Assembly: GCF_003815875.1 (NCBI RefSeq)
Contig: NZ_CP033924.1
Span: forward strand, 3,348,001 to 3,412,000
Direction of reading: 5' to 3'
Length of the DNA stretch: 64,000 nt
DNA from: Chryseobacterium lactis
Lineage (GTDB): Bacteria; Bacteroidota; Bacteroidia; Flavobacteriales; Weeksellaceae
The notes beneath the pieces are model-generated. The model was not told the DNA's origin and did no database searches. It worked only from the letters and a program-made list of their open reading frames with translations. Position 1 is the first letter of the stretch, and every line of letters starts with the position of its first letter. Position numbers and translations under genes: made by a program. Of the stretch, positions 1 through 64,000 are shown piece by piece.

Positions 1-471
1 TGGAAAAAAGATCACAAACCCAAAGTGGTACTGACATGGGCACCGCATATCAAGCCGATTGCTCAGGCTGTAGGAAATTCTTTTGCAGAATGGATGCAGG
101 AAATGGACGTAGACTTTGTAATCGCTAATCCTGAAGGCTATGATCTGGATAAAAGCTTTACAAAAGATGTACAGGTAATTCATGATCAGGATGAAGCGTT
201 GAAAGATGCAGATTTTATCTATGTTAAAAACTGGTCTTCCTTTGACGATTATGCAGCAATGCCTGAAGTAAAAGGCGAGTGGATGTTAACCAATGAAAAA
301 CTGTCTCATACTAATGATGGGAAAGTAATGCACTGCCTGCCGGTTCGTCGTAACGTCGAATTAAGTGATGAGGTAATGGATGGAGGTCATTCAATCATCT
401 ACCAGCAGGCAAAAAATCGTATTTTCTCAGCGCAAGCCGTATTTAGTGAAATATTAGACAATATAAAATAA
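1..471 (+). CDS. argF': N-acetyl/N-succinylornithine carbamoyltransferase, 3' part
   Basis: The gene enters from the left edge; codons in this frame are open from base 1, so the start lies outside the window. It carries the carbamoyltransferase C-terminal motif HCLPVRRN. Ordinary ornithine transcarbamylases have a D-x-SMG ornithine-binding loop; here the equivalent stretch reads YVKNWSSFDD, as in the N-acylornithine enzymes of Xanthomonas and Bacteroides. The enzyme carbamoylates N-acetyl- or N-succinyl-ornithine in arginine synthesis. The residue that separates the acetyl from the succinyl type lies in the missing N-terminal half, so the acyl group cannot be decided. argB, argE and argH follow, supporting the role. 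Confidence 0.9.
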   Translation, partial: WKKDHKPKVVLTWAPHIKPIAQAVGNSFAEWMQEMDVDFVIANPEGYDLDKSFTKDVQVIHDQDEALKDADFIYVKNWSSFDDYAAMPEVKGEWMLTNEKLSHTNDGKVMHCLPVRRNVELSDEVMDGGHSIIYQQAKNRIFSAQAVFSEILDNIK

Positions 472-481
472 CTCTTACAGA

Positions 482-526
482 GTCCCGGAGGGACGATTTA
501 ACCCCAAGGTAGGAATCTATTCCTAT
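482..526. repeat. REP-like hairpin pair between argF' and argB
   Basis: GTCCCGGAGGGAC (482-494) is a perfect short hairpin followed by GATTTAACCCC, then TAGGAATCTATTCCTA (510-525) forms a second hairpin. The first resembles the hairpin-plus-GACCT units found between pyrB and carA, in diverged form. There is no T-run, so it is not an obvious terminator. Confidence 0.5.
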
Positions 527-548
527 CAATTCTAAATGTAGAATAAAA

Positions 549-1343
549 ATGAAACAGAAAATATACATCATAAAAATAGGTGGAGCACTCATTGATGATG
601 AGCGGTTGCTGGATCAGTTTTTAGATCAGTTTTCTGAAATTCAGGAAAAGAAGATTCTTGTTCATGGTGGTGGAAAGTTAGCTACAATATTAGCTGATAA
701 ACTCGGTATTGAGCAGAAAATGATTAATGGAAGGAGGATTACGGATAAGGAAACACTGGATATTGTAACGATGGTATATGCAGGAGGTATCAATAAAAAT
801 ATTGTTGAAAAGCTACAGCAGAAAAAATGTAATGCAATAGGCTTTTCAGGGGCAGATGGAAATTTGATTAAAGCTAAAAAAAGAGAGCATCCTGAAATTG
901 ATTTCGGATTTGTGGGAGATATCAATAAGAAAAGTGTCAACAGGAAATTGCTTTCAAAACTAATCAAACTTGATCTTATTCCTGTGTTTTCTGCCATTAC
1001 CCACGACAGAAAAGGAAACCTTTTCAATACCAACGCGGATACCATTGCTTCTGTGATGGCACAGGCTTTATCGGAAAAATATGAAGTTGAATTGTTGTAT
1101 TGTTTTGATAAAGAAGGGGTGCTGGAAGATGTAAACGACCCAAAATCTGTCATTAAAAGTGTTTCAGAACAAGAATTTACAGTGCTGAAGGAGGAAGGTA
1201 AACTTCACAAAGGGATTTTACCCAAATTAGAAAATGCGCTGGGAGCGATTAAAAATAATGTAAATAAGGTGTTTCTGATTAAAGAAACCGAATTAAAAAA
1301 CCATATAGAGAATCATCATGCAGGAACTGAAATCTGTTTATAA
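549..1343 (+). CDS. argB: acetylglutamate kinase
   Basis: At 264 residues this matches the amino acid kinase family. The N-terminal KIGGALI strand/loop and the HGGGK phosphate loop near residue 40 are both present, with NGRRITDKETLD following. It phosphorylates N-acetylglutamate (or N-succinylglutamate, if the pathway uses succinyl intermediates) with ATP in the cytoplasm, step two of arginine synthesis. Its last 26 bases overlap the start of the next gene (argE) in another frame, indicating translational coupling. The start is the ATG after an A-rich leader; no Shine-Dalgarno sequence is visible, as usual in Bacteroidota. Confidence 0.92.
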   Translation: MKQKIYIIKIGGALIDDERLLDQFLDQFSEIQEKKILVHGGGKLATILADKLGIEQKMINGRRITDKETLDIVTMVYAGGINKNIVEKLQQKKCNAIGFSGADGNLIKAKKREHPEIDFGFVGDINKKSVNRKLLSKLIKLDLIPVFSAITHDRKGNLFNTNADTIASVMAQALSEKYEVELLYCFDKEGVLEDVNDPKSVIKSVSEQEFTVLKEEGKLHKGILPKLENALGAIKNNVNKVFLIKETELKNHIENHHAGTEICL

Positions 1344-2400
1344 TAAAGAGGAATTATTAAATAATGCGATCGGATTGCTTAAAAATCTGATTGAAATTCC
1401 TTCATTCAGTAAAGATGAATTCAATACGTCGGTAGAAATTGAAAACTTTTTTAAGAAACATCAGATCCCAACCAAGCGTTTTAAAAACAATATCTGGGCA
1501 GTTAATAAAAACTTTGATGTGTTCAAACCTTCTGTTTTGTTGAATACCCACCATGATACGGTAAAGCCGAATAAAGCCTACACATTGGATCCGTTTGTAC
1601 CGATTGAGAAGGACGGAAAGCTGTATGGATTGGGAAGTAATGATGCAGGAGCGTCTCTCGTGTCTATGGCACAGGTTTTTTTACATTTTTATGATAAAGA
1701 AGATTTAAAATATAATTTAGTTATTGCGTTGACAGCTGAGGAAGAGATCTCAGGATTTGATGGAATTGAAACTCTGTTTCCTCAGCTGCCTAATATAGAA
1801 CTCGCTATTGTTGGGGAACCTACGCAGATGAATCTGGCGATTGCAGAAAAAGGACTTTTGGTGATTGATGGAGAGATGAAAGGAACTCCTTCTCACGCCG
1901 CTCATCCTAACAATGATAACTCGATTGTAAAATGTATGCAGGATCTGCAGAATATTTTAAACTTTAAATTTCCAAAGGTCTCAGAATATCTGGGTGAGGT
2001 TAAAATTACTTTATCAGGAATCCATGCTGGAGTACAGCATAATGTGGTGCCTGAGTCATGCAATTTTACACTGGATGTCAGGGTAACCGATGAATATTCC
2101 AATAAAGAGGCTTTTGAAATTATTCAGTCACAAATGGAATCTTCACTTACTGCAAGGTCTTTCCGATTGAATTCTTCAAAAATTGAAATGGATCACCCGT
2201 TTGTAAAGGCCGGACTTGAAATAGGGAGGACAACCTATGGTTCGCCGACTTCTTCGGACCAGGCAATCATTCCATGTACATCGGTGAAAATGGGTCCCGG
2301 AGATAGCAGGCGCTCTCATACTGCGGATGAATTCATCTATATTAATGAAATAGAAGAAGGAATTGAAATCTATATCCGGATTTTAGAAAAAGTGTTATAA
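1318..2400 (+). CDS. argE: M20 family N-acylornithine/N-acylcitrulline deacylase
   Basis: This is a 360-residue M20 zinc aminoacylase. Metal and catalytic motifs are in order: NTHHDTVKP, GLGSNDAGAS, TAEEEISG (catalytic and ligand Glu pair), GEPTQ, SHAAHP in the dimerisation lid, and SHTADEF near the end. Because the pathway carbamoylates the acylated ornithine, the physiological substrate is probably N-acetyl- (or N-succinyl-) citrulline rather than acetylornithine, giving citrulline; this is inferred from the neighbouring carbamoyltransferase. It begins inside the 3' end of argB, so the two are co-translated. Confidence 0.88.
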   Translation: MQELKSVYNKEELLNNAIGLLKNLIEIPSFSKDEFNTSVEIENFFKKHQIPTKRFKNNIWAVNKNFDVFKPSVLLNTHHDTVKPNKAYTLDPFVPIEKDGKLYGLGSNDAGASLVSMAQVFLHFYDKEDLKYNLVIALTAEEEISGFDGIETLFPQLPNIELAIVGEPTQMNLAIAEKGLLVIDGEMKGTPSHAAHPNNDNSIVKCMQDLQNILNFKFPKVSEYLGEVKITLSGIHAGVQHNVVPESCNFTLDVRVTDEYSNKEAFEIIQSQMESSLTARSFRLNSSKIEMDHPFVKAGLEIGRTTYGSPTSSDQAIIPCTSVKMGPGDSRRSHTADEFIYINEIEEGIEIYIRILEKVL

Positions 2401-2733
2401 CAGATGGAAGCGGGAAGAAGGACGAAAGAAACTTATTGCAGGTTGTAATTTATTCTGAAATCCAAATTCAGACTTCCGGTTAAGATATGTTTTGACCTTG
2501 CTCAGCAGGCACAAAGTTTAAGTTTTTAATAAGGATTTATGCAAAAAGAAAATTAGAAATGAAAGCTTTACTAAGGAAATGTTTTTTTATAGTTAATAGT
2601 AATAAGGAATGCTTTGCTGGGCATGTCAAAACCAATCGGTTATTTTAAATCAAATTATTATAAAATCGCCATAAACGCAATTTTTCGGTAAATGAAAACT
2701 GCAATTAAAGATGGCTGTTAAAAAAGATTATAT
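2401..2733. other. 333-base gap between argE and argH
   Basis: No gene, terminator hairpin or good TANNTTTG promoter was found on either strand. TATGTTTTG near 2490 is one base too long for the -7 consensus. argH may be read through from argE or use an unrecognised promoter. Confidence 0.5.
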
Positions 2734-4038
2734 ATGAAAAAGATATGGCAGAAGGACGACCTTGCCACCAATATATTAGTAACTCAATTCACGGTCGGGA
2801 AAGACCTTGATTTTGATGAGCGTCTGGCAAAATACGATGTAAAAGGCTCAATGGCCCATTGTAAAATGCTGGCAGAAAGCGGGATTATCTCAAATGAAGA
2901 ATCAGACCAGATGCTGTCTGTTTTACATATTATTTTAGAAAAAATTGAAAACGGAAGTTTTGAAATTGATAAAGAAGCTGAGGATATCCATTCTCAGGTA
3001 GAAGCGATCTTGATTGAAGAATTAGGAGATACAGGAAAGAAAATTCATACCGCAAGATCAAGAAATGATCAGGTTCTATTGGATATTAAACTGTATTTAT
3101 TGGATGAAATCCGTGAAATAACGGCATTAACGGATGAGTTTTTCCAGATTTTAATTCAACTGGCAGATCAGCATAAAAATGTTCTGCTTCCGGGATATAC
3201 GCATTTGCAGATTGCAATGCCTTCCTCTTTCGGATTGTGGTTCGGAGCCTATGCAGAAGCTTTGTTGGATGATGTGGAAATGCTGTTTTCAACAAAAAAT
3301 ATCATTAATAAAAATCCTTTGGGATCAGCAGCAGGCTATGGTTCATCTTTTCCGATCAATCGTGAGAGTACAACGTACAACTTAGGATTTCAGTCGATGA
3401 ATTATAACTCGGTCTATGCTCAGATGACTCGTGGAAAGTCCGAGAAGTTACTGGCAATGGCCATGGCAACTTTAGCTGGAACACTTGGCAAATTTGCGTA
3501 CGATGTTTGTCTGTATTTAAATCAAAATTTTGATTTCATCAGTTTTCCAAAAGAGTTTACAACGGGAAGTAGCATCATGCCACACAAGAAAAATCCTGAT
3601 ATTTTTGAATTGGTTCGTGCGCGATGCAACAGAATACAGTCGCTTCCGAATGAGCTTATTTTGCTTACAAATAACCTTCCGTCAGGATATCACAGAGACG
3701 TACAACTGACCAAGGAAATTCTCTTCCCTGCTATTGATTCGTTAAAGGAATGTCTGGAAATCTTAAGCTATACTTTACCTAATATCCAGGTAAAAGACGG
3801 AATTCTTGAAGACGAAAAGTATAAGTATCTGTTTAGTGTAGAGAAGATCAATGAGGAAGTGAAAAACGGAAGTTCTTTCCGTGATGCATATGTAAAAGTA
3901 GGACAGGAGATTGAAAACAATGAATTTGAATTCGAGCCGGGCGCTTTGAATCATTCACACCAGGGAAGTATAGGAAACCTTTGCCTGGATAAAATAGAAT
4001 ACCAGTTCAATAAACTGAAGAATAAATTATTGGGTTAA
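2734..4038 (+). CDS. argH: argininosuccinate lyase
   Basis: This 434-residue member of the fumarase/aspartase superfamily carries the signature GSSIMPHKKNPD (the mobile loop with the catalytic Ser) and the HTARSRNDQ substrate-binding stretch typical of argininosuccinate lyase. It splits argininosuccinate into arginine and fumarate, the last step of the pathway. Length is slightly below the usual ~460, as often in Bacteroidota. It follows argE on the same strand after a 333-base gap. argG and argC are not in this window and probably lie upstream. Confidence 0.93.
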   Translation: MKKIWQKDDLATNILVTQFTVGKDLDFDERLAKYDVKGSMAHCKMLAESGIISNEESDQMLSVLHIILEKIENGSFEIDKEAEDIHSQVEAILIEELGDTGKKIHTARSRNDQVLLDIKLYLLDEIREITALTDEFFQILIQLADQHKNVLLPGYTHLQIAMPSSFGLWFGAYAEALLDDVEMLFSTKNIINKNPLGSAAGYGSSFPINRESTTYNLGFQSMNYNSVYAQMTRGKSEKLLAMAMATLAGTLGKFAYDVCLYLNQNFDFISFPKEFTTGSSIMPHKKNPDIFELVRARCNRIQSLPNELILLTNNLPSGYHRDVQLTKEILFPAIDSLKECLEILSYTLPNIQVKDGILEDEKYKYLFSVEKINEEVKNGSSFRDAYVKVGQEIENNEFEFEPGALNHSHQGSIGNLCLDKIEYQFNKLKNKLLG

Positions 4039-4043
4039 AATTA

Positions 4044-4175
4044 AAACCATTAAGATAATAAAACACTTAGGCTGAAGTTGCGAAGTCTTTAAAATACTTT
4101 TAGCTACTGCCTTGCATTCGTTTGTAAATCCTTAATCTTAAAAAATCTTAACGGCTTAAGTGATCTTAATGGTTT
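4044..4175. repeat. 132-bp palindromic repeat element
   Basis: The ends are a perfect 13-bp inverted repeat, AAACCATTAAGAT (4044-4056) and ATCTTAATGGTTT (4163-4175). A second nested pair lies inside: CACTTAGGC and GCTTAAGTG. No ORF is present. It looks like a MITE-type or palindromic dispersed element in the argH-Lrp gap. Confidence 0.6.
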
Positions 4176-4270
4176 GATTTTATTCCGCTCTTTGACTTTG
4201 ATGATTGATTTCTGAAACGATTGAGTATCGTTGAAAATTGAGATTGAATATACTGACCAAAATTTTCTCG

Positions 4271-4337
4271 GAGATAAAACCTTTGCGCCTTAAAGCATAA
4301 GTTTAGTACGTTCTTTTACGTCTTTGTGTTTTATAAC
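4271..4337. repeat. partial copy of the trxB-downstream repeat
   Basis: GAGATAAAACCTTTGCGCCTT followed by a T-rich stretch and ACGTCTTTGTG resembles the right-hand half of the ~200-bp unit repeated at 34271-35044 (GCAGATAAAATCTTTGCGCC ... GCGTCTTTGCG). The left half is missing. The rest of the 4039-4420 gap shows no gene. Confidence 0.45.
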
Positions 4338-4420
4338 AAAAATTTCGTTGTAATTCGCTTGCGAATTTTCTTAGCTATCCCTAATAGCTTAACGATTCTT
4401 ACTAGTTTAAAATAAAAAGA

Positions 4421-4882
4421 TTACTCCAGATCAATTTTGAATTTAGTAGATTTTTTAACCTCATGAAGCACAATAGAACTGTGGTATTGTCCGATATTAG
4501 GAAGATTGGAAATTACGCTTACAGCAAATTCATTATAGGAATTAATATCCTTTGCGATAATTTTCAACATATAATCATATTCGCCCGAAAGGCTGGTTAT
4601 TTCCTGAACTTCATCGTATTTGGAAATGTTTTTCTCAAAAGTCTCCAATACTTTTTTGGATTGTTCTTTCAGACGAACATTACAGTAAACAATAATATTC
4701 AAACCCAGTTTTTCACGGTTTAAAAGCCCTACATACTTCTCAATAATTCCCTGTTTCTCCAATTGTTTGATCCTTTCATACGTAGGAGTGAAGGTAAGAC
4801 CTATCTTTTCGGATATTTCCTTAACTGATAATGTAGAGTCTTCCTGAATAATGCTGAGAATCATTTTGTCTTTTAAATCCAT
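4421..4882 (-). CDS. Lrp/AsnC family transcriptional regulator
   Basis: It has 153 residues: an N-terminal winged helix-turn-helix (about 1-60; DKMILSIIQEDSTLSVKEI then a recognition helix around PTYERIKQLEKQG) and a C-terminal RAM/AsnC ligand-binding domain (about 65-145) with the GEYDYMLKI strand. Such proteins form octamers that sense amino acids. It is transcribed away from pyrB and converges on argH, so regulation of arginine or pyrimidine genes is plausible but not shown. A TATTTTTG -7-like box lies upstream on the minus strand (4903-4910) without a good -33 element. Confidence 0.88.
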   Translation of the reverse strand: MDLKDKMILSIIQEDSTLSVKEISEKIGLTFTPTYERIKQLEKQGIIEKYVGLLNREKLGLNIIVYCNVRLKEQSKKVLETFEKNISKYDEVQEITSLSGEYDYMLKIIAKDINSYNEFAVSVISNLPNIGQYHSSIVLHEVKKSTKFKIDLE

Positions 4883-4968
4883 AGAACTGATTTGAATGGT
4901 AACAAAAATATTAATTTTAAATGAGAATAAGGAAATACTGACGTTTTTAATTTATTTCAAACTTTGTT

Positions 4969-4999
4969 TTTGGAGGTTCATAAAATTTTTGTATCTTTG
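4969..4999 (+). promoter_or_regulatory. Bacteroidota-type promoter of pyrB
   Basis: TTTG (4969-4972), a 19-base spacer and TATCTTTG (4992-4999) match the flavobacterial consensus TTG-N17-19-TANNTTTG exactly. Transcription would start near 5005, almost at the ATG of the leader ORF, giving a nearly leaderless mRNA for that peptide. Confidence 0.85.
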
Positions 5000-5005
5000 C
5001 ACCTA

Positions 5006-5077
5006 ATGAATAAAAAAGCATTTATATCATTAGATTTACCAGGCGAAAGCGCCCTTTACGATATTTATTGTTATTAG
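5006..5077 (+). CDS. pyrB leader peptide, 23 codons
   Basis: An ATG directly behind the promoter opens a 23-codon frame that begins MNKKAFIS and ends YDIYCY, stopping with TAG at 5075-5077. The stop codon overlaps the base of the downstream terminator stem (5076-5097). A small hairpin, GGCGAAAGCGCC (5042-5053), lies inside the ORF, and the segment after it is T-rich (TATTTATTGTTATTAG), so UTP shortage could slow RNA polymerase there. This is the layout of the enterobacterial pyrBI leader; the sequence is not homologous as far as can be judged. Translation is inferred. Confidence 0.65.
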   Translation: MNKKAFISLDLPGESALYDIYCY

Positions 5078-5103
5078 CGAAGATTGTTGTCTTCGCTTTT
5101 TTT
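5076..5103 (+). terminator. intrinsic terminator / attenuator in the pyrB leader
   Basis: AGCGAAGA (5076-5083), loop TTGTTG, TCTTCGCT (5090-5097), then an unbroken run of T to 5103. It sits between the leader ORF and the pyrB start and would end transcription before pyrB unless a ribosome at the leader stop codon masks its 5' arm. Confidence 0.8.
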
Positions 5104-5122
5104 ATGCCCAAAAATAAGAATT

Positions 5123-6013
5123 ATGTTTACGATTACAGAACTAAGCACCGAGAGAATCAACAGTATACTGACAGAAGCATTAGCTTTTGCAAACGGAAAA
5201 ACTGCTAAAATTGAAGGAGAAGTTTTTTGCTCAAACCTTTTCTTCGAAGACAGCACAAGAACAAAGACAAGTTTTGATCTTGCAGAAAGAAAACTGGGAC
5301 TTCAGGTAGTTCCTTTTGATGCATCACACAGTTCGGTAAATAAAGGAGAAAGTCTTTATGATACAGTGAAGACTATCGAAAGTATAGGAGTAAACCTGGT
5401 AGTGATCCGTGACAAAAAGGACAGATATTTTGAAGAACTAAAAAATATAACGATTCCTGTAATCAATGGAGGAGACGGAACAGGAAATCATCCTTCACAA
5501 TGTATGCTGGATTTACTGACGATCTATCAGGAGTTTGGAAAGTTTGAAGGGTTAAAAGTAGGAATTGTAGGAGATGTAAAGCACAGTCGTGTTGCCAATT
5601 CAAATGCAGAGGCATTAAGAAGATTAGGCGCTAAAGTATACTTCTCAGGACCCGAACAATGGTTTGATGAAGGAGCTTTAATCAACGGAACCTATCTTTC
5701 GGTAGATGAATTGACCGCTGAAGTAGATGTCCTGATGTTATTAAGAATCCAGCACGAAAGACACGATTCTGCCATGAGCTTTACCGCTTCGGAATACCAT
5801 AAAAGATATGGCCTGACCAAAGAAAGAGAGAAAGCAATGAAAAAAGAAGCAATCATCATGCACCCGGCACCGATCAACAGAGGAGTGGAAATAGATTCTG
5901 ATCTGGTGGAATGCGAAAGATCAAGAGTCTTCAAGCAAATGCAAAACGGAGTCTTCGCAAGAATGGCCATTCTGAAAGAAGCGCTGGAAGAAAAAGGATT
6001 CGCCTTTAAATAA
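5123..6013 (+). CDS. pyrB: aspartate carbamoyltransferase catalytic subunit
   Basis: It has 296 residues from the ATG at 5123. A longer in-frame start (TTG 5084) would lie inside the terminator and is rejected. The carbamoyl phosphate motif STRTKTSF and the HPSQ motif are present. It makes carbamoylaspartate, the first committed step of pyrimidine synthesis. No regulatory pyrI subunit follows, so control is probably at the leader attenuator rather than by CTP allostery. carA and carB lie just downstream on the same strand. Confidence 0.93.
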
Positions 6014-6035
6014 GAGCCAAGTTAAAAGGTAGTGA

Positions 6036-6180
6036 GCTCCGTAGGAGCGACCTGATAATAGCCATGAGGTATACAACCCTCAAAGATTATATAAGCCCCG
6101 AAGGGGCGACCTATTAATAACCATGGGTGAAACCCTTGGGAATAATAAAAAAAGAGCCTCGTAGAGGCGACCTGTTAATA
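6036..6180. repeat. three-unit REP-like hairpin array in the pyrB-carA gap
   Basis: Three hairpins, GCTCCGTAGGAGC (6036-6048), GCCCCGAAGGGGC (6095-6107) and GCCTCGTAGAGGC (6156-6168), recur every ~60 bases. Each is followed by GACCT and a TAATAA-like tail. Compensatory changes keep the stems paired while sequence differs. Between them are the partly palindromic CCATGAGGTATACAACCCTCA and CCATGGGTGAAACCCTTGGG. Confidence 0.75.
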
Positions 6181-6204
6181 AAAAAGAAAATCTAAATAGA
6201 AAAA

Positions 6205-7281
6205 ATGAAGAAAAAATTAATACTGGAGTCCGGTGAAGTGTTTCATGGAGAAGGTTTCGGAGCAGAATTGGAAACTGCAGGTGAAGTAGTTTTCAATACC
6301 GGAATGACAGGGTATCAGGAATTGATTTCTGACCCATCATATTGTGGCCAGATAGTTTGTATGACCTATCCGCTTATCGGGAATTATGGTATTAACCGTG
6401 ATGATTATGAAAGTATTGAGCCGGCAATTAAAGGGCTTATCGTAAAAGAACTTTGCGATCTTCCTTCCAACTTCCGTACTCAGATTACTTTAGATGAATT
6501 ATTTAAAAAGAAAAACCTTTCAGGAATTTCAGGAATCGATACGAGAAGACTGACAAGAATTCTTCGTAACTCCGGAGTTGTAAAGGGAAAAATCGTAAAC
6601 GCTGATGCTGATGAGAATGCTGTAGCTTCAGAATTGAAGTCAACCAATTTCCCAACTAACCAGGTTGAAGAGGTGTCTACAAAAACACCTTACGCGAACC
6701 CAAACAGAGGCTTTAAAGTAGTTTTGGTAGATTTTGGAGCAAAATTGGGAATCATCAGAGAGTTGTCACAGAGAAATTGTGATATCATCGTAGTATCTCA
6801 TGATACGACGGCTGAAGAAATCCTGTTGATGAATCCTGATGGAATCATGCTTTCAAATGGACCTGGTGACCCTGAAGATGTACCACACGCTTTAGATATG
6901 ATCCGTGGATTATTAGGAAAAGTTCCGATCTTCGGAATCTGTTTAGGACACCAGTTGATTGGTCTGGCTTGTGGAGCAAAGACTTTCAAATTGAAATTCG
7001 GACACAGAGGAGGAAACCATCCGGTACTGGACTTAGAGAAAAACACAGTGGCTATCACTTCGCAAAACCATGGATATGCAGTAGACCAGGAAAGTTTGAA
7101 GGGAACAGACCTTATCGAAACGCATATCGCTTTGAATGACAGAACCAACGAAGGTCTGAAACATAAAATTCACCCTTGTTTCTCTGTTCAGTATCACCCT
7201 GAAGCAAGCCCGGGTCCTGAAGATGCAAACTATTTGTTTGATGAGTTCATTCAATTAATGGAGGACTTTAAAAATAAATAA
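6205..7281 (+). CDS. carA: carbamoyl phosphate synthase small (glutaminase) subunit
   Basis: This 358-residue protein has an N-terminal CPSase small-chain domain (about 1-140) and a C-terminal class I glutamine amidotransferase domain. The nucleophile Cys246 sits in FGICLGHQ, and His331/Glu333 in QYHPE complete the triad. It hydrolyses glutamine and channels ammonia to CarB. The product, carbamoyl phosphate, feeds both PyrB and the ArgF'-type enzyme encoded nearby. It is separated from carB by 165 bases that contain a dispersed repeat. Confidence 0.94.
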   Translation: MKKKLILESGEVFHGEGFGAELETAGEVVFNTGMTGYQELISDPSYCGQIVCMTYPLIGNYGINRDDYESIEPAIKGLIVKELCDLPSNFRTQITLDELFKKKNLSGISGIDTRRLTRILRNSGVVKGKIVNADADENAVASELKSTNFPTNQVEEVSTKTPYANPNRGFKVVLVDFGAKLGIIRELSQRNCDIIVVSHDTTAEEILLMNPDGIMLSNGPGDPEDVPHALDMIRGLLGKVPIFGICLGHQLIGLACGAKTFKLKFGHRGGNHPVLDLEKNTVAITSQNHGYAVDQESLKGTDLIETHIALNDRTNEGLKHKIHPCFSVQYHPEASPGPEDANYLFDEFIQLMEDFKNK

Positions 7282-7288
7282 GACGGCT

Positions 7289-7366
7289 TTTTGTCATTCT
7301 GAACAAAGCGACAGCGGAGTGAAGAATCTCAACAATAACAGGTTAGATTCCTACGGAATGACAAAA
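7289..7366. repeat. 78-bp inverted-repeat element between carA and carB
   Basis: TTTTGTCATTC (7289-7299) and GAATGACAAAA (7356-7366) are perfect 11-bp inverted ends. The interior (GAACAAAGCGACAGCGG, AGTGAAGAATCT) matches the core of the larger element at 21529-21685 (GTCATTCTGAATGAAATG, AGTGAAGAATCTT), so both belong to one dispersed family. Confidence 0.65.
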
Positions 7367-7446
7367 TACAATATAGGTCTGATAAAGTAAAAACTACAAA
7401 GTTTAGGATCTTGACTCTTGATTCTTAACTCTAATTAAAAAGAAAA

Positions 7447-10400
7447 ATGGCAAAACGTACAGATATAAAAACAATTTTAGTAATCGGTTCAGGACCTATC
7501 ATCATTGGTCAGGCAGCTGAATTTGACTACGCAGGAACGCAGGCTTGTCTGTCTTTGAAAGAAGAAGGCTACAAGGTAATTTTGATCAACTCAAACCCTG
7601 CAACAATTATGACGGATGTAGAAATCGCAGATAAAGTATATATCGAGCCGATTTCATTACAGTTTGTAAGCCACATCATCAGAAAAGAGCGTCCCGATGC
7701 ATTATTACCAACCTTGGGAGGGCAGACAGGATTGAATATGGCAGTTGAGTTGGAAAAATCAGGAATTCTTGAAGAATGCAAAGTGGAGGTATTAGGTACA
7801 ACACTTTCTGCAATCAACAGAGCTGAAGACAGAGATCTTTTCCGTGAGTTGATGAGAGAATTGAACGAACCTGTTCCTGAATCTGATATCGTAAATACGG
7901 TGGAAGGAGCGCTTTCTTTCGCTGAGAATATCGGATATCCTGTGATCGTTCGTCCTGCCTTTACGATGGGAGGTACCGGAGGTGGTATCGCTTCTAATGA
8001 GGTTGAATTAAAAGAAATTGCTGAACTTGGGTTAAAATACAGCCCTGTTACACAATGTCTTATCGAAAAATCAATCGCAGGTTTCAAAGAGATTGAATAC
8101 GAAGTAATGCGTGATGCAAACGACAACGCCATTGTGGTTTGTAACATGGAAAACATAGATCCGGTTGGAGTTCACACAGGAGATTCAATCGTAGTAGCGC
8201 CTTCTCAGACACTTTCAGACAGAGAGTATCAATTGTTGAGAAATGCTTCTTTAAAAATCATCAGAGCATTAGGAATTGAAGGTGGATGTAACGTACAGTT
8301 GGCATTAGACCCACATTCATTCGAATACTATATCATCGAGGTAAACCCTAGAGTTTCCCGATCATCAGCACTAGCAAGTAAGGCGACAGGATACCCGATT
8401 GCAAAAATCGCTGCGAAAATCGCTGTAGGATTGACGCTGGATGAAATTATGAATCCGGTAACTGGAAAAACATACGCATGTTTTGAGCCGGCTCTTGACT
8501 ATGTAGTAACGAAATTCCCAAGATTCCCATTCGATAAATTCGAAACTGCAGACAGAAGACTTTCTACACAGATGAAAGCGACTGGTGAAGTAATGGCGAT
8601 CGGAAGAAACCTTGAAGAATCTTTACAAAAAGCAATCCGTTCACTGGAAACAGGAATCAAGCATTTAGGATTAAAGACAAAACAAGCTCAGGCACTTACT
8701 GCTGAAGAAATCGAAAGAAGAATCAGAGTTTGTGATGATGAGAGATTATTCATCATAGGAGATGCTTTAAGAAGAGGATACGACTGGGAACAAATCGTAG
8801 AATGGAGCAAAATTGATAAGTTCTTCATCTGGAAACTAAAAAAATTAGTAGACTTCGAAAAAATTATCGCTGAAAATAAATTCGATAAAGAAACATTAAT
8901 CGAGGCTAAGAGATTAGGTTTTGCAGATATCAATATCGCGGTCCTTTGGGATGTAAAAGAGCGTGAAGTTTTCAACTTCAGAAAAGAAAACGGAATAATG
9001 CCGGTTTACAAAATGGTAGACACGTGTGCCGCTGAGTTTGAATCTGAAACCCCTTACTTCTACGGAACTTACGAAGAAGAAAACGAAAGTGTTGTTTCAG
9101 ACAAAGAAAAGATCATTGTACTGGGCTCAGGACCTATCAGAATCGGTCAGGGAGTTGAATTTGACTACGCGACAGTTCACTCGGTTTGGGCGATCAAAGA
9201 AATGGGTTACGAAGCAATTATCATCAACAATAACCCTGAAACAGTTTCTACAGACTTCTCAATCTCTGATAAACTATACTTCGAGCCATTAACGGAAGAA
9301 GATGTAATGAACATCATCGAGCTTGAAAAACCTAAAGGAGTAGTTGTACAGTTCGGAGGACAGACAGCGATCAACCTTGCAGATAAATTAGCTTCTCACG
9401 GAGTACAGATCTTAGGAACTTCGCTGGAAGATCTTGACAGAGCTGAAAACAGAGATAAATTCGAAAAAGCACTTCAGGAGATGGGAATTCCTCAGCCAAA
9501 CGGAAGAACTTCCACTTCGAAAGAAGAAGCTATAAAAATTGCGAACGAAATCGGTTACCCGGTATTGGTTCGTCCAAGCTACGTTCTTGGAGGTAGAGCA
9601 ATGGAAATTGTATATGCAGAAGCAGAACTGGCCCATTATATGGAAAATGCGGTAGATGCGAGCCCTGAACATCCTGTTTTGGTTGACAAATACATGGTTG
9701 GAAAGGAAATTGAAGTTGATGCAATCTGTGATGGTGAAACAGTAGTAATTCCAGGAATTATGGAACACATCGAAAGAGCGGGAGTTCACTCCGGAGACTC
9801 TATCGCAGTGTATCCACCACAGAATATTTCACAAAGCGAAATCGATACTTTAGTAGATTATACAAAAAGACTGGCAAAAGGATTGAAGGTGATCGGATTG
9901 ATGAATATCCAGTACGTTCTTTTTGAAGGAAATGTTTATGTGATCGAAGTAAACCCACGTTCTTCAAGAACGGTTCCTTTCTTATCTAAAATCACAGAAG
10001 TTCCGATGGCGAACCTTGCTACAAAAGCAATTTTAGGACAAAAACTGAAAGATCTTGGATATAAAGATGGTTTAGTACCAAATAAAGAAGGCGTTTTTGT
10101 AAAAGTTCCTGTGTTCTCTTTCTCAAAACTAACGAAAGTGGATATCTCTCTAGGACCAGAAATGAAGTCTACAGGAGAGGTTATGGGGAAAGATACAACA
10201 CTTGAAAAGGCACTTTATAAAGGATTGGTTGCAGCAGGAAGAAAAGTTCCGATGCATGGTTCTATCCTGTTTACTGTAGCAGACAAGCATAAGGAAGAAG
10301 CAGCTGATCTGGCAGCAAGATTCCATGAAGTAGGATTCAGAATCTGGGCGACGGAAGGAACTGCAAAATTCTTCGAACAAAAAGGAATTCCTTGTAAAAT

Positions 10401-10629
10401 AGGATACAAAATCGGCGAAGAAAGTGTAAACCTTATCGACCTGATCCAGAAAGGAAAAGTTCAGTATGTAGTCAATACCACTACAAAAGGGAAGCAAGCT
10501 GAAAGAGACGGATTCCAGATCAGAAGAATGAGTGTGGAAAACGGTGTTCCTTGTTTAACTTCGATGGATACGGTAGAAGCCATTCTGAAAGTAATCGAAA
10601 GCATGAGCTTCAAAATGGAGACGATGTAA
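7447..10629 (+). CDS. carB: carbamoyl phosphate synthase large subunit
   Basis: At 1060 residues it has the usual full length. Two homologous halves each carry an ATP-grasp domain: the first begins with [20 protein letters not shown], the second (about residue 555) with [26 protein letters not shown] and [12 protein letters not shown] are seen in the second half. The C-terminal MGS-like domain (about 930-1060) is the allosteric region in known enzymes. With CarA it forms carbamoyl phosphate from bicarbonate, ammonia and two ATP. A strong terminator follows at 10654. Confidence 0.95.
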
Positions 10630-10653
10630 TTTCGGATTAAAATATTTTTTACA

Positions 10654-10684
10654 ACGCACCTTATTTTTTAGGGTGCGTTTTTTA
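10654..10684 (+). terminator. intrinsic terminator after carB
   Basis: ACGCACC (10654-10660) pairs with GGTGCGT (10672-10678) across an A/T loop, followed by TTTTT. It closes the pyrB-carA-carB transcription unit. Confidence 0.8.
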
Positions 10685-10700
10685 TTTTGTGGAATATTTA

Positions 10701-10733
10701 AACCTAACAGGTTTTTAAAACCTGTTAGGTTTT
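10701..10733. repeat. 33-bp perfect palindrome
   Basis: AACCTAACAGGTTTT followed by AAAACCTGTTAGGTT forms a near-perfect palindrome. It is not followed by a T-run beyond its own end and lies behind the carB terminator. It resembles palindromes that are dispersed through flavobacterial genomes. Confidence 0.55.
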
Positions 10734-10852
10734 ATACTTTGCAAAGCAACTTTAGGATAATTCAAATGTGTAGCTTCGTAAGTTTTTTACAGTTTATTTG
10801 ATAAATTTGTATTAAACACATAATGTTTGAAACGTAATAACTTTTTTAACAG

Positions 10853-11689
10853 ATGGACAAAAAAGCAATACAAATTTTACTTGAAACAATAAAAAAGGCC
10901 CAAACAGAAAGTTTAAGCGACTGGTTTTACTGGGATACCTACATACAATATATTTCCAAAGAAGATTTTGAATATGCAAAGAAACATTCGGTAATGTATG
11001 ATCAAGAAAATGTCAGTCACGACGAAATTTGCAGAAGAATTAAAATAGCTGTTGCAAGGATTGATAAGCAAGACGTTGTGAATGCATTTCTTTATAGTTT
11101 AACCAAAAGACAATTAGAATACCGTTCTTTTTTGTCAAGTTATTGTATTGGAAAATCGTTACCGGAACATAGCTTTGCTGCAAGTCCGAAGCCTAATGAA
11201 GGAATTTGTGCCGTTTGTGGACTTCACACTTATGAATTTGAACAGCCGGTTGAATTCAATACCATCAATTATTTTAAATATAAAGACGGAGCTTGCTTTG
11301 ATAATCTGATCCAGGTCTTGTTTGATCTCGAACAATTCCCGGAGCTTTCTGCTGTTAAACCAAACGAAAATGACCGCGAAATCCTGGATGAACTAAAAAA
11401 AATAATTGAAACGGCAGAATCTGACGATAGAATATCTAAACTTAAAAAGAAAATCTCTAAAACTTTCAAATCCAATGATGAAGAGCGGCAAGGAGTGCTG
11501 GAGATTTTAGGAGTCATTGGAATTTTACATGATGACCAACATTTTGGATATGCCGATCAGTACGCTACCTATCCGGACAGAGAGCAGAGACCGATAAGAA
11601 ATGATGATGTCGGCTATCCTGCCAGATGGTGGCAGGGAAAGTTTGGAATTGATCAGGAAAAATGGGAGTATTGGTTTGGAAATAAATAA
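10853..11689 (+). CDS. hypothetical protein with a CxxC motif
   Basis: A 278-residue soluble protein that I do not recognise. It has no signal peptide or membrane segment. The centre has one CAVCGLH motif (about residue 122) that could be half a zinc site. A charged, Lys/Asp/Glu-rich helical stretch lies at about 175-210, and the C-terminus is Trp-rich (ARWWQGKFG, KWEYWFG). It stands alone behind the carB terminator and a palindrome. A TAAATTTG box (10802-10809) could be its -7 element, without a clear -33. Large composite hypothetical proteins of this kind are sometimes immunity or sensing proteins, but nothing here proves it. Confidence 0.75.
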   Translation: MDKKAIQILLETIKKAQTESLSDWFYWDTYIQYISKEDFEYAKKHSVMYDQENVSHDEICRRIKIAVARIDKQDVVNAFLYSLTKRQLEYRSFLSSYCIGKSLPEHSFAASPKPNEGICAVCGLHTYEFEQPVEFNTINYFKYKDGACFDNLIQVLFDLEQFPELSAVKPNENDREILDELKKIIETAESDDRISKLKKKISKTFKSNDEERQGVLEILGVIGILHDDQHFGYADQYATYPDREQRPIRNDDVGYPARWWQGKFGIDQEKWEYWFGNK

Positions 11690-11746
11690 TATGATATTTT
11701 CGGTCTTAAGTAGTATATTTCATTTTTGTTTAAACCTAATAATCCT

Positions 11747-12571
11747 ATGAAAATTTATATTTTATTATTGATCTTAATTTTCAGTACAAATTCAGCTTTT
11801 GCCCAGAAAAAAGAATTCCGCGATGACAAAGTTGATACCTTAATGTTTGTCAACAACCGGAAAATAGTAAATAGTCTTAATACTGAGCCTTTCCTGAAAA
11901 AGATATTCTCAAAAGATAATTTACAAATCCCTTACAGGCTTTTAACTCCAAAAAATAATGTAAAGACTAAAAAATTTCCATTGGTTATTACGTTTCATAA
12001 TTCAACCAGAATCGGAACGGATAACGAAAATCAACTCGAACCGTTTGCTAAAATCTGGTTAAGAGATGATATTTACAGCAAATATGAATGCTATGTTATA
12101 GCACCACAATTCAGTAAACGTTCTTCCAATTATGAGAATAATGCTGAAAATATACTGATTTCAAAACCATCAGATGAAGCTGTTGCAGTATTGGATTTAA
12201 TAAAAAATGTAGAAAAGGAATATCCAAATATTGATAAGAATAGAATTTATTTAATAGGATATTCAATGGGAGCTTCAACAGCGCAGAACTTGATGAGTCT
12301 TCAACCTGATACTTTTGCTGCCGAAGTTTCTGTGGCAGCCGTTCCGGATCTTTCCCATCTTGAGAAAGTAAATAAGAAAAATATCTGGTTGATTCATGGT
12401 GCAAAGGATCAAGAAAATCCTTACGTCGGAAGTGTTGAGCTATTCAACAAACTTTCGTTAGATCCTAATGTGATTTTCACGACTTTCAATCATCTCAATC
12501 ACAATAATATTGTTATTCCTTTTTTATTAACAGAAGAAATACCGAAATGGTTGTTTGGAAAACATAAATAA
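11747..12571 (+). CDS. secreted alpha/beta hydrolase, esterase-like
   Basis: It has 274 residues from ATG 11747; an upstream in-frame TTG at 11726 would bury the signal peptide, so the ATG is preferred. The signal peptide is MKIYILLLILIFSTNSAFAQ. The nucleophile elbow GYSMGAS supplies the Ser, and LIHGAKDQENP near the end fits the acid region with His in FNHLNHNN. It resembles PHB-depolymerase/feruloyl-esterase-like enzymes that hydrolyse ester bonds in the periplasm. The substrate is not inferable. A DUF1801 gene follows after 11 bases. Confidence 0.75.
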   Translation: MKIYILLLILIFSTNSAFAQKKEFRDDKVDTLMFVNNRKIVNSLNTEPFLKKIFSKDNLQIPYRLLTPKNNVKTKKFPLVITFHNSTRIGTDNENQLEPFAKIWLRDDIYSKYECYVIAPQFSKRSSNYENNAENILISKPSDEAVAVLDLIKNVEKEYPNIDKNRIYLIGYSMGASTAQNLMSLQPDTFAAEVSVAAVPDLSHLEKVNKKNIWLIHGAKDQENPYVGSVELFNKLSLDPNVIFTTFNHLNHNNIVIPFLLTEEIPKWLFGKHK

Positions 12572-12582
12572 AAGAAAGTGGT

Positions 12583-13008
12583 ATGAATATCCGGCAACAA
12601 ATAGAAAACTACATTATCGCCCAACCAGAGCCCAAACGTAATGATATGCAGGGACTTCATGAGCGCATATTACAAATTCTACCCTCATGTAAATTATGGT
12701 TTCTGGATGGTAAAAACGAGCAAGGTAAATTGGTTTCCAATTCTAATATAGGATACGGCTCGTACCTCATAAAATATGCTGACGGCACAACCAAAGAATT
12801 CTACCGTATCGGGATCAGTGCCAATACAACCGGAATTTCAGTATATATTATGGGAATCAGCGATAAAAATTATCTGCCTCAAACTTATGGAAAAAGAATA
12901 GGTAAGGCAACCGTAACCGGATATTGCATCAAATTTAAAGCATTGAAAGAGATCAATATTGAAATTCTTGAAGATGCGATACAGTATGGTATTCAACCTG
13001 GATTTTAA
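12583..13008 (+). CDS. DUF1801 family protein
   Basis: It has 141 residues, cytosolic. The pattern LHERILQILPSCKLWF then GYGSYLIKYADGTTKEF and KRIGKATVTGYCIKFKALKEIN fits the DUF1801/YdhG-like fold, a small domain related to frataxin-like structures with no settled biochemical role. It lies 11 bases behind the esterase gene and converges on the AraC regulator. No terminator was seen in the 28-base gap between the convergent genes. Confidence 0.75.
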   Translation: MNIRQQIENYIIAQPEPKRNDMQGLHERILQILPSCKLWFLDGKNEQGKLVSNSNIGYGSYLIKYADGTTKEFYRIGISANTTGISVYIMGISDKNYLPQTYGKRIGKATVTGYCIKFKALKEINIEILEDAIQYGIQPGF

Positions 13009-13036
13009 ACTCTTACAAAGATGTTAAACTATCTGG

Positions 13037-14191
13037 CTATTCTCCGGATGATATATCAATGGTAATATTCTTGGCATAAACACTCGGAGATATACCCGTG
13101 ATTTTTTTAAAATTCCGGTTAAAACTGGTTTTAGAATTAAATCCACACTCAAAGGCCAGTGACAACAGGGTATATTGCCGGCTTTCGGGTTTTGATAGTA
13201 ATTGTTTGAAAGCTTCTATCCTGAAAGTATTGATATAGTCATAAAAGTTTTTGCCTTCTTTTGAATTGATGACCTGTGAAAGAGTTCCCGGCGGAATGTT
13301 CAGCATTCCGGCCAGATCTCCTAAAGTGAGTTCAGGATCCTTATAAGATTCCTGTTCTTCCATTAAAACCACCAGTTGGGCTTGGATTTCAGAAGCCTTA
13401 TCTTCATCCACTTTTGTTTTTTCATACTTAATGCGGTCCGCAGATGCTGCAATATGATCAGGTTCTTCCGATTGAACAGATGTTTCAAGAATTGTAGGAA
13501 GGAATACTTCGTGTGGTGATAATATATCTGAAAAAATTCCTGTCTGTCGGATTCCGAAATATCCGATAAAGAAGATAAATAATGCAACTGCAACATACAG
13601 AGCTTGTGCCGATTGGGTAAAAATCACAACGATCCAAATTACACCCATTCCCGAAATAAGATATCGCATCCAGTTAAGTGTAATTTTATCTGTGTTGGAA
13701 AATTGCCCCACAATATTCCGTTGATGTCTGTTAAGCAGGATTAGTGAAAGGATTACATACACAACACCTGAAATCATAATACAGGTAACCATCCCATGAA
13801 ATAGAGGGGTGAAAGCTGATAATGCTGAGGTACTCGAGTGTACTTCAGGGAGTACAAAAGCCAATATAAATGCCACCAAAATAGCTGGAATAAAATGAAG
13901 CAGATAAAACCTTCTGTAACGCTGCTGCCCACTTAAAAATAAAATATACAGGTATAAAAAAGGACCATGAAGGAACGGTAACGGTAATTCCCATCCTACG
14001 AGTACCGGAGTTTTATATGCCAATCCTGAAGCGTACCATGCAATAAAGATCAAATGCACTAAGGCGAAAAAAAACCAAATGCTCAAAATTTTGTCTGCAC
14101 CGGTTTTCTTCCGCTTACTGATCAACATGATGAAAAGAAAAAGCGAAATTGAAATTCCAGCTACGTAAATAAGTTGCCAGCCTGTTGCCAT
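13037..14191 (-). CDS. membrane-anchored AraC-family regulator
   Basis: It has 384 residues. Seven or so hydrophobic segments cover about 1-215 (for example LIYVAGISISLFLFIMLI near the start), followed by a linker and a C-terminal AraC/XylS double helix-turn-helix (about 275-375). The second HTH carries SLAFECGFNSKTSFNRNFKK. Such proteins sense a signal in or at the inner membrane and act directly on DNA. It is probably the regulator of neighbouring genes or of itself; the two minus-strand genes upstream (outer-membrane-like protein and lipoprotein esterase) are candidates. Confidence 0.88.
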   Translation of the reverse strand: MATGWQLIYVAGISISLFLFIMLISKRKKTGADKILSIWFFFALVHLIFIAWYASGLAYKTPVLVGWELPLPFLHGPFLYLYILFLSGQQRYRRFYLLHFIPAILVAFILAFVLPEVHSSTSALSAFTPLFHGMVTCIMISGVVYVILSLILLNRHQRNIVGQFSNTDKITLNWMRYLISGMGVIWIVVIFTQSAQALYVAVALFIFFIGYFGIRQTGIFSDILSPHEVFLPTILETSVQSEEPDHIAASADRIKYEKTKVDEDKASEIQAQLVVLMEEQESYKDPELTLGDLAGMLNIPPGTLSQVINSKEGKNFYDYINTFRIEAFKQLLSKPESRQYTLLSLAFECGFNSKTSFNRNFKKITGISPSVYAKNITIDISSGE

Positions 14192-14295
14192 TATTATAAC
14201 AAATCAAAAAGTAAAAGTAGTAAATAAAAGGCTGTAATAATTTTTTTTTGATAAACGAATCTCTGATCAGGAGGTTGTCATTGATCTGCTTTTTA

Positions 14296-14862
14296 TTAAT
14301 ATAATTTAATGCCTATTCCCATTTCAAGATACACGAGATTCGTTAAAGTTCCTTGTGGATAATATTGAATAGGGCTTAATGGACAGTAAATTCTTGTATC
14401 AAATGTATATCTTTTTTTACCCAATGAAAATTCATACATCAGGCCATAATCCGCGACTGTACTGCGGGTACTCACTGTTATTTTATCCAGATCAGGATTT
14501 TCCATGGTTTCTTTAAAGGTGATATGTCTGATGCCTCCCAACACAAATAAGCTATGGCGTGCTTTTCTCCTTTTTCCATAGAGTGAATACCCTACGCCAA
14601 ATTTTTGTGATAATGAATAATTATAATTGGTTGTGATATAGTCCGGCGTATTTTCGAATAACAAAAAGCTTAGCATTGAATGTGAAGCTATTGAAAATCT
14701 ATGATCAAGCGAATGGAGAACCATAACTGATAGAGTAGGTTTTATCGGAGTCCCAGTTGCTCCGACGGCCGGTTTTATTTCAAAAGTTGATTTTTGTTTG
14801 GCAGAATCCTGAGCCTGCATACATGAGGCCGTGATAAAAAGAAAAGTAAATATTAGACGCAT
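14296..14862 (-). CDS. hypothetical secreted beta-barrel-like protein
   Basis: It has 188 residues with a signal peptide, MRLIFTFLFITASCMQAQ. The mature part alternates polar and hydrophobic residues with many aromatic residues and ends in KLY, suggesting short beta strands as in small outer-membrane barrels. No named family was recognised. It starts 8 bases after the stop of the lipoprotein esterase gene, so the two form an operon. Confidence 0.65.
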   Translation of the reverse strand: MRLIFTFLFITASCMQAQDSAKQKSTFEIKPAVGATGTPIKPTLSVMVLHSLDHRFSIASHSMLSFLLFENTPDYITTNYNYSLSQKFGVGYSLYGKRRKARHSLFVLGGIRHITFKETMENPDLDKITVSTRSTVADYGLMYEFSLGKKRYTFDTRIYCPLSPIQYYPQGTLTNLVYLEMGIGIKLY

Positions 14863-14870
14863 ACTACATA

Positions 14871-15665
14871 TTAATGTTGTTGAAAATAAAAGGAAATAGC
14901 CTCTCTGATATTCGGCTTTTTAGAACCAAGATGATCGAGTCCCTTAGCGATCTTATATTCCTGGGAAAAGCCTTTGTAATACCGATCCAGGATCTGTCGG
15001 AGTGCTTCTATAGGCGGTCGTATTCCGCCTTCTTCAACTTCACCCGCAGCTAGAAAGAATCTACCATTTCGGGTTTGGTTGGCGATTCTGTTTTTTTTTT
15101 CATTACTGAGAACAATCTGATCTCCTATCCAAAGTGACGGACTCAGACAGAGGTAGTTGCCAAAAATATCAGGATAATTGGTAAAACAATATACTCCGAA
15201 TAAACCTCCGGCAGAATGCCCCAGAATTACCCGGTCTTCTCTGGAATCAGCAGCATGAAAGTCTTTTTCTAACTTGGGAATCAATTCATTATTAATCACC
15301 TTTACAAAGTCATCAGCAAGACCTTTTCCGTTCTTAAAAGGAACAGGAAGATAATCGTCCAGCCGGTCATTACCCCATCCGATTCCTACAACCAAAACAT
15401 CATCACGATGAAAATTCTCTGACTGCTTTTGTACTTCCCTTGCCACAAAATCAAAATCCCATTTTGAATCCAAAACATAAATGGTTTTGTATTCCGAAGC
15501 GGAAGGATAATTTTTAGGTAATGCAACTTTTATATGATAATTACTTCCGTTAATAGCTGAGCTGAGTGTAAATTCTTTTACAGATTCTTTATCAAATTCG
15601 TTTTCCCGGCAAGCCGTTAAAAATAATAGTAACAGACTGAAACAAGCAATATAATATTTGTCCAT
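14871..15665 (-). CDS. lipoprotein esterase, enterochelin-esterase-like fold
   Basis: It has 264 residues. The N-terminus is a lipoprotein signal with Cys in FLTACREN. The body fits the esterase D/Fes-like alpha/beta hydrolase family: KTIYVLDSKWDF, VVGIGWGNDR, and the nucleophile elbow GHSAGGLFG, with GLDHLGSK supplying a late His. It probably acts at the outer or inner membrane on an ester such as an acyl or siderophore substrate. It is followed by the small barrel-like gene and then by the AraC regulator. Confidence 0.78.
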   Translation of the reverse strand: MDKYYIACFSLLLLFLTACRENEFDKESVKEFTLSSAINGSNYHIKVALPKNYPSASEYKTIYVLDSKWDFDFVAREVQKQSENFHRDDVLVVGIGWGNDRLDDYLPVPFKNGKGLADDFVKVINNELIPKLEKDFHAADSREDRVILGHSAGGLFGVYCFTNYPDIFGNYLCLSPSLWIGDQIVLSNEKKNRIANQTRNGRFFLAAGEVEEGGIRPPIEALRQILDRYYKGFSQEYKIAKGLDHLGSKKPNIREAISFYFQQH

Positions 15666-16072
15666 GAGTTTTAGTTTTCAATTGTTATGATTTAATTATT
15701 AAAGGATAATGAGGCAAAAATACAGGTGTTATTTGACCCCTGCGCTCCATCTTATAAGGTGGTTCGTATTTTAAATTATTGTAAATCAATGAAGTGGATT
15801 TTGTCTGATCATCAGCCATAAGAGAATGTACAACCAAAATTCTTTTCCTTTTTTCTTCATTAATATTTTGAAAAATCGAAAGCTGAAAATGAATCAGGAG
15901 TTGTGAGAGATTTTCTGAAGATGATGGTATTTCGTTAAAAGAGATCCTGAAAAAACGGATTTTAAATTTAGGTTACTTTTTTGCCAATTTATTTATAAAT
16001 TAGAGCGTTAAAATTCAAGCTGTTAATGCGATTTAAAAACTGATAAAAATTCCACCAAATTAAAATAAAACC
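15666..16072. other. 407-base gap, no gene seen
   Basis: AT-rich spacer between divergent genes at 15665 and 16073. Short frames on both strands are interrupted and have no plausible start. No complete TTG/TANNTTTG promoter, hairpin terminator or long inverted repeat was seen. Confidence 0.5.
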
Positions 16073-16573
16073 ATGGCAGAATATCATGCAAAATCAAACA
16101 ATTCTTTATCTTTTGAAATTACAAAAGATGACCAATTGACAGGAAAGCTTACTTACAAAAGTTGGTTTACATTTAATGCCGAAATTGAAACTGCAGATCA
16201 TCAGCACTATCAGATTGAACCAAAAGGTTTTTGGGGAACTACAATTGAATTGAAAGACAGAGAAAAAGTGCTCTTAAAGTTCAGAATGAACTGGAATGGA
16301 GAAATTGTAGTCCAAACCTATTTTAACGGAATAAAAAAAGGATATATTTTCAAACACAGAGGCATTTTTAAAGAATCATTTGTACTTACAGATCCGGAGG
16401 GAACTGAGCTTTTGGTTATAAAGCCAAATTTTAAATGGACCAGTTTAAATTACGAATATACCATCACCACCAGCGAACTTTTTGAAACAGATTATGATAA
16501 AGACCTTGTACTGATCAATGCTCTACATTGTGCTAATTACTATATGTCGATGATAATGTCCGCGGTAATATAA
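16073..16573 (+). CDS. hypothetical protein, LURP-one/tubby-C-like beta fold suspected
   Basis: It has 166 residues, no signal peptide. The sequence is a series of beta strands with turns (GKLTYKSWFTFNAEIE, HYQIEPKGFWGTTIEL, EGTELLVIKPNFKW), reminiscent of the LURP-one/tubby C-terminal-like barrel. It ends with a hydrophobic helix (ALHCANYYMSMIMSAVI), which could associate with a membrane in that fold family. Assignment is by pattern only. Confidence 0.6.
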   Translation: MAEYHAKSNNSLSFEITKDDQLTGKLTYKSWFTFNAEIETADHQHYQIEPKGFWGTTIELKDREKVLLKFRMNWNGEIVVQTYFNGIKKGYIFKHRGIFKESFVLTDPEGTELLVIKPNFKWTSLNYEYTITTSELFETDYDKDLVLINALHCANYYMSMIMSAVI

Positions 16574-16669
16574 AAGAATGGTAAATTTTTCGGCTGGGAC
16601 ACGAATTATGAATCCCGAGAGAGCGAAGTAACCGAAAAATAGAAATAAAATATCATCATTTGATGAAAT

Positions 16670-16704
16670 AAAGGGTTTTTGATTATTCAATAACCCTTTG
16701 TTTA
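16670..16704 (+). terminator. possible terminator after the 166-residue gene
   Basis: AAAGGGTT (16670-16677) pairs with AACCCTTT (16692-16699), followed by GTTTAT. The T-run is interrupted, so efficiency is uncertain. Just upstream, TTTTTCGG and CCGAAAAA form another inverted pair around 16587-16640. Confidence 0.4.
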
Positions 16705-16803
16705 TGGGCTTTTTCGTAAAAATAGTTTTATGACTTCTATCATGTTTTTATTTAGAATTAATAAAAATAAAGTAATTTTGCGATACTAAGCTTAATTATA
16801 AAA

Positions 16804-18993
16804 ATGAAAAAAACTATTATTTCTGCATCCTTATTAGCAGTTACCATGCTCAGTGCCCAGGAAAGTGATACTCTTAAAATTTCTGAAATTCAATCCGTAT
16901 CGCTTCAGGGAACTCACAACTACAGAACCAAAAAATCAGAATCCGTGGCAAGGCTTCCCTTGGAAAACCTTGAAAATCCAACTGTCTATAACCTTGTTCC
17001 AAAGGAAATTATCAGCGAGATGAACGCTGTGGATTTCAATACTGCGATGGCTTCGGCTCCCGGAGTCGTCGTGAGCAACAGTGTAAACGACAGCGGGAAT
17101 GATATTTTTATGAGAGGTTTCAGTTCGAATGCAACCTTCAGAAACGGGCTGATCCAAAACCCTAGAGTACAGGCCGAAATAGCCAATATTGAAAGGGTAG
17201 AAGTAATTAAAGGCCCCTCAGGAACCTTATTCGGCGGAACTCTCGCCAATTATGGCGGCGTAGTGAATGTAGTAACCAAAAAACCTCAGGAAAATTTTGG
17301 TGGAATCATCAATTATACCACCGGAAGCTGGGGAATGAACAGAATTACAGCAGATGTAAATACTCCGCTGAATAAAGAAAAAACAGCACTGGCAAGATTT
17401 AATGTAGCGGCGTATTCTCAGGATTCTTTTCAGGATGCGGGTTATAATAAAGGAGTATTTTTTTCAGGAAGTATTCTGTATAAAGTAAGCGATAGAACAA
17501 CGGTAACTCTGGATACAGAATTTCATGCACCGGAAAAAACGCTGAACGCTTATGTGAGACAGTCTGAAAAATTGACCCTTCATTCCATGAAAGACCTAGC
17601 CGGAGCCCATGACAGATCATTTACCAGCAATGATATCGGTTCCAAGAGAACTAATTTTGTGACAATGGCTGAGGTAACCCATAAAATCAATGATCAATGG
17701 ACTTCCCGAACTTCATATCAAAGAGGCGAGGCCAATGAAAATGAATCTGTATTTTTAGTTTTAAACTATTTAAATAATAATTCTGTAAGCAGAAGTATTC
17801 GTCCTTTTGACAGCTATAAAATAACCACGGACAACATTCAACAGAACTTTATCGGAGATTTTAAAATTGGAAAACTGAGAAACCGTTTGGTTGTAGGGGT
17901 AGATTACTTTCAGCAGACTAGTAAAAATCAATATCCAATGTTCAAGGTGGGTAATAATTCTTCATCAGTTTTTGCACCATATCCTTTAAATGGAGTATTT
18001 ACCGACGATTATGGTACACCAAAAGGAAATGACATTGTCATGTTGGATGAAAGCTCACCCTGGACTTCTATATCAAGAGATGTCGTTAAAAGACTTCCCA
18101 GAAGCGGAACGATGTATGATATCAATAAGGTAAGTACATTCAGTGTATATGCTTCCGATGTTCTTAATATTACCGATAATCTATTGGTGATGGCAAGTTT
18201 AAGAATGGATAATTATAAAAACAATAATATTATTTCCAATGGAGTGGAAGGAAAAGGAAAATATACACAAACTCAATTTGCTCCTAAGTTGGGATTAGTC
18301 TATGAGATCGTTAAAAATGAAGTTTCCTTCTTTGCCAATTATGTAAATGGTTTTAAAAATGTGGCTCCAACAGTAGACCCGAGAGATACAAGCAGAAATA
18401 CTTATATCGAATACAAACCGGAACAGGGAAATCAGTTTGAGGCAGGATTTAAACTGGACTTGTTGGGTAAGAAACTTCTTACAACAATAAGTTATTATAA
18501 TATGAGGATCAAAAACCGTCTGATGCCGGATCCATCAGGTATTACCGGGCTTTATATTCAGGATGGGAATATTAAAAATCAGGGTTTTGAAATTGATCTA
18601 GTCGCCAATCCTGTTAAAGGATGGAATATTGTAGCCGGTTATGGTTATAACGACAACAAATATGATGACAGAAGTAAAGATGCAGGAAAAAGAAGTGCAT
18701 GGTCACCTAAACATGTAGCGAATTTCTGGACGAGTTATAAAATTATGGATGGCGCCTATGAAGGATTAGGCTTTGGAGCAGGATTTAATTTTGTAGATAA
18801 AACATACATCAACATCACCAATCATTTTCTTGCTCCATCATACACAACTGTAGGTGCGACTGTTTTCTACGATAAAAAGAAATACAGAATCGGTCTGAAA
18901 ATGAATAACGCATTGAACCAGATGTACTGGAACTTCTACGGACAGCCACAAAAACCCAGAGAAATCCTGGCCAACTTCGCATTCAAATTTTAA
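16804..18993 (+). CDS. TonB-dependent siderophore receptor
   Basis: It has 729 residues. After the signal peptide (MKKTIISASLLAVTMLSAQ) comes a plug domain (about 50-170) with DIFMRGFSSNATFRNG and VEVIKGPSGTLFGG, then a 22-strand barrel ending in the aromatic terminal strand ILANFAFKF. It imports a ferric siderophore across the outer membrane using TonB energy. The PepSY protein and esterase downstream fit iron acquisition. TAATTTTG (16773-16780) is a candidate -7 box with a poor -33. No Fur box was convincingly seen. No carboxypeptidase-regulatory-like N-terminal domain is present, so it is not of the SusC type. Confidence 0.9.
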   Translation: MKKTIISASLLAVTMLSAQESDTLKISEIQSVSLQGTHNYRTKKSESVARLPLENLENPTVYNLVPKEIISEMNAVDFNTAMASAPGVVVSNSVNDSGNDIFMRGFSSNATFRNGLIQNPRVQAEIANIERVEVIKGPSGTLFGGTLANYGGVVNVVTKKPQENFGGIINYTTGSWGMNRITADVNTPLNKEKTALARFNVAAYSQDSFQDAGYNKGVFFSGSILYKVSDRTTVTLDTEFHAPEKTLNAYVRQSEKLTLHSMKDLAGAHDRSFTSNDIGSKRTNFVTMAEVTHKINDQWTSRTSYQRGEANENESVFLVLNYLNNNSVSRSIRPFDSYKITTDNIQQNFIGDFKIGKLRNRLVVGVDYFQQTSKNQYPMFKVGNNSSSVFAPYPLNGVFTDDYGTPKGNDIVMLDESSPWTSISRDVVKRLPRSGTMYDINKVSTFSVYASDVLNITDNLLVMASLRMDNYKNNNIISNGVEGKGKYTQTQFAPKLGLVYEIVKNEVSFFANYVNGFKNVAPTVDPRDTSRNTYIEYKPEQGNQFEAGFKLDLLGKKLLTTISYYNMRIKNRLMPDPSGITGLYIQDGNIKNQGFEIDLVANPVKGWNIVAGYGYNDNKYDDRSKDAGKRSAWSPKHVANFWTSYKIMDGAYEGLGFGAGFNFVDKTYINITNHFLAPSYTTVGATVFYDKKKYRIGLKMNNALNQMYWNFYGQPQKPREILANFAFKF

Positions 18994-19025
18994 TAAAAAA
19001 ACAAAAACTATTTCAAAATATAGGT

Positions 19026-19134
19026 AGTTGTTGGAAAACGCAGAGGCATAAAGAAATTGGCTTTTGATGATTTTTTTAAGCCTTGAAGCGGTTTGTATAT
19101 TAAATCCATTGCGCTGTTGCGTTTTCCAACAACT
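19026..19134. repeat. 109-bp element with 16-bp inverted ends
   Basis: AGTTGTTGGAAAACGC (19026-19041) and its exact reverse complement (19119-19134) flank an A/T-rich interior. The end sequence resembles the ends of the units at 34271-35044 (TTGTTGGAAATCGCA), so it may be a relative. It lies inside the receptor-PepSY gap and would fold into a hairpin in the mRNA. Confidence 0.65.
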
Positions 19135-19162
19135 CTATTGATAGATGATCTGATCATTAGAT

Positions 19163-20425
19163 ATGGAAAATAAAAAAACTAACCCCAAGAAAAAACAAGG
19201 CAAATCTCTCACAAAGAGGATTACAGGCTGGCTGCATCTATGGCTGGGACTCGTTTCCGGAATTATTGTACTAACCGTTACTTTATCAGGAACCGTATTT
19301 GTCTTTTGTGACGAAATCATCGATTGGTGCGGCGGAAGTGCCAAATATATTGAGGTTCCGGCCAATACGAAAAAAATGAGCCCAGAAGAATTATTGGTTC
19401 AATTCCAGCAACAGGTTCCGGACAGAAGAGCCTTTTATTTTGATACCTATAAAGACGCTGACAGAAGTTTCAGAGTAGCTTCTGCCACCAAACCACCTGA
19501 AGATAAAAATGCTGCGAAACCTAAAGGTAAGGGTCGTGGCCCGAGAGGCGTTTTTGCCTATCATTATCTTAATCCATATACCGGAAAAGTAGTAGGTTCT
19601 ACAAAAAGCTACGAGTTTTTCTATGTGGTAGCTCATATCCATGCCCAGTTATTAGCTGGTAAATTTGGAAAAACGGTGGTTGGAATAGCTTCCATCATCT
19701 TTTTTATTCAACTGATCGGCGGTCTGATCCTCTGGTGGCCAAAAAAATGGAATAAAACCACCCGAACAACTGCATTTAAAATAAAATCAGGAACAAAATG
19801 GAGAAGGAAAAATTACGATTTCCACAATGTCTTTGGTTTTTACTCACTATTACCGGCGGTATTTATTACAATTACCGGATTGATTATGGCCTATAAAGTT
19901 CTTACAGATCTCACGCAGGAAGCTTTTGGAGGCATAGCAGATCCTCATAAAATTACGGAAAAGTATGAACCCAAATTTGATCCTGAGAAAAAAGCTTTAC
20001 CATTTATCGATTTCATAGACAGAAATTTTAAAGAAGTTCCTGAAGCAAAACAGATTAGGATGAGTGTTCCCAGAAATGATTCATCTACAGTTTATAATGT
20101 TGTTGCCGCTAAATTTATTGGGTTAAAAAGCATTACAAAAGGAAAAAGCAGGGAGGTTAATAAGTATTCGGGAGATGAAATTAATTACCCTAAAGAAGTA
20201 CAGATGCACGAAGTCATTGAACACATGAATTTCGATCTCCACGTTGGCTACTGGGGCGGAATGTTTGGGAAAATATTCACATTCGTTATCGGAATTATCT
20301 GTACCAGCCTCCCGGTTACCGGCTTCCTGATCTGGTGGGGAAGAAGAAATAAATCACCAAAAAAGAAAAAAGAAATTAAAAATATTCATCAACAAAGAAA
20401 AGAACATCATGAACAACTGGTTTAA
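19163..20425 (+). CDS. PepSY-associated TM protein (iron uptake type)
   Basis: It has 420 residues. Four membrane segments: residues about 20-45 (WLHLWLGLVSGIIVLTVTLS), about 170-190, about 225-245 and about 370-395. The first and last carry the HLW and W-rich motifs of the PepSY_TM family. Two periplasmic PepSY-like regions lie between. Family members accompany siderophore receptors and are proposed to reduce ferric siderophores or handle them in the periplasm. The last 17 bases overlap the following esterase gene, showing tight coupling. Confidence 0.87.
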   Translation: MENKKTNPKKKQGKSLTKRITGWLHLWLGLVSGIIVLTVTLSGTVFVFCDEIIDWCGGSAKYIEVPANTKKMSPEELLVQFQQQVPDRRAFYFDTYKDADRSFRVASATKPPEDKNAAKPKGKGRGPRGVFAYHYLNPYTGKVVGSTKSYEFFYVVAHIHAQLLAGKFGKTVVGIASIIFFIQLIGGLILWWPKKWNKTTRTTAFKIKSGTKWRRKNYDFHNVFGFYSLLPAVFITITGLIMAYKVLTDLTQEAFGGIADPHKITEKYEPKFDPEKKALPFIDFIDRNFKEVPEAKQIRMSVPRNDSSTVYNVVAAKFIGLKSITKGKSREVNKYSGDEINYPKEVQMHEVIEHMNFDLHVGYWGGMFGKIFTFVIGIICTSLPVTGFLIWWGRRNKSPKKKKEIKNIHQQRKEHHEQLV

Positions 20426-21461
20426 ATTTTTATATCTGTCCGTATTTCTATTTTTTACATCCGGAAGAGCTCAGGAGACATTGACAATAGGAGAGAAGCA
20501 GACATTATTTTCAAAAATTTTAAATGAAAAAAGGGAGATCTGGATTCACCTTCCAAAAACATATAATGATACAACAATTACTCCTGCAAAGTATCCGGTA
20601 ATTTATCTCCTGGACGGAGAAATTAATTTTGAATATTTTACAGGAATGACCGATTTTATCGCCCGAACTCCTTATGCTGATATTCCGGAGTGTATTGTAG
20701 TAGGAATAAAAAATACCGAGAGAACAAGAGACCTTACTCCAACAAAATCCCAGAAGAAAAGTCCGGTAAATCCTGATGTAACCCTTTTTGCTGACAGTGG
20801 CGGAAGTGAAAACTTTGTTAAATTTCTTCAGGATGAATTAAAACCAATGATCAGTAAAAATTACAGAACTCAGGAATATTCTATTTTGGTAGGGCATTCA
20901 TTCGGAGGCTTATTTGCCATTAATACTTTCCTCACTCATCCTGAGTATTTCAAAGCTTATGTTGCGAATGACCCCAGTTTATGGTGGGATAATAAAGTAA
21001 CTATTTCCAGAACAAAAGATTATGTAGAGAAAAATAAAAAATTTCCGGCCGGTAAATCATTGTATGTTTCTCAGGCAGATAATGAAGAACAGCAGAAAAA
21101 CTGGAATTCTGATATGACACAGGCTATTGAGGAATTTAAAGAGATTATAGAAAAAAACGGATCACTGAACTATAAACACAGCTTTTTTAAAGGAGAAACC
21201 CACGGAACCGTTTCATATCCTGGGAATTATGAAGCGTTAAAATTTATATTTAAAGGGTTTAGAACAGATATAAAGCAGTTGGCCAAAAATCCGAAGCAGC
21301 TTGAAGCAGATTATAAGAATTTGTCTGAAAAACTAGGCGCAGAATTTGCCCCTTCAGAAGCTTATTTGAATGTAGTACTTACATTTATGAAAACGAATGA
21401 TTTTAAAGAATCGGAAGCCTATTTTATGAATATGAAGAACAGATACTATCCTAAAAAATAA
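20409..21461 (+). CDS. secreted esterase, siderophore-esterase-like
   Basis: It has 350 residues. Signal peptide MNNWFKFLYLSVFLFFTSGRAQ; Fes/IroE-like alpha/beta hydrolase domain with YPVIYLLDGEINF, nucleophile elbow GHSFGGLFA and late His in FKGETHGTVSYP. The C-terminal ~70 residues are an added helical tail. Because it overlaps the PepSY gene and follows a siderophore receptor, it may hydrolyse imported ester-type siderophores; that is inference, since this fold has many substrates. A terminator follows. Confidence 0.82.
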   Translation: MNNWFKFLYLSVFLFFTSGRAQETLTIGEKQTLFSKILNEKREIWIHLPKTYNDTTITPAKYPVIYLLDGEINFEYFTGMTDFIARTPYADIPECIVVGIKNTERTRDLTPTKSQKKSPVNPDVTLFADSGGSENFVKFLQDELKPMISKNYRTQEYSILVGHSFGGLFAINTFLTHPEYFKAYVANDPSLWWDNKVTISRTKDYVEKNKKFPAGKSLYVSQADNEEQQKNWNSDMTQAIEEFKEIIEKNGSLNYKHSFFKGETHGTVSYPGNYEALKFIFKGFRTDIKQLAKNPKQLEADYKNLSEKLGAEFAPSEAYLNVVLTFMKTNDFKESEAYFMNMKNRYYPKK

Positions 21462-21478
21462 AAATATACAAGTAATAA

Positions 21479-21512
21479 AAGCAAATTTGCCCTTCGCAGA
21501 TTTGCTTTTTTT
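21479..21512 (+). terminator. intrinsic terminator after the receptor-PepSY-esterase unit
   Basis: AAGCAAATTTGC and GCAGATTTGCTT form a stem around CCTTC, followed by eight T residues. It marks the end of the iron-uptake transcription unit. Confidence 0.8.
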
Positions 21513-21528
21513 TCACATGAAAATAATA

Positions 21529-21685
21529 AAGAGGCTGTCTCAAAAGTGTCATTCTGAATGAAATGAAATGTAGTGAAGAATCTTAAATAACAGATAAGCA
21601 ATAAGATTCTTCGTTCGTCAGAAATCGAAGATTCGGAGTAGTCAATGACAAAAGCTAAATTATTTGACTTTTGAGACAGCCTCTT
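21529..21685. mobile_element. 157-bp MITE-like element
   Basis: The ends are a perfect 19-bp inverted repeat: AAGAGGCTGTCTCAAAAGT (21529-21547) and its reverse complement (21667-21685). The core contains GTCATTCTGAATG, AGTGAAGAATCTT and AAGATTCTTCG, shared with the shorter element at 7289-7366. No ORF. No clear target-site duplication was found. Confidence 0.7.
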
Positions 21686-21714
21686 GTATTGATAATAAAT
21701 TAATTCTGCAAATC

Positions 21715-22728
21715 TTAATGTCTGTTATCACAATTAATTACAATTGGTTTCTCTTTCTTATCCAGAAACGTGATGGATGAACAACCAAAATAATGAGCAA
21801 TGAAACCGAAACTTACCGGTGGTTTTCCTTTGAAAAGAGAACCTGTCCACTGAGTTGGATTAGCTCCATCTGTATCTATTCCGTTAAGCGGTGATAATTC
21901 AGCATCCATTCCTGCTGTTGTGATTGTTTTTTCAAATATTTTTTCATTCTGATCATTGATGACAACCAGTTTGCGTTCTATTACAACTTCATCTTCCAGA
22001 TAATCCTGCAAATAATATTTCAGGTTTTCATATTGAGCCTGAAAAGTATTCCCAGGTTTCAGCTTTGAATCTGTAAAGTACTTTTTTGAGATATCGCTGC
22101 CCGTTTTTTTCCATGCGATGGCTTGCATTTTTCCTTCAATGAACGGGTTCTTATTTCCAAAATAAGCAATTGCATTATAATATTTTTCAGAAACATCATT
22201 GTTCTGTTGAGCTGCTACCTGAAATCCCACCATATAAGAGCTTGGATCCACTTCCTCGCTGTCCAGAGAATAGCCGTCTAAATAGGCAACTGCCTTAAGC
22301 TTATGCAATGGCATTTTCTGAAGCTTGTTGAATTGATAGTTATAAAGGTAAAGTGAATCGTTCTCCGTAAGATGAAGACCATCCAGCATTTTTTTCCTGT
22401 GTTTGGGATCAAGTTCCAGATACTGTAGCTGATCAGAAGGAATACTCTTTTGTTTTTTAAAGATATCTTCCTGTATAGGGTTGGGATCTTTATAAATATC
22501 CGACACTGAGATAAACACATCCGCCCGGGCATCTTTCTGTGCAGAAGAGATAACAGCGATACTGTAAATATTGAAATTGCTATAGTCTATTTTATCTTCA
22601 ACCTTTGCCGTTCTGACAGAGTCTGCCGGGAGTTTTGCAGGGCTTTCAACGGTCTTTTTTTCTTCTTTCCGACAACTGATAATAGCCAGTGGAAATAATA
22701 AAAGCGCAACAGCTGTTTTGATCTTCAT
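21715..22728 (-). CDS. hypothetical lipoprotein
   Basis: It has 337 residues from the ATG at 22728. A longer frame extends back to 22866 but its extra residues overlap the upstream gene and hide the signal. The N-terminus is a lipoprotein signal, MKIKTAVALLLFPLAIISC, followed by a Lys/Glu-rich linker. The body is rich in short beta and helical segments, and ends with paired Cys (FGCSS, INCDN). No known domain was recognised. It starts 31 bases after the protease-fold gene and is probably co-transcribed with it. Confidence 0.65.
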   Translation of the reverse strand: MKIKTAVALLLFPLAIISCRKEEKKTVESPAKLPADSVRTAKVEDKIDYSNFNIYSIAVISSAQKDARADVFISVSDIYKDPNPIQEDIFKKQKSIPSDQLQYLELDPKHRKKMLDGLHLTENDSLYLYNYQFNKLQKMPLHKLKAVAYLDGYSLDSEEVDPSSYMVGFQVAAQQNNDVSEKYYNAIAYFGNKNPFIEGKMQAIAWKKTGSDISKKYFTDSKLKPGNTFQAQYENLKYYLQDYLEDEVVIERKLVVINDQNEKIFEKTITTAGMDAELSPLNGIDTDGANPTQWTGSLFKGKPPVSFGFIAHYFGCSSITFLDKKEKPIVINCDNRH

Positions 22729-22759
22729 AAGCTTTCTTATTGTTAAATGTTGATATTGT

Positions 22760-23614
22760 TTAATTGATTTTATAATACGGTTCCGAATAGTATTTACTTG
22801 GTTTGATATACGCTGTCTTTCGGTCTGCATCAAAAACCCAGATAAATCTGCGAAGCATGTCTGCACCTAAATAACTGACATTTTGAGTCTTAATTTCTCC
22901 AGCGAAAAAGGCAATAGAAATATTTTTGAAAACCATATCACCGAGTTTGAAAAACGGAAGAACGGCCTGTTTGGTTACCAGACTTCGCCCTTTAGAATCT
23001 TTCAGTGTTTTTTCTCCGGTGATCTTTAGTTTTTTATTCAGATCTTTTTCTTCGGCAAATGGATTACTGTACAAAATACCTCCTGAATACCCGGATTGAA
23101 GAACAAAATGACCTTCTTCTTGCCGATGTCCGTCAATAACATTGTCACCAACAACATAAAAAGCATCCTGATCATAAATGGTCTGGATAGGTTGAAAACC
23201 TTTCAGATCCGGCATTTTGTCAAAAATAACGAATTGGTTGTTGTCGTAATCTATTGTAAAAGCTTTTCCTTCAAAAAGACCTGTACCGATTTTTCCGTCT
23301 GCTTCAGGACCTGTCAGCTGATTGTCGGTAAAGAGAATATCTTTAAAACTTAGTTTTCCGATGTCGACCGTATTATTTTCACTGATTTCCTCTTTATTGA
23401 AAATGATGTGATCCGCTTTTCGTTTGCGTTCAGGAGAAATGGCTCCGTCTTTCATGGCGATCTGAAACATCAGATCCAGCGAATCCTTTTTATTGACTAC
23501 TGTCTTTACAATAATATTGTTGTACTTTGTTATTCGAAAAGGAATGGTCTGCTGAGCTTTAGTGCTTAAAAATCCGGCAGAAAACAGCAATAAAAGACCT
23601 GTTTTTTTTAGCAT
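22760..23614 (-). CDS. aspartyl-protease-fold protein lacking the catalytic DTG
   Basis: It has 284 residues with signal peptide MLKKTGLLLLFSAGFLSTKAQ. The retropepsin-like pattern is visible: a GLFEGKAFTIDYDNNQFVIF strand pair, and the second-lobe elbow FVLQSGYSGGILYS followed by LGADMLRRFIWVFD. The elbow normally reads LDTG or LDSG; here Asp is replaced by Gln (LQSG). In the first half the equivalent segment (LDLMFQIAMKDGAIS) also lacks DTG. The protein is therefore probably catalytically dead or uses other residues. Compare the intact relative at 37486. Confidence 0.65.
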   Translation of the reverse strand: MLKKTGLLLLFSAGFLSTKAQQTIPFRITKYNNIIVKTVVNKKDSLDLMFQIAMKDGAISPERKRKADHIIFNKEEISENNTVDIGKLSFKDILFTDNQLTGPEADGKIGTGLFEGKAFTIDYDNNQFVIFDKMPDLKGFQPIQTIYDQDAFYVVGDNVIDGHRQEEGHFVLQSGYSGGILYSNPFAEEKDLNKKLKITGEKTLKDSKGRSLVTKQAVLPFFKLGDMVFKNISIAFFAGEIKTQNVSYLGADMLRRFIWVFDADRKTAYIKPSKYYSEPYYKIN

Positions 23615-23895
23615 GAATGGTGATTAGTGTATTAAGCCTTAAAATTACCCATTATCTTTGAACCACCAAATAATATACTGAAATTATATCCCTGAAATCA
23701 GTCACAAGATCTCTTTATTCGGAAATCCTTCAAAACCCCTTTTTAAATCAGAAATTCTTGGGAACTATTTTGCCAATATGATGCTTCAAAAGAAAAAGTA
23801 AACGGAATGAAGACGCTTAAATCATAGTCCATTGGCATATTGCACAAGCAGAACGAATTTTAAAATCGCTCTAAAACAACCGTCATTTTCAAAAA

Positions 23896-24426
23896 ATGAT
23901 TAATTTTAAACCAATGGAAATCATACATCAAAAAATGATAAAAACTCCGTTGGGAGATATGGTTGCATGTGCTGTGGACCGCGGAATCTGTTTGCTTGAG
24001 TTTACGGACCGTAAGAATATTGAAAAACAGTTCAAAGCTTTATCAAAAACCTTGAATGCTGAAATTGTAGAAAAAGAACATTTTCATTTTAAACAATTGG
24101 AGAACGAATTAAAAGAGTATTTTGAGGGCAACAGAAATCATTTTGAGGTACCTTTATATACAACCGGAACCGAATTTCAGGAAAAAGTATGGCAGCTTCT
24201 TCGGGAAATTCCGATGGGAGAGATGAGAACCTATAAACAGCAATCTGAATTTTTGGAAAATCCTAAAGCAATACGAGCGGTAGGAACCGCTAACGGGATC
24301 AATAAAATTGCCATTTTAATTCCATGTCATCGGGTAATTGGTTCAAACGGTGAATTGGTAGGCTATGCCGGTGGAATATGGAGAAAACAAAAACTATTGG
24401 AACTGGAAAAAGCTATTCTCTTTTAA
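23896..24426 (+). CDS. ogt: methylated-DNA-[protein]-cysteine S-methyltransferase
   Basis: It has 176 residues (the start could also be ATG 23914). C-terminal MGMT domain with active-site PCHRVIGSNG (Cys144) and GYAGGIWRKQKLLELE. It removes alkyl groups from O6-alkylguanine by irreversible transfer to its own Cys. It is closely similar along its length to the C-terminal domain of the Ada protein 0.9 kb downstream, including the identical final 11 residues, so the two probably arose by duplication. It heads a run of genes reaching the terminator at 27939. Confidence 0.92.
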   Translation: MINFKPMEIIHQKMIKTPLGDMVACAVDRGICLLEFTDRKNIEKQFKALSKTLNAEIVEKEHFHFKQLENELKEYFEGNRNHFEVPLYTTGTEFQEKVWQLLREIPMGEMRTYKQQSEFLENPKAIRAVGTANGINKIAILIPCHRVIGSNGELVGYAGGIWRKQKLLELEKAILF

Positions 24427-24572
24427 TCCAAAAAAGATTTTATATAGCGTTGCTAAGGTTCATACCTTCTCTTAACTTTTAATTATCATTTTTTTTAATT
24501 CAAAAAATACTTGTCCATTTTTCGGTTGCACGCACTTCAACAATAGGGATACATTTGAATAAAAAATAATCA

Positions 24573-25337
24573 ATGATCAGTTTTAAAAATCTACACTACA
24601 ATGACGAGCCTTTGCTGCTGGGCAATGTATGGAATGTGCAGAGTGCGGGTGTCTATGAAAAATCAGGGTATCAGGCGCTGGCAACCTCAAGTTCTGCAGT
24701 CGCCCATAGTTTGGGATATGAAGATGGCGAGCAGATGACTTTTGAAGAGTATTTTTATATCATCAAAAGAATTAAGGAATCAACTTCAATTCCTCTGTCT
24801 GTTGACCTGGAAGCCGGGTACGGGAATACCACCGAGTTGATTGTATCCAATATTTTTAGACTTTTAGAAATAGGCGTATCGGGGATTAATCTTGAAGATA
24901 CCTATCTGATTGATGGAGTGAGAAAGCTTCTGGACAGAGAGGTCTTTTTTAAAAAAATAAAGGATATCATTTCACAACTGGGAGAAAGCCGAGATGAGGT
25001 TTTTATCAACATAAGAACAGACCCTTTTTTATTAGGAATTGAAAATGCACTGGAAGAAACTTTAGAAAGAATAAAACTGTTTGAAGAACTTAAGGTTGAC
25101 GGAGTTTTTGTTCCAGGTATGACTTCAGTAGATGATATTAAAACTGTCGTGGATGCCACTTTCCTCCCGGTTAATGTGATGTGTTTGCCGGAGCTTCCGG
25201 ATTTTAATACGCTTAAAAAATTAGGAGTGAAAAGAATTACTTCAGGAGCCTTTTTAAACAGATATATTTATAAGGAACTGGAGAAAACGATTGGAAATAT
25301 TTCAGATCAACAAAGTTTCGTATCACTTTTTACTTAA
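24573..25337 (+). CDS. isocitrate lyase/PEP mutase family enzyme
   Basis: It has 254 residues, a TIM barrel of the PEP mutase superfamily. N-terminal GNVWNVQSAGVYEKSGYQAL, then SVDLEAGYGN (metal/phosphate loop) and GINLEDT. The family includes PEP mutase, methylisocitrate lyase and oxaloacetate decarboxylases; the long version with KKMSGHC of true isocitrate lyase is absent. It is sandwiched between ogt and ada, only 2 bases before ada, so the three are probably co-transcribed. Upstream, TACATTTG (24550-24557) is a -7 candidate with TTG at a longer than usual distance. Confidence 0.82.
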   Translation: MISFKNLHYNDEPLLLGNVWNVQSAGVYEKSGYQALATSSSAVAHSLGYEDGEQMTFEEYFYIIKRIKESTSIPLSVDLEAGYGNTTELIVSNIFRLLEIGVSGINLEDTYLIDGVRKLLDREVFFKKIKDIISQLGESRDEVFINIRTDPFLLGIENALEETLERIKLFEELKVDGVFVPGMTSVDDIKTVVDATFLPVNVMCLPELPDFNTLKKLGVKRITSGAFLNRYIYKELEKTIGNISDQQSFVSLFT

Positions 25338-25339
25338 TT

Positions 25340-26383
25340 ATGGAACTGACAGAAAAAATAATGTACGAAGCGTCCTATACCAAGGATTCTTCATTTGAAG
25401 GAATATTCTGGATGGCTGTGAAAACGACCGGGATATTTTGCAGACCGACCTGTACCGCAAGAAAACCTAAATTTCAAAATGTGGAGTTTTTTTCCAATAC
25501 AAAAGAGGCAATATTGAAAGGATATCGCCCCTGTAAAGTATGTAAACCGCTGGAAAATCTTAATGCAACTCCTTCGTATATCCGGGAATTGTTGCTGGAA
25601 TTATCCGAAGATCCATCATTGAAATTAAAAGATTATGATTTGGTTAAAAGAGGTCTGGAACCCGCTACGGTCCGAAGGTGGTTTGTAAAACACCATGGAA
25701 TTACATTTCATGCCTTTCAAAGAATGTCGAAACTGAATACCGCATTTAAGAAACTTCAACAAGGTGAATCTGTAACAGAAGTGGCTTTTGATATGGGGTA
25801 TGAAAGCCTGAGCGGGTTCAATGAAAGCTTTAAAAATATTTTCGGAGTCTCTCCAAAAAATAATAAAATGGAAAAAATCGTCGATCTGAAAAGGATAGAA
25901 ACGGTATTGGGAACCATGATAGCCTGTGCTGATGAGAATGGAATCTGCCTGCTGGAATTTTCAGACAGAAAAGCTCTGCCTACAGAACTAAAAGCAATTT
26001 CAAAACATTATAATGCCAATATTGTACAAGGTGAAAATCCTCATTTTATCACGCTGGAAAAAGAACTTTCCGAATATTTTGAAGGAAAAAGAACAGGGTT
26101 TACTGTTCCTCTTTCTCTTGTAGGAACTGCTTTTCAGAAGCAGGTATGGGACATTTTAAAAGAAATTCCTTACGGATCTACCAGAAGCTATCAGGAACAG
26201 GCTGACATCCTGGGAAATCCTAAATCTGTACGTGCTGTAGCCAATGCCAACGGGTTAAATAAAATATCCATTATCATACCCTGTCATCGGGTAATTGGAA
26301 GCAACGGGCAGCTAACAGGCTATGGTGGCGGAATCTGGAGAAAGCAAAAATTATTGGAACTAGAGAAAGCTATTTTATTTTGA
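25340..26383 (+). CDS. ada: bifunctional DNA repair methyltransferase/activator Ada
   Basis: It has 347 residues in the canonical order. Residues 1-70: Ada zinc domain with CRPTC (Cys34, Cys38) and CKVC (Cys65, Cys68); Cys34 is the expected methylphosphotriester acceptor. About 75-175: AraC-type helix-turn-helix. About 185-347: MGMT domain with Cys315 in PCHRVIGSNG. Methylation of the N-terminal Cys should activate it as a transcription factor for its own operon. No Ada box was recognised upstream. It follows the PEP mutase-like gene after 2 bases. Confidence 0.93.
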   Translation: MELTEKIMYEASYTKDSSFEGIFWMAVKTTGIFCRPTCTARKPKFQNVEFFSNTKEAILKGYRPCKVCKPLENLNATPSYIRELLLELSEDPSLKLKDYDLVKRGLEPATVRRWFVKHHGITFHAFQRMSKLNTAFKKLQQGESVTEVAFDMGYESLSGFNESFKNIFGVSPKNNKMEKIVDLKRIETVLGTMIACADENGICLLEFSDRKALPTELKAISKHYNANIVQGENPHFITLEKELSEYFEGKRTGFTVPLSLVGTAFQKQVWDILKEIPYGSTRSYQEQADILGNPKSVRAVANANGLNKISIIIPCHRVIGSNGQLTGYGGGIWRKQKLLELEKAILF

Positions 26384-26412
26384 TTTTTGTAATTTTAAAG
26401 AAAAATTTACAC

Positions 26413-27015
26413 GTGAAAAAGTTATTAGCAGCAGTTTGCATTTCAGTTTCAGTATTCACTTTTGCACAGGATTATTCAGTACCTGCGGCAAGCCCTCGCC
26501 AGAAGGTAGAACAACAATTTTCTATGTCTAAAATCTCTGTCGACTACGGAAGACCGGGAGTAAAAGGGCGTAAAATTTTCGGAGATCTTGTTCCTTACGG
26601 TCAGGTTTGGAGAGCAGGAGCTAACTCTTCTACAAAAATTACGTTTGGACAATCGGTTAATTTCGGTGGGAAAGTTGTTCCTGCAGGAACATATGGCCTA
26701 TTTATTATTCCTACAGAAAAAGAATGGAAAGTAATATTAAACAAAGACTTCCAGCAGTGGGGTTCTTTCACTTATGATCCAAAACAGGATGTAGTAGACG
26801 TGACAGTACCGGTTAATAAATTAGCTGACAAACAGGAGTGGTTCGAAATTACATTGAACCCTTCGGACGAAAATTCAGGAAACCTGGTGATTAAATGGGA
26901 TATGGCTCAAGCAGAAGTTCCATTAAAACCATCGAAATTGGATACCGTAATCAAGATTTCTGATAAATTAAAGGAAATCAAGAAAATAGAATCAGATTCT
27001 ACTAAAAAAAGCTAA
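26413..27015 (+). CDS. DUF2911 family secreted protein
   Basis: It has 200 residues using the GTG at 26413, which opens straight into a signal peptide (KKLLAAVCISVSVFTFAQ); a TTG at 26380 would add non-signal residues and overlap ada. The body is a DUF2911 beta-sandwich: QFSMSKISVDYGRPGVKGRK, VWRAGANSSTKITF, GTYGLFIIPTEKEWKVIL. This Bacteroidota-rich family has no known activity. It sits 29 bases behind ada and 3 bases before a GNAT gene. Confidence 0.8.
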   Translation: MKKLLAAVCISVSVFTFAQDYSVPAASPRQKVEQQFSMSKISVDYGRPGVKGRKIFGDLVPYGQVWRAGANSSTKITFGQSVNFGGKVVPAGTYGLFIIPTEKEWKVILNKDFQQWGSFTYDPKQDVVDVTVPVNKLADKQEWFEITLNPSDENSGNLVIKWDMAQAEVPLKPSKLDTVIKISDKLKEIKKIESDSTKKS

Positions 27016-27018
27016 GCA

Positions 27019-27546
27019 ATGAATTTTTCTGTTCAGCCCGTTTTAGAGAATGATAAACTTCAATTAATCCCCTTGCAGCAAGGGGATTTTGAATCTTTAT
27101 ATGAAGTAGCTTCTGATCCGAAAGTATGGGAACAACATCCCAACAAAGATCGTTACAAAAGAGAAGTTTTTGAAAGCTTCTTCCAGGGAGCGATGGAAAG
27201 TGGTGGCGCTTTTAAAATAGTTGAAAAAGCTACAGGTGACATCCTGGGAAGCAGCCGTTACTATAATTTTGATGAAAATGATCATCACATTTTCGTTGGC
27301 TATACTTTCTATGGAACCAAATCCTGGGGAAAAGGAATCAATCCGCAAGTCAAGAAACTGATGTTGGATTACATCTTTCAGTTTGTGGATAAGGTTCATT
27401 TCCATATTGGGAAAGAGAATTTCCGTTCACAGACTGCTTTAGAAAGACTCGGAGGCAAAAAAATTGCCGAAGAAGAGGTTGCCTATTTTGCAGAGCCAAC
27501 GAGAACCAATTTTGTGTACGAAATCAAAAAAGAAGATTGGGTATGA
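27019..27546 (+). CDS. GNAT N-acetyltransferase
   Basis: It has 175 residues of the RimJ/RimL-type GNAT fold: LQLIPLQQGDFESLYEVAS at the start, FVGYTFYGTKSWGKGINPQ carrying the acetyl-CoA loop region, and SQTALERLGGKK. It acetylates a small molecule or protein N-terminus; the substrate is unknown. Its stop codon overlaps the ATG of the cupin gene (ATGA), so the pair is translationally coupled. Confidence 0.85.
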   Translation: MNFSVQPVLENDKLQLIPLQQGDFESLYEVASDPKVWEQHPNKDRYKREVFESFFQGAMESGGAFKIVEKATGDILGSSRYYNFDENDHHIFVGYTFYGTKSWGKGINPQVKKLMLDYIFQFVDKVHFHIGKENFRSQTALERLGGKKIAEEEVAYFAEPTRTNFVYEIKKEDWV

Positions 27547-27914
27547 GAAAATATAAAATTCAGCAATCTCCGTTTATAGTTCCTACTGCAGATGGGAAAC
27601 TGATTGAAGAACATTGGGGAAATTCTATAGGAAACTCTAATGTCTCGATTGCTCATATGGTGGCACCTCCGGATTGGAGCGAGCCCCATCAGACTCCAGA
27701 ATTTGATGAATTTACTTATATCATTTCCGGTAAAAAGCAATTTGAAATTGATGGGGAAATTGTAGTATTGGAAAAGGGACAGAGCATTCTTATTGAAAAA
27801 GGAGCCAGAATCCGCTACAGCAATCCATTTTCAGAGCCTTGTGAGTATCTTGCGATTTGCCTGCCTGCCTTTTCCATGGGATTGGTACATAGGGAAGTAG
27901 AAGGAGTTGATTAA
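27543..27914 (+). CDS. cupin domain protein
   Basis: It has 123 residues from ATG 27543 (overlapping the previous stop as ATGA). A single cupin barrel: WSEPHQTPEFDEFTYIISGKK gives His and Glu metal-ligand positions, and IDGEIVVLEKGQSILIEKG the second half. The second motif's His is not obvious, so metal binding may be weak. It ends the ogt-ada run; a terminator follows. Confidence 0.78.
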   Translation: MRKYKIQQSPFIVPTADGKLIEEHWGNSIGNSNVSIAHMVAPPDWSEPHQTPEFDEFTYIISGKKQFEIDGEIVVLEKGQSILIEKGARIRYSNPFSEPCEYLAICLPAFSMGLVHREVEGVD

Positions 27915-27938
27915 GAATAAAAATATGATATCACGATA

Positions 27939-27972
27939 AAAAGTAACCTCAATATTGAGGTTACTTTTTTTG
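27939..27972 (+). terminator. intrinsic terminator
   Basis: AAGTAACCTCAATATTGAGGTTACTT is a perfect hairpin followed by T residues. It ends the ogt-to-cupin unit. Confidence 0.85.
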
Positions 27973-28072
27973 TAAGTACCATTAATCCTACATTTTTCAT
28001 ACAATTAGTGCTTATTGTTTCCAATTATTTTGTAAGTTCGCGGGCTTAAAAAAATTAACTTTAAAAAAATAT

Positions 28073-28453
28073 ATGAAAAACAATCTATCAATTGTATTGT
28101 TAGTGGGAGCTATGTTTTCTGTAACTTCTTGTGCGACAATATTTACGGGAAGTAAAGATAAGATATCTTTCAACTCGAGTCCTGAAGGAGCTAAAGTCTT
28201 TCACAAAGGCATCGAAAAATGTATCACACCTTGTACTGCTGAAATTCCAAGATCGCTAAGCAAGCAAATGGTTACCTTTGAAAAAGAAGGTTTTAATAAC
28301 AAAGAGGTAAAGTTGACAAAGACTTTTAATCCGGTAACATTATTAAACATCCTTTTCGGTGGAGCAATCGGAGTTGGTATCGATGCTGCAACAGGATCAT
28401 TAACTAAATATTCTCCTAAAAAATATGAGGTAGAGCTGGAAGCTAAACCATAA
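28073..28453 (+). CDS. PEGA-domain lipoprotein
   Basis: It has 126 residues. Lipoprotein signal ending FSVTSC; then FNSSPEGAKVFHKG...CITPCTAEIP, the PEGA pattern of short beta-sandwich repeats, and a Gly-rich hydrophobic stretch (LLNILFGGAIGVGIDAATG) near the C-terminus that may touch the membrane. Such proteins are usually surface or periplasmic and of unknown role. It has terminators on both sides, so it is probably monocistronic. Confidence 0.75.
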   Translation: MKNNLSIVLLVGAMFSVTSCATIFTGSKDKISFNSSPEGAKVFHKGIEKCITPCTAEIPRSLSKQMVTFEKEGFNNKEVKLTKTFNPVTLLNILFGGAIGVGIDAATGSLTKYSPKKYEVELEAKP

Positions 28454-28465
28454 TCTATAAAAACA

Positions 28466-28499
28466 AAAACAAATCCGCAAGCCAGCGGATTTGTTTTTT
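28466..28499. terminator. bidirectional terminator
   Basis: AACAAATCCGC pairs with GCGGATTTGTTT, with T-rich flanks on both strands. It lies between the convergent lipoprotein and fucosidase genes. Confidence 0.8.
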
Positions 28500-28513
28500 A
28501 TAAGGTATTATGA

Positions 28514-29854
28514 TCAAGCGACTTCGAGAACAACAACCTGATCAGGATCTTCAGCAGTGACTGTTTGTTGAGGTATTTCCAAAGTTCCGTTTTTCAAAAC
28601 GGTCTGTACAGGTACTTTATTTTTCAACAGATAAGCTTTTGTTATCTTCTTGTAAGGGAATTTTTCGAGTTGTATGGTCCCTGCATCTTTCTGCAATATA
28701 TGAACATATACCTTGTTGTCGGATTGAGTGAGAGATCCCCATTTTTGAGGTTTAATATAACCACCTTTGGTTCCGTATACACTTTCCCCGTAGGTTTTTA
28801 ACCATTTCCCCATCCAATTCAACTGATCAATAAATTCAGGTTGGATCTGTCCATTCGGCATCGGACCAATGTTTAAAAGAAGATTACCTCCGTTTCCGGC
28901 AGATGCGACCAGTAATTTAACAATTTGTGCAGGGGTTTTATAAGCAGAGTCCGTTAAATTAAAGCCCCAGCTGTTATTAAGGGTTGCACAGGTTTCCAGA
29001 GGAAGATCTGATATTTTCTGAAAGCTTAAACCCGAAGTATTCTCACCCGGAACGTCCTGTTCAAACATTTGAAAGTCTTCACCGGGAAGGGGAGTCATAT
29101 GATGATTATTACCTACCATACATTGAGGCTGTAGGGTGTGGATGAGATCATACAACTCACGCGTATGCCAGTCTATACGAACATCATTGTCTTTTCTATC
29201 TTTGCTTTCCGATGCCATTTGATCCCAATATCCATCAAACCAAATTCCATCAATTGTTCCGTAGTTGGTCAAAAGTTCGGTCAGCTGGTTTTTCATAAAC
29301 TGAATATAGTCATTCCAGTTACCACGTTCGGTACGGCCTGTACCTTGTCCTGTTCTTCCTGTCCAATAAGAATAATCGGTCCTGCGCCAGTCAAGTAATG
29401 AATAATATAGAAACAATTTTATTCCCTGTTTGTGGCATTCGTCGGCGATCATTTTTACAATATCCTTTTTATACGGGGTATTCATAATATTAAACTCAGA
29501 ATATTTGGTATCCCACATACTGAATCCGTCGTGATGGCGGGTTATTAACGTTATATATTTCATTCCGGAAGCTTTCGCCAGACTTACCCATTCATGGGCA
29601 TTAAAGTCAATAGGATTGAAAAAGTTCTGCAGCCTGCTGTAGTTTTTTACGGTAATATTTCTTTCGTTCATGACCCATTCACCACTGCCGGGAATACTGA
29701 ATAGTCCCCAGTGAATAAACATTCCGAACTTTGCATTGGTAAACCATTCACGGGTTTTCAGGTTTTGTGCTCCGGGAGTATAAACGGAGGACTGTGCAAA
29801 AGAAAAATGGGAACATAGCAAACCTATAAAAAGAATAAATATAGCTTTTTTCAT
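28514..29854 (-). CDS. alpha-L-fucosidase, GH29
   Basis: It has 446 residues with signal peptide MKKAIFILFIGLLCSHFSFAQ. GH29 hallmarks: WFTNAKFGMFIHWGLFSIPG, ITRHHDGFSMWDTKYSEFN, and the nucleophile Asp in DGIWFDGYWDQ; GNLLLNIGPMPNG closes the catalytic barrel. A short C-terminal beta domain follows. It removes fucose from glycans, acting in the periplasm or outside the cell. It is isolated: no SusC/SusD pair is nearby, so this is not a typical polysaccharide utilisation locus. Confidence 0.9.
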   Translation of the reverse strand: MKKAIFILFIGLLCSHFSFAQSSVYTPGAQNLKTREWFTNAKFGMFIHWGLFSIPGSGEWVMNERNITVKNYSRLQNFFNPIDFNAHEWVSLAKASGMKYITLITRHHDGFSMWDTKYSEFNIMNTPYKKDIVKMIADECHKQGIKLFLYYSLLDWRRTDYSYWTGRTGQGTGRTERGNWNDYIQFMKNQLTELLTNYGTIDGIWFDGYWDQMASESKDRKDNDVRIDWHTRELYDLIHTLQPQCMVGNNHHMTPLPGEDFQMFEQDVPGENTSGLSFQKISDLPLETCATLNNSWGFNLTDSAYKTPAQIVKLLVASAGNGGNLLLNIGPMPNGQIQPEFIDQLNWMGKWLKTYGESVYGTKGGYIKPQKWGSLTQSDNKVYVHILQKDAGTIQLEKFPYKKITKAYLLKNKVPVQTVLKNGTLEIPQQTVTAEDPDQVVVLEVA

Positions 29855-29986
29855 ATCTGGTTTTTATATAACAACGTTGACTTTCACATAATTAGTATGC
29901 GAAATATTTTATTCCATTATAATAGGTGCAAAAGCATTCTACCAAGCAGATTGATAGATATTTATACCTGTATATTGATTAAAAGA

Positions 29987-30730
29987 TTACTTCAGAATTT
30001 CTTTTAAAAACATCAACGTATGATTCCAGGCTCTTTTGGCCATTACTTCGTTATAATCCGGAGATTTTGGGTCTGTGAATGTATGTTTTGAATGAGCATA
30101 GGTAATGATTTGCCAATCGGCGTTTCCTTCATTCATTTCTTTAATGAGGTTATCATAATCCTGTTGTGAAACACTTTTGTCATCAGCCGGATTTTCTACT
30201 AAAATTTTTGCCGTTAAGTTCTCAATTTTTCTGGTCTGATCTCTTCCCAGGCTGCCATGGATTGAGACTACTCCTGCAACCGGCAGATGTCCTCTGGCAG
30301 ACTCCAGAGCTCCGGTGCCTCCAAAACAGTATCCGATAACGGCGGTTTTGTCAGAAATAGCTCCGTTCTTTTTTAACTGTTCCAGTGCCAATGATATTCT
30401 TTTCTGATATTCCTGATAGTTTTGCTTATAATATCCTGAGCTTTTAGAGGCTGCATCATTGTCCGCCGGAATTTTTCCTTCTCCGTAAATATCAGCAATA
30501 AAAGCAATATAACCTTGTTTCTCAAGCTCAATGGCTGCCGTTTTTGCTTCGTCGTCAATCCCTTTCCAGGCTGGAAGAATTAAAACACCGGGAAGCTTTT
30601 TTCCTGCGTTGGAGGTAATCAAACCATTCAGCTTTTGAGAGCCGTCCTGATAGGAAACGGTTTTAAGTTTCTGACTGAAAAGGGTTCCTGAAGCCATAAG
30701 AACTGTGGTTAATAAGATGGAACGTATCAT
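29987..30730 (-). CDS. dienelactone hydrolase family protein, exported
   Basis: It has 247 residues. Signal peptide MIRSILLTTVLMASGTLFSQ. The nucleophile elbow is GYCFGGTG, with Cys as in dienelactone hydrolase, and His in YAHSKHTFTDP. LPAWKGIDDEAK and YIAFIADIYGEGK fit the family. The substrate is unknown; location outside the cytoplasm argues against aromatic catabolism. Confidence 0.85.
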   Translation of the reverse strand: MIRSILLTTVLMASGTLFSQKLKTVSYQDGSQKLNGLITSNAGKKLPGVLILPAWKGIDDEAKTAAIELEKQGYIAFIADIYGEGKIPADNDAASKSSGYYKQNYQEYQKRISLALEQLKKNGAISDKTAVIGYCFGGTGALESARGHLPVAGVVSIHGSLGRDQTRKIENLTAKILVENPADDKSVSQQDYDNLIKEMNEGNADWQIITYAHSKHTFTDPKSPDYNEVMAKRAWNHTLMFLKEILK

Positions 30731-30804
30731 ATTTTGTTATTTTGATGTGACTTTTTTAGTTGAAAATAGGAGATGGTCTCATTATTATTTTCTCAATGAT
30801 CATG

Positions 30805-30852
30805 AAAAAATCCTCAACTAAATTAATGAAAAATAACTTAATTGAGGATTAT
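30805..30852 (-). terminator. intrinsic terminator after the HAD gene
   Basis: Read on the minus strand, AATCCTCAATTAA pairs with TTAGTTGAGGATT and is followed by TTTTTT. It ends the minus-strand HAD transcript. Confidence 0.6.
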
Positions 30853-30875
30853 TAATGTATTTATGGTGCCGTGGT

Positions 30876-31487
30876 TTAAATTTTTACACCGACACTTGCC
30901 AATTCTTTTTCTAAATCTGTATCCGGTAAAACGTGAATAGTTGTAAATCCAAGTGATTTGGCCATCTCAATATTTTTTGGATTGTCATCGATGAAAACAG
31001 ACTCACCGGCTTGAATGTGATATCTGTTTAATAATACATGCCAGATTTCTGGATCAGGTTTAATGAGTTTCTCAGTTCCGGAAACGACAATTTTTCCGTC
31101 AAAAATCTGGAAGAAATCATAGTTTTCAAGAGCATACGGGAAAGTTTCTTCCGACCAGTTGGTCAGTCCGAATAATTGATAATCGGTATTTTTTAATTTT
31201 CTCAATACTTCCACATTTTGGGGGATTTCGCTTTTCAGCATGACCGTCCAGTTATCATAAAATGCTCTGATTTCTTTTTCCCATTCCGGAAATTTCTTGA
31301 TCTGAATAGCCGTTCCTTCTGCAAGACTTCTTCCTTTGTCCTGTTGCTCATTCCATTCAGATTGGGCGATATTTTCCAGGAAGTATTCCATTTTTTCATC
31401 ATCATTGAAATAGGTTTTGAAAAAATATCTCGGATCCCAATCCATAAGGACGCCTCCGAAGTCGAAAATGATGTTTTTTATGTTCAT
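30876..31487 (-). CDS. HAD-superfamily hydrolase
   Basis: It has 203 residues from ATG 31487; an upstream in-frame start adds only unlikely residues. Motif I FDFGGVLMDWD supplies the nucleophile Asp but lacks the second Asp, as in the soluble-epoxide-hydrolase-like HAD subgroup. FGLTNWSEETF gives motif II and FIDDNPKNIEMAKSLG motif IV. A cytosolic phosphatase or dehalogenase of unknown substrate. Confidence 0.85.
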   Translation of the reverse strand: MNIKNIIFDFGGVLMDWDPRYFFKTYFNDDEKMEYFLENIAQSEWNEQQDKGRSLAEGTAIQIKKFPEWEKEIRAFYDNWTVMLKSEIPQNVEVLRKLKNTDYQLFGLTNWSEETFPYALENYDFFQIFDGKIVVSGTEKLIKPDPEIWHVLLNRYHIQAGESVFIDDNPKNIEMAKSLGFTTIHVLPDTDLEKELASVGVKI

Positions 31488-31517
31488 ATGTATGTGTTGT
31501 TGAGTTTGTTTTAACCA

Positions 31518-31563
31518 CCCCTTCAAAAATTCTTAGAATTTTTGCCATCCCTACGGAGAAGGG
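31518..31563. repeat. short compound inverted repeat
   Basis: CCCTTC ... GAAGGG encloses AAAAATTCTTAGAATTTTT, a second palindrome. It lies between the HAD and HSDR_N genes and resembles dispersed flavobacterial intergenic hairpins. Confidence 0.45.
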
Positions 31564-31616
31564 CAATTATCGCGATTTCAATTCAATATTTGTGGAGAAA
31601 GTTAATTCCTTTCAAT

Positions 31617-32048
31617 TTATTCCGGTCTGTAAAACTGATATTGCCCATCTTCATAATAGGCATTGATATGTTGCAATCCGTTGGTCAGAATAATTTCCTT
31701 AGCTCCGATAATGGAGTTATATCTTGCCGTTTGCTCGAATGTTTTTTCCGTTAATTTGATCTGAGGGGCTTTACATTCAATCAGGATTATGGGCTCTGTT
31801 TTTTCGGTCACAAGGAGGTCAACTCTCTTTGTTAATCCATTTAAAACGATCTTTTTTTCGGTGATCAATGCCGATGCAGAATAGGATTTTACCGTTAGAT
31901 AATAATGAATCCAGTGCTGCCTTACCCATTCCTCAGGAGTGAGCAGAAGATAAGTTTTACGAACCAAATCATAAATAAAAAACTTATCTTTGTCTTTCTT
32001 GAATTTAAAATCAAAAGTTTCCTGAAAATTCAGTTTTGGAAGTTCCAT
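31617..32048 (-). CDS. stand-alone HSDR_N-type PD-(D/E)XK nuclease-like protein
   Basis: It has 143 residues from ATG 32048. It matches the N-terminal nuclease domain of type I restriction HsdR: LLTPEEWVRQHWIHYYL, then RVDLLVTEKTEPIILIECKAPQ, whose Asp and E-C-K fit the PD-(D/E)XK core, and FEQTARYNSIIGAKEIILTNG. Helicase and methylase partners are absent, so this is not a restriction system. Its start codon is 7 bases from that of holA on the other strand, so the two genes share a promoter region. A repair or replication role is inferred from the position. Confidence 0.78.
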   Translation of the reverse strand: MELPKLNFQETFDFKFKKDKDKFFIYDLVRKTYLLLTPEEWVRQHWIHYYLTVKSYSASALITEKKIVLNGLTKRVDLLVTEKTEPIILIECKAPQIKLTEKTFEQTARYNSIIGAKEIILTNGLQHINAYYEDGQYQFYRPE

Positions 32049-32055
32049 TAATAAG

Positions 32056-33093
32056 ATGAAAGAATTAGATTTAATCCTCAAAAATATTAAAAATAAAGAA
32101 GTTTTACCTATTTATTTTTTCCACGGAGAAGAAGCCTACTTTATTGATCTCGCTGTAAAAGCCCTTGAACACAACTTTTTGGAGGAGGATGAAAAAGCCT
32201 TTAACCAAACCGTTACTTACGGAAAAGATTCTTCTTATCAGGAAGTTCTCTCTCTGGCAAGACAGTTTCCTATGATGGGAGATAAGCAGGTGATCATCGT
32301 TAAAGAAGCTCAGGATCTTAAATTTAATGAAGATGAAAACCGAATTCTGGAAGCATATGTTGAAAATCCTGTTCCTTCCACGGTATTGGTTTTTGCCCAC
32401 AAGCATAAAAAACTGGATAGCCGGAAAAAGGCTGCTAAAGCTTTAGATAAATCAAATGCACTTTTCCTGAGCGAATCTGTAAGGGACAATAATCTTCCAA
32501 AATGGATTGCCGACGAATGTGTAAAGCTGAAAATTAAAACAGCTCCCAATATTTCACATCTTTTGGCAGAATATCTTGGGAATGACCTTTCAAGAATTGC
32601 CAATGAACTGAATAAACTGAAAATTATCCTTAAAGAAGGAGAAATTCTTGACGGTAATATTGTTGAAAATCACATCGGAATTAGTAAAGAGTACAATGTT
32701 TTTGAACTGCAAAAGGCTTTAGGAACAAAAAATGCCAATGCGGCTTTTAAAATTGCTCATTTTATGGGTAAAAATCCGAAGAACAATCCTTTTGTGATGA
32801 TGCTGGCAAGTCTGTACAATTACTTTTCAAATGTTATTATTTATCAGACAATGGCAGGGCAATCCCCTCAAACTATAGCATCTCAAATGGGCGTGAATCC
32901 GTATTTTGTAAAGGATTATGCGGAAAGCGCCAGATTGTATCCTCTGAAGCATGCCACAAGAGTCATTTCTATTTTAAGAGAATTTGATATGAAAGGAAAG
33001 GGGCTTGGAGCCGTAAATATGGGAGAGGCCGAGTTGATTAAAGAACTGGTGTATAAGATCATCAACGTTGATAAAATTAAAATGAAGGTCTAG
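32056..33093 (+). CDS. holA: DNA polymerase III subunit delta
   Basis: It has 345 residues. N-terminal clamp-binding/AAA-like domain beginning LPIYFFHGEEAYFIDLAVKAL, the KEAQDLKF...VFAHKHKKLDSRKKAAK region, and the C-terminal helical domain (FELQKALGTKNANAAFKIAHFMG). It opens the beta clamp as part of the clamp loader in replication. It is head to head with the HSDR_N-like gene. Confidence 0.9.
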   Translation: MKELDLILKNIKNKEVLPIYFFHGEEAYFIDLAVKALEHNFLEEDEKAFNQTVTYGKDSSYQEVLSLARQFPMMGDKQVIIVKEAQDLKFNEDENRILEAYVENPVPSTVLVFAHKHKKLDSRKKAAKALDKSNALFLSESVRDNNLPKWIADECVKLKIKTAPNISHLLAEYLGNDLSRIANELNKLKIILKEGEILDGNIVENHIGISKEYNVFELQKALGTKNANAAFKIAHFMGKNPKNNPFVMMLASLYNYFSNVIIYQTMAGQSPQTIASQMGVNPYFVKDYAESARLYPLKHATRVISILREFDMKGKGLGAVNMGEAELIKELVYKIINVDKIKMKV

Positions 33094-33277
33094 CAGATAG
33101 ATGCGAGATACAAATTCAATTTATCAATGAACCTCGAATCCCAAAACTCGCAAAATCACCATTGAAATTCAACATATCAGATATTGACAAGTATCATTAA
33201 AATAACTTTAAAAAGACATTAAAAATTACGAAATTAGCAGTCTTAATTTAATTAAATCTTTTTTGAACAAATAGATT

Positions 33278-34219
33278 ATGGAGCAAAACATTTTAGATTG
33301 TGTGATCGTTGGATCTGGGCCTTCTGGTTTCACAGCTGCTATCTACGCAGCAAGAGCAGACTTGAAACCTGAATTATATACAGGTTTGGAGCCGGGCGGA
33401 CAATTAACTACAACTACAGAAGTTGACAACTTCCCAGGATATCCGGCAGGAATTACAGGTCCTGAAATGATGATGGATCTGCAAAAACAGGCGGAAAGAT
33501 TTGATACTAAAGTTCATTACGAAATGATCACTAAAGCTGAGTTTTCTAAAGAGGTTGGCGGTGTTCATAAATTATACGCAGGGAATAAAGAAATTTTAGC
33601 AAAATCGGTTATTATTTCTACAGGAGCTACTGCAAAATATCTTGGTCTTGATGACGAAAAAAAGTATGCGGGAGGAGGTGTTTCTGCTTGTGCTACTTGT
33701 GACGGATTTTTCTACAGAGGAAAAGATGTTGTGGTAGTAGGAGCAGGAGATACGGCAGCTGAAGAGGCTACTTATCTTGCGAAATTATGTAAGAAAGTAA
33801 CATTGTTAGTGAGAAAAGATGTTTTCAGAGCTTCAAAAGCAATGATTCACAGAGTAGAAAACACTCCGAATATTGAAGTGAAGTTCCACCATGAATTAAT
33901 CGGAATTGAAGGTGAAAATAGCTTAGTAGAAAGAGCGGTAATCATCAACAACCAAACTCAGGAGAAATCTACAGTAGAGGTTGAAGGAATTTTCATAGCA
34001 ATTGGTCACAAACCGAATACAGATATCTTCGCAGGTCAGGTAGATCTTGATGAAAACGGATATATTGTTACTGAAAAAGGTTCTTCAAGAACAAATCTTC
34101 CTGGAGTATTTGCAGCAGGAGATGTTCAGGATCATATCTACAGACAGGCGATTACCGCTGCAGGAAGCGGATGTATGGCTGCTATGGATGCTGAAAAATA
34201 TTTAGCTGAATTACACTAA
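33278..34219 (+). CDS. trxB: thioredoxin-disulfide reductase
   Basis: It has 313 residues. FAD-binding GSGPSGFTAAIYAARA at the start, redox-active CATCD (Cys138, Cys141), NADPH-binding VVGAGDTAAEEATYLA, and the C-terminal FAD motif GVFAAGDVQD. It reduces thioredoxin with NADPH in the cytosol. A terminator follows, then a four-unit repeat array. Confidence 0.94.
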   Translation: MEQNILDCVIVGSGPSGFTAAIYAARADLKPELYTGLEPGGQLTTTTEVDNFPGYPAGITGPEMMMDLQKQAERFDTKVHYEMITKAEFSKEVGGVHKLYAGNKEILAKSVIISTGATAKYLGLDDEKKYAGGGVSACATCDGFFYRGKDVVVVGAGDTAAEEATYLAKLCKKVTLLVRKDVFRASKAMIHRVENTPNIEVKFHHELIGIEGENSLVERAVIINNQTQEKSTVEVEGIFIAIGHKPNTDIFAGQVDLDENGYIVTEKGSSRTNLPGVFAAGDVQDHIYRQAITAAGSGCMAAMDAEKYLAELH

Positions 34220-34244
34220 TACAATTTAGTTTATAAAATACGAA

Positions 34245-34272
34245 GCGTACCTGATAAGGTGCGCTTTTTTTT
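34245..34272 (+). terminator. intrinsic terminator after trxB
   Basis: GCGTACCT pairs with AGGTGCGC (one G-T), followed by eight T residues that run into the first unit of the repeat array. Confidence 0.75.
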
Positions 34273-35044
34273 GTTGGAAATCGCAAGGGCGCAAAGTTTT
34301 TATTGTTGTATTGCTTTTAAGGCGCAAAAAAATCAGAGATTTTTAGCAAAGATGAAGGGTTATCAATTTTATCGCAGATAAAATCTTTGCGCCTTATAAT
34401 AGCTTTTTTTAATTAATTTGCGTCTTTGCGATTATCCAACGGATCATTTGTGTGATTTTTCAGGTACTTTTTGTTGGAAATCACGAAGGCGCAAAGTTTT
34501 TAGTGTTGCATTGCTTTTAAGACGCAAAAAAATCAGAGATTTTTAGCAAAAATGAAGGCTTATCAATTTTATCGCAGATAAAAATCCTTGCGCCATATAA
34601 TAGCTTTTTTTAATTAATTTGCGTCTTTGCGATTATCCAACGGATCATTTGTGTGATTTTTCAAATACTTTTTGTTGGAAATCGCAAGGACGCAAAGTTT
34701 TTAGTTTTGCATTGCTTTTAAGACGCAAAAAAATCAAAGATTTTTAGCAAAGATGAAGGCTTATCAATTTTATCGCAGATAAAATCTTTGCGCCTTATAA
34801 TATTTTTTTTAAAATTAATTTGCGTCTTTGCGATTATCCAACGGATCATTTGTGTGATTTTTCAAATACTTTTTGTTGGAAATCGCAAGGACGCAAAGTT
34901 TTTATTGTTGCATTGCTTTTAAAACGCAAAAAAAATCAGAGATTTTTAGCAAAGATGAAAACTTATCAATTTTATCGCAGATAAAAATCCTTACGCCATA
35001 TAATAGCCTTTTTAATTCTATTTACCCTCTTACTATTATCCAAC
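34271..35044. repeat. four tandem ~200-bp repeats with inverted ends
   Basis: Units start with TTGTTGGAAA at 34271, 34471, 34672 and 34873 (spacing 200, 201, 201). Each has a ~170-bp palindromic element: the left end GTTGGAAATCGCAAGGACGC mirrors the right end GCGTCTTTGCGATTATCCAAC. A ~30-base linker (GGATCATTTGTGTGAT) joins the units. The core carries ATCAGAGATTTTTAGCAAAG and TCGCAGATAAAATCTTTGCG. Copies differ by a few substitutions; the fourth has a degraded right end. No ORF runs through it, so it holds no gene. With the flanks it fills the 965-base trxB-VOC gap. Confidence 0.85.
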
Positions 35045-35184
35045 TATACACATTCTGCAAATAGTAAAGATTCAATTAAATTCATGAAATAAGTAATGAA
35101 AACATTGATATATTTGTGGAATTGCAAAATATTCTGAATCTGTATTTGATTTAATATAAAAGCTTAACAAAAAACGAATAAAAA

Positions 35185-35562
35185 ATGAAAAAAGTAACCG
35201 CTATCGGAGGGATTTTCTTTAAATGCAAAGATCCGGAACAAGTAAACGACTGGTACAAAACTCATCTTGGCGTAGAAACCAGCCCTTACGGAGCCAAATT
35301 CGATTGGATAGATGCTGATACCGATAAAAAAGGATATACACTTTGGAGTCCTTTTAAAGAGTCTACTCAATATTTTGAACCTTCTGCAAAGGACTTTATG
35401 ATCAATTATCACGTAGAAAATATTGAAGCTTTGGTAGAGGAGTTAAAAAAAGAAGGGGTGACCATGCTTGATGAGATAGCTACTTATGAATACGGGAAAT
35501 TTGTACACATCATGGATCCCGAAGGAAACAAGATTGAATTGTTTGAACCGGCAGGAGAGTAG
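35185..35562 (+). CDS. VOC (glyoxalase/bleomycin-resistance fold) family protein
   Basis: It has 125 residues in two beta-alpha-beta-beta-beta modules: GGIFFKCKDPEQVNDWYKTH, then INYHVENIEALVEELKKEG and the end HIMDPEGNKIELFEP with the late Glu ligand. Enzymatic activity cannot be assigned. TATATTTG (35109-35116) is a good -7 box, but the -33 region lacks TTG. Confidence 0.85.
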   Translation: MKKVTAIGGIFFKCKDPEQVNDWYKTHLGVETSPYGAKFDWIDADTDKKGYTLWSPFKESTQYFEPSAKDFMINYHVENIEALVEELKKEGVTMLDEIATYEYGKFVHIMDPEGNKIELFEPAGE

Positions 35563-35730
35563 AAGTCTGTTGTGTAATATATATAAGCTGTTTTTTAATG
35601 AAACAGCTTTCGTTTTTTATTTCTGGAAATATCTGGAAATGACTTTGCCTACGTTAATTTCAATTTAGGATGTCCCACTTTTATAAGGTTTTCTGAATAG
35701 ATATTTTTATTTTTGCCTTAAATTTAATTG

Positions 35731-37407
35731 ATGAAATATTATATAACGGTGCTTCTTGTTCTGCTTGGTTTCTTTTCAAAGGCACAGGAAAATTACGCTG
35801 CATTAACTGGTAAAGCCTTCGGGGTAATGGAAGAGGCTAAAGACGAAACAGGTTACAGAAAAGCACTGGATCTATATGAAGAGGCATTCAGATTGTATCC
35901 TAAAAATATTGATGGAGAAGGATTGCATGATGCATCGCTTTTAGCTTTAAAATTAAAAAATAAAGATAAAGCATTTCAATATCTTACCTCACTTTCTTTA
36001 ATAAAAGGAGATGGAGTCAATTTTCCTGGTTGGAGTTATATTATTGGAAAAAATCCTGAAAAAGAATATAAAGATCTGCTTTCAGATCCGAGATGGAATA
36101 CGTTAAAGCAGAAATCTGCAGGGGACAAAAAGCAATTCTATAATGAGTTACAAACAAAGGAAAATGAATTTTATAGTACCAATAAAAGTTCACTGAATAA
36201 TATCGGAAGTCCTGAAGCTTTATATAAAGAGATCAGAAATTTCAATCCTTACCGGCCAAAGAAAGATCGTGATTATTCAGTTTCATTCAAAATAAGTGAT
36301 TCGGTTACAACTTCATTTTTTATCCATTTACCTCAAAATTATAATCCTGAGAAAAAATATTCTTTACTCTTTTTTCTTCACGGTGCGGTAAGAAATAATG
36401 AATTAATAGATTACCAGATGGCTGAATGGAATTTAGGAGGCTGGAACAGATATTATACAAAATATGCAGATCAGAATGATGTGATTTTGGTTTTTCCAAG
36501 GGCTAGTAAGCAATATAACTGGATGTTGTCTGATGATGGTTTTTCTATGATTCCGGAAATGCTTAAACAGATCAAAAAGACAATTAATATTGACGATAAT
36601 AATGTTTTTATTTCAGGACATTCCAATGGAGGAACAGGTTCTTTTTCTTATCTGATGAAGCAATCGACGCCATTTGCAGGGTTTTATGGATTTAATACAT
36701 ATCCAAAAGTATTTACAGGAGGAACTTTTGTAGAGAATATTAAAAACCGCTCGTTTATCAATTTTTCAACAGATAAGGATTATTATTATCCGCCCAATGC
36801 GAATGATGATTTTACAAAACTGATGAAAGGAATATCTGCTGATTACAAAGAATATCGTTACAATGGATTTCCACATTGGTTTCCACAGTTTGGTGAATCG
36901 GAGCCTGCCTATCAGATCATTTTTAAAGATTTGAGAGACAGAAAAAGAAATCCGTTTCCGAAAAAGATTTCATGGGAATTCGATGACGACAGATATGGAA
37001 ATGTTGATTGGATTTCCAATATAAAATTAGATACTTTAAGTAAGAATATCAACGAACGTAAAGAACTGAACTTTAAGATCAATAAGTGGTTGGTTTATGA
37101 TGAAAATGATAGCTTAATGGTGAAGGACGTTGATAAAAATGCATTTGATTTTCCAAGGAAGTCAGGTAAAATAAAAGCTGAATATGATCGTAATGTTTTC
37201 CATATTGAGACATCCGACATTAAGTCCTTTTCAATCAATATCTCCCCTGAAGCCGTTGATCTGAAAGAAAAAGTAAAAGTATATGTTAATGGAAAACTTT
37301 ATTTCGACAAAAAAATAAAATATGACCAGGATTTTTTACTTAAAAATTTTTACAATACTCAGGACCGGGAGCAGGTCTGGGTCAATTATATTGAGGTGAA
37401 AATATAA
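35731..37407 (+). CDS. secreted two-part esterase-like protein
   Basis: It has 558 residues from ATG 35731. Signal peptide MKYYITVLLVLLGFFSKAQ; residues ~20-150 are helical and TPR-like (YRKALDLYEEAFRLYPKN); ~185-400 is an alpha/beta hydrolase with FLHGAVRNNELI, nucleophile elbow GHSNGGTGS and a late His in FPHWFPQFG; ~410-558 is a beta-rich C-terminal domain. A peptidase/esterase of unknown target, probably periplasmic. TATTTTTG at 35708 is a weak promoter candidate. Confidence 0.75.
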   Translation: MKYYITVLLVLLGFFSKAQENYAALTGKAFGVMEEAKDETGYRKALDLYEEAFRLYPKNIDGEGLHDASLLALKLKNKDKAFQYLTSLSLIKGDGVNFPGWSYIIGKNPEKEYKDLLSDPRWNTLKQKSAGDKKQFYNELQTKENEFYSTNKSSLNNIGSPEALYKEIRNFNPYRPKKDRDYSVSFKISDSVTTSFFIHLPQNYNPEKKYSLLFFLHGAVRNNELIDYQMAEWNLGGWNRYYTKYADQNDVILVFPRASKQYNWMLSDDGFSMIPEMLKQIKKTINIDDNNVFISGHSNGGTGSFSYLMKQSTPFAGFYGFNTYPKVFTGGTFVENIKNRSFINFSTDKDYYYPPNANDDFTKLMKGISADYKEYRYNGFPHWFPQFGESEPAYQIIFKDLRDRKRNPFPKKISWEFDDDRYGNVDWISNIKLDTLSKNINERKELNFKINKWLVYDENDSLMVKDVDKNAFDFPRKSGKIKAEYDRNVFHIETSDIKSFSINISPEAVDLKEKVKVYVNGKLYFDKKIKYDQDFLLKNFYNTQDREQVWVNYIEVKI

Positions 37408-37426
37408 GAACTTACTGATTTCCGGT

Positions 37427-37467
37427 AAAAATAAGACCTGTCTGTTTAGAGACAGGTCTTATTTTTA
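37427..37467. terminator. bidirectional terminator
   Basis: ATAAGACCTGTCT (37431-37443) pairs perfectly with AGACAGGTCTTAT (37450-37462); A-run before, T-run after. It serves both convergent genes. Confidence 0.88.
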
Positions 37468-37485
37468 TGTATAAATTGAAAATAA

Positions 37486-38340
37486 TTAATCCAAAATATA
37501 GATTTTCTTTTCTTTAAGATTAAATCCAAGTTTTTTACCCAACCAGTTGATGCTTGTTTTACCTTCATAAATAAGTCCTTCTACAAAAGATACTTTGGGC
37601 TTTTCAACGGTTACAAAAGGAGTTGAAACAGAAGGGATATTCCCTACATAAAATTTAGTAATCAGGTCAGGATTAAATTCGCTCTTTTGCTCACGCAGCT
37701 GTAAATTTTCTTTTTTCAATCCCAGAGTACTGATAAGTCGATCACTGAACCAGAATGAATCATTACCTGATCCGGAATCCAAAAGAACATTAACTTTATA
37801 GGTATTATTCAAAAGAATATAAGTTGAAATATCAAGGGATTGATCAGCATTGGTTGATAGCTGAATATCCATTACCTTATTGCTTTTCAGTTTTTCTTTT
37901 GGAAATATAAGTTCTTTAGTGGTATAATCGATGATGAATTCCGTATCATAAAGCATGGCCAAAGAAATAAGACCGTCAATTCCCTTAATCTCCGTGTCAT
38001 AAGTTGCATACCAGGTATCTTTAAACTTTTTGCCATTAAGCGTAATCTCTTTAGATTTGAATAAAGGAACCGTCATTTTTTCACCGGTAGCGCGAAAAGC
38101 AGTAAGGTAGTTATACGTTTCTTTCTGACCCAGGCTTTTGTAAAAGTTGCCCAACAACAGATTGATGCCGGCTCCCGTATCAAAAATGAAATTTCCTTTT
38201 TTTCCTTCTATCTCGGCTTCCACCAGCATATGTCCTGAAGCCAGTATTTGTAAGGGTGTTTTTTGGGCTAAAGCCACTGAAGAATATAAAAATACAGATG
38301 CAGTAAGAACCGATCTTTTAATAAATGATTGAGTAAACAT
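37486..38340 (-). CDS. retropepsin-like aspartyl protease, exported
   Basis: It has 284 residues, with signal peptide ending VALAQ. Two lobes: FIFDTGAGINLLLG (DTG) and NVLLDSGSGNDSFW (DSG), both catalytic Asp kept. This contrasts with the degenerate relative at 22760. Such secreted retropepsin-like proteins are common in Bacteroidota; their targets are unknown. TATATTTG on the minus strand (38391-38398) is a likely -7 box. Confidence 0.82.
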   Translation of the reverse strand: MFTQSFIKRSVLTASVFLYSSVALAQKTPLQILASGHMLVEAEIEGKKGNFIFDTGAGINLLLGNFYKSLGQKETYNYLTAFRATGEKMTVPLFKSKEITLNGKKFKDTWYATYDTEIKGIDGLISLAMLYDTEFIIDYTTKELIFPKEKLKSNKVMDIQLSTNADQSLDISTYILLNNTYKVNVLLDSGSGNDSFWFSDRLISTLGLKKENLQLREQKSEFNPDLITKFYVGNIPSVSTPFVTVEKPKVSFVEGLIYEGKTSINWLGKKLGFNLKEKKIYILD

Positions 38341-38528
38341 GTGAAAAATAGGTATTGGTTTTAGTTATGTTCATGGTTGGATGAACGCTGCAAATATAAT
38401 GTATTCTCTTTATTATTGGATTTGCGTTTTTTTAGAGTGAAATCTAGATTGCATGAGTACAAATAATATTCTACCCAAAACGTTTGTAACTGATGCAATT
38501 CCAGCTAGAAAAACCATGAAGAATATAA

Positions 38529-38566
38529 AAAAACAAGCCTCGTAAATTTATAATTTACGAGGCTTT
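38529..38566 (-). terminator. terminator of the tRNA-Ser gene
   Basis: AAGCCTCGTAAATT (38535-38548) and AATTTACGAGGCTT (38552-38565) form a 14-bp stem; on the minus strand it is followed by GTTTTTTT. It lies directly behind the tRNA 3' end. Confidence 0.88.
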
Positions 38567-38654
38567 TGGCGGAGAGTGAGGGATTCGAACCCCCGGACCT
38601 GTTACAGTCAACAGTTTTCAAGACTGCCGCAATCGACCACTCTGCCAACTCTCC
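38567..38654 (-). tRNA. tRNA-Ser(UGA)
   Basis: On the minus strand: acceptor GGAGAGT pairs with ACTCTCC, followed by the discriminator G and an encoded CCA. The T arm has GGTTCGAATCC. The anticodon loop reads CTTGAAA, anticodon TGA, decoding UCA. A long variable arm is present, as expected of a class II serine tRNA. It has its own perfect promoter and terminator. Confidence 0.95.
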
Positions 38655-38688
38655 TTAAACTCCGATTATATCGTTGTTTTCAGTGGTG

Positions 38689-38719
38689 CAAATATAGAAC
38701 GATTTTTAATTTCTGCAAA
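38689..38719 (-). promoter_or_regulatory. Bacteroidota-type promoter of tRNA-Ser
   Basis: On the minus strand TTTG (38719-38716), 19-base spacer, TATATTTG (38696-38689). Identical spacing to the pyrB promoter. Transcription should start about 10-15 bases downstream, shortly before the tRNA 5' end at 38654. Confidence 0.85.
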
Positions 38720-38901
38720 ACTTTTACAGAACAAATTTTAACAAAACTTAATAATAGACTAGAAATCAAGGGAATTATTTTTCATCAATTATTAAATCCG
38801 GGTTATGACACACAACAAATCTACCGTGAATAAAGGGTTCCTTACAATATTCTTTTATTTTAGTATTACAAATAAGAGTAATTGCTTCATCAGCAGCTTT
38901 G

Positions 38902-40215
38902 TCACACAGTTTTGGTTTCCGACCTTTTCTTATAAATTAATACTAAAAGCATAACGATTACAAAAGCAGCATAAACGTACTGAGTACGGGATACTCCTAC
39001 ACCGTATGGAAACCAGATTCCCTGAATATGAAGAGCTGATACTTCCTGTGAGAATAAGCCTATAGAAAGCAGCAATGCGGCAGGTAAATAAATCAAGTTT
39101 TTTTTTCCTTCCTGTCGGATCCCCCGGAATAATGTATAGATCATCAACAAAACAAAAAATAGTCTTATATATTCGGACGCTTTCTGAAATAAACTGTAAG
39201 GAATAGATTTGAATAGCCACGGAAGACCTAAAAGCTGTGTGCTCATATACACTAAGGTGAGTACTGCCACAATTTTGGTAATCCAGTCTATTCTGTCTAA
39301 TCCGTACCAGTCTTTCCATGCTATTATCCAGGAACCGAGTACTAGGGGCATCAGAATTACTGTTGTAACAATATCAATTTCGTGGGCAGATTCCCATTGA
39401 AACCAGTAGAAAAAAGCCTGGTTAGCCCGTACTAAAGCCAACAATAGTAAAGCAATAATAAACCATCGATAATGTTTGACGGGTTTCAGAACAAAGATCA
39501 TGATAGCCAATAAAATGAAGAGTATTGGTTCAATAACTTCCACAATATATCCTTTGATTGTTTGTCCCCATTGATGTCTGTATTTTGATTCAATACTGCT
39601 TTTATCACCGAGCTCCGGAGCAATATGAATCCCTCCTGCATCAGGGAGCTGACTTAATGTAGCCTCGCTCATCCACACTCTGAAAGCAATTGTAATCCAC
39701 TTTTCCTTTCTTACATTTGCCGGCAGCAGAAACATCCGTGGCTGTATACTGTAAGCAGTGGGAACCGGATCTGAAAAATCCCCTGCGCTGCCTAATAATA
39801 CTCCATTGACGAATAATTGATACGCATCATCAATGGCAGGAGGACCGGTTAAGGCCAGTACATTTCCCCTGACTTGTTCCAATGAAACTTTAATCCGATA
39901 CCACGCATAACCAGAATATCGTGGGTAACCTCTGGTAGCCCAACCAGAAACATATCCGGAAAGTCCTACATCTCCATCGTGTGCTCCGACAGGGGCTGTA
40001 AGATCAACCGTTTCCCATTTTGAATCATCAAAATCTGAAGCAGTCCATTCCATATGGTCGCCTGTCTTGAATTTCCATGGCCCGTTTAAGGTTATTATTG
40101 TTGACGTTGAGTCCTTTGCTACTATGGTTTTAGCTTTAAATGTGCCACATGAGCATAAGATAAACATCACAAGCCACAGTCTGACGGAAATATAATTATT
40201 TTTAAAAACTACCAT
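38902..40215 (-). CDS. membrane protein with jelly-roll sensor domain and 7TM region
   Basis: It has 437 residues. N-terminal lipobox-like or signal segment (LVMFILCSCG); ~40-190 is a glycoside-hydrolase-2-type galactose-binding jelly roll (NGPWKFKTGDHMEWTASDFD, GYAWYRIKVSL, LFVNGVLLGSAGDF); ~225-430 has about seven hydrophobic helices. This is the 7TMR-DISM architecture, but no kinase, cyclase or phosphatase output domain follows. It may be a sensor that works with a separate partner, or a truncated receptor. Confidence 0.72.
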   Translation of the reverse strand: MVVFKNNYISVRLWLVMFILCSCGTFKAKTIVAKDSTSTIITLNGPWKFKTGDHMEWTASDFDDSKWETVDLTAPVGAHDGDVGLSGYVSGWATRGYPRYSGYAWYRIKVSLEQVRGNVLALTGPPAIDDAYQLFVNGVLLGSAGDFSDPVPTAYSIQPRMFLLPANVRKEKWITIAFRVWMSEATLSQLPDAGGIHIAPELGDKSSIESKYRHQWGQTIKGYIVEVIEPILFILLAIMIFVLKPVKHYRWFIIALLLLALVRANQAFFYWFQWESAHEIDIVTTVILMPLVLGSWIIAWKDWYGLDRIDWITKIVAVLTLVYMSTQLLGLPWLFKSIPYSLFQKASEYIRLFFVLLMIYTLFRGIRQEGKKNLIYLPAALLLSIGLFSQEVSALHIQGIWFPYGVGVSRTQYVYAAFVIVMLLVLIYKKRSETKTV

Positions 40216-40366
40216 TATTATCGAGAGTTAGGTTCTTAATCTTCAACAATATAAAAATAAATAAATTTCCATTGGTGCTTTTGATTCCGTTGAAAACCCA
40301 TTGAAATAAATACGTTAATAGGTGTTTAATTTGATTAAATCCCTAATTAAATTGATGAATTATTAA

Positions 40367-40804
40367 TCAGAAATGAATGGGCTTATAATCAATAGGTACT
40401 GACAAGATGGAGTAAGTGATGGTATCTCCGAATTTACCGAAGCGATCTAAGAGTACGGTAAGCTCTTCTACAGATTTCAGAAAAAGGTGCAAAAAGAAAC
40501 AATATTCCCCTGTGGTATGAATCATTTTTACAATCCCTTCTATTTTTTCAGTCTCTTTTAAGAAGGATGCAATCATATTGGGCTGCAACTTTACGGCAAT
40601 TAATACATTGTGTATGTATTCCAGTTTTGAATAATCCACAACAGCAGAGAATCCTTTTATAATGCCTGCTTCCTGTAATTTTTTGATGCGTTCTGCAACG
40701 GCCGGAGCGGTAAGGCCTATTTTTCTGCCTATTGCAGCATTACTTGATCTGGCGTCTGATTGCAGCTCATTTAATATTGCATAATGTAGTTTGTCTAATT
40801 GCAT
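40367..40804 (-). CDS. Lrp/AsnC family transcriptional regulator
   Basis: It has 145 residues from ATG 40804; an open frame extends upstream to 41014 but overlaps the divergent hydrolase gene and lacks regulator sequence. Winged HTH (1-60: LDKLHYAILNELQSDARSSN) then the RAM domain with GEYCFFLHLFLKS. It is divergent from the hydrolase at 40941 with a 136-base intergenic region and may control it. Confidence 0.87.
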   Translation of the reverse strand: MQLDKLHYAILNELQSDARSSNAAIGRKIGLTAPAVAERIKKLQEAGIIKGFSAVVDYSKLEYIHNVLIAVKLQPNMIASFLKETEKIEGIVKMIHTTGEYCFFLHLFLKSVEELTVLLDRFGKFGDTITYSILSVPIDYKPIHF

Positions 40805-40940
40805 AGAGAGATGAAAAATAAAAAAACATTGATTCGAAAGTTTCAGGTATCTATTTCTATTGAAATGATAGCCTGATTGATGATGCCTCTGCAGATCTTT
40901 GTAAATATAAAAAATTAATCCTAAAACGTGTAACAAGGTC

Positions 40941-41825
40941 ATGAGAGAAAAAGAACTCACTAGAGATATTAATTTGATCCATGGAATGGCTGTTATTAAC
41001 AGTACATTGCGCATGCATTATGTGGAGGCAGGAGATGGCGAAAAAGTCATTGTTCTGATACATGGTTTCCCACAAACTTGGTGGGAATGGCGGTTTGTGA
41101 TACCTGTATTGGTGAATCATGGTTTTCGTGTCATTGCCATAGATTATCGCGGAACCGGCGATTCCTGGCGGCCGGCAGATGGTTATGATAAACGTACCAT
41201 GGCCAGTGATATATATTCTTTATTAACGGATCATCTTAAAATACAAATCCCTGTCGTTCTTATTGGACATGATATCGGATTAATGATTGCATATGCCTAT
41301 GCACAGGAATATCGTAGATCAGTGTCTCAACTGGTTGTCATAGATGCACCTTTACCCGGGACAGAAGTATTTGACAAAATAAGAACAGATCACAGAGTCT
41401 GGCATTTTGCATTTCATAATGTGCGGGATCTTCCTGAAATGCTGATTTCTGGCCGTGAACGGCAGTATTTACAGTATTTTTTCAATTATCGTATTTATAA
41501 CACGGCTGCCATTACTGAAATTGATATGGATATTTTTAGTCAGGCCTATTCGGCAGCAGGTGCTATAAAAGCCGGATTGGAAGTTTATCGGGCATTTGAC
41601 CAGGATATACTCGACAATAAAGAGAGCATGGCAAAAAATGGAAAACTATCTATTCCTGTTCTGGCAGTCGGAGGAGAAATGAGTACCAGTGGACCATTTA
41701 TGAAAGAAATGATGGAAGAAGTGGCTGATAACGTTGTATCAATACGTGTTCCTAAAACCGCCCATTGGGTCGTTGAGGAAAATCCGGGTGCATTTATAAA
41801 AAGCCTATTACAATTTCTTAACTAA
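40941..41825 (+). CDS. alpha/beta hydrolase, epoxide-hydrolase-like
   Basis: It has 294 residues without a signal peptide. IHGFPQTWWEWRFVIPVL is the oxyanion region, GHDIGLMIAYAYA the elbow with an Asp nucleophile, as in epoxide hydrolases and haloalkane dehalogenases, and KTAHWVVEENP the late His. A cytosolic detoxification role is likely. The Lrp gene is divergent from it. Confidence 0.85.
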   Translation: MREKELTRDINLIHGMAVINSTLRMHYVEAGDGEKVIVLIHGFPQTWWEWRFVIPVLVNHGFRVIAIDYRGTGDSWRPADGYDKRTMASDIYSLLTDHLKIQIPVVLIGHDIGLMIAYAYAQEYRRSVSQLVVIDAPLPGTEVFDKIRTDHRVWHFAFHNVRDLPEMLISGRERQYLQYFFNYRIYNTAAITEIDMDIFSQAYSAAGAIKAGLEVYRAFDQDILDNKESMAKNGKLSIPVLAVGGEMSTSGPFMKEMMEEVADNVVSIRVPKTAHWVVEENPGAFIKSLLQFLN

Positions 41826-41896
41826 GATATTCATTGTGCTATAATGTCAGTTATTTTAAAAACAAACTAACTAAAATCAATGCCTTAATGAGTGTG

Positions 41897-41910
41897 CACA
41901 CACACACACA
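41897..41910. repeat. (CA)7 dinucleotide repeat
   Basis: Seven CA units sit 15 bases before the ATG of the peptidase gene, in its 5' leader. Such tracts can change length by slippage and alter expression, but this one is short. Confidence 0.6.
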
Positions 41911-41924
41911 GAAATTTGATAATT

Positions 41925-43088
41925 ATGAAAAATTTAATATTGTTTTATTTACTAATATATATGCAACTTTTTATATTTGGGCAAAAGCCACGAGCAAGGG
42001 ATATAGGAATTCCATTTAGTGGAACTATAGGAAAATTCAATGCAATAACAGACGTAAAAGGAGTAGAAGTGGGGTATAGTACTATTATTTCAGGTCAGGG
42101 TAAAAATAATATAGGGAAAGGACCTGTCAGAACAGGTGTTACCACAATTCTGCCCAGAGGAAGAAACAATAATCCCGTTTTTGCCAATTGGTATTCACTT
42201 AATGGAAATGGTGAAATGACAGGAACAACCTGGGTAACAGAATCAGGATTTTTAGAAACACCAATTATGATTACCAATACCAATAGTGTAGGTATAGTGA
42301 GAGATGCTGTTCTTAAATGGTTTATTGACAAGCATTGGTATAAAGAAGATTGGTGGTATACCTATCCGGTTGTTGCAGAAACGTATGATGGATTTTTAAA
42401 TGATATTTATGGCTTCCAGATTCAGGAAAAGAATGTGTATGAAGCACTTAATACGGCAAAATCAGGCAAACTTCAGGAGGGAAATGTAGGAGGCGGAACA
42501 GGAATGATGTGTCTTGGTTTTAAAGGAGGAACAGGGACTTCATCAAGAATAGTGAAAATAGGAGATGATGAGTATACAGTTGGTGCTCTTGTGCAGACTA
42601 ATTTTGGACGAAAAGAGTCATTGACTATTTCTGGTGTGCCAATTGGGAAAGAACTCGATGATACGATAGGGAGTGAATTGAAATTGCCTTCTCAATCATA
42701 TCGGAAAGAAGGCGATGGTTCTATAATAGTGGTTATCGCAACAGATGCACCATTACTTCCACATCAGCTAAAGCGTATTGCTTCCAGGGTTCCACTTGGA
42801 ATCGGTAAAGTAGGTGGATACGGCATGAATAGTTCAGGAGATATTTTTATTGCTTTTTCTACCGCTAATCCTGAAGCTTTTCAAAGAAAGGATCTTTCAA
42901 CTGTAAAATCACTTCCCAATGATTCGATGGATCCCTTGTTTGAAGCGACTGTACAGGCTGTAGAAGAATCTATCATTAACGCAATGATCGCCGCAGAAAC
43001 AATGGAAGGTGTTAATGGAAACAAATCCTATGCGCTTCCTCATCAAACGGTGATTGATATCTTAAAAAAATATAAAAGAATACCATAA
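41925..43088 (+). CDS. P1 family peptidase (DmpA-like), exported
   Basis: It has 387 residues from ATG 41925; longer frames start in the CA tract. Signal peptide MKNLILFYLLIYMQLFIFGQ. Family S58: ITDVKGVEVGYSTI near the start and the self-cleavage site GGTGTSSRIV, where the Ser becomes the new N-terminal nucleophile. DmpA-like enzymes are aminopeptidases/amidases that act on small peptides or beta-peptides. It lies between an alpha/beta hydrolase and a serine hydrolase on the same strand. Confidence 0.87.
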   Translation: MKNLILFYLLIYMQLFIFGQKPRARDIGIPFSGTIGKFNAITDVKGVEVGYSTIISGQGKNNIGKGPVRTGVTTILPRGRNNNPVFANWYSLNGNGEMTGTTWVTESGFLETPIMITNTNSVGIVRDAVLKWFIDKHWYKEDWWYTYPVVAETYDGFLNDIYGFQIQEKNVYEALNTAKSGKLQEGNVGGGTGMMCLGFKGGTGTSSRIVKIGDDEYTVGALVQTNFGRKESLTISGVPIGKELDDTIGSELKLPSQSYRKEGDGSIIVVIATDAPLLPHQLKRIASRVPLGIGKVGGYGMNSSGDIFIAFSTANPEAFQRKDLSTVKSLPNDSMDPLFEATVQAVEESIINAMIAAETMEGVNGNKSYALPHQTVIDILKKYKRIP

Positions 43089-43145
43089 GGAGAGAAATTT
43101 ATTATGTTTTTAATTTAATGAATAGTAATCTATTAAAATCTTTCT

Positions 43146-44285
43146 ATGAAAAAACTATGGTTTCTAACAGCTCTGACTGTTGTTTTTGTTACAATGAATT
43201 CCTGTGAAAATGATCGGCCTGCAGAGGCACCGGTTACGCAACCTAACGCTGAAAAGTATCAGCGAATTGTTGATCAATTTATGGCTGCCGGTGCTGTAGG
43301 CGTAAACGTTGCTGTAATTTCTCCCGAAGGAACATGGACAGGATCCGGCGGATTGGCCGACAGGGAAAAAAATATCAAAATGTTACCTGATAACAGGCTT
43401 CGTATTGGAAGCATGACCAAAATGTTTGCTTCAGCCACTATTCTGAAGCTACAGGAAGAAGGTCTGCTGAATATCAAAGATAAAATCAATCAATATCTTC
43501 CTCATAGTATTACAGATCGTATTGCAAATGCCAACGAGGTAACGATTGAACAATGTCTTAATCATAGAGCAGGGATCCGAAATTATTTACAGGATATTTC
43601 TGCCGGTGTTTTTGACGGGAGTATTGTCAACTATTCTGCAGAGCAGACTCTTCAGCTGATTTATGATAAGCCTGCTGATGATCCGGTTGGAAAAGGATAT
43701 TATAGTAATTCCAATTATCTTTTACTCTCTCTGATCATTAAAAAAGTAACAGGAAAGCCGTCGTACCAGGTGATTAATGAAAAAGTAATCAATCCGCTGG
43801 GATTGAAAAATACATTTGCCAGCACAACACTTCCGGATAAACTTACCAGATCCTATTATGCCGAAACCGTTAATGAAACCCTGACTGATGTAACCAATAT
43901 AGACAATAACGGTATCGGAGGTGAGGGCGCAATCGATGGTGGAATGATTTCAACAGCTTCTGATATTGCCCTATTTGTAGAAAGTCTCTTAACGAATAAA
44001 ATACTCTCTCCTGCTTCAATGCAGCAACTTCAAACTTTCGTGGATAATGATCCTAATCGTCTTGAGCCGGATCTTAAATACAATAAGCAGTACGGATTGG
44101 GAGTAATGAAACTGGATACAAACCAGGGAGTGGCCTTAGGGCATGACGGGCATGTATTTGGGTTTGGGGGGAAAGCATATTATTTTCCAAAGCAAAAAGT
44201 AACTGTATGTATACTCCTTAATACGTGGTCTCCGAAAGTAGTAGCACTGCTTAATGCAAAAGATACTTTCAATTTATTGTTTTGA
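43146..44285 (+). CDS. serine hydrolase, beta-lactamase/PBP4* fold, lipoprotein
   Basis: It has 379 residues. Lipoprotein signal ending TMNSC; SMTK (S-x-x-K), YSN (Y-x-N) and HDGHVFGFGG (H-x-G) are the three active-site motifs of class C-type serine hydrolases. Probably an amino-hydrolase or D-peptidase in the periplasm rather than a true beta-lactamase. It follows the P1 peptidase after 57 bases. Confidence 0.85.
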   Translation: MKKLWFLTALTVVFVTMNSCENDRPAEAPVTQPNAEKYQRIVDQFMAAGAVGVNVAVISPEGTWTGSGGLADREKNIKMLPDNRLRIGSMTKMFASATILKLQEEGLLNIKDKINQYLPHSITDRIANANEVTIEQCLNHRAGIRNYLQDISAGVFDGSIVNYSAEQTLQLIYDKPADDPVGKGYYSNSNYLLLSLIIKKVTGKPSYQVINEKVINPLGLKNTFASTTLPDKLTRSYYAETVNETLTDVTNIDNNGIGGEGAIDGGMISTASDIALFVESLLTNKILSPASMQQLQTFVDNDPNRLEPDLKYNKQYGLGVMKLDTNQGVALGHDGHVFGFGGKAYYFPKQKVTVCILLNTWSPKVVALLNAKDTFNLLF

Positions 44286-44496
44286 GATATTTAAAGCAAA
44301 ATCACTTCTGCTTGTGAAAATCTGAAGGTATACAATATACAGATTGAGCTGTATGTCTCATAAAGAATTGTAGTTGAGTCAATTACATTTATTCTTCATA
44401 ATATGTGGTATCTAATTAAGAAAACTTTAACATTACGCTGTCAATTTAGGTACGGATATTGTGTATTTATATACCAAATACTTAATTATAAATATT

Positions 44497-44796
44497 ATGA
44501 ACAATTCAGATTACAACAAAGCGGAAAAAGCAGTTAATGAAACAGAAAACTCTTTAAAAAATGCAGCTAGTGATGCAAAATGGAAGATCAGTGATTTAGC
44601 AGATAAGGCGAGGGATTATATCAATGAAAAAAGAAATAATGATGAGGAAGCAAGTCAGGAAGATTGGCTGGATAAAGTGAAGGCAAACGTCTCTGATGCG
44701 TGGGAAGATATTAAAGATAAAGCTGATGATGCATGGGAAAAAACAAAAGATGCTGCAGAAGATGTAAAAGCAGAATGGAAGAAAAAAACCAATTAA
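44497..44796 (+). CDS. small LEA-like amphipathic helix protein
   Basis: It has 99 residues from ATG 44497, highly charged, Ala/Asp/Glu/Lys-rich, with few hydrophobic residues. The C-terminal half repeats an 11-residue pattern (SDAWEDIKDKADDAWEKTKDA), like group 3 LEA and apolipophorin-type helices that fold on drying or at membranes. Function by analogy would be stress protection; not proven. A terminator follows. Confidence 0.7.
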   Translation: MNNSDYNKAEKAVNETENSLKNAASDAKWKISDLADKARDYINEKRNNDEEASQEDWLDKVKANVSDAWEDIKDKADDAWEKTKDAAEDVKAEWKKKTN

Positions 44797-44814
44797 TTTT
44801 CTTCTATACATATT

Positions 44815-44848
44815 AAAAATCAGGACCGGTAATGGTCCTGATTTTTTA
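44815..44848 (+). terminator. intrinsic terminator
   Basis: AATCAGGACC pairs with GGTCCTGATT around GGTAAT, followed by TTTT. It ends the LEA-like transcript. Confidence 0.8.
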
Positions 44849-44941
44849 TGAATACTATTTCAAAATTAAATAAGATACAGCATATCTCACCTTTCTATTA
44901 TTTGTAAAATAGTATATTTATGTACTTTTTGCAGATTGTTT

Positions 44942-45559
44942 CTAGTAGAAAATCCTCCGGCCATCAAGTCTTATCGTTTGGTTATTAACCATTTTTTTTA
45001 CTGTTCTGATAACAGTCTCCACCCGTAGACCGGTAAGGTCTGCAATTTGCTGGCGGGTAAGTTCTACGGGAAAACAGTGCTGACAATCTCCGTCATAATA
45101 GCTTTTCAGATAATCCATTAAACCCTGAAGGCGGTGAATGGGATCTTGAGAAGCCATATTGCGAACCATCAGGCTGTTGTAATACAATCTTTGGGATAAA
45201 CATGCATTCATTTCCAAAGAAATATCAGGATGCTTTTCCAGCATTTCCAGGAAGTTATTTTTAGGAATTCTGATGACTTCTGTAGTTTCCAGGCTCACTG
45301 CATTGGTGGGGTATAACCTGTCAATAAACAAAAGTGGGTCACCAAAACTCTGGTTTTTCCCCAAAATATTCTGAATGAATTCTTTTCCATTCTCATTATA
45401 GGTGTTCAGTTTTACCTTACCACTGGTAATCTGAAAATAATATAGTGAGTGTTCATTTTCCTTGAAAACAAACTCTTTAGGTTTATACCTGATGGTTTCC
45501 CCGCCAAAAGAACGCAGTGTATTTTCATCGATATTCATGCAGCTTATTGTTTTTTTCAT
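44942..45559 (-). CDS. Crp/Fnr family regulator
   Basis: It has 205 residues: N-terminal cyclic-nucleotide-binding-like beta roll (about 15-130; LYYFQITSGKVKLNTYNENG) and a C-terminal winged HTH (about 150-205; TRQQIADLTGLRVETVIRTVKKM). No Fnr-type Cys cluster is present at the N-terminus, though a Cys pair (CQHC) lies before the HTH. The ligand is unknown. It is divergent from the signalling cluster at 45762. Confidence 0.87.
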   Translation of the reverse strand: MKKTISCMNIDENTLRSFGGETIRYKPKEFVFKENEHSLYYFQITSGKVKLNTYNENGKEFIQNILGKNQSFGDPLLFIDRLYPTNAVSLETTEVIRIPKNNFLEMLEKHPDISLEMNACLSQRLYYNSLMVRNMASQDPIHRLQGLMDYLKSYYDGDCQHCFPVELTRQQIADLTGLRVETVIRTVKKMVNNQTIRLDGRRIFY

Positions 45560-45761
45560 AGTGGTATTTTTTTCAGATAAGAGAAATATACTTTTTTTTC
45601 AAATATGATTAACGATTTCAATCCTTATGCCATTCATGTTTTTATTATAAAATGTGGTATGGATTGCCTATTCATAATGGTTTAAAAATTACTGTTTTTT
45701 CAAATATTGTCAGTATTTTTGAACCTAAACTACCTATAATTAATTATTGATTTTAACTTCT

Positions 45762-47237
45762 ATGATTTTAATTGTTGATGACAACCCAAGTAACCTGTAT
45801 TCATTGCAAAAATTACTTGAATCTAAGAACTTCCATGTTGATACAGCAGGTTCCGGTGAAGAAGCTCTTGGTAAAGCACTGAAAAACGACTATGCCTTAA
45901 TTATTTTGGATGTTCAAATGCCGGATATGGATGGTTTTGAAGTGGCTGAAACACTTTCCGATTACAGTAAAACCAAAGAAGTTCCCATTATATTTTTATC
46001 CGCTGTCAATACAGATAAAAAGTTTATAACCCGTGGCTATGCTTCCGGAGCAAAAGATTATGTGACAAAACCTGTAGACCCTGAAATTCTTTTACTAAAG
46101 GTGAAAACCTTTTATAATCTTCAGGAGCAGAATATGGCCATGAAAAAGACTCAGCAGAATCTGGAACTTGAAGTAAAAGGAAGAAGAGAGTCTCAGGTGA
46201 CGATGAAATCTCAGATCGATCATTTTCATCTGATGCTGGAATCGCTTCCTCAGATTGCATTTACTGTCAATGCTGAAGGAAATATTGATTTTGTGAATGG
46301 TAAGTGGTATGAATATTCTGATTCTGAACAAGACTTTCCGGAAACCCATCCGGACGATTTGAATATCCTGGAAGAATTTGAAAGAGCCAGAAAGAAAGGA
46401 AAATCTCTAGAATTGGAGATAAGAATTAAAAATGTTCACTCCCAGGATTACCGTTATCATTTGCTTCGTGTTACTCCCGTGAATGATGAAGGCCGTATTA
46501 AAAACTGGGTGGGAACTTTCACTGATATTGACGGTCAAAAGAAAGCAGAAAAGGAAAAAGATGAGTTTTTAAGCATCGCAAGCCATGAATTAAAAACGCC
46601 TTTAACAAGTATTAAAGCGTACATTCAATTATTAGACAGGAAATTAAAATTAGATAAAGACAGTTCTGAAGCTGGATTTGTGGCCAAAGCCCAAAACCAG
46701 ATTGAAAAGCTCAATACCCTGATCACAGATCTGCTGGATGTTTCCAAAATAGAAAACGGTAAACTGAAAATCAACAAAAAACCTGTTAATCTGGAAAATG
46801 TAATCAGTAATGCTATTGATACAATTCTTCAGACCCATGATGAAAACAAAGTAAAAATTGAACGCCACGGGGTTAAACCGGACATATTGATTCCATTGGA
46901 TGAAATAAGGATAGAGCAGGTATTAATTAACTTTCTGACTAATGCTATTAAATATTCTCCGAATAACAACCAGGTTATTGTCACGACTTTCGTAGATGAA
47001 GAAGCAGAGGAAGTGAGAGTCAATGTAACAGATTTTGGAATTGGTATCCCTGATTTTAAGCAGGAAGCTGTATTTAAGAAATTTTATCGCGTAGAAGAAT
47101 CTTCACTGCAATTCCAGGGAATGGGAATCGGGCTTTTTATCTGCTCAGAAATTATCAAACAACACCATGGAAATGTGGGTGTTTCGAGCATAATGAATGA
47201 AGGGTCTACCTTTTATTTCACCTTACCATTAAACTAA
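45762..47237 (+). CDS. histidine kinase with N-terminal receiver, REC-PAS-HisKA-HATPase
   Basis: It has 491 residues from ATG 45762 (a TTG at 45747 is possible). Receiver ~1-118 with phospho-acceptor Asp50 in IILDVQMPDMDG; PAS ~150-255; HisKA with His275 in SIASHELKTPLTS; HATPase ~370-490 ending in GMGIGLFICSE and STFYFTLPL. No membrane segment, so it is cytosolic and likely receives a phosphate from a partner kinase. It heads the signalling cluster. TATTTTTG (45714-45721) is a -7 candidate with a weak -33. Confidence 0.92.
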   Translation: MILIVDDNPSNLYSLQKLLESKNFHVDTAGSGEEALGKALKNDYALIILDVQMPDMDGFEVAETLSDYSKTKEVPIIFLSAVNTDKKFITRGYASGAKDYVTKPVDPEILLLKVKTFYNLQEQNMAMKKTQQNLELEVKGRRESQVTMKSQIDHFHLMLESLPQIAFTVNAEGNIDFVNGKWYEYSDSEQDFPETHPDDLNILEEFERARKKGKSLELEIRIKNVHSQDYRYHLLRVTPVNDEGRIKNWVGTFTDIDGQKKAEKEKDEFLSIASHELKTPLTSIKAYIQLLDRKLKLDKDSSEAGFVAKAQNQIEKLNTLITDLLDVSKIENGKLKINKKPVNLENVISNAIDTILQTHDENKVKIERHGVKPDILIPLDEIRIEQVLINFLTNAIKYSPNNNQVIVTTFVDEEAEEVRVNVTDFGIGIPDFKQEAVFKKFYRVEESSLQFQGMGIGLFICSEIIKQHHGNVGVSSIMNEGSTFYFTLPLN

Positions 47238-47243
47238 TTTTTT

Positions 47244-50200
47244 ATGCCAAAAAAAATTATAAGAAATCTCCAGATCGGAATTGGTCTTTCACTTTTGATC
47301 CTGATAGCCAGTTCAGTGGCTTCGTATTGGAGTATTCAGAATCAGATGAGTCACAGGGAAAGCCTTTCCAAAAGCAGGCGTTCTGTAACGGCTGTTAAAG
47401 ACGTTCTGGTTGCCGTGTTGGATGCGGAAACAGGAAACAGAGGATATCAGCTGACTGGAAGGGAAGATTTTCTGGAGCCTTACAAACGAGGGGTGAGAGA
47501 ATATTCGAAAGCCCTGGTACTTGCAGAATCGCTAGGAGTAAAGGATAAAAACCAGCAGGAAAGACTTGTCGGTTTAAAGACCGCAGTGGATCAGGTAATG
47601 GATAATCTGCAAAATCTGGTTGAAAACAGACGCCGAGGTATTATAATGACCCAACAGCAAATTGTTACCGGTAAAGCCTATATGGATGAATGCCGCAAAA
47701 TTGTAAGGGATTTTGTACAATATGAAGAAAATCAGGTTGAAATCAAGAATAAAGATTTAGCACGTTCTTCAGGAACAACGGTCCTTTTTATCATTTTTTC
47801 TGCACTGGCAGCGATAGTCGTTACTGCGTTTTTCTATTTTAAAATGCGGGCAGACCTGATCAGAAGAGATGAACTCGAGAAAATGCTGAAAGATAAAGAC
47901 CAGGAAATGACAAGACGTGTAAGTGCGATTCAAAAGATTGCCAATAGAGTATCCAATGGAGATTACAGTGAAAAAGTCATTGATAATACAGAAGACGACC
48001 TTGGAGACCTGGTAGAGTCATTGAATCATATGACAGAATCTCTAAAAACTTCTTTTGACAAAATAAACAAAAGCGACTGGCGTCAAAAAGGCCTCGCTTT
48101 ACTCAATGAATCCCTTGTAGGAAATAAATCGGTGAAAGAAGTTTCTAACAAGGCTTTAAGTCAGCTTATTGAGTACGGAAACTGCATCAACGGATCACTA
48201 TATCTTTATGATGAAGGAATTTTAAAACTTAATCAGGCATTTGGGCTGGAAGCCAATATGAAAAAGGCCTTTGAACCGGGAGAAGGAATGGTAGGACAGG
48301 CTTTTATCACAAATAAAACACAGGTATATAATAACCTCCATGAAGAAGATTTTGTTGTAACCTTTGCCAGCAGCACCATTAAGATCTACGGAATATTACT
48401 GATTCCGGTTTTTGCAGATGGTAATGCTATTGGTGTCCTGGAATTAGGTTCTACATCCAATTTTGAGGAAGACAGAATCAGCTATTTCTCGGAATGTTGT
48501 GTCAATATAGGAATTGCATTAAATGCTGCTAAAGGAAGAGAAAAGGAACAGCAGTTATTAGAAGAAACCCAGGCTCAGTCTGAGGAATTACAGGTTCAGC
48601 ACTCTGAGCTTGAAAACCTCAATACGGAATTAGAAGCACAGACCCAGAAACTCCAGGCCTCTGAAGAAGAATTAAAGGTACAGCAGGAAGAGCTGATGCA
48701 GGCTAATGCAGAATTGGAAGAACGTTCAAGACTATTGGAAGAAAAAAATCATTTGATTGCGGAACGAAACAACGAAATTCAGAAAAAGGTAGAGGAGCTG
48801 GCTCTCAGTACCAAGTATAAGTCGGAATTCCTGGCGAATATGTCTCATGAACTGCGTACTCCATTGAATTCTATTCTTCTTTTATCACGATTGATGGCAG
48901 AAAATCCGGATGAGAATCTTAATGAAGATCAGGTAGAATCGGCAAAGGTGATTCAAAGTTCAGGCACAAGTTTATTAACCCTGATTGATGAAATTCTGGA
49001 TCTGGCTAAAATTGAATCCGGCAAAATGACTCTGGAATATCAGGATGTTGTGGTCGAAGAAGTGGTAAAGGATTTAAAAAGCCTTTTTAATCCGGTATTC
49101 CAGGAGAAAGCACTTCAGTTTAATATTCAGATCGATTCCAATGTTCAGAAAGTGATTGAAAGCGACCGTTTGAGAATTGACCAGGTATTGAGAAATTTAT
49201 TGTCCAATGCATTGAAATTTACCACAAAGGGCAGCATTGGTTTACATATCAGTAAACATGCTGAGAAACCTGATTTTATTATCTTTTCAGTAAAAGATAC
49301 GGGAGTCGGGATTGCAGAAGATAAACAAAAAATTATTTTTGAAGCATTCCAACAGGCGGACGGATCGACGAAAAGAAAATTTGGCGGTACCGGCTTAGGA
49401 TTATCCATAAGCAGAGAAATTGCAAGACTTCTCGGTGGTGAGCTTGTTTTGAAAAGTGAGCTTAATAAAGGAAGTGAGTTCAGTTTTATCATTCCTGTAC
49501 ATGAGGTCACTGAAATTCTTCAAAATGAAACTGATCAGGATCTGGTAAAAATCATACAGGAAGATGTTGAAGAGATTCAAAACATTTTGGGTGAAGGAGA
49601 AACCGAATCTTTCCAGTTAAATACCCTGGAAATTCCTGAAGATGTTGCTGACGACAGGGATCATATTAAAGATGGAGACAAAGTAATTCTGATCATAGAA
49701 GATGATATTAATTTTGCAAAAGCACTTCTGAAGTTTGCTCACTTACAGAATTATAAAGGAATTGTAGTAGTAAGAGGAGATCATGGGCTTTCTGCAGCAC
49801 AGAAGTATCATCCGCATGCTATTTTACTCGATGTTCAGTTGCCTGTAAAAGACGGTTGGGAAGTGATGGATGAATTGAAATCTCATGCTGATACCAAACA
49901 TATTCCTGTTCACATGATGTCGGTATTACACCTTAAAAAGGAAAGTCTTATGAAAGGTGCTGTAGACTTTATCAATAAGCCGGTAGCTCTGGATAAAATG
50001 ACGGATGTATTCAGAAAAATTGAAGATGCCTTAAAGAAAGGCCCTCAGAAAGTTCTCATTGTAGAGGAAAATGCCAAACATGCCAGTGCATTATCGTATT
50101 TCCTGAGCAATTTTAATATTTCTTTGTCGGTGGTACATAATGTAGAAGACAGTGTGGAAGCTTTGACCTCTGATCTTGTGGAATGTGTTATTCTGGATAT

Positions 50201-50852
50201 TGGAAATTCAAAAGGAAATGAATATCAGGTTATTGAATCCATAAAAAGTTACGACGGATTGGAAAACCTTCCGATCATTATTTTTACAGAACAGAATTTA
50301 TCCAGAGACGAAGAGCTGAAGATCAAACAGTATGCGGATTCTATTGTGGTAAAAACTGCACATTCTTATCAAAGAATTTTAGATGAAGTAGGTTTATTCT
50401 TACATTTGGTGGAAGAAAAAAATAGTTCCCCTGAGGGGAATTCAGGGAGAGTATTGGGATCTTTAACAGAGGTTTTGAGCGGGAAAAAAGTGCTGATCAC
50501 CGATGATGATGTCCGCAATATTTTTTCTCTCACAAAGGCGCTGGAAAAATATAAAGTGGAGGTTATTGTGGCCATGGATGGAAAAGATGCCCTTAAGCAA
50601 ATTCAGCAAAATCCTGATGTAGATGTTATTTTAATGGATATGATGATGCCTGAAATGGATGGGTATGATACGATTAAGGAAATCAGGAAAATGCCCGAAT
50701 ATAAACGATTGCCGATCATAGCTATCACTGCAAAATCGATGATTGGAGAACGTGAAAAATGTATTACGGCAGGCGCTTCGGATTATATCTCAAAACCGGT
50801 AGATATTGATCAGTTGTTATCTCTGCTCCGTGTATGGTTGTATGAAAGTTAA
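47244..50852 (+). CDS. hybrid sensor kinase CHASE3-HAMP-GAF-HisKA-HATPase-REC3
   Basis: It has 1202 residues. TM1 ~9-28, periplasmic CHASE3 ~30-175 (DAETGNRGYQLTGREDFLEPY), TM2 ~178-200, HAMP ~200-275, GAF ~290-430, a Gln/Glu-rich coiled coil ~435-525, HisKA with His536 in NMSHELRTPLNS, HATPase ~640-760, and three receivers at ~810, ~935 and ~1078. REC1 (LLDVQLPVKDG) and REC3 (ILMDMMMPEMDG) look intact; REC2 (ILDIGNSKGNEY) is degenerate. It starts 6 bases after the previous gene. Confidence 0.92.
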   Translation: MPKKIIRNLQIGIGLSLLILIASSVASYWSIQNQMSHRESLSKSRRSVTAVKDVLVAVLDAETGNRGYQLTGREDFLEPYKRGVREYSKALVLAESLGVKDKNQQERLVGLKTAVDQVMDNLQNLVENRRRGIIMTQQQIVTGKAYMDECRKIVRDFVQYEENQVEIKNKDLARSSGTTVLFIIFSALAAIVVTAFFYFKMRADLIRRDELEKMLKDKDQEMTRRVSAIQKIANRVSNGDYSEKVIDNTEDDLGDLVESLNHMTESLKTSFDKINKSDWRQKGLALLNESLVGNKSVKEVSNKALSQLIEYGNCINGSLYLYDEGILKLNQAFGLEANMKKAFEPGEGMVGQAFITNKTQVYNNLHEEDFVVTFASSTIKIYGILLIPVFADGNAIGVLELGSTSNFEEDRISYFSECCVNIGIALNAAKGREKEQQLLEETQAQSEELQVQHSELENLNTELEAQTQKLQASEEELKVQQEELMQANAELEERSRLLEEKNHLIAERNNEIQKKVEELALSTKYKSEFLANMSHELRTPLNSILLLSRLMAENPDENLNEDQVESAKVIQSSGTSLLTLIDEILDLAKIESGKMTLEYQDVVVEEVVKDLKSLFNPVFQEKALQFNIQIDSNVQKVIESDRLRIDQVLRNLLSNALKFTTKGSIGLHISKHAEKPDFIIFSVKDTGVGIAEDKQKIIFEAFQQADGSTKRKFGGTGLGLSISREIARLLGGELVLKSELNKGSEFSFIIPVHEVTEILQNETDQDLVKIIQEDVEEIQNILGEGETESFQLNTLEIPEDVADDRDHIKDGDKVILIIEDDINFAKALLKFAHLQNYKGIVVVRGDHGLSAAQKYHPHAILLDVQLPVKDGWEVMDELKSHADTKHIPVHMMSVLHLKKESLMKGAVDFINKPVALDKMTDVFRKIEDALKKGPQKVLIVEENAKHASALSYFLSNFNISLSVVHNVEDSVEALTSDLVECVILDIGNSKGNEYQVIESIKSYDGLENLPIIIFTEQNLSRDEELKIKQYADSIVVKTAHSYQRILDEVGLFLHLVEEKNSSPEGNSGRVLGSLTEVLSGKKVLITDDDVRNIFSLTKALEKYKVEVIVAMDGKDALKQIQQNPDVDVILMDMMMPEMDGYDTIKEIRKMPEYKRLPIIAITAKSMIGEREKCITAGASDYISKPVDIDQLLSLLRVWLYES

Positions 50853-50867
50853 ACAGATAGAATTCTG

Positions 50868-51233
50868 ATGAATAAGAAAATTTTAATCGTGGATGATGAT
50901 CCACGTAATATATTTGCATTAAAACTGACCTTAAAGGCTCGTGGATATGCAATTGAAAGCTGTATCATGGCTCAGGAAGCCTTTGAAATCCTGAAGTCGG
51001 ATCCACAGTTTTCAGTGATTCTGATGGATATGATGATGCCCGGAATAGATGGCTATGAAGCAGTTCGGATCATAAGGAATACCCCGGAAATAAAGCATAT
51101 TCCGGTTGTTGCCGTTACGGCACAGGCGATGCCTGAGGATCGTCAGAAATGCATCGATGCGGGAGCCAATGATTATGTGTCAAAACCGATCGATGTGGAT
51201 CTTTTAATCACAGCTATAGAAAAATTGATATAA
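50868..51233 (+). CDS. single-domain response regulator
   Basis: It has 121 residues, a lone receiver: IVDDDPRNIFALKL acidic pocket, phospho-acceptor Asp in VILMDMMMPGIDG and NDYVSKPIDVD Lys. It is very similar to the third receiver of the hybrid kinase. It has no output domain and may shuttle phosphate or bind a partner. Its stop is followed immediately by the CheR start. Confidence 0.9.
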   Translation: MNKKILIVDDDPRNIFALKLTLKARGYAIESCIMAQEAFEILKSDPQFSVILMDMMMPGIDGYEAVRIIRNTPEIKHIPVVAVTAQAMPEDRQKCIDAGANDYVSKPIDVDLLITAIEKLI

Positions 51234-52064
51234 ATGCTGGAACCGAGTATTGTAAAAGATGAAGAAGTAGAAAATCTGATTAATGATGTCTATGAGATGT
51301 ATGGCTATGACTTTTCTGGTTATAGCAGGGCTTCTTTTAAGCGAAGAGTAAACAGAATCTGCCTGTTGGACAGGTTTACCAGTTTTGCCGAGCTTCGCTA
51401 TACCATCATGAATGACCCGGAATATTTAAAGCGTTTTGTAGAAGAAGTTACCGTAAACGTTACCGAAATGTTTCGCGATCCTTCATTCTTTAAGGCGTTA
51501 CGGGAGAAAATTTTACCGCAGCTCGGTACCTATCCGTTAATCAGAATCTGGATTGCGGGTTGCTCAACAGGGGAGGAAGCGTATTCTATGGCTATATTGT
51601 TGAAAGAAGCCGGCCTTTATCATAAATCGCTGATTTATGGCACAGACCTGAATCCTTCGGTTTTAGAAACTGCAAGAGCAGGTGTTTTCCCTCTTCAGCA
51701 GATGAAACTGTATTCTGAAAATTATATGCTTTCGGGTGGAATAAAGGACTTTTCCGATTATTATACGGCTAATTATGACAGTGTTAAATTTGATAAAAGC
51801 TTACAGGATAAACTTATTCTCTCTACCCATAATCTAGTGTCAGATAGTTCTTTCAACAGCTTTCAGCTTATTGTTTGCAGGAATGTTTTGATTTATTTCG
51901 ACAGAGAATTACAGGAAAGGGTTTTTAAGCTTTTTGATAACAGTCTGGAACATCTCGGCTTTCTTGCTTTGGGTGCGAAGGAAACACTTAAGTTTTCCAC
52001 TATTGATAAGAATTATCATCAGGTAGAAGATCAGAAAATCTGGAAAAAACAGGATCACCAATAA
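51234..52064 (+). CDS. cheR: CheR-type protein-glutamate methyltransferase
   Basis: It has 276 residues. N-terminal all-alpha domain (~1-70), then the SAM-binding Rossmann domain with AGCSTGEEAYS and the CRNVLIYFDRE motif. It methylates Glu side chains on a receptor or kinase with SAM. No methyl-accepting chemotaxis protein, CheA or CheW is encoded here. The start abuts the previous stop. The hybrid kinase beside it is the candidate substrate. Confidence 0.9.
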   Translation: MLEPSIVKDEEVENLINDVYEMYGYDFSGYSRASFKRRVNRICLLDRFTSFAELRYTIMNDPEYLKRFVEEVTVNVTEMFRDPSFFKALREKILPQLGTYPLIRIWIAGCSTGEEAYSMAILLKEAGLYHKSLIYGTDLNPSVLETARAGVFPLQQMKLYSENYMLSGGIKDFSDYYTANYDSVKFDKSLQDKLILSTHNLVSDSSFNSFQLIVCRNVLIYFDRELQERVFKLFDNSLEHLGFLALGAKETLKFSTIDKNYHQVEDQKIWKKQDHQ

Positions 52065-52075
52065 CACTTTCCCCC

Positions 52076-52645
52076 ATGAATTCACAAACAAACATAGAAT
52101 TGATCATGATCGGAGGGTCAGCAGGAAGTTTACAGGTTATTATTGAGATGATCAAAAAATTGGATGATACTTTAAAAGCCCCAATTGTACTTGTACTTCA
52201 CCGCAAAGCTCAATCCGGTAATATCTTGCAGACTTTGCTGCAGCAGTTTACTAAAATACCGGTAACGGAAGTTGAAGATAAAACAGAGATTCAGAATAAC
52301 ACCATTTATATTGTTCCTGCAGATTATCATTTGCTTTTTGAGAATAGAAAGAATATGTCGTTGGACAGCTCTGAAAAAATGAATTATTCCCGTCCGTCTA
52401 TTGACGTTGCTTTCAGGTCTGCCGCAGAGATTTATGGTGAGAATATGATCGCCATTCTTTTGTCAGGAGCCAATGCTGATGGAGTGGAAGGGTTAAGTTA
52501 TATTAAAAAGAATAATGGCAAGGTATGGATCCAGGATCCTGAAACTGCTGAAGTGGACTATATGCCCAGACATGCTATAGAAGAAATTGAATATGATTTA
52601 ATTATAAGACCTGCTAACTTAGCAGATTATATTAATCAATTGTAA
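52076..52645 (+). CDS. cheB: CheB-type methylesterase domain without receiver
   Basis: It has 189 residues. Ser-His-Asp triad: IGGSAGSLQ (Ser), VLHRKAQSGN (His), LSGANADGVEG (Asp). It removes methyl groups or deamidates Gln on the CheR targets. The receiver domain that normally gates CheB is missing; a separate REC gene follows, and one precedes CheR, so control may be in trans. Confidence 0.9.
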   Translation: MNSQTNIELIMIGGSAGSLQVIIEMIKKLDDTLKAPIVLVLHRKAQSGNILQTLLQQFTKIPVTEVEDKTEIQNNTIYIVPADYHLLFENRKNMSLDSSEKMNYSRPSIDVAFRSAAEIYGENMIAILLSGANADGVEGLSYIKKNNGKVWIQDPETAEVDYMPRHAIEEIEYDLIIRPANLADYINQL

Positions 52646-52673
52646 TAAACTGAATAAAGATAATTTAAATAAG

Positions 52674-53045
52674 ATGAGTAAAAAGAAAATTTTAATTTTT
52701 GACGATGATACTGCTATTTTGGAAGTAGTGACCATCATATTTGAAGAGAATGGCTACGACGTTAAAATTTCAGAAACGTCACATGACATCCTGGAAAGAG
52801 TGGCAGACTATCAGCCGGATGTTATTTTAATGGATAACTGGATTCCGAAAATTGGTGGGGTGGAAGCAACAAAACTTCTTAAAAGTACAGAAGAATTCAA
52901 GCATATTCCGGTAATCTATGTAACAGCTAATAATGATATTGTTGCTTTGGCAGCAGAAGCTCAGGCGGATGATTATGTTTCAAAACCTTTTAATCTGGAT
53001 GATCTTGAGGAAATAGTGGCAAAACATATGAAAGAACAGGTGTAA
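52674..53045 (+). CDS. single-domain response regulator
   Basis: It has 123 residues, a receiver alone: IFDDDTAILEVV pocket, Asp in VILMDNWIPKIGG, ADDYVSKPFNLDD. It ends the CheR/CheB signalling unit; a terminator follows. Confidence 0.88.
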   Translation: MSKKKILIFDDDTAILEVVTIIFEENGYDVKISETSHDILERVADYQPDVILMDNWIPKIGGVEATKLLKSTEEFKHIPVIYVTANNDIVALAAEAQADDYVSKPFNLDDLEEIVAKHMKEQV

Positions 53046-53070
53046 AATACCTGGTATTCATTATACATTC

Positions 53071-53104
53071 AAATCTCTCAAAGTTTTTTTGAGGGATTTT
53101 TTAT
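53071..53104 (+). terminator. intrinsic terminator ending the signalling cluster
   Basis: AAATCTCTCAAA pairs with TTTGAGGGATTT, followed by T residues. It reaches the 3' end of the convergent hypothetical gene at 53101. Confidence 0.75.
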
Positions 53105-53403
53105 TGGTGTTGTTTGAGCGTGTCTATAGCTTTCAGAACCTGATTTTTGCCCACAACTTCAGTATTTATCTTTTGAATCAGTGACTGCATTAAGAAATAC
53201 AGATCCGGATTCATGATAATGATGTCCGAAAATGTTTTGACCAATATTAACTTTTTCGAGACAATATTCTGTGCCGTAACATATTCATTAGCAAGATCAA
53301 TATCAATGTTCAATTCCTTTTTTACAGTTAAATTGAAGTATTCATCAATAATATGTTTATCTCTCTCCAAGTGTACCCGATCAGTTTCTATATTATCCAT
53401 CAT
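53101..53403 (-). CDS. hypothetical small protein
   Basis: It has 100 residues, charged and helical, with no signal peptide, Cys or recognised domain. Begins with two Met codons. The stretch HIIDEYFNLTVKKELNIDIDLANEYV suggests a helix bundle. It converges on the signalling cluster. I cannot name a family. Confidence 0.5.
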   Translation of the reverse strand: MMDNIETDRVHLERDKHIIDEYFNLTVKKELNIDIDLANEYVTAQNIVSKKLILVKTFSDIIIMNPDLYFLMQSLIQKINTEVVGKNQVLKAIDTLKQHQ

Positions 53404-53568
53404 GTTGTTTTTAGTCTTACTATTTAATTTACAAATTTTATACCGTCTTAAAAATAATTGGTTTATTAATAAACTTTTAATTTATTTTAATAGTATATTT
53501 GTGACCTATTGTTTTGTGTTTCCTTTGATATAAGTGAATATGGAATTTTAATTAGTATTGAATAGATA

Positions 53569-54852
53569 ATGGATAAAGTAAATATTTTTTGGTTCAGAAG
53601 AGATCTGAGGCTCGAAGACAATATCGGACTTCACCAGGCTCTCAGTTCCGGCCTGAAGGTAATTCCAATTTTTATCTTTGATACAGGGATATTGGATCAA
53701 CTTCAGGATAAGAATGATAAAAGGGTAGATTATATTCATCAGGCATTGCAAAGCATTCACCAGGAATTACAAAAGTACCATAGCGGATTGCATATATATC
53801 ATGGAACTCCAAAAGAAGTTTTTGAAAAAATAGCAGCCTGTTTTACAATCGATACCGTCTTTTGCAACAGGGATTACGAACCGCAGGCTATACAGCGGGA
53901 TAAGCAAGTGGAGGATTGGCTTTCAAAAAAACATATTCAATTTAAAGATTTCAAAGATCAGGTTATATTTGAAAAAAATGATATCCTAAAGAGTGACCAT
54001 TCCCCTTACACGGTTTTTACACCGTACTCAAAAAAATGGAAGGAGAATCTGAAAAAAATTGAATCTGTCACGATCGACTGGGCACATTTTGCAAAATATA
54101 AAGGACCTTCAGAGATTATTTCATTGAAAGAAATCGGATTTGAAAAAACAAATATTGATTTTGTAAAGCCTACACTGAATAAAAACATAATAGATTCTTA
54201 TGGAAAGTACCGGGATTTTCCGGCAATGAATCACACCACCCATCTTGGAATTGCCCTTCGTTTTGGAACCATTTCGATCCGAAAATGCGTTCAATATGCG
54301 TTGGAATATAGCGAAGTCTGGCTTAACGAGCTGATCTGGAGAGAATTTTTTATGCAAATCCTGTTTCATTTTCCCAACGTTGTCCATCATTGTTTTAAAA
54401 AGAAATACGAGAATATTGCCTGGAGAAACAATGAAAAAGAATTTAAAGCCTGGTGTGAAGGTAAAACGGGATATCCGATGGTTGATGCCGGAATGCGGGA
54501 ACTCAACGAAACCGGATTTATGCATAATAGGGTAAGAATGATTACCGCAAGTTTTCTTACCAAACACCTTCTCATCGATTGGCGTTGGGGCGAAGCCTAT
54601 TTTGCTGAAAAACTATTGGACTACGATCTTGCAGCCAATAACGGAAACTGGCAGTGGGCAGCAGGTTGCGGTTGCGATGCGGCTCCTTATTTCAGAATTT
54701 TCAATCCGTATGAACAGACAAAAAAGTTTGATAAAGATGCTCAGTACATTAAGAAATGGCTCCCGGAAGACTATAAAGAAGAACCCATTATAGAACATTC
54801 AAAAGCCAGAGAGCGTGCATTGAAAACGTACAAAGAAGCATTGGCAGACTAA
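53569..54852 (+). CDS. phrB: deoxyribodipyrimidine photolyase
   Basis: It has 427 residues. N-terminal alpha/beta domain (VNIFWFRRDLRLEDNIGLHQA) and C-terminal FAD domain with DYDLAANNGNWQWAAG and WRWGEAYFAEKLLD. It repairs UV-induced pyrimidine dimers with light. TATATTTG (53494-53501) is a -7 candidate without a clear -33. Ferrochelatase follows 25 bases later. Confidence 0.93.
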   Translation: MDKVNIFWFRRDLRLEDNIGLHQALSSGLKVIPIFIFDTGILDQLQDKNDKRVDYIHQALQSIHQELQKYHSGLHIYHGTPKEVFEKIAACFTIDTVFCNRDYEPQAIQRDKQVEDWLSKKHIQFKDFKDQVIFEKNDILKSDHSPYTVFTPYSKKWKENLKKIESVTIDWAHFAKYKGPSEIISLKEIGFEKTNIDFVKPTLNKNIIDSYGKYRDFPAMNHTTHLGIALRFGTISIRKCVQYALEYSEVWLNELIWREFFMQILFHFPNVVHHCFKKKYENIAWRNNEKEFKAWCEGKTGYPMVDAGMRELNETGFMHNRVRMITASFLTKHLLIDWRWGEAYFAEKLLDYDLAANNGNWQWAAGCGCDAAPYFRIFNPYEQTKKFDKDAQYIKKWLPEDYKEEPIIEHSKARERALKTYKEALAD

Positions 54853-54877
54853 ATTATTGACTATTAAAATAAAAACA

Positions 54878-55906
54878 TTGGCTAAAAAAGGAATTTTATT
54901 GATTAATCTTGGTTCCCCAAGATCAACAGCTGTAGAAGATGTAAAAGAATATCTTGATGAATTTCTGATGGATGAAAAAGTAATCGATTATCGGTGGATT
55001 TTCAGAGCATTTCTGGTACAGGGCATTATCTTGAAAACGCGTCCTGCAAAATCAGCAGAGGCTTATAAAACGGTCTGGACAGACGAAGGTTCTCCTTTGA
55101 TTGTGATAACCAAAAAAGTTCAGCAAAAACTTCAAAAGATCGTCAATGTACCGGTAGAAATCGGGATGAGATATGCAGAACCCAGTATTGAAACGGGGAT
55201 CAGAAATCTGGTTGAAAAAGGAGTTTCGGAAATCGTTCTGTTTCCGCTTTACCCGCAATATGCGATGAGTACTACGGAAACCGTTATTGAAAAAGCTGAA
55301 GAAGTAAGGAAGAAAAAATTTCCAGAAGTAAAAATCAATTATATCCAGCCTTTTTATCATCGGCAACTGTATACGGATTGTCTGGCAGAAAGTATCCGGG
55401 AGAAGTTACCTGCAAACTTTGATGCGTTATTATTTTCGTATCATGGTGTTCCTGAAAGGCATATTTATAAAACAGACCCTACCAAAACCTGTAATCTTAA
55501 TGACTGCTGTTCCAGAGAAACCAATCCCAGCCATTCGTTTTGCTACCGTCATCAATGTTTCAATACCACCGAAACAGTAATTAATAAATTAGGATTACCC
55601 AAAGATAAGGTCATCGTCTCTTTTCAATCGAGGTTGGGAAAAGACAAATGGATAGAACCTTATACGGATCATACATTGGAAACTATTCCGGCAAAAGGAA
55701 TTAAAAACCTGGCAATAGTTTGTCCTGCCTTTGTTTCCGATTGTCTTGAAACCCTTGAAGAAATATCTGTGGAAGGAAAAGAACAGTTTCTGGAAGCGGG
55801 AGGACAAAGTTTTACCTATCTGCCGTGTTTAAATGATGAAGACCGTTGGATTAAGGTGATTCAGACGTTGTGTGAAGAGCAGCTCAACCAATTTTATCTG
55901 GCATAA
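54878..55906 (+). CDS. hemH: ferrochelatase, probable TTG start
   Basis: It has 342 residues if the TTG at 54878 is used, giving the family-typical start (M)AKKGILLINLGSPRS; no ATG exists before the conserved region. The tetrapyrrole-binding GDEG-like WTDEGSPL and LFSYHGVPERH (His) motifs are present. It inserts ferrous iron into protoporphyrin IX. A Cys-rich insert, TCNLNDCC ... CYRHQC, lies at about residues 205-230 and could hold an iron-sulfur cluster, as found in some bacterial ferrochelatases. Confidence 0.92.
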   Translation: MAKKGILLINLGSPRSTAVEDVKEYLDEFLMDEKVIDYRWIFRAFLVQGIILKTRPAKSAEAYKTVWTDEGSPLIVITKKVQQKLQKIVNVPVEIGMRYAEPSIETGIRNLVEKGVSEIVLFPLYPQYAMSTTETVIEKAEEVRKKKFPEVKINYIQPFYHRQLYTDCLAESIREKLPANFDALLFSYHGVPERHIYKTDPTKTCNLNDCCSRETNPSHSFCYRHQCFNTTETVINKLGLPKDKVIVSFQSRLGKDKWIEPYTDHTLETIPAKGIKNLAIVCPAFVSDCLETLEEISVEGKEQFLEAGGQSFTYLPCLNDEDRWIKVIQTLCEEQLNQFYLA

Positions 55907-56014
55907 ATCAAGGAAGTTGATTCTTGTCAAAAAAGAATTGTATCTCATTTTATTTTTAAGTCTAAATCAACTATTTATTTCTAAAAAAGTATATTTGTAA
56001 ACTATTTAATTGAA

Positions 56015-56686
56015 ATGAATTACACACTGATCAAAGATTTTATGGGACTGCTGGAGCAGTTTGAAACTGAAACCCTGGCTTCTCCCGATTCTTATCCGGG
56101 AACGTTGCAGGGTTTTAAAACATGGATGTTTGACAAAGAGAATCCCGTGCAGCCCGGAAGTTCTGATGAACCATACTGGGAAGGAAAGGAGAATGGAAGA
56201 ACACCAGAAAGTGCCATCAATACGTTGCTGGTTCATCTCAACCGATATGCAAAAACCTATTCCAAATCTGCCATTTCAAATTCTGAGTTTTCTACACAGG
56301 AAGATTTTATTTATTTAATCAACCTTAAAGCTTTTGGCCAGATGACCAAGATGGAGCTTATTAAGAAGAATATTCACGACAAACCTGTCGGAATGTTGAT
56401 TATTACCCGTTTGCTTCGTCAGGGCTGGGTAGAGCAGATCGAATCTGATATTGATAAACGAAGTAAGCTCATACATATTTCGGAAGCCGGATTGCAGGCT
56501 TTGGAGCGACAGATGGAGAAAATCCGTCAGGCGACCAATATTGTTGCCGGAAATCTTACATACAACGAAAAAATGGATCTGATCCGGATTCTTAACAAAC
56601 TGGATCGTTTTCATTATCCCATTTTTTCAAGAAATCTGCAGTCTGAAGAACTTATCACAACAGTATATAAAGACTATTCATTTTAA
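56015..56686 (+). CDS. MarR-family winged-helix regulator
   Basis: It has 223 residues, longer than a typical MarR (~150), with an extra ~70-residue N-terminal part (FMGLLEQFETETLASPDSYPG). The winged helix spans about 90-190: MTKMELIKKNIHDKPVGMLIITRLLRQG and IESDIDKRSKLIHISEAG. It follows hemH after 108 bases; TATATTTG (55990-55997) lies just upstream as a -7 box. A heme- or iron-related role is a guess from its position. Confidence 0.85.
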   Translation: MNYTLIKDFMGLLEQFETETLASPDSYPGTLQGFKTWMFDKENPVQPGSSDEPYWEGKENGRTPESAINTLLVHLNRYAKTYSKSAISNSEFSTQEDFIYLINLKAFGQMTKMELIKKNIHDKPVGMLIITRLLRQGWVEQIESDIDKRSKLIHISEAGLQALERQMEKIRQATNIVAGNLTYNEKMDLIRILNKLDRFHYPIFSRNLQSEELITTVYKDYSF

Positions 56687-56764
56687 TTCGCCTATGAAAA
56701 GTTAATTTAAACTTCTGTGTTTACTCGGTGAAATAACAACTTTTTACTTGAATAGCCTTGTAAA

Positions 56765-56899
56765 ATGCTGTCGGTATTTTGTTGGTTGGGTGATGCACAA
56801 ACTTATAAAAAGTATAAAGATGATCTTTTAGAATTAGGGTATGCCAACGTAAATTCGGATCCACTTAAAATTAATTATTTTGGCGATCATTTCTTTTAA
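56765..56899 (+). CDS. possible small ORF or gene remnant, 44 codons
   Basis: ATG 56765 opens a frame beginning MLSVFCWLGDAQTYKKYKDD and ending INYFGDHFF. Its composition looks protein-like, but it overlaps the 3' end of the convergent glycosyltransferase gene by 29 bases and has no recognisable domain. It may be a small protein, a remnant of a longer gene, or chance. Confidence 0.25.
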   Translation: MLSVFCWLGDAQTYKKYKDDLLELGYANVNSDPLKINYFGDHFF

Positions 56900-57848
56900 T
56901 TTCTCTTTCAATTTCATTAATCTGGGGTAGAGGTACGAGGTAACTTTCCTGTATATATTGAAGAATATTTATATTCGTTTTCTTATTTACTTTTCTAATG
57001 AAAAGATGATTGCCGGATTTCAGAGATTCAATTAAATTGTCAATATATTGCTCTTTATAAAAAAAAGTTTTTTCAATGATTGCTCTTTTATCATCATTGA
57101 CTATAATATCATTAAATGCTGTGTTCATAAGGACTGTCGGAAAAAATGATTCAGCTGGTAAAAGTGTATGCAAATAATAATCTTCAAAATCTATCACTCT
57201 TTTATTATTCGTCATGAAGACACATGCATCTCTGGTAAGAATAAACCATTTTCTGCCAATATAAGGAGTAACCCCTTTCATAAATTCTCTTTTATAGATA
57301 AATGAAGAAATTTTATGCGTTAATTCAGTAAAATGATTTTGTATTCTTCGTAACGTATCGGGTCTATAAAACTCCTGATCATAATAAAATAGATAATTTC
57401 TTCCATTATTGACGGTCAGAAATTGACGGATAATATTCTGTGATTTAAGCGGGTAATCTTCACCGCTTAAATTGATGAAGTAGTCCCATTCGTGGCTTAC
57501 ATTCAACAAATATTCCATTGCATTCAGCTCTACCTGAATCATACTGAATCCGCCCGAAACAATATTCATACTTTCTAAAAGATATACATTAGGAAACTGT
57601 ATAAGATACAATTGTATTATCTCTGTCATTTCCGCTTGAGCTTTCCGGTCAATATGAATAAGGTAGAATTGATCCCTTGTATAGATCTTCTCAAACATTT
57701 CTTTAAATACGTCTGGTTGATGATGCACCATAATAAAGTAGGCAATTCTTACTTGAGGTGTAGAATGGGAATCTAAAGTTTGAGAATGAGGATGCGTTAA
57801 GGCGAATGATGTATGCATTTGTATAGAATTTAAAATCATCCGCAACAT
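56871..57848 (-). CDS. Core-2/I-branching-type glycosyltransferase
   Basis: It has 325 residues (start could also be the ATG at 57818). VRIAYFIMVHHQPDVFKEMF, LIHIDRKA, SMNIVSGGFSMIQVELNAMEYLL, YFINLSGEDYPLKS and GRKWFILTRDACVFM follow the beta-1,6-N-acetylglucosaminyltransferase/xylosyltransferase family (GT14). It has no membrane segment. It would add a sugar to a glycan, for example in surface polysaccharide. No other polysaccharide genes are nearby. Confidence 0.85.
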   Translation of the reverse strand: MLRMILNSIQMHTSFALTHPHSQTLDSHSTPQVRIAYFIMVHHQPDVFKEMFEKIYTRDQFYLIHIDRKAQAEMTEIIQLYLIQFPNVYLLESMNIVSGGFSMIQVELNAMEYLLNVSHEWDYFINLSGEDYPLKSQNIIRQFLTVNNGRNYLFYYDQEFYRPDTLRRIQNHFTELTHKISSFIYKREFMKGVTPYIGRKWFILTRDACVFMTNNKRVIDFEDYYLHTLLPAESFFPTVLMNTAFNDIIVNDDKRAIIEKTFFYKEQYIDNLIESLKSGNHLFIRKVNKKTNINILQYIQESYLVPLPQINEIEREIKRNDRQNN

Positions 57849-58100
57849 GCAAACAATTCAGCTACAATAAATTTACAAATATCTTTTTGATAATCAGTCT
57901 GTTATATTGTGTTTTATTCGTTTTTTTTATTGTACCTTTTAGGAGTCGTTGGTTGTGAGTAAGGGGCTTTTTCCTATCAAAATCCTTTACGAGTTTTTGC
58001 CTTTTTTTTTTAATAGACCCTTTCTACCTTAAAATTGATGAAATTATTTCTTATCTCATTATTCAATAATCCTTCATATATTTATCCAAAATTACACGGC

Positions 58101-58460
58101 ATGAAAAAAAAGGTTGTTCTTATCCAGGAGAACGAAGCCATCCTGAATATTATGGATGAAGTGCTGGAAGATGAAGGTTTTGATGTAACACCTTCTTTGA
58201 CGACAGAACCTATCGAAAATATTGAAGAAATTGATCCTGATGTTGTGGTAGTAGATGATCATATCAAAGGATCGAAAAAAGGCTCAGAGGTTATTAAAGA
58301 GCTTAAGTCTGATCCCAATACAGAGGACGTTTCGTCCGTTCTTACTTCTACTGCCCATAATGTTGCCAAGACCGCACAGGAATGTCAGGCTGATGATTTT
58401 ATCCAAAAACCTTTTGATATTGATCACATGATTGATGTGGTTAAAAAAAATGCAGAGTGA
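58101..58460 (+). CDS. atypical single-domain response regulator
   Basis: It has 119 residues from ATG 58101; a longer frame from 58035 has unlikely N-terminal residues. KVVLIQENEAILNIM has Glu-Asn where Asp-Asp is usual; the phospho-acceptor is the Asp of VVVVDDHIKG; FIQKPFDIDHM keeps Lys. The changed acidic pocket may reduce phosphorylation. It stands alone, with no kinase adjacent. Confidence 0.82.
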   Translation: MKKKVVLIQENEAILNIMDEVLEDEGFDVTPSLTTEPIENIEEIDPDVVVVDDHIKGSKKGSEVIKELKSDPNTEDVSSVLTSTAHNVAKTAQECQADDFIQKPFDIDHMIDVVKKNAE

Positions 58461-58517
58461 CCACTTATTTTTAGGTAATTGAAATGATATTGAGTGGAAA
58501 TTGGTTGTTTCTGTTAA

Positions 58518-58865
58518 TTAATCCTCAATGACAAAGGCTTCCAGTTCTACCATTTTATTATCCTGAAAACGCCAGACATCACAATAGGAATAATCAACCG
58601 TTTTTCCATCTGAATTTTTCATACTTATTTTGCCCACTGCAATAACAATATCATCTTCAGCAACTAGTTTTTCTACTTTGAATGTTGGAGGCTCCAGGTA
58701 GTTTTTTGCCATATATTGTCTTACTTCTTCCTTTCCATTGAGAATCTGATCTCCGATGAAATTCCATTTTACATGATCAGCGCAAAAAGACAGAAACCCT
58801 TCATAATCTCCTTTGGTAATCGCTGAATTGGCACTTTCTAAAATCTGTTTACTGTTGGTATTCAT
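58518..58865 (-). CDS. SnoaL-like/NTF2-fold protein
   Basis: It has 115 residues from ATG 58865. KQILESANSAITKGDYEGFLSF, VKWNFIGDQILNGKEEVRQYM and YSYCDVWRFQDNKMVEL fit the SnoaL/NTF2 cone fold. Such proteins are small isomerases, hydrolases or binding proteins; no catalytic set is clear. It lies behind the GG-peptide terminator, so it is transcribed separately or by read-through. Confidence 0.8.
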   Translation of the reverse strand: MNTNSKQILESANSAITKGDYEGFLSFCADHVKWNFIGDQILNGKEEVRQYMAKNYLEPPTFKVEKLVAEDDIVIAVGKISMKNSDGKTVDYSYCDVWRFQDNKMVELEAFVIED

Positions 58866-58934
58866 ACTATAATTTCTTTCGTAAATAGGTAAGCCTTCGA
58901 CTAGAACAAGATTCGAATTCTCGACAAAAAGATA

Positions 58935-58973
58935 CAAAAAAGCCTTAAAACTTGAGATTCTAAGGCCTTTTAA
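58935..58973 (-). terminator. terminator after the double-glycine peptides
   Basis: Read on the minus strand, AAAAGGCCTTA pairs with TAAGGCTTTT with one bulge around GAATCTCAAGTTT, followed by a T-run. It lies just behind the stop of the first peptide gene at 58977. Confidence 0.6.
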
Positions 58974-58976
58974 TTT

Positions 58977-59123
58977 TTAACTCAATATATCACATGGAGC
59001 AATACAGATCACCCAGGGACATTTTTTTATTCCCGGAGGCGGACAGCATTCTTGAGAGCAACTTGATGCTCCGCCATTAATGGCTTTCAGCTGATCTCTT
59101 GAAATTTTTTTGGTATTTTTCAT
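58977..59123 (-). CDS. double-glycine-leader bacteriocin-like peptide 1
   Basis: It encodes 48 residues. The leader MKNTKKISRDQLKAINGG ends in the Gly-Gly that C39-peptidase ABC transporters cleave. The 30-residue mature part has six Cys in the order CSQECC ... CPWVIC ... APC, so a disulfide-rich peptide is likely. The pattern matches Chryseobacterium bacteriocin-like small proteins. No transporter or immunity gene is nearby. Confidence 0.8.
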   Translation of the reverse strand: MKNTKKISRDQLKAINGGASSCSQECCPPPGIKKCPWVICIAPCDILS

Positions 59124-59151
59124 ACTTAATAAGTTGGGTTAAACGAAGAAA

Positions 59152-59295
59152 TTAAGGCTGGTTTCCACCGCCACATCCGTCGAACGGCATACATTGCCAC
59201 TTTCCACCGATTAAGCAAATCTGACCTCCTGGGCAGTTAATTCCTCCCTTAATAGATTTCAATTCCTGTCTTTCAATTTTTTTCAAATTTTTCAT
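59152..59295 (-). CDS. double-glycine-leader bacteriocin-like peptide 2
   Basis: It encodes 47 residues, transcribed first, 28 bases before peptide 1. Leader MKNLKKIERQELKSIKGG ends in Gly-Gly; mature part INCPGGQICLIGGKWQCMPFDG and CGGGNQP, with four Cys and Gly-rich. The leader is nearly the same as that of peptide 1 while the mature parts differ, as in families of secreted peptides exported by a shared transporter. The rest of the upstream gap (to 59580) shows no gene. Confidence 0.8.
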   Translation of the reverse strand: MKNLKKIERQELKSIKGGINCPGGQICLIGGKWQCMPFDGCGGGNQP

Positions 59296-59580
59296 AATAT
59301 TTAACTTTAGTTCTATTCGAAATTAATAAATTTTTATCAACTATAATGGAATTATTGTAGAATATTTATTTTTAAATAAGCTTTTTATAAAGTATTTTAC
59401 TGTTAATTCCCCGAAATAAAGTGAATTATAATAAATCCAAAGAGGTGTAAATGGGCTTTAAAAAAAATCAAGAATGGAATTATTCATTTACATAAAAATC
59501 TTGCCCTTTGGCAAGCCTGCTTTCATCATTACGTACTAATTTTGAATCTAAGTTTTGATCACCTAAATCCACATCATATT

Positions 59581-60438
59581 ATGAAAAATCTTTTTAACAC
59601 ATTACTGATTACGATGATTATTGTATTGGCAGGATCATCATTATACGGACAAAAAATGAAACCTTCGAAAAGCGGATATGCGGATGTAAACGGAGCTAAA
59701 ACGTATTATGAGGTCTATGGAGAAGGAAGCCCCGTAGTTTTGCTGCATGGTGCCTTTATGACCATTGATCTGAATTGGGGAGAATTAATCCCTGAGCTGT
59801 CAAAAAAAAGAAAAGTGATTGCAATCGAATTACAAGGCCACGGGCACACGCCGTTTTCAGACAGAAAATTATCTCATTCCACGTTAGCGAGAGATGTGGA
59901 AGGTGTCCTGGATCAACTGAAAATTGAGACTGCTGATATCGTGGGCTACAGCTTTGGCGGTACGGTAGCCTATGAGTTTGCTATTCAAAGCCCGAAACGG
60001 CTTAAGAATTTAGTAATTATTTCTTCCACTTATAAAAATATGGGATGGCTTCCTGAAATAAATAATGCAATGAAAACAATGAAGCCGGCCTTTTTCGATA
60101 AAAGCCCTATGCATACTGCTTATGATGCGGTTGCGCCGGATAAGACAAAATGGACAAAATTCCTGGAACAGATGATTGCTTCCGCAGGAACACCATTTGA
60201 TCTGGGTGATGCTAATATTGCTAAAATTTCCGCCCCGGTTTTGATTATTGCCGGTGATAATGACGGATTGGATAAACCGGAACTTATGAAGACCTATCAA
60301 TTATTGGGAGGTAATATAGCCGCAGATATGGCACCGATGCCGAAATCTCAACTGGCGATTGTTCCTGGACAAAGCCATGTAAGCCTGATGATGCAGACGG
60401 CAACGATTTTAAATTATTTGAATAACTTTTTAAAATAA
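59581..60438 (+). CDS. exported alpha/beta hydrolase
   Basis: It has 285 residues from ATG 59581. Signal peptide MKNLFNTLLITMIIVLAGSSLYGQ. VVLLHGAFMTID oxyanion region, GYSFGGTVAYEFA elbow with Ser nucleophile, IIAGDNDGLDKPE acid and GQSHVSLM His. Substrate unknown. TAATTTTG (59537-59544) is a -7 candidate. It precedes the reductase-fold gene by 40 bases. Confidence 0.85.
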   Translation: MKNLFNTLLITMIIVLAGSSLYGQKMKPSKSGYADVNGAKTYYEVYGEGSPVVLLHGAFMTIDLNWGELIPELSKKRKVIAIELQGHGHTPFSDRKLSHSTLARDVEGVLDQLKIETADIVGYSFGGTVAYEFAIQSPKRLKNLVIISSTYKNMGWLPEINNAMKTMKPAFFDKSPMHTAYDAVAPDKTKWTKFLEQMIASAGTPFDLGDANIAKISAPVLIIAGDNDGLDKPELMKTYQLLGGNIAADMAPMPKSQLAIVPGQSHVSLMMQTATILNYLNNFLK

Positions 60439-60478
60439 TTTCTGATACATAAATTATCAATCACATAAAATATTGGCA

Positions 60479-61072
60479 ATGAGAAAAATAACTGTTTTAT
60501 CAATGATTTCGTTAGATGGAGTCATGCAGGCGCCCGGTGGATCAGAAGAAGATACATCAGGAGATTTTAAATATGGAGGCTGGACGGTCTCTTATGGGGA
60601 TGAGCTTTTTGGTAAAATCATGCAGGAGGAATTGAAACCTGCGGATTATCTGCTGGGAAGAAAAACGTTTGATATCTTCTCCTCATACTGGCCGCATCAC
60701 GATGATTTTTGGCCGGCTATTAATGAAGGAACTAAATATGTTCTATCCCAGACTCTGGAACAATCGGACTGGAAAAATACCGTTTTCCTTAAAGATGTGG
60801 AAGATATACAAAAGTTAAAGCAATCTCAGGGTGCAGATATTCAGGTGTGGGGGAGTAGTGAGCTTATTCATCTGTTGTTGCAACATGATCTTGTAGATGA
60901 GCTCCGTCTTAAAATCTACCCATTGATCCTTGGTGAAGGGAAAAAATTGTTTGACAGTCATTCGGTTCCTTCAGCTTTTACCTTAACAGAAAGTCATCTG
61001 ACATCAAAAGGAGTGCTCATCACCCATTACAAACGTGCCGGTGAAATTGTGACCGGTGAAATTGAAATGTAA
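60479..61072 (+). CDS. dihydrofolate reductase/RibD C-terminal-like protein
   Basis: It has 197 residues from ATG 60479. MRKITVLSMISLDGVMQAPGG, YLLGRKTFDIFSSYWP, IQVWGSSELIHLLLQHDLVDEL and LILGEGKKLF fit the RibD C-terminal/DHFR-like family of NADPH-dependent reductases. The substrate is unknown; it is not a typical folA. It is close behind the hydrolase gene and before a VOC gene on the same strand. Confidence 0.87.
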   Translation: MRKITVLSMISLDGVMQAPGGSEEDTSGDFKYGGWTVSYGDELFGKIMQEELKPADYLLGRKTFDIFSSYWPHHDDFWPAINEGTKYVLSQTLEQSDWKNTVFLKDVEDIQKLKQSQGADIQVWGSSELIHLLLQHDLVDELRLKIYPLILGEGKKLFDSHSVPSAFTLTESHLTSKGVLITHYKRAGEIVTGEIEM

Positions 61073-61127
61073 GACAAAGATTTAACTCGTTTATTTAATT
61101 ACATTATATACTATTTAAACATAACCT

Positions 61128-61493
61128 ATGGATAATAAATTTCAGGCAGGAATTAATATTGCAATCAAGATTCCGAAAAGTAAATATGAAAAAACAGTTG
61201 CTTTTTACAGGGACATTCTGAAGTTACCTGTTGAAGAAAAACCGATTAAGAATCCCACTGTTTCGCGAACTCACGAGGTGAAATTCGGGCATAACGTCAT
61301 CTGGCTGGATTGTGTCGACAATTATACCCATTCCGAAACCTGGTTACAGCTTACTGTGCCTGATGTAGAAGAAGCAACAAAATATCTGCAGTCAAATGGT
61401 GTGGAAACCTGTGACGAAATTGAGGAACTTCCCGAAAATATGCATTGGATTACCGATCCGGCTGGTACTGTATTTAATGTACAGAAAATGTAG
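61128..61493 (+). CDS. VOC (glyoxalase-fold) family protein
   Basis: It has 121 residues. IKIPKSKYEKTVAFYRDILKLPV and VPDVEEATKYLQSNGVETCDE mark the two modules; HWITDPAGTVFNVQKM closes it. Activity cannot be inferred. A bidirectional terminator follows. Confidence 0.82.
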   Translation: MDNKFQAGINIAIKIPKSKYEKTVAFYRDILKLPVEEKPIKNPTVSRTHEVKFGHNVIWLDCVDNYTHSETWLQLTVPDVEEATKYLQSNGVETCDEIEELPENMHWITDPAGTVFNVQKM

Positions 61494-61595
61494 TTCCAGC
61501 AGTCATTTTTATGTAATTTATTTGGCTTTGGGAGGCAATGTGTTTTCTGAATAATTGTGAGATTATTTCTTCATCTCAACGCAACATAAAAAAGA

Positions 61596-61626
61596 AAAGT
61601 CCTTCAGGTTTTGGCTGAAGGACTTT
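61596..61626. terminator. bidirectional terminator
   Basis: AAAGTCCTTCAG (61596-61607) pairs with CTGAAGGACTTT (61615-61626), A-rich before and T-rich after. It lies between the convergent VOC and MoxR genes. Confidence 0.82.
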
Positions 61627-61647
61627 ATTTCTAAATTGATGATTCCT

Positions 61648-63102
61648 TTAATTTCTCAAAAACTGACCAATCCCTGCAGAATCAAAAGTAAAGGTGGACT
61701 GGTTTTCAGATTTGTCTATTTTACTGCTGATGGTTAATGCCCATAACACCAGTTCTCTGCAGAAATTTTGGTCTTCGATGCTCAGGTCTGCTGCATTTTC
61801 TTCAATAATTGTTGTCAAAGGACCTACTTTGTTGAGTTTAGCATAGAATTCTTCGTCTGTATCATTATAATTGAGCTGAAGGTGATTCTTATTAAACCAT
61901 CTGATGAGGTCTGTATATGGGGTTTTTATATCCTCTTTTTCCAACTTCGGAATGCGTGGAAATACATTCTCAAATTGTCGTATAACGGCTTTGTCAATTA
62001 ACATTTTGGCGACATAATCTGCTCCTTCCTGCTCTCCTTCGTATACCAGTTCAATTTTTCCTGTAATGGACGGAACAATTGACATAAAATCAAGCAAACG
62101 AACTGTAGTTTTTTCAGTACCGGATTCTATTAAACGCAGCTTTGCAGCAGCTATTAAATTCTCCATAGCACTGATGGTTAAACGTGCACTTACACCGCTT
62201 TTAGCATCAACATATTCGCTGTCGCGGGCTGCAAAAGCAACTTCTTCCAAGAGGTTTTTTGCAAGATCGGGAACTTGTATCTGTGATTGGTCTTCAGCTG
62301 AAATCCTGGCTTCCTGCTCCGTAATATGTCTGGCAAGAGCAATCGTTTTAGGATAATGAGTAAAGATCTGTGACCCGATTCTGTCTTTCAACGGGGTTAC
62401 GATACTTCCTCTATTGGTATAATCTTCCGGGTTGGCCGTGAAGACAAATTGAATATCAAGAGGCATTCTGAGCTGGAATCCACGGATCTGAATATCTCCT
62501 TCCTGCAAAATGTTAAATAATGAAACCTGAATCCTTGCCTGTAAATCCGGCAGTTCATTGAGTACAAATATAGAACGGTTGGCACGGGGAATCATTCCGT
62601 AGTGAAGAACTCTCTCGTCCGAATAAGGCAATTTTAAAGTTGCTGCTTTAATGGGATCAATATCTCCAATTAGATCAGCGACATTTACATCGGGAGTGGC
62701 TAGCTTTTCAAAGAAACGATCGGAGCGGTGTACCCACGAAATAGGAGTTTGGTCACCCATTTCTGCAATCAGGTCTTTGGCATATTTGGAAATAGGGTGA
62801 AACGGGCTGTCATTAATTTCAGATCCCTTTACAATAGGCATGTATTCATCCAAAAGGTCTACCATGCTTCTTGCAATCCTTGTTTTCGCCTGTCCGCGCA
62901 AGCCAAGCAGATTGATGTGATGACCGGCCAGAATTGCTTTTTTCAACTGTGGAATTACGGTATCTTCATACCCCCAAAGTCCTTCGAATACAGGTTCTTT
63001 TGCCTTGATTCTTGAAATTAAATTAGCCTGGATTTCTTCATTGATTGTTTGATCAGTATACCCGGATTTTTTTAATTCTTTGAATGTAATATCGTTTTTC
63101 AT
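61648..63102 (-). CDS. MoxR/magnesium-chelatase-I-like AAA+ ATPase
   Basis: It has 484 residues. Walker A GLRGQAKTRIAR, Walker B-like SIFVLNELPDL, then FVFTANPEDYTNRGSIVTPLKDRIG (sensor/arginine-finger region) and a C-terminal lid. It is the chaperone-like ATPase partner of the VWA protein encoded just upstream on the same strand. Such pairs act together as ChlI/ChlD-like or MoxR/VWA systems that insert metals or remodel proteins. The exact client is unknown. Confidence 0.87.
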   Translation of the reverse strand: MKNDITFKELKKSGYTDQTINEEIQANLISRIKAKEPVFEGLWGYEDTVIPQLKKAILAGHHINLLGLRGQAKTRIARSMVDLLDEYMPIVKGSEINDSPFHPISKYAKDLIAEMGDQTPISWVHRSDRFFEKLATPDVNVADLIGDIDPIKAATLKLPYSDERVLHYGMIPRANRSIFVLNELPDLQARIQVSLFNILQEGDIQIRGFQLRMPLDIQFVFTANPEDYTNRGSIVTPLKDRIGSQIFTHYPKTIALARHITEQEARISAEDQSQIQVPDLAKNLLEEVAFAARDSEYVDAKSGVSARLTISAMENLIAAAKLRLIESGTEKTTVRLLDFMSIVPSITGKIELVYEGEQEGADYVAKMLIDKAVIRQFENVFPRIPKLEKEDIKTPYTDLIRWFNKNHLQLNYNDTDEEFYAKLNKVGPLTTIIEENAADLSIEDQNFCRELVLWALTISSKIDKSENQSTFTFDSAGIGQFLRN

Positions 63103-63177
63103 TTTCTTGTAAGTAATAATAATTATCTGATGAGAAATATAATTGGAATGCTTTAAAATCTTTAATCCAGCATTCGG

Positions 63178-64000
63178 TTATATTCTCCTTATTCTGTTTT
63201 TTTCGTAATCTTCAAAAATCATTTGCCCCAAACCGGATAAACCTGTTAAAAATGCTTTTCCTTTGTTCTGAGCTGTAAATGCTTCCACAAACTGACGCAG
63301 GTAAGGGTCCTGAGCAATCATAAAGGTTGTGATCGGAATTTTCAATTTTCTGGCCTGTGCCGCTTTATTGAGACACTGGTTCACAATCATTTCATCCAAA
63401 CCGTAGCTATTTGTATAAAATTCTCCGGTAGGAAGCTGAATACAGCTTGGTTTTCCGTCAGTAATCATGAAAATTTGCTTGTTGGTATTCCTTTTTCTGC
63501 GAAGAATATCCATTGCCAGCTCCAAACCGGCCACTGTATTGGTATGATAAGGCCCGACTTTGAGATAAGGAAGATCCTTTATTTTAATAGGCCACGCTTC
63601 GTTTCCGAATACAATAATATCAATGGAATCTTTGGGATATTTTCGTTTAATTAATTCTACCAAAGCCATAGCCACTTTTTTAGCAGGAGTGATGCGGTCT
63701 TCACCATATAAAATCATGGAGTGACTAATATCAATCATCAACACTGTACTCATTTGAGCCTTGTGCTTGGTTTCTTCTACTATAAGGTCGTCTTCGGTTA
63801 AACGAAGGTCAGCGATTCCGTTATTGATCTGGGCATTTTTTAAACTTTCGGTCATGTTGACTACCGAGAGATCATCTCCATATTGAAAAGAACGATTTTC
63901 GCCATCGCGTTCATCTCCAACTCCTGTCTTTGTTGTGCGATGATTTCCTGTGCCGCTTTTTTTCAGTTTTCCAAAAATCTGATCTAATGCATATTCCCGT
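63178..64000 (-). CDS. VWA-domain protein, partner of the MoxR ATPase, 3' part
   Basis: The frame is open to the right edge, so the start lies outside. MIDAS metal site: VLMIDISHSMILYG (D-x-S-x-S), Thr and FMITDGKPS (Asp). The last residues are EKNRIRRI. Upstream of the VWA domain the visible part is a charged linker with GTGNHRTTKTG. It is transcribed towards the ATPase gene after 75 bases. It resembles the D subunit of magnesium chelatase in arrangement, but no chlorophyll or cobalamin genes are visible. Confidence 0.86.
   Translation of the reverse strand, partial: REYALDQIFGKLKKSGTGNHRTTKTGVGDERDGENRSFQYGDDLSVVNMTESLKNAQINNGIADLRLTEDDLIVEETKHKAQMSTVLMIDISHSMILYGEDRITPAKKVAMALVELIKRKYPKDSIDIIVFGNEAWPIKIKDLPYLKVGPYHTNTVAGLELAMDILRRKRNTNKQIFMITDGKPSCIQLPTGEFYTNSYGLDEMIVNQCLNKAAQARKLKIPITTFMIAQDPYLRQFVEAFTAQNKGKAFLTGLSGLGQMIFEDYEKNRIRRI

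Follow-up and report, generated by a model that had tools for sequence, protein, structure and literature searches.

A probable ribosome-coupled, UTP-sensing attenuator before pyrB in Chryseobacterium lactis and other Weeksellaceae

We sought to determine how pyrB might be controlled in Chryseobacterium lactis, in which the gene is preceded by a short ORF running into a putative transcription terminator. The locus lies within a 64,000-nt stretch of contig NZ_CP033924.1 (positions 3,348,001 to 3,412,000; hereafter, the window), and a preliminary description of it had proposed that the leader acts as does that of E. coli pyrBI, in the absence of both pyrI and PyrR. The features of the locus, in window coordinates, are as follows.

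4969..4999, plus strand: promoter of the Bacteroidota sigma-A type, TTTG-N19-TATCTTTG; the -33 TTTG occupies 4969-4972 and is followed by a 19-nt spacer and by TATCTTTG at 4992-4999
5004..5005, plus strand: predicted transcription start, T or A, 1-2 nt 5′ of the ATG, placed from the box-to-start spacing
5006..5077, plus strand: leader ORF of 23 codons, MNKKAFISLDLPGESALYDIYCY, with ATG at 5006-5008 and TAG at 5075-5077
5004..5032, plus strand: hairpin P1, from folding, with the leader ATG within its 5′ arm
5042..5053, plus strand: hairpin P2, a candidate pause hairpin, from folding and comparison across leaders
5054..5075, plus strand: U-rich tract (13 T in 22 nt) with a predicted UTP-sensitive pause, the RNA 3′ end lying at about 5064-5065
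5076..5104, plus strand: intrinsic terminator (attenuator), with its stem at 5076-5097 and seven T at 5098-5104
5123..6013, plus strand: pyrB, aspartate carbamoyltransferase catalytic subunit, ATG at 5123 (NF002032 and TIGR00670 over cut-off)
6205..10629, plus strand, as pyrB: carA and carB (NCBIfam matches over cut-offs), possibly co-transcribed with pyrB

The promoter, the 23-codon ORF, the terminator overlapping the leader stop codon and the T-rich stretch 5′ of the stem were all confirmed at their coordinates, and the ATG, which had been said to lie close to the likely start site, is found 6 nt after TATCTTTG, giving a predicted 5′ UTR of 1-2 nt. Hairpins P1 and P2 come in addition to the structures named previously. 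The terminator stem has 9 bp (-11.9 kcal/mol), with its 5′ arm beginning at the second base of the TAG, and the fold of the 104-nt leader RNA as a whole is better than that of 200/200 dinucleotide shuffles (z -4.0). The gene upstream of the leader (4421-4882), which is Lrp-like but scores under the cut-off of that model, lies on the opposite strand, and the terminator is therefore not the end of that gene.

If such an arrangement is functional, its frame should be retained in relatives, and the preliminary description had made its proposal dependent on conservation of the ORF and stem. PyrB matches are present in 148/148 genomes of Chryseobacterium and in 44 of the 60 genomes of the family. 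We examined 91 pyrB loci, 51 from Chryseobacterium (30 best matches, 20 from more diverged ones and one from the family search) and 40 from other genera of the family. In 87 of them a T(A/T)nnTTTG box with an ATG no more than 9 nt behind it is located 5′ of a terminator; the other four were set aside, namely the three loci of genus g17 (L083-L085) and L064, in which an insertion separates the leader from pyrB and whose leader was scored as L192. The leader proved to be conserved, in that the ORF of 87/87 scored leaders runs to 11 nt or less from the stem, or farther, with the stop codon at -3 to -1 of the stem in 70, at -12 to -4 in ten, inside the hairpin in three and past it in four. Among the 36 distinct leaders from outside the genus, the frame runs to 12 nt or less from the stem, or farther, in all 36, versus 10.1 expected from dinucleotide shuffles, and the stop is at -3 to -1 in 22, versus 5.1 expected, although the shared ancestry of the leaders makes these shuffle counts, and the Fisher p-values given below, overstate independence. 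Named records (L148-L199), some of whose genomes overlap with the earlier set, carry the leader in 52/52 cases, 51 of which reach to within 12 nt of the stem; records with leaders come from Chryseobacterium, Epilithonimonas, Cloacibacterium, Elizabethkingia, Riemerella, Kaistella, Bergeyella, Soonwooa, Amniculibacterium and Halpernia, and from MAGs labelled otherwise. Several records titled Chryseobacterium have leaders identical to ones from the genus of the window.

Overall, in the 81 distinct leaders the stop is at -3 to -1 in 57, at -12 to -4 in 12, inside the hairpin in three, past it in eight, and early in one, L192, whose ORF ends 17 nt before the stem. Passage of the ORF through the hairpin is permitted, though unneeded, under an attenuator model. 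The leader peptides diverge widely from genus to genus. Thus, a short leader ORF ending at or overlapping the terminator that precedes pyrB, by which a pyrBI-type leader is recognized, is found in this family. The conservation that had been anticipated among flavobacteria was observed in one family, the Weeksellaceae, and not more widely; in the loci examined from other families of Flavobacteriales, 19/19 keep pyrR beside pyrB on the same strand.

The region between the start codon and the terminator provides the second line of evidence. RNAalifold applied to a MAFFT alignment of 30 leaders yielded zero pairs, and since the register of P2 shifts between genera, per-sequence shuffle tests were used in place of alignment folding. 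In the 36 leaders from outside the genus the region before the terminator is only moderately above shuffles (fold z of -2 or lower in 11/36, positive in 4/36), and P2 was better than 95% of base shuffles in 21/36 in an earlier test. We then considered 47 distinct leaders lacking the SL(E/D/N)(L/F)PG peptide of Chryseobacterium and Soonwooa. A P2 with at least three G-C pairs is present in 42 of the 47, versus 4.5 expected when the sequence upstream of the final 16 nt is shuffled; the other five have no P2 with three G-C pairs. The distance from P2 to the stem has a standard deviation of 3.2 nt, versus 6.5 nt in shuffles.

P1, P2 and the terminator together resemble a structured leader, which might suggest a riboswitch or a protein-binding attenuator, to which the ORF would be incidental. 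The stem and loop sequences, however, diverge strongly from genus to genus, the 42 leaders having 26 different P2 stems, while the frame is preserved as the remainder varies, and no Rfam match at gathering score was obtained in the pyrB region of the window or of six named relatives; in the window (4400-6300) zero families reached that score, the L20_leader model giving 16.9 bits on the leader versus a cut-off of 58.7. We consider such an attenuator highly improbable.

Downstream of P2, U makes up 66% of the bases at -14 to -3 before the stem in the 47 distinct leaders, A 27%, and C and G 3% each; these genomes are AT-rich, a bias toward U tracts, yet U exceeds A more than twofold. This preference for U at the nucleotide level in a U-rich region before the terminator is what a pyrBI-type leader displays. 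Measured from the base of P2, U accounts for 10-33% of positions up to +9, 60% at +10, 38% at +11 and 86% at +12 (48% at +12 in shuffles), and C is absent at +11 to +13 in the 42 leaders. Pause hairpins are reported to lie 11-12 nt upstream of the paused RNA 3′ end (PMC12288461), and with U at +12 the next nucleotide at the predicted pause would usually be U; this hairpin-to-U geometry, which is one of sequence alone, fits an 11-12-nt pause in 42/47 leaders and exceeds shuffles. In the last six codons, Phe, Tyr and Ile are encoded by U-ending codons more often than in a reference of 13 pyrB genes (pooled Fisher p 1.6e-11), with Asn codons unshifted (p 0.87), and selection therefore seems to act on the nucleotide.

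A hairpin followed by a T-rich motif is also the layout described for NusG-dependent pauses in B. subtilis (PMC12288461), and NusG, together with a TTNTTT-like sequence and P2, might set the pause, with the leader mainly reporting the rate of its own translation, i.e. ribosome activity, and not UTP. The NusG protein from the genome of the window retains one of the two residues involved in pausing in B. subtilis, with N at the position of N81, but T82 is replaced by I. The reference for this comparison was chain 8ehq_G, which we take to be B. subtilis NusG. The near-exclusion of C and the U-favouring third positions are better explained by UTP sensing, so that a leader reporting mainly on ribosome activity appears unlikely; NusG pausing and UTP sensing are compatible, and not mutually exclusive.

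The same codons bear on attenuation of the trp/his type, in which a ribosome stalled at the late Tyr, Ile or Phe codons would flip an antiterminator/terminator pair. Many of the leader ORFs do end in Ile/Tyr/Phe-rich stretches, leader-peptide control has been suggested for amino-acid operons of F. psychrophilum (PMC9723704), and a translated leader, predicted here, governing an intrinsic terminator is common to both systems. Complementarity between leader and terminator arm, however, is found at p of 0.05 or lower in only 1/36 leaders, which does not exceed chance and argues against an antiterminator of this type. The stop codon touches the stem, whereas a stop-to-terminator spacing of more than 20 bp is given for amino-acid attenuators (PMC4824070), the tract codons favour U at the third position over a run of any one codon, and the target is pyrB, with carB in a single case. 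The exclusive antiterminator and the stop codon well before the terminator that mark trp/his-type leaders were thus not found in the leaders scored, and we regard this type of control as very unlikely. The leader ORF could also merely be a translational enhancer, or an antenna for reinitiation at pyrB, with a constitutive terminator, as short leader genes near a structural gene may play such roles (PMC4833913); however, 45 nt, including the terminator, separate the leader stop from the pyrB ATG in the window, while the spacing in Bacteroidetes is reported to peak at 11-14 bp (PMC4833913), and we consider this reading highly improbable.

In its layout, the leader corresponds most closely to E. 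coli pyrL-pyrBI, with which it shares a short ORF reaching the terminator, a U-rich region, pyrB as the target and, as proposed here, direct blocking of the terminator hairpin by the ribosome (PMC10135430, PMC4824070). Ribosome blocking in pyrBI is described as steeply dependent on distance, and the stop-to-stem distances in our leaders point to direct blocking, unlike the spacing of more than 20 bp in amino-acid attenuators (PMC4824070). The two differ in that E. coli pyrL is a 135-bp leader gene (PMC10135430, PMC4824070), while the window leader has 23 codons, and in that the family ORF mostly ends at the base of the stem, the predicted 5′ UTR is 1-2 nt long, part of the family has a hairpin holding the ATG, pyrI is absent, and the phylum is a different one; a separate origin of the two leaders is proposed. 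We consider it highly probable that the pyrB leader is a ribosome-coupled, UTP-sensing transcription attenuator operating in the mode of pyrL-pyrBI, which arose separately. The pyrBI-like reading put forward in the preliminary description thus gains support from the conserved frame, the stop-to-stem position, P2 and the preference for U.

Under this model, transcription would begin 1-2 nt before the leader ATG, and RNA polymerase would pause with P2 in its exit channel and U needed next. With ample UTP, the polymerase would leave at once, ahead of the ribosome, and the terminator would fold, stopping transcription near 5104. At low UTP, the polymerase would linger in the U tract, and a ribosome loaded at the 5′-terminal AUG would get to the stop codon; positioned there, on the base of the terminator, it would prevent formation of the hairpin, and pyrB, possibly with carAB, would be transcribed. 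We infer the start site, the translation of the leader, the pausing and the response to UTP from the sequence and its conservation.

The placement of the start site relies on the TAnnTTTG box, which occupies -12 to -5 relative to the start in F. psychrophilum (PMC9723704) and, in probable promoters of F. johnsoniae, is separated from the start by 4-5 nt (PMC6847099). In the 81 distinct leaders, with the ATG sought within 9 nt of the box only, the first ATG follows the box by 6 nt in 74, by 5 nt in six and by 7 nt in one. The leader is thus predicted to be practically leaderless, with a 5′ UTR of 1-2 nt. Leaderless mRNAs are reportedly rare in relatives, constituting 5.5% in F. psychrophilum (PMC9723704), and 5′ UTRs of under 10 nt make up 3.7% in B. 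thetaiotaomicron (PMC7366714). A P1-like stem enclosing the ATG is present in 23/36 leaders from outside the genus, versus 9.8 by shuffle, and P1 extends to two bases before the ATG in 25/47 leaders; it is frequent in the family, though short of universal. We infer a role for P1 in the switch: in a leaderless variant of the model, a 70S ribosome would have to occupy the 5′-terminal AUG before P1 closes over it. An alternation of C-G and T-A pairs in P1 (13 and 12 of 25) was not counted as evidence of covariation, because P1 had been called on the basis of pairing in the first place.

The claimed absence of other pyrimidine regulators could be corroborated at the family level. PyrI (PF02748) was found in 0/60 family genomes, with the control positive in 7/14 named genomes, and PyrR likewise in 0/60, while the same query was positive in 14/14 other Flavobacteriales, the 14 being loci already examined. 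Elsewhere in the phylum, pyrR is present in the fetched stretch at 7/15 pyrB loci; inspection by eye of the remaining eight revealed no comparable leader. The PyrR-binding RNA (RF00515) of the PyrR-dependent pyr attenuators of Bacillota, which require the protein that was not found in the 60 family genomes, was detected neither in the window (4400-6300) nor in the pyrB region of six named relatives.

The pyrB gene itself falls with a Bacillota type. Its product in the window shares 38-45% identity with PyrBs found in other families of Flavobacteriales. In a wider scan, which used two short peptide patterns and a query from another genus of the family, with the best 80 matches listed, the nearest outside-family loci among the matches listed are 28 at 56-61% identity, 27 of them from Bacillaceae genera and one from a Pseudomonas sp. 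by label; 14 of these 28 nearest listed loci (5/10 plus 9/18) carry the PyrR RNA element (RF00515) 5′ of pyrB. In a quick tree of 58 proteins, for which the program warned of long branches (g17, L131 and L145), the family, 13 of these Bacillaceae and g17 are together set apart from the rest by a branch of length 1.73 (SH-aLRT 100). The likeliest history, with the direction of transfer being deduced, is that a Bacillota-type pyrB was gained laterally, that pyrR was lost, and that a new attenuator took over, and the laterally shared pyrB seems to have acquired a pyrBI-like, near-leaderless attenuator by convergence. A fuller scenario, in which the native pyrR-pyrB was displaced and replaced, and in which a leaderless UTP attenuator weighs ribosome loading against P1 closure and a UTP-limited pause, is offered as possible, though less likely than not.

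Searches of an open-access library listed no paper whose title and abstract pointed to a Bacteroidota pyrB leader. A 2010 survey described leader-peptide systems as known, before its own Firmicutes case, only in Proteobacteria and Actinobacteria (PMC2965389), and Bacteroidota are described as a phylum without Shine-Dalgarno sequences (PMC6847099). If true, our reading would make such a phylum a clear example of pyrBI-type attenuation evolved by convergence. One step would then be served in three ways, by pyrR paired with pyrB in related families, by PyrR RNA elements among the closest PyrBs listed from outside the family, and by a ribosome race in Weeksellaceae. To our knowledge, ribosome-polymerase coupling has been little studied in Bacteroidota. 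If the leaderless reading also holds, the leader would combine nucleotide sensing, leaderless initiation and ribosome coupling in one attenuator, and would speak for tight coupling of transcription and translation in the phylum. The 81 distinct leaders from Chryseobacterium, Elizabethkingia, Riemerella and others constitute a comparative set for pause geometry and leaderless initiation.

The distribution of the leader was also surveyed with model R1, which yielded 46 matches in 41/60 family genomes: 41 before pyrB in 40 genomes, one before carB and four elsewhere. Across 149 genomes of the class, R1 gave two matches at E of 0.01 or lower, both in the genus of the window, in a search whose stricter filters lose weak matches and may let diverged leaders escape, some family leaders scoring only E 0.02-0.05. 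Genomes with PyrB and no R1 match comprise the three of g17 and one carrying only a gene fragment. In g17 the pyrB leader layout is missing and PyrB is more distant; two of its loci (L084 and L085) have a longer leader, and in 2/3 loci a TTG-start frame is open through an AT-rich terminator. A PyrB match is absent in 16/60 family genomes, 14 of which are at least 90% complete (G154, G156, G165, G167, G174, G175 and others); these could be pyrimidine auxotrophs or possess a very different enzyme.

Three of the matches away from pyrB (E 0.018-0.1) are located behind gene ends and resemble ordinary terminators. One genome (G159) has two diverged pyrB copies (L079 and L080), each with its own leader of the pyrB type. 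The same genome contains a further R1 match (L126, contig 15, 2989-3100, E 4.7e-5) with a box, an ATG and a terminator, in which the frame stops after three codons and behind which a long frame is absent. The match before carB (L127, genome G197) has the box TATTTTTG, an ATG 6 nt later and a 31-codon ORF running through the terminator, followed by carB with an apparent GTG start; a pyrB-type leader before carB was seen in this one genome of the family. In the window, a GGNGCGACCTNNTAATA-like motif occurs three times, at spaced positions, in the interval between pyrB and carA (6040-6180), and, with one mismatch at most, GGGGCGACCTNNTAATA occurs in the whole genome as those three copies only.
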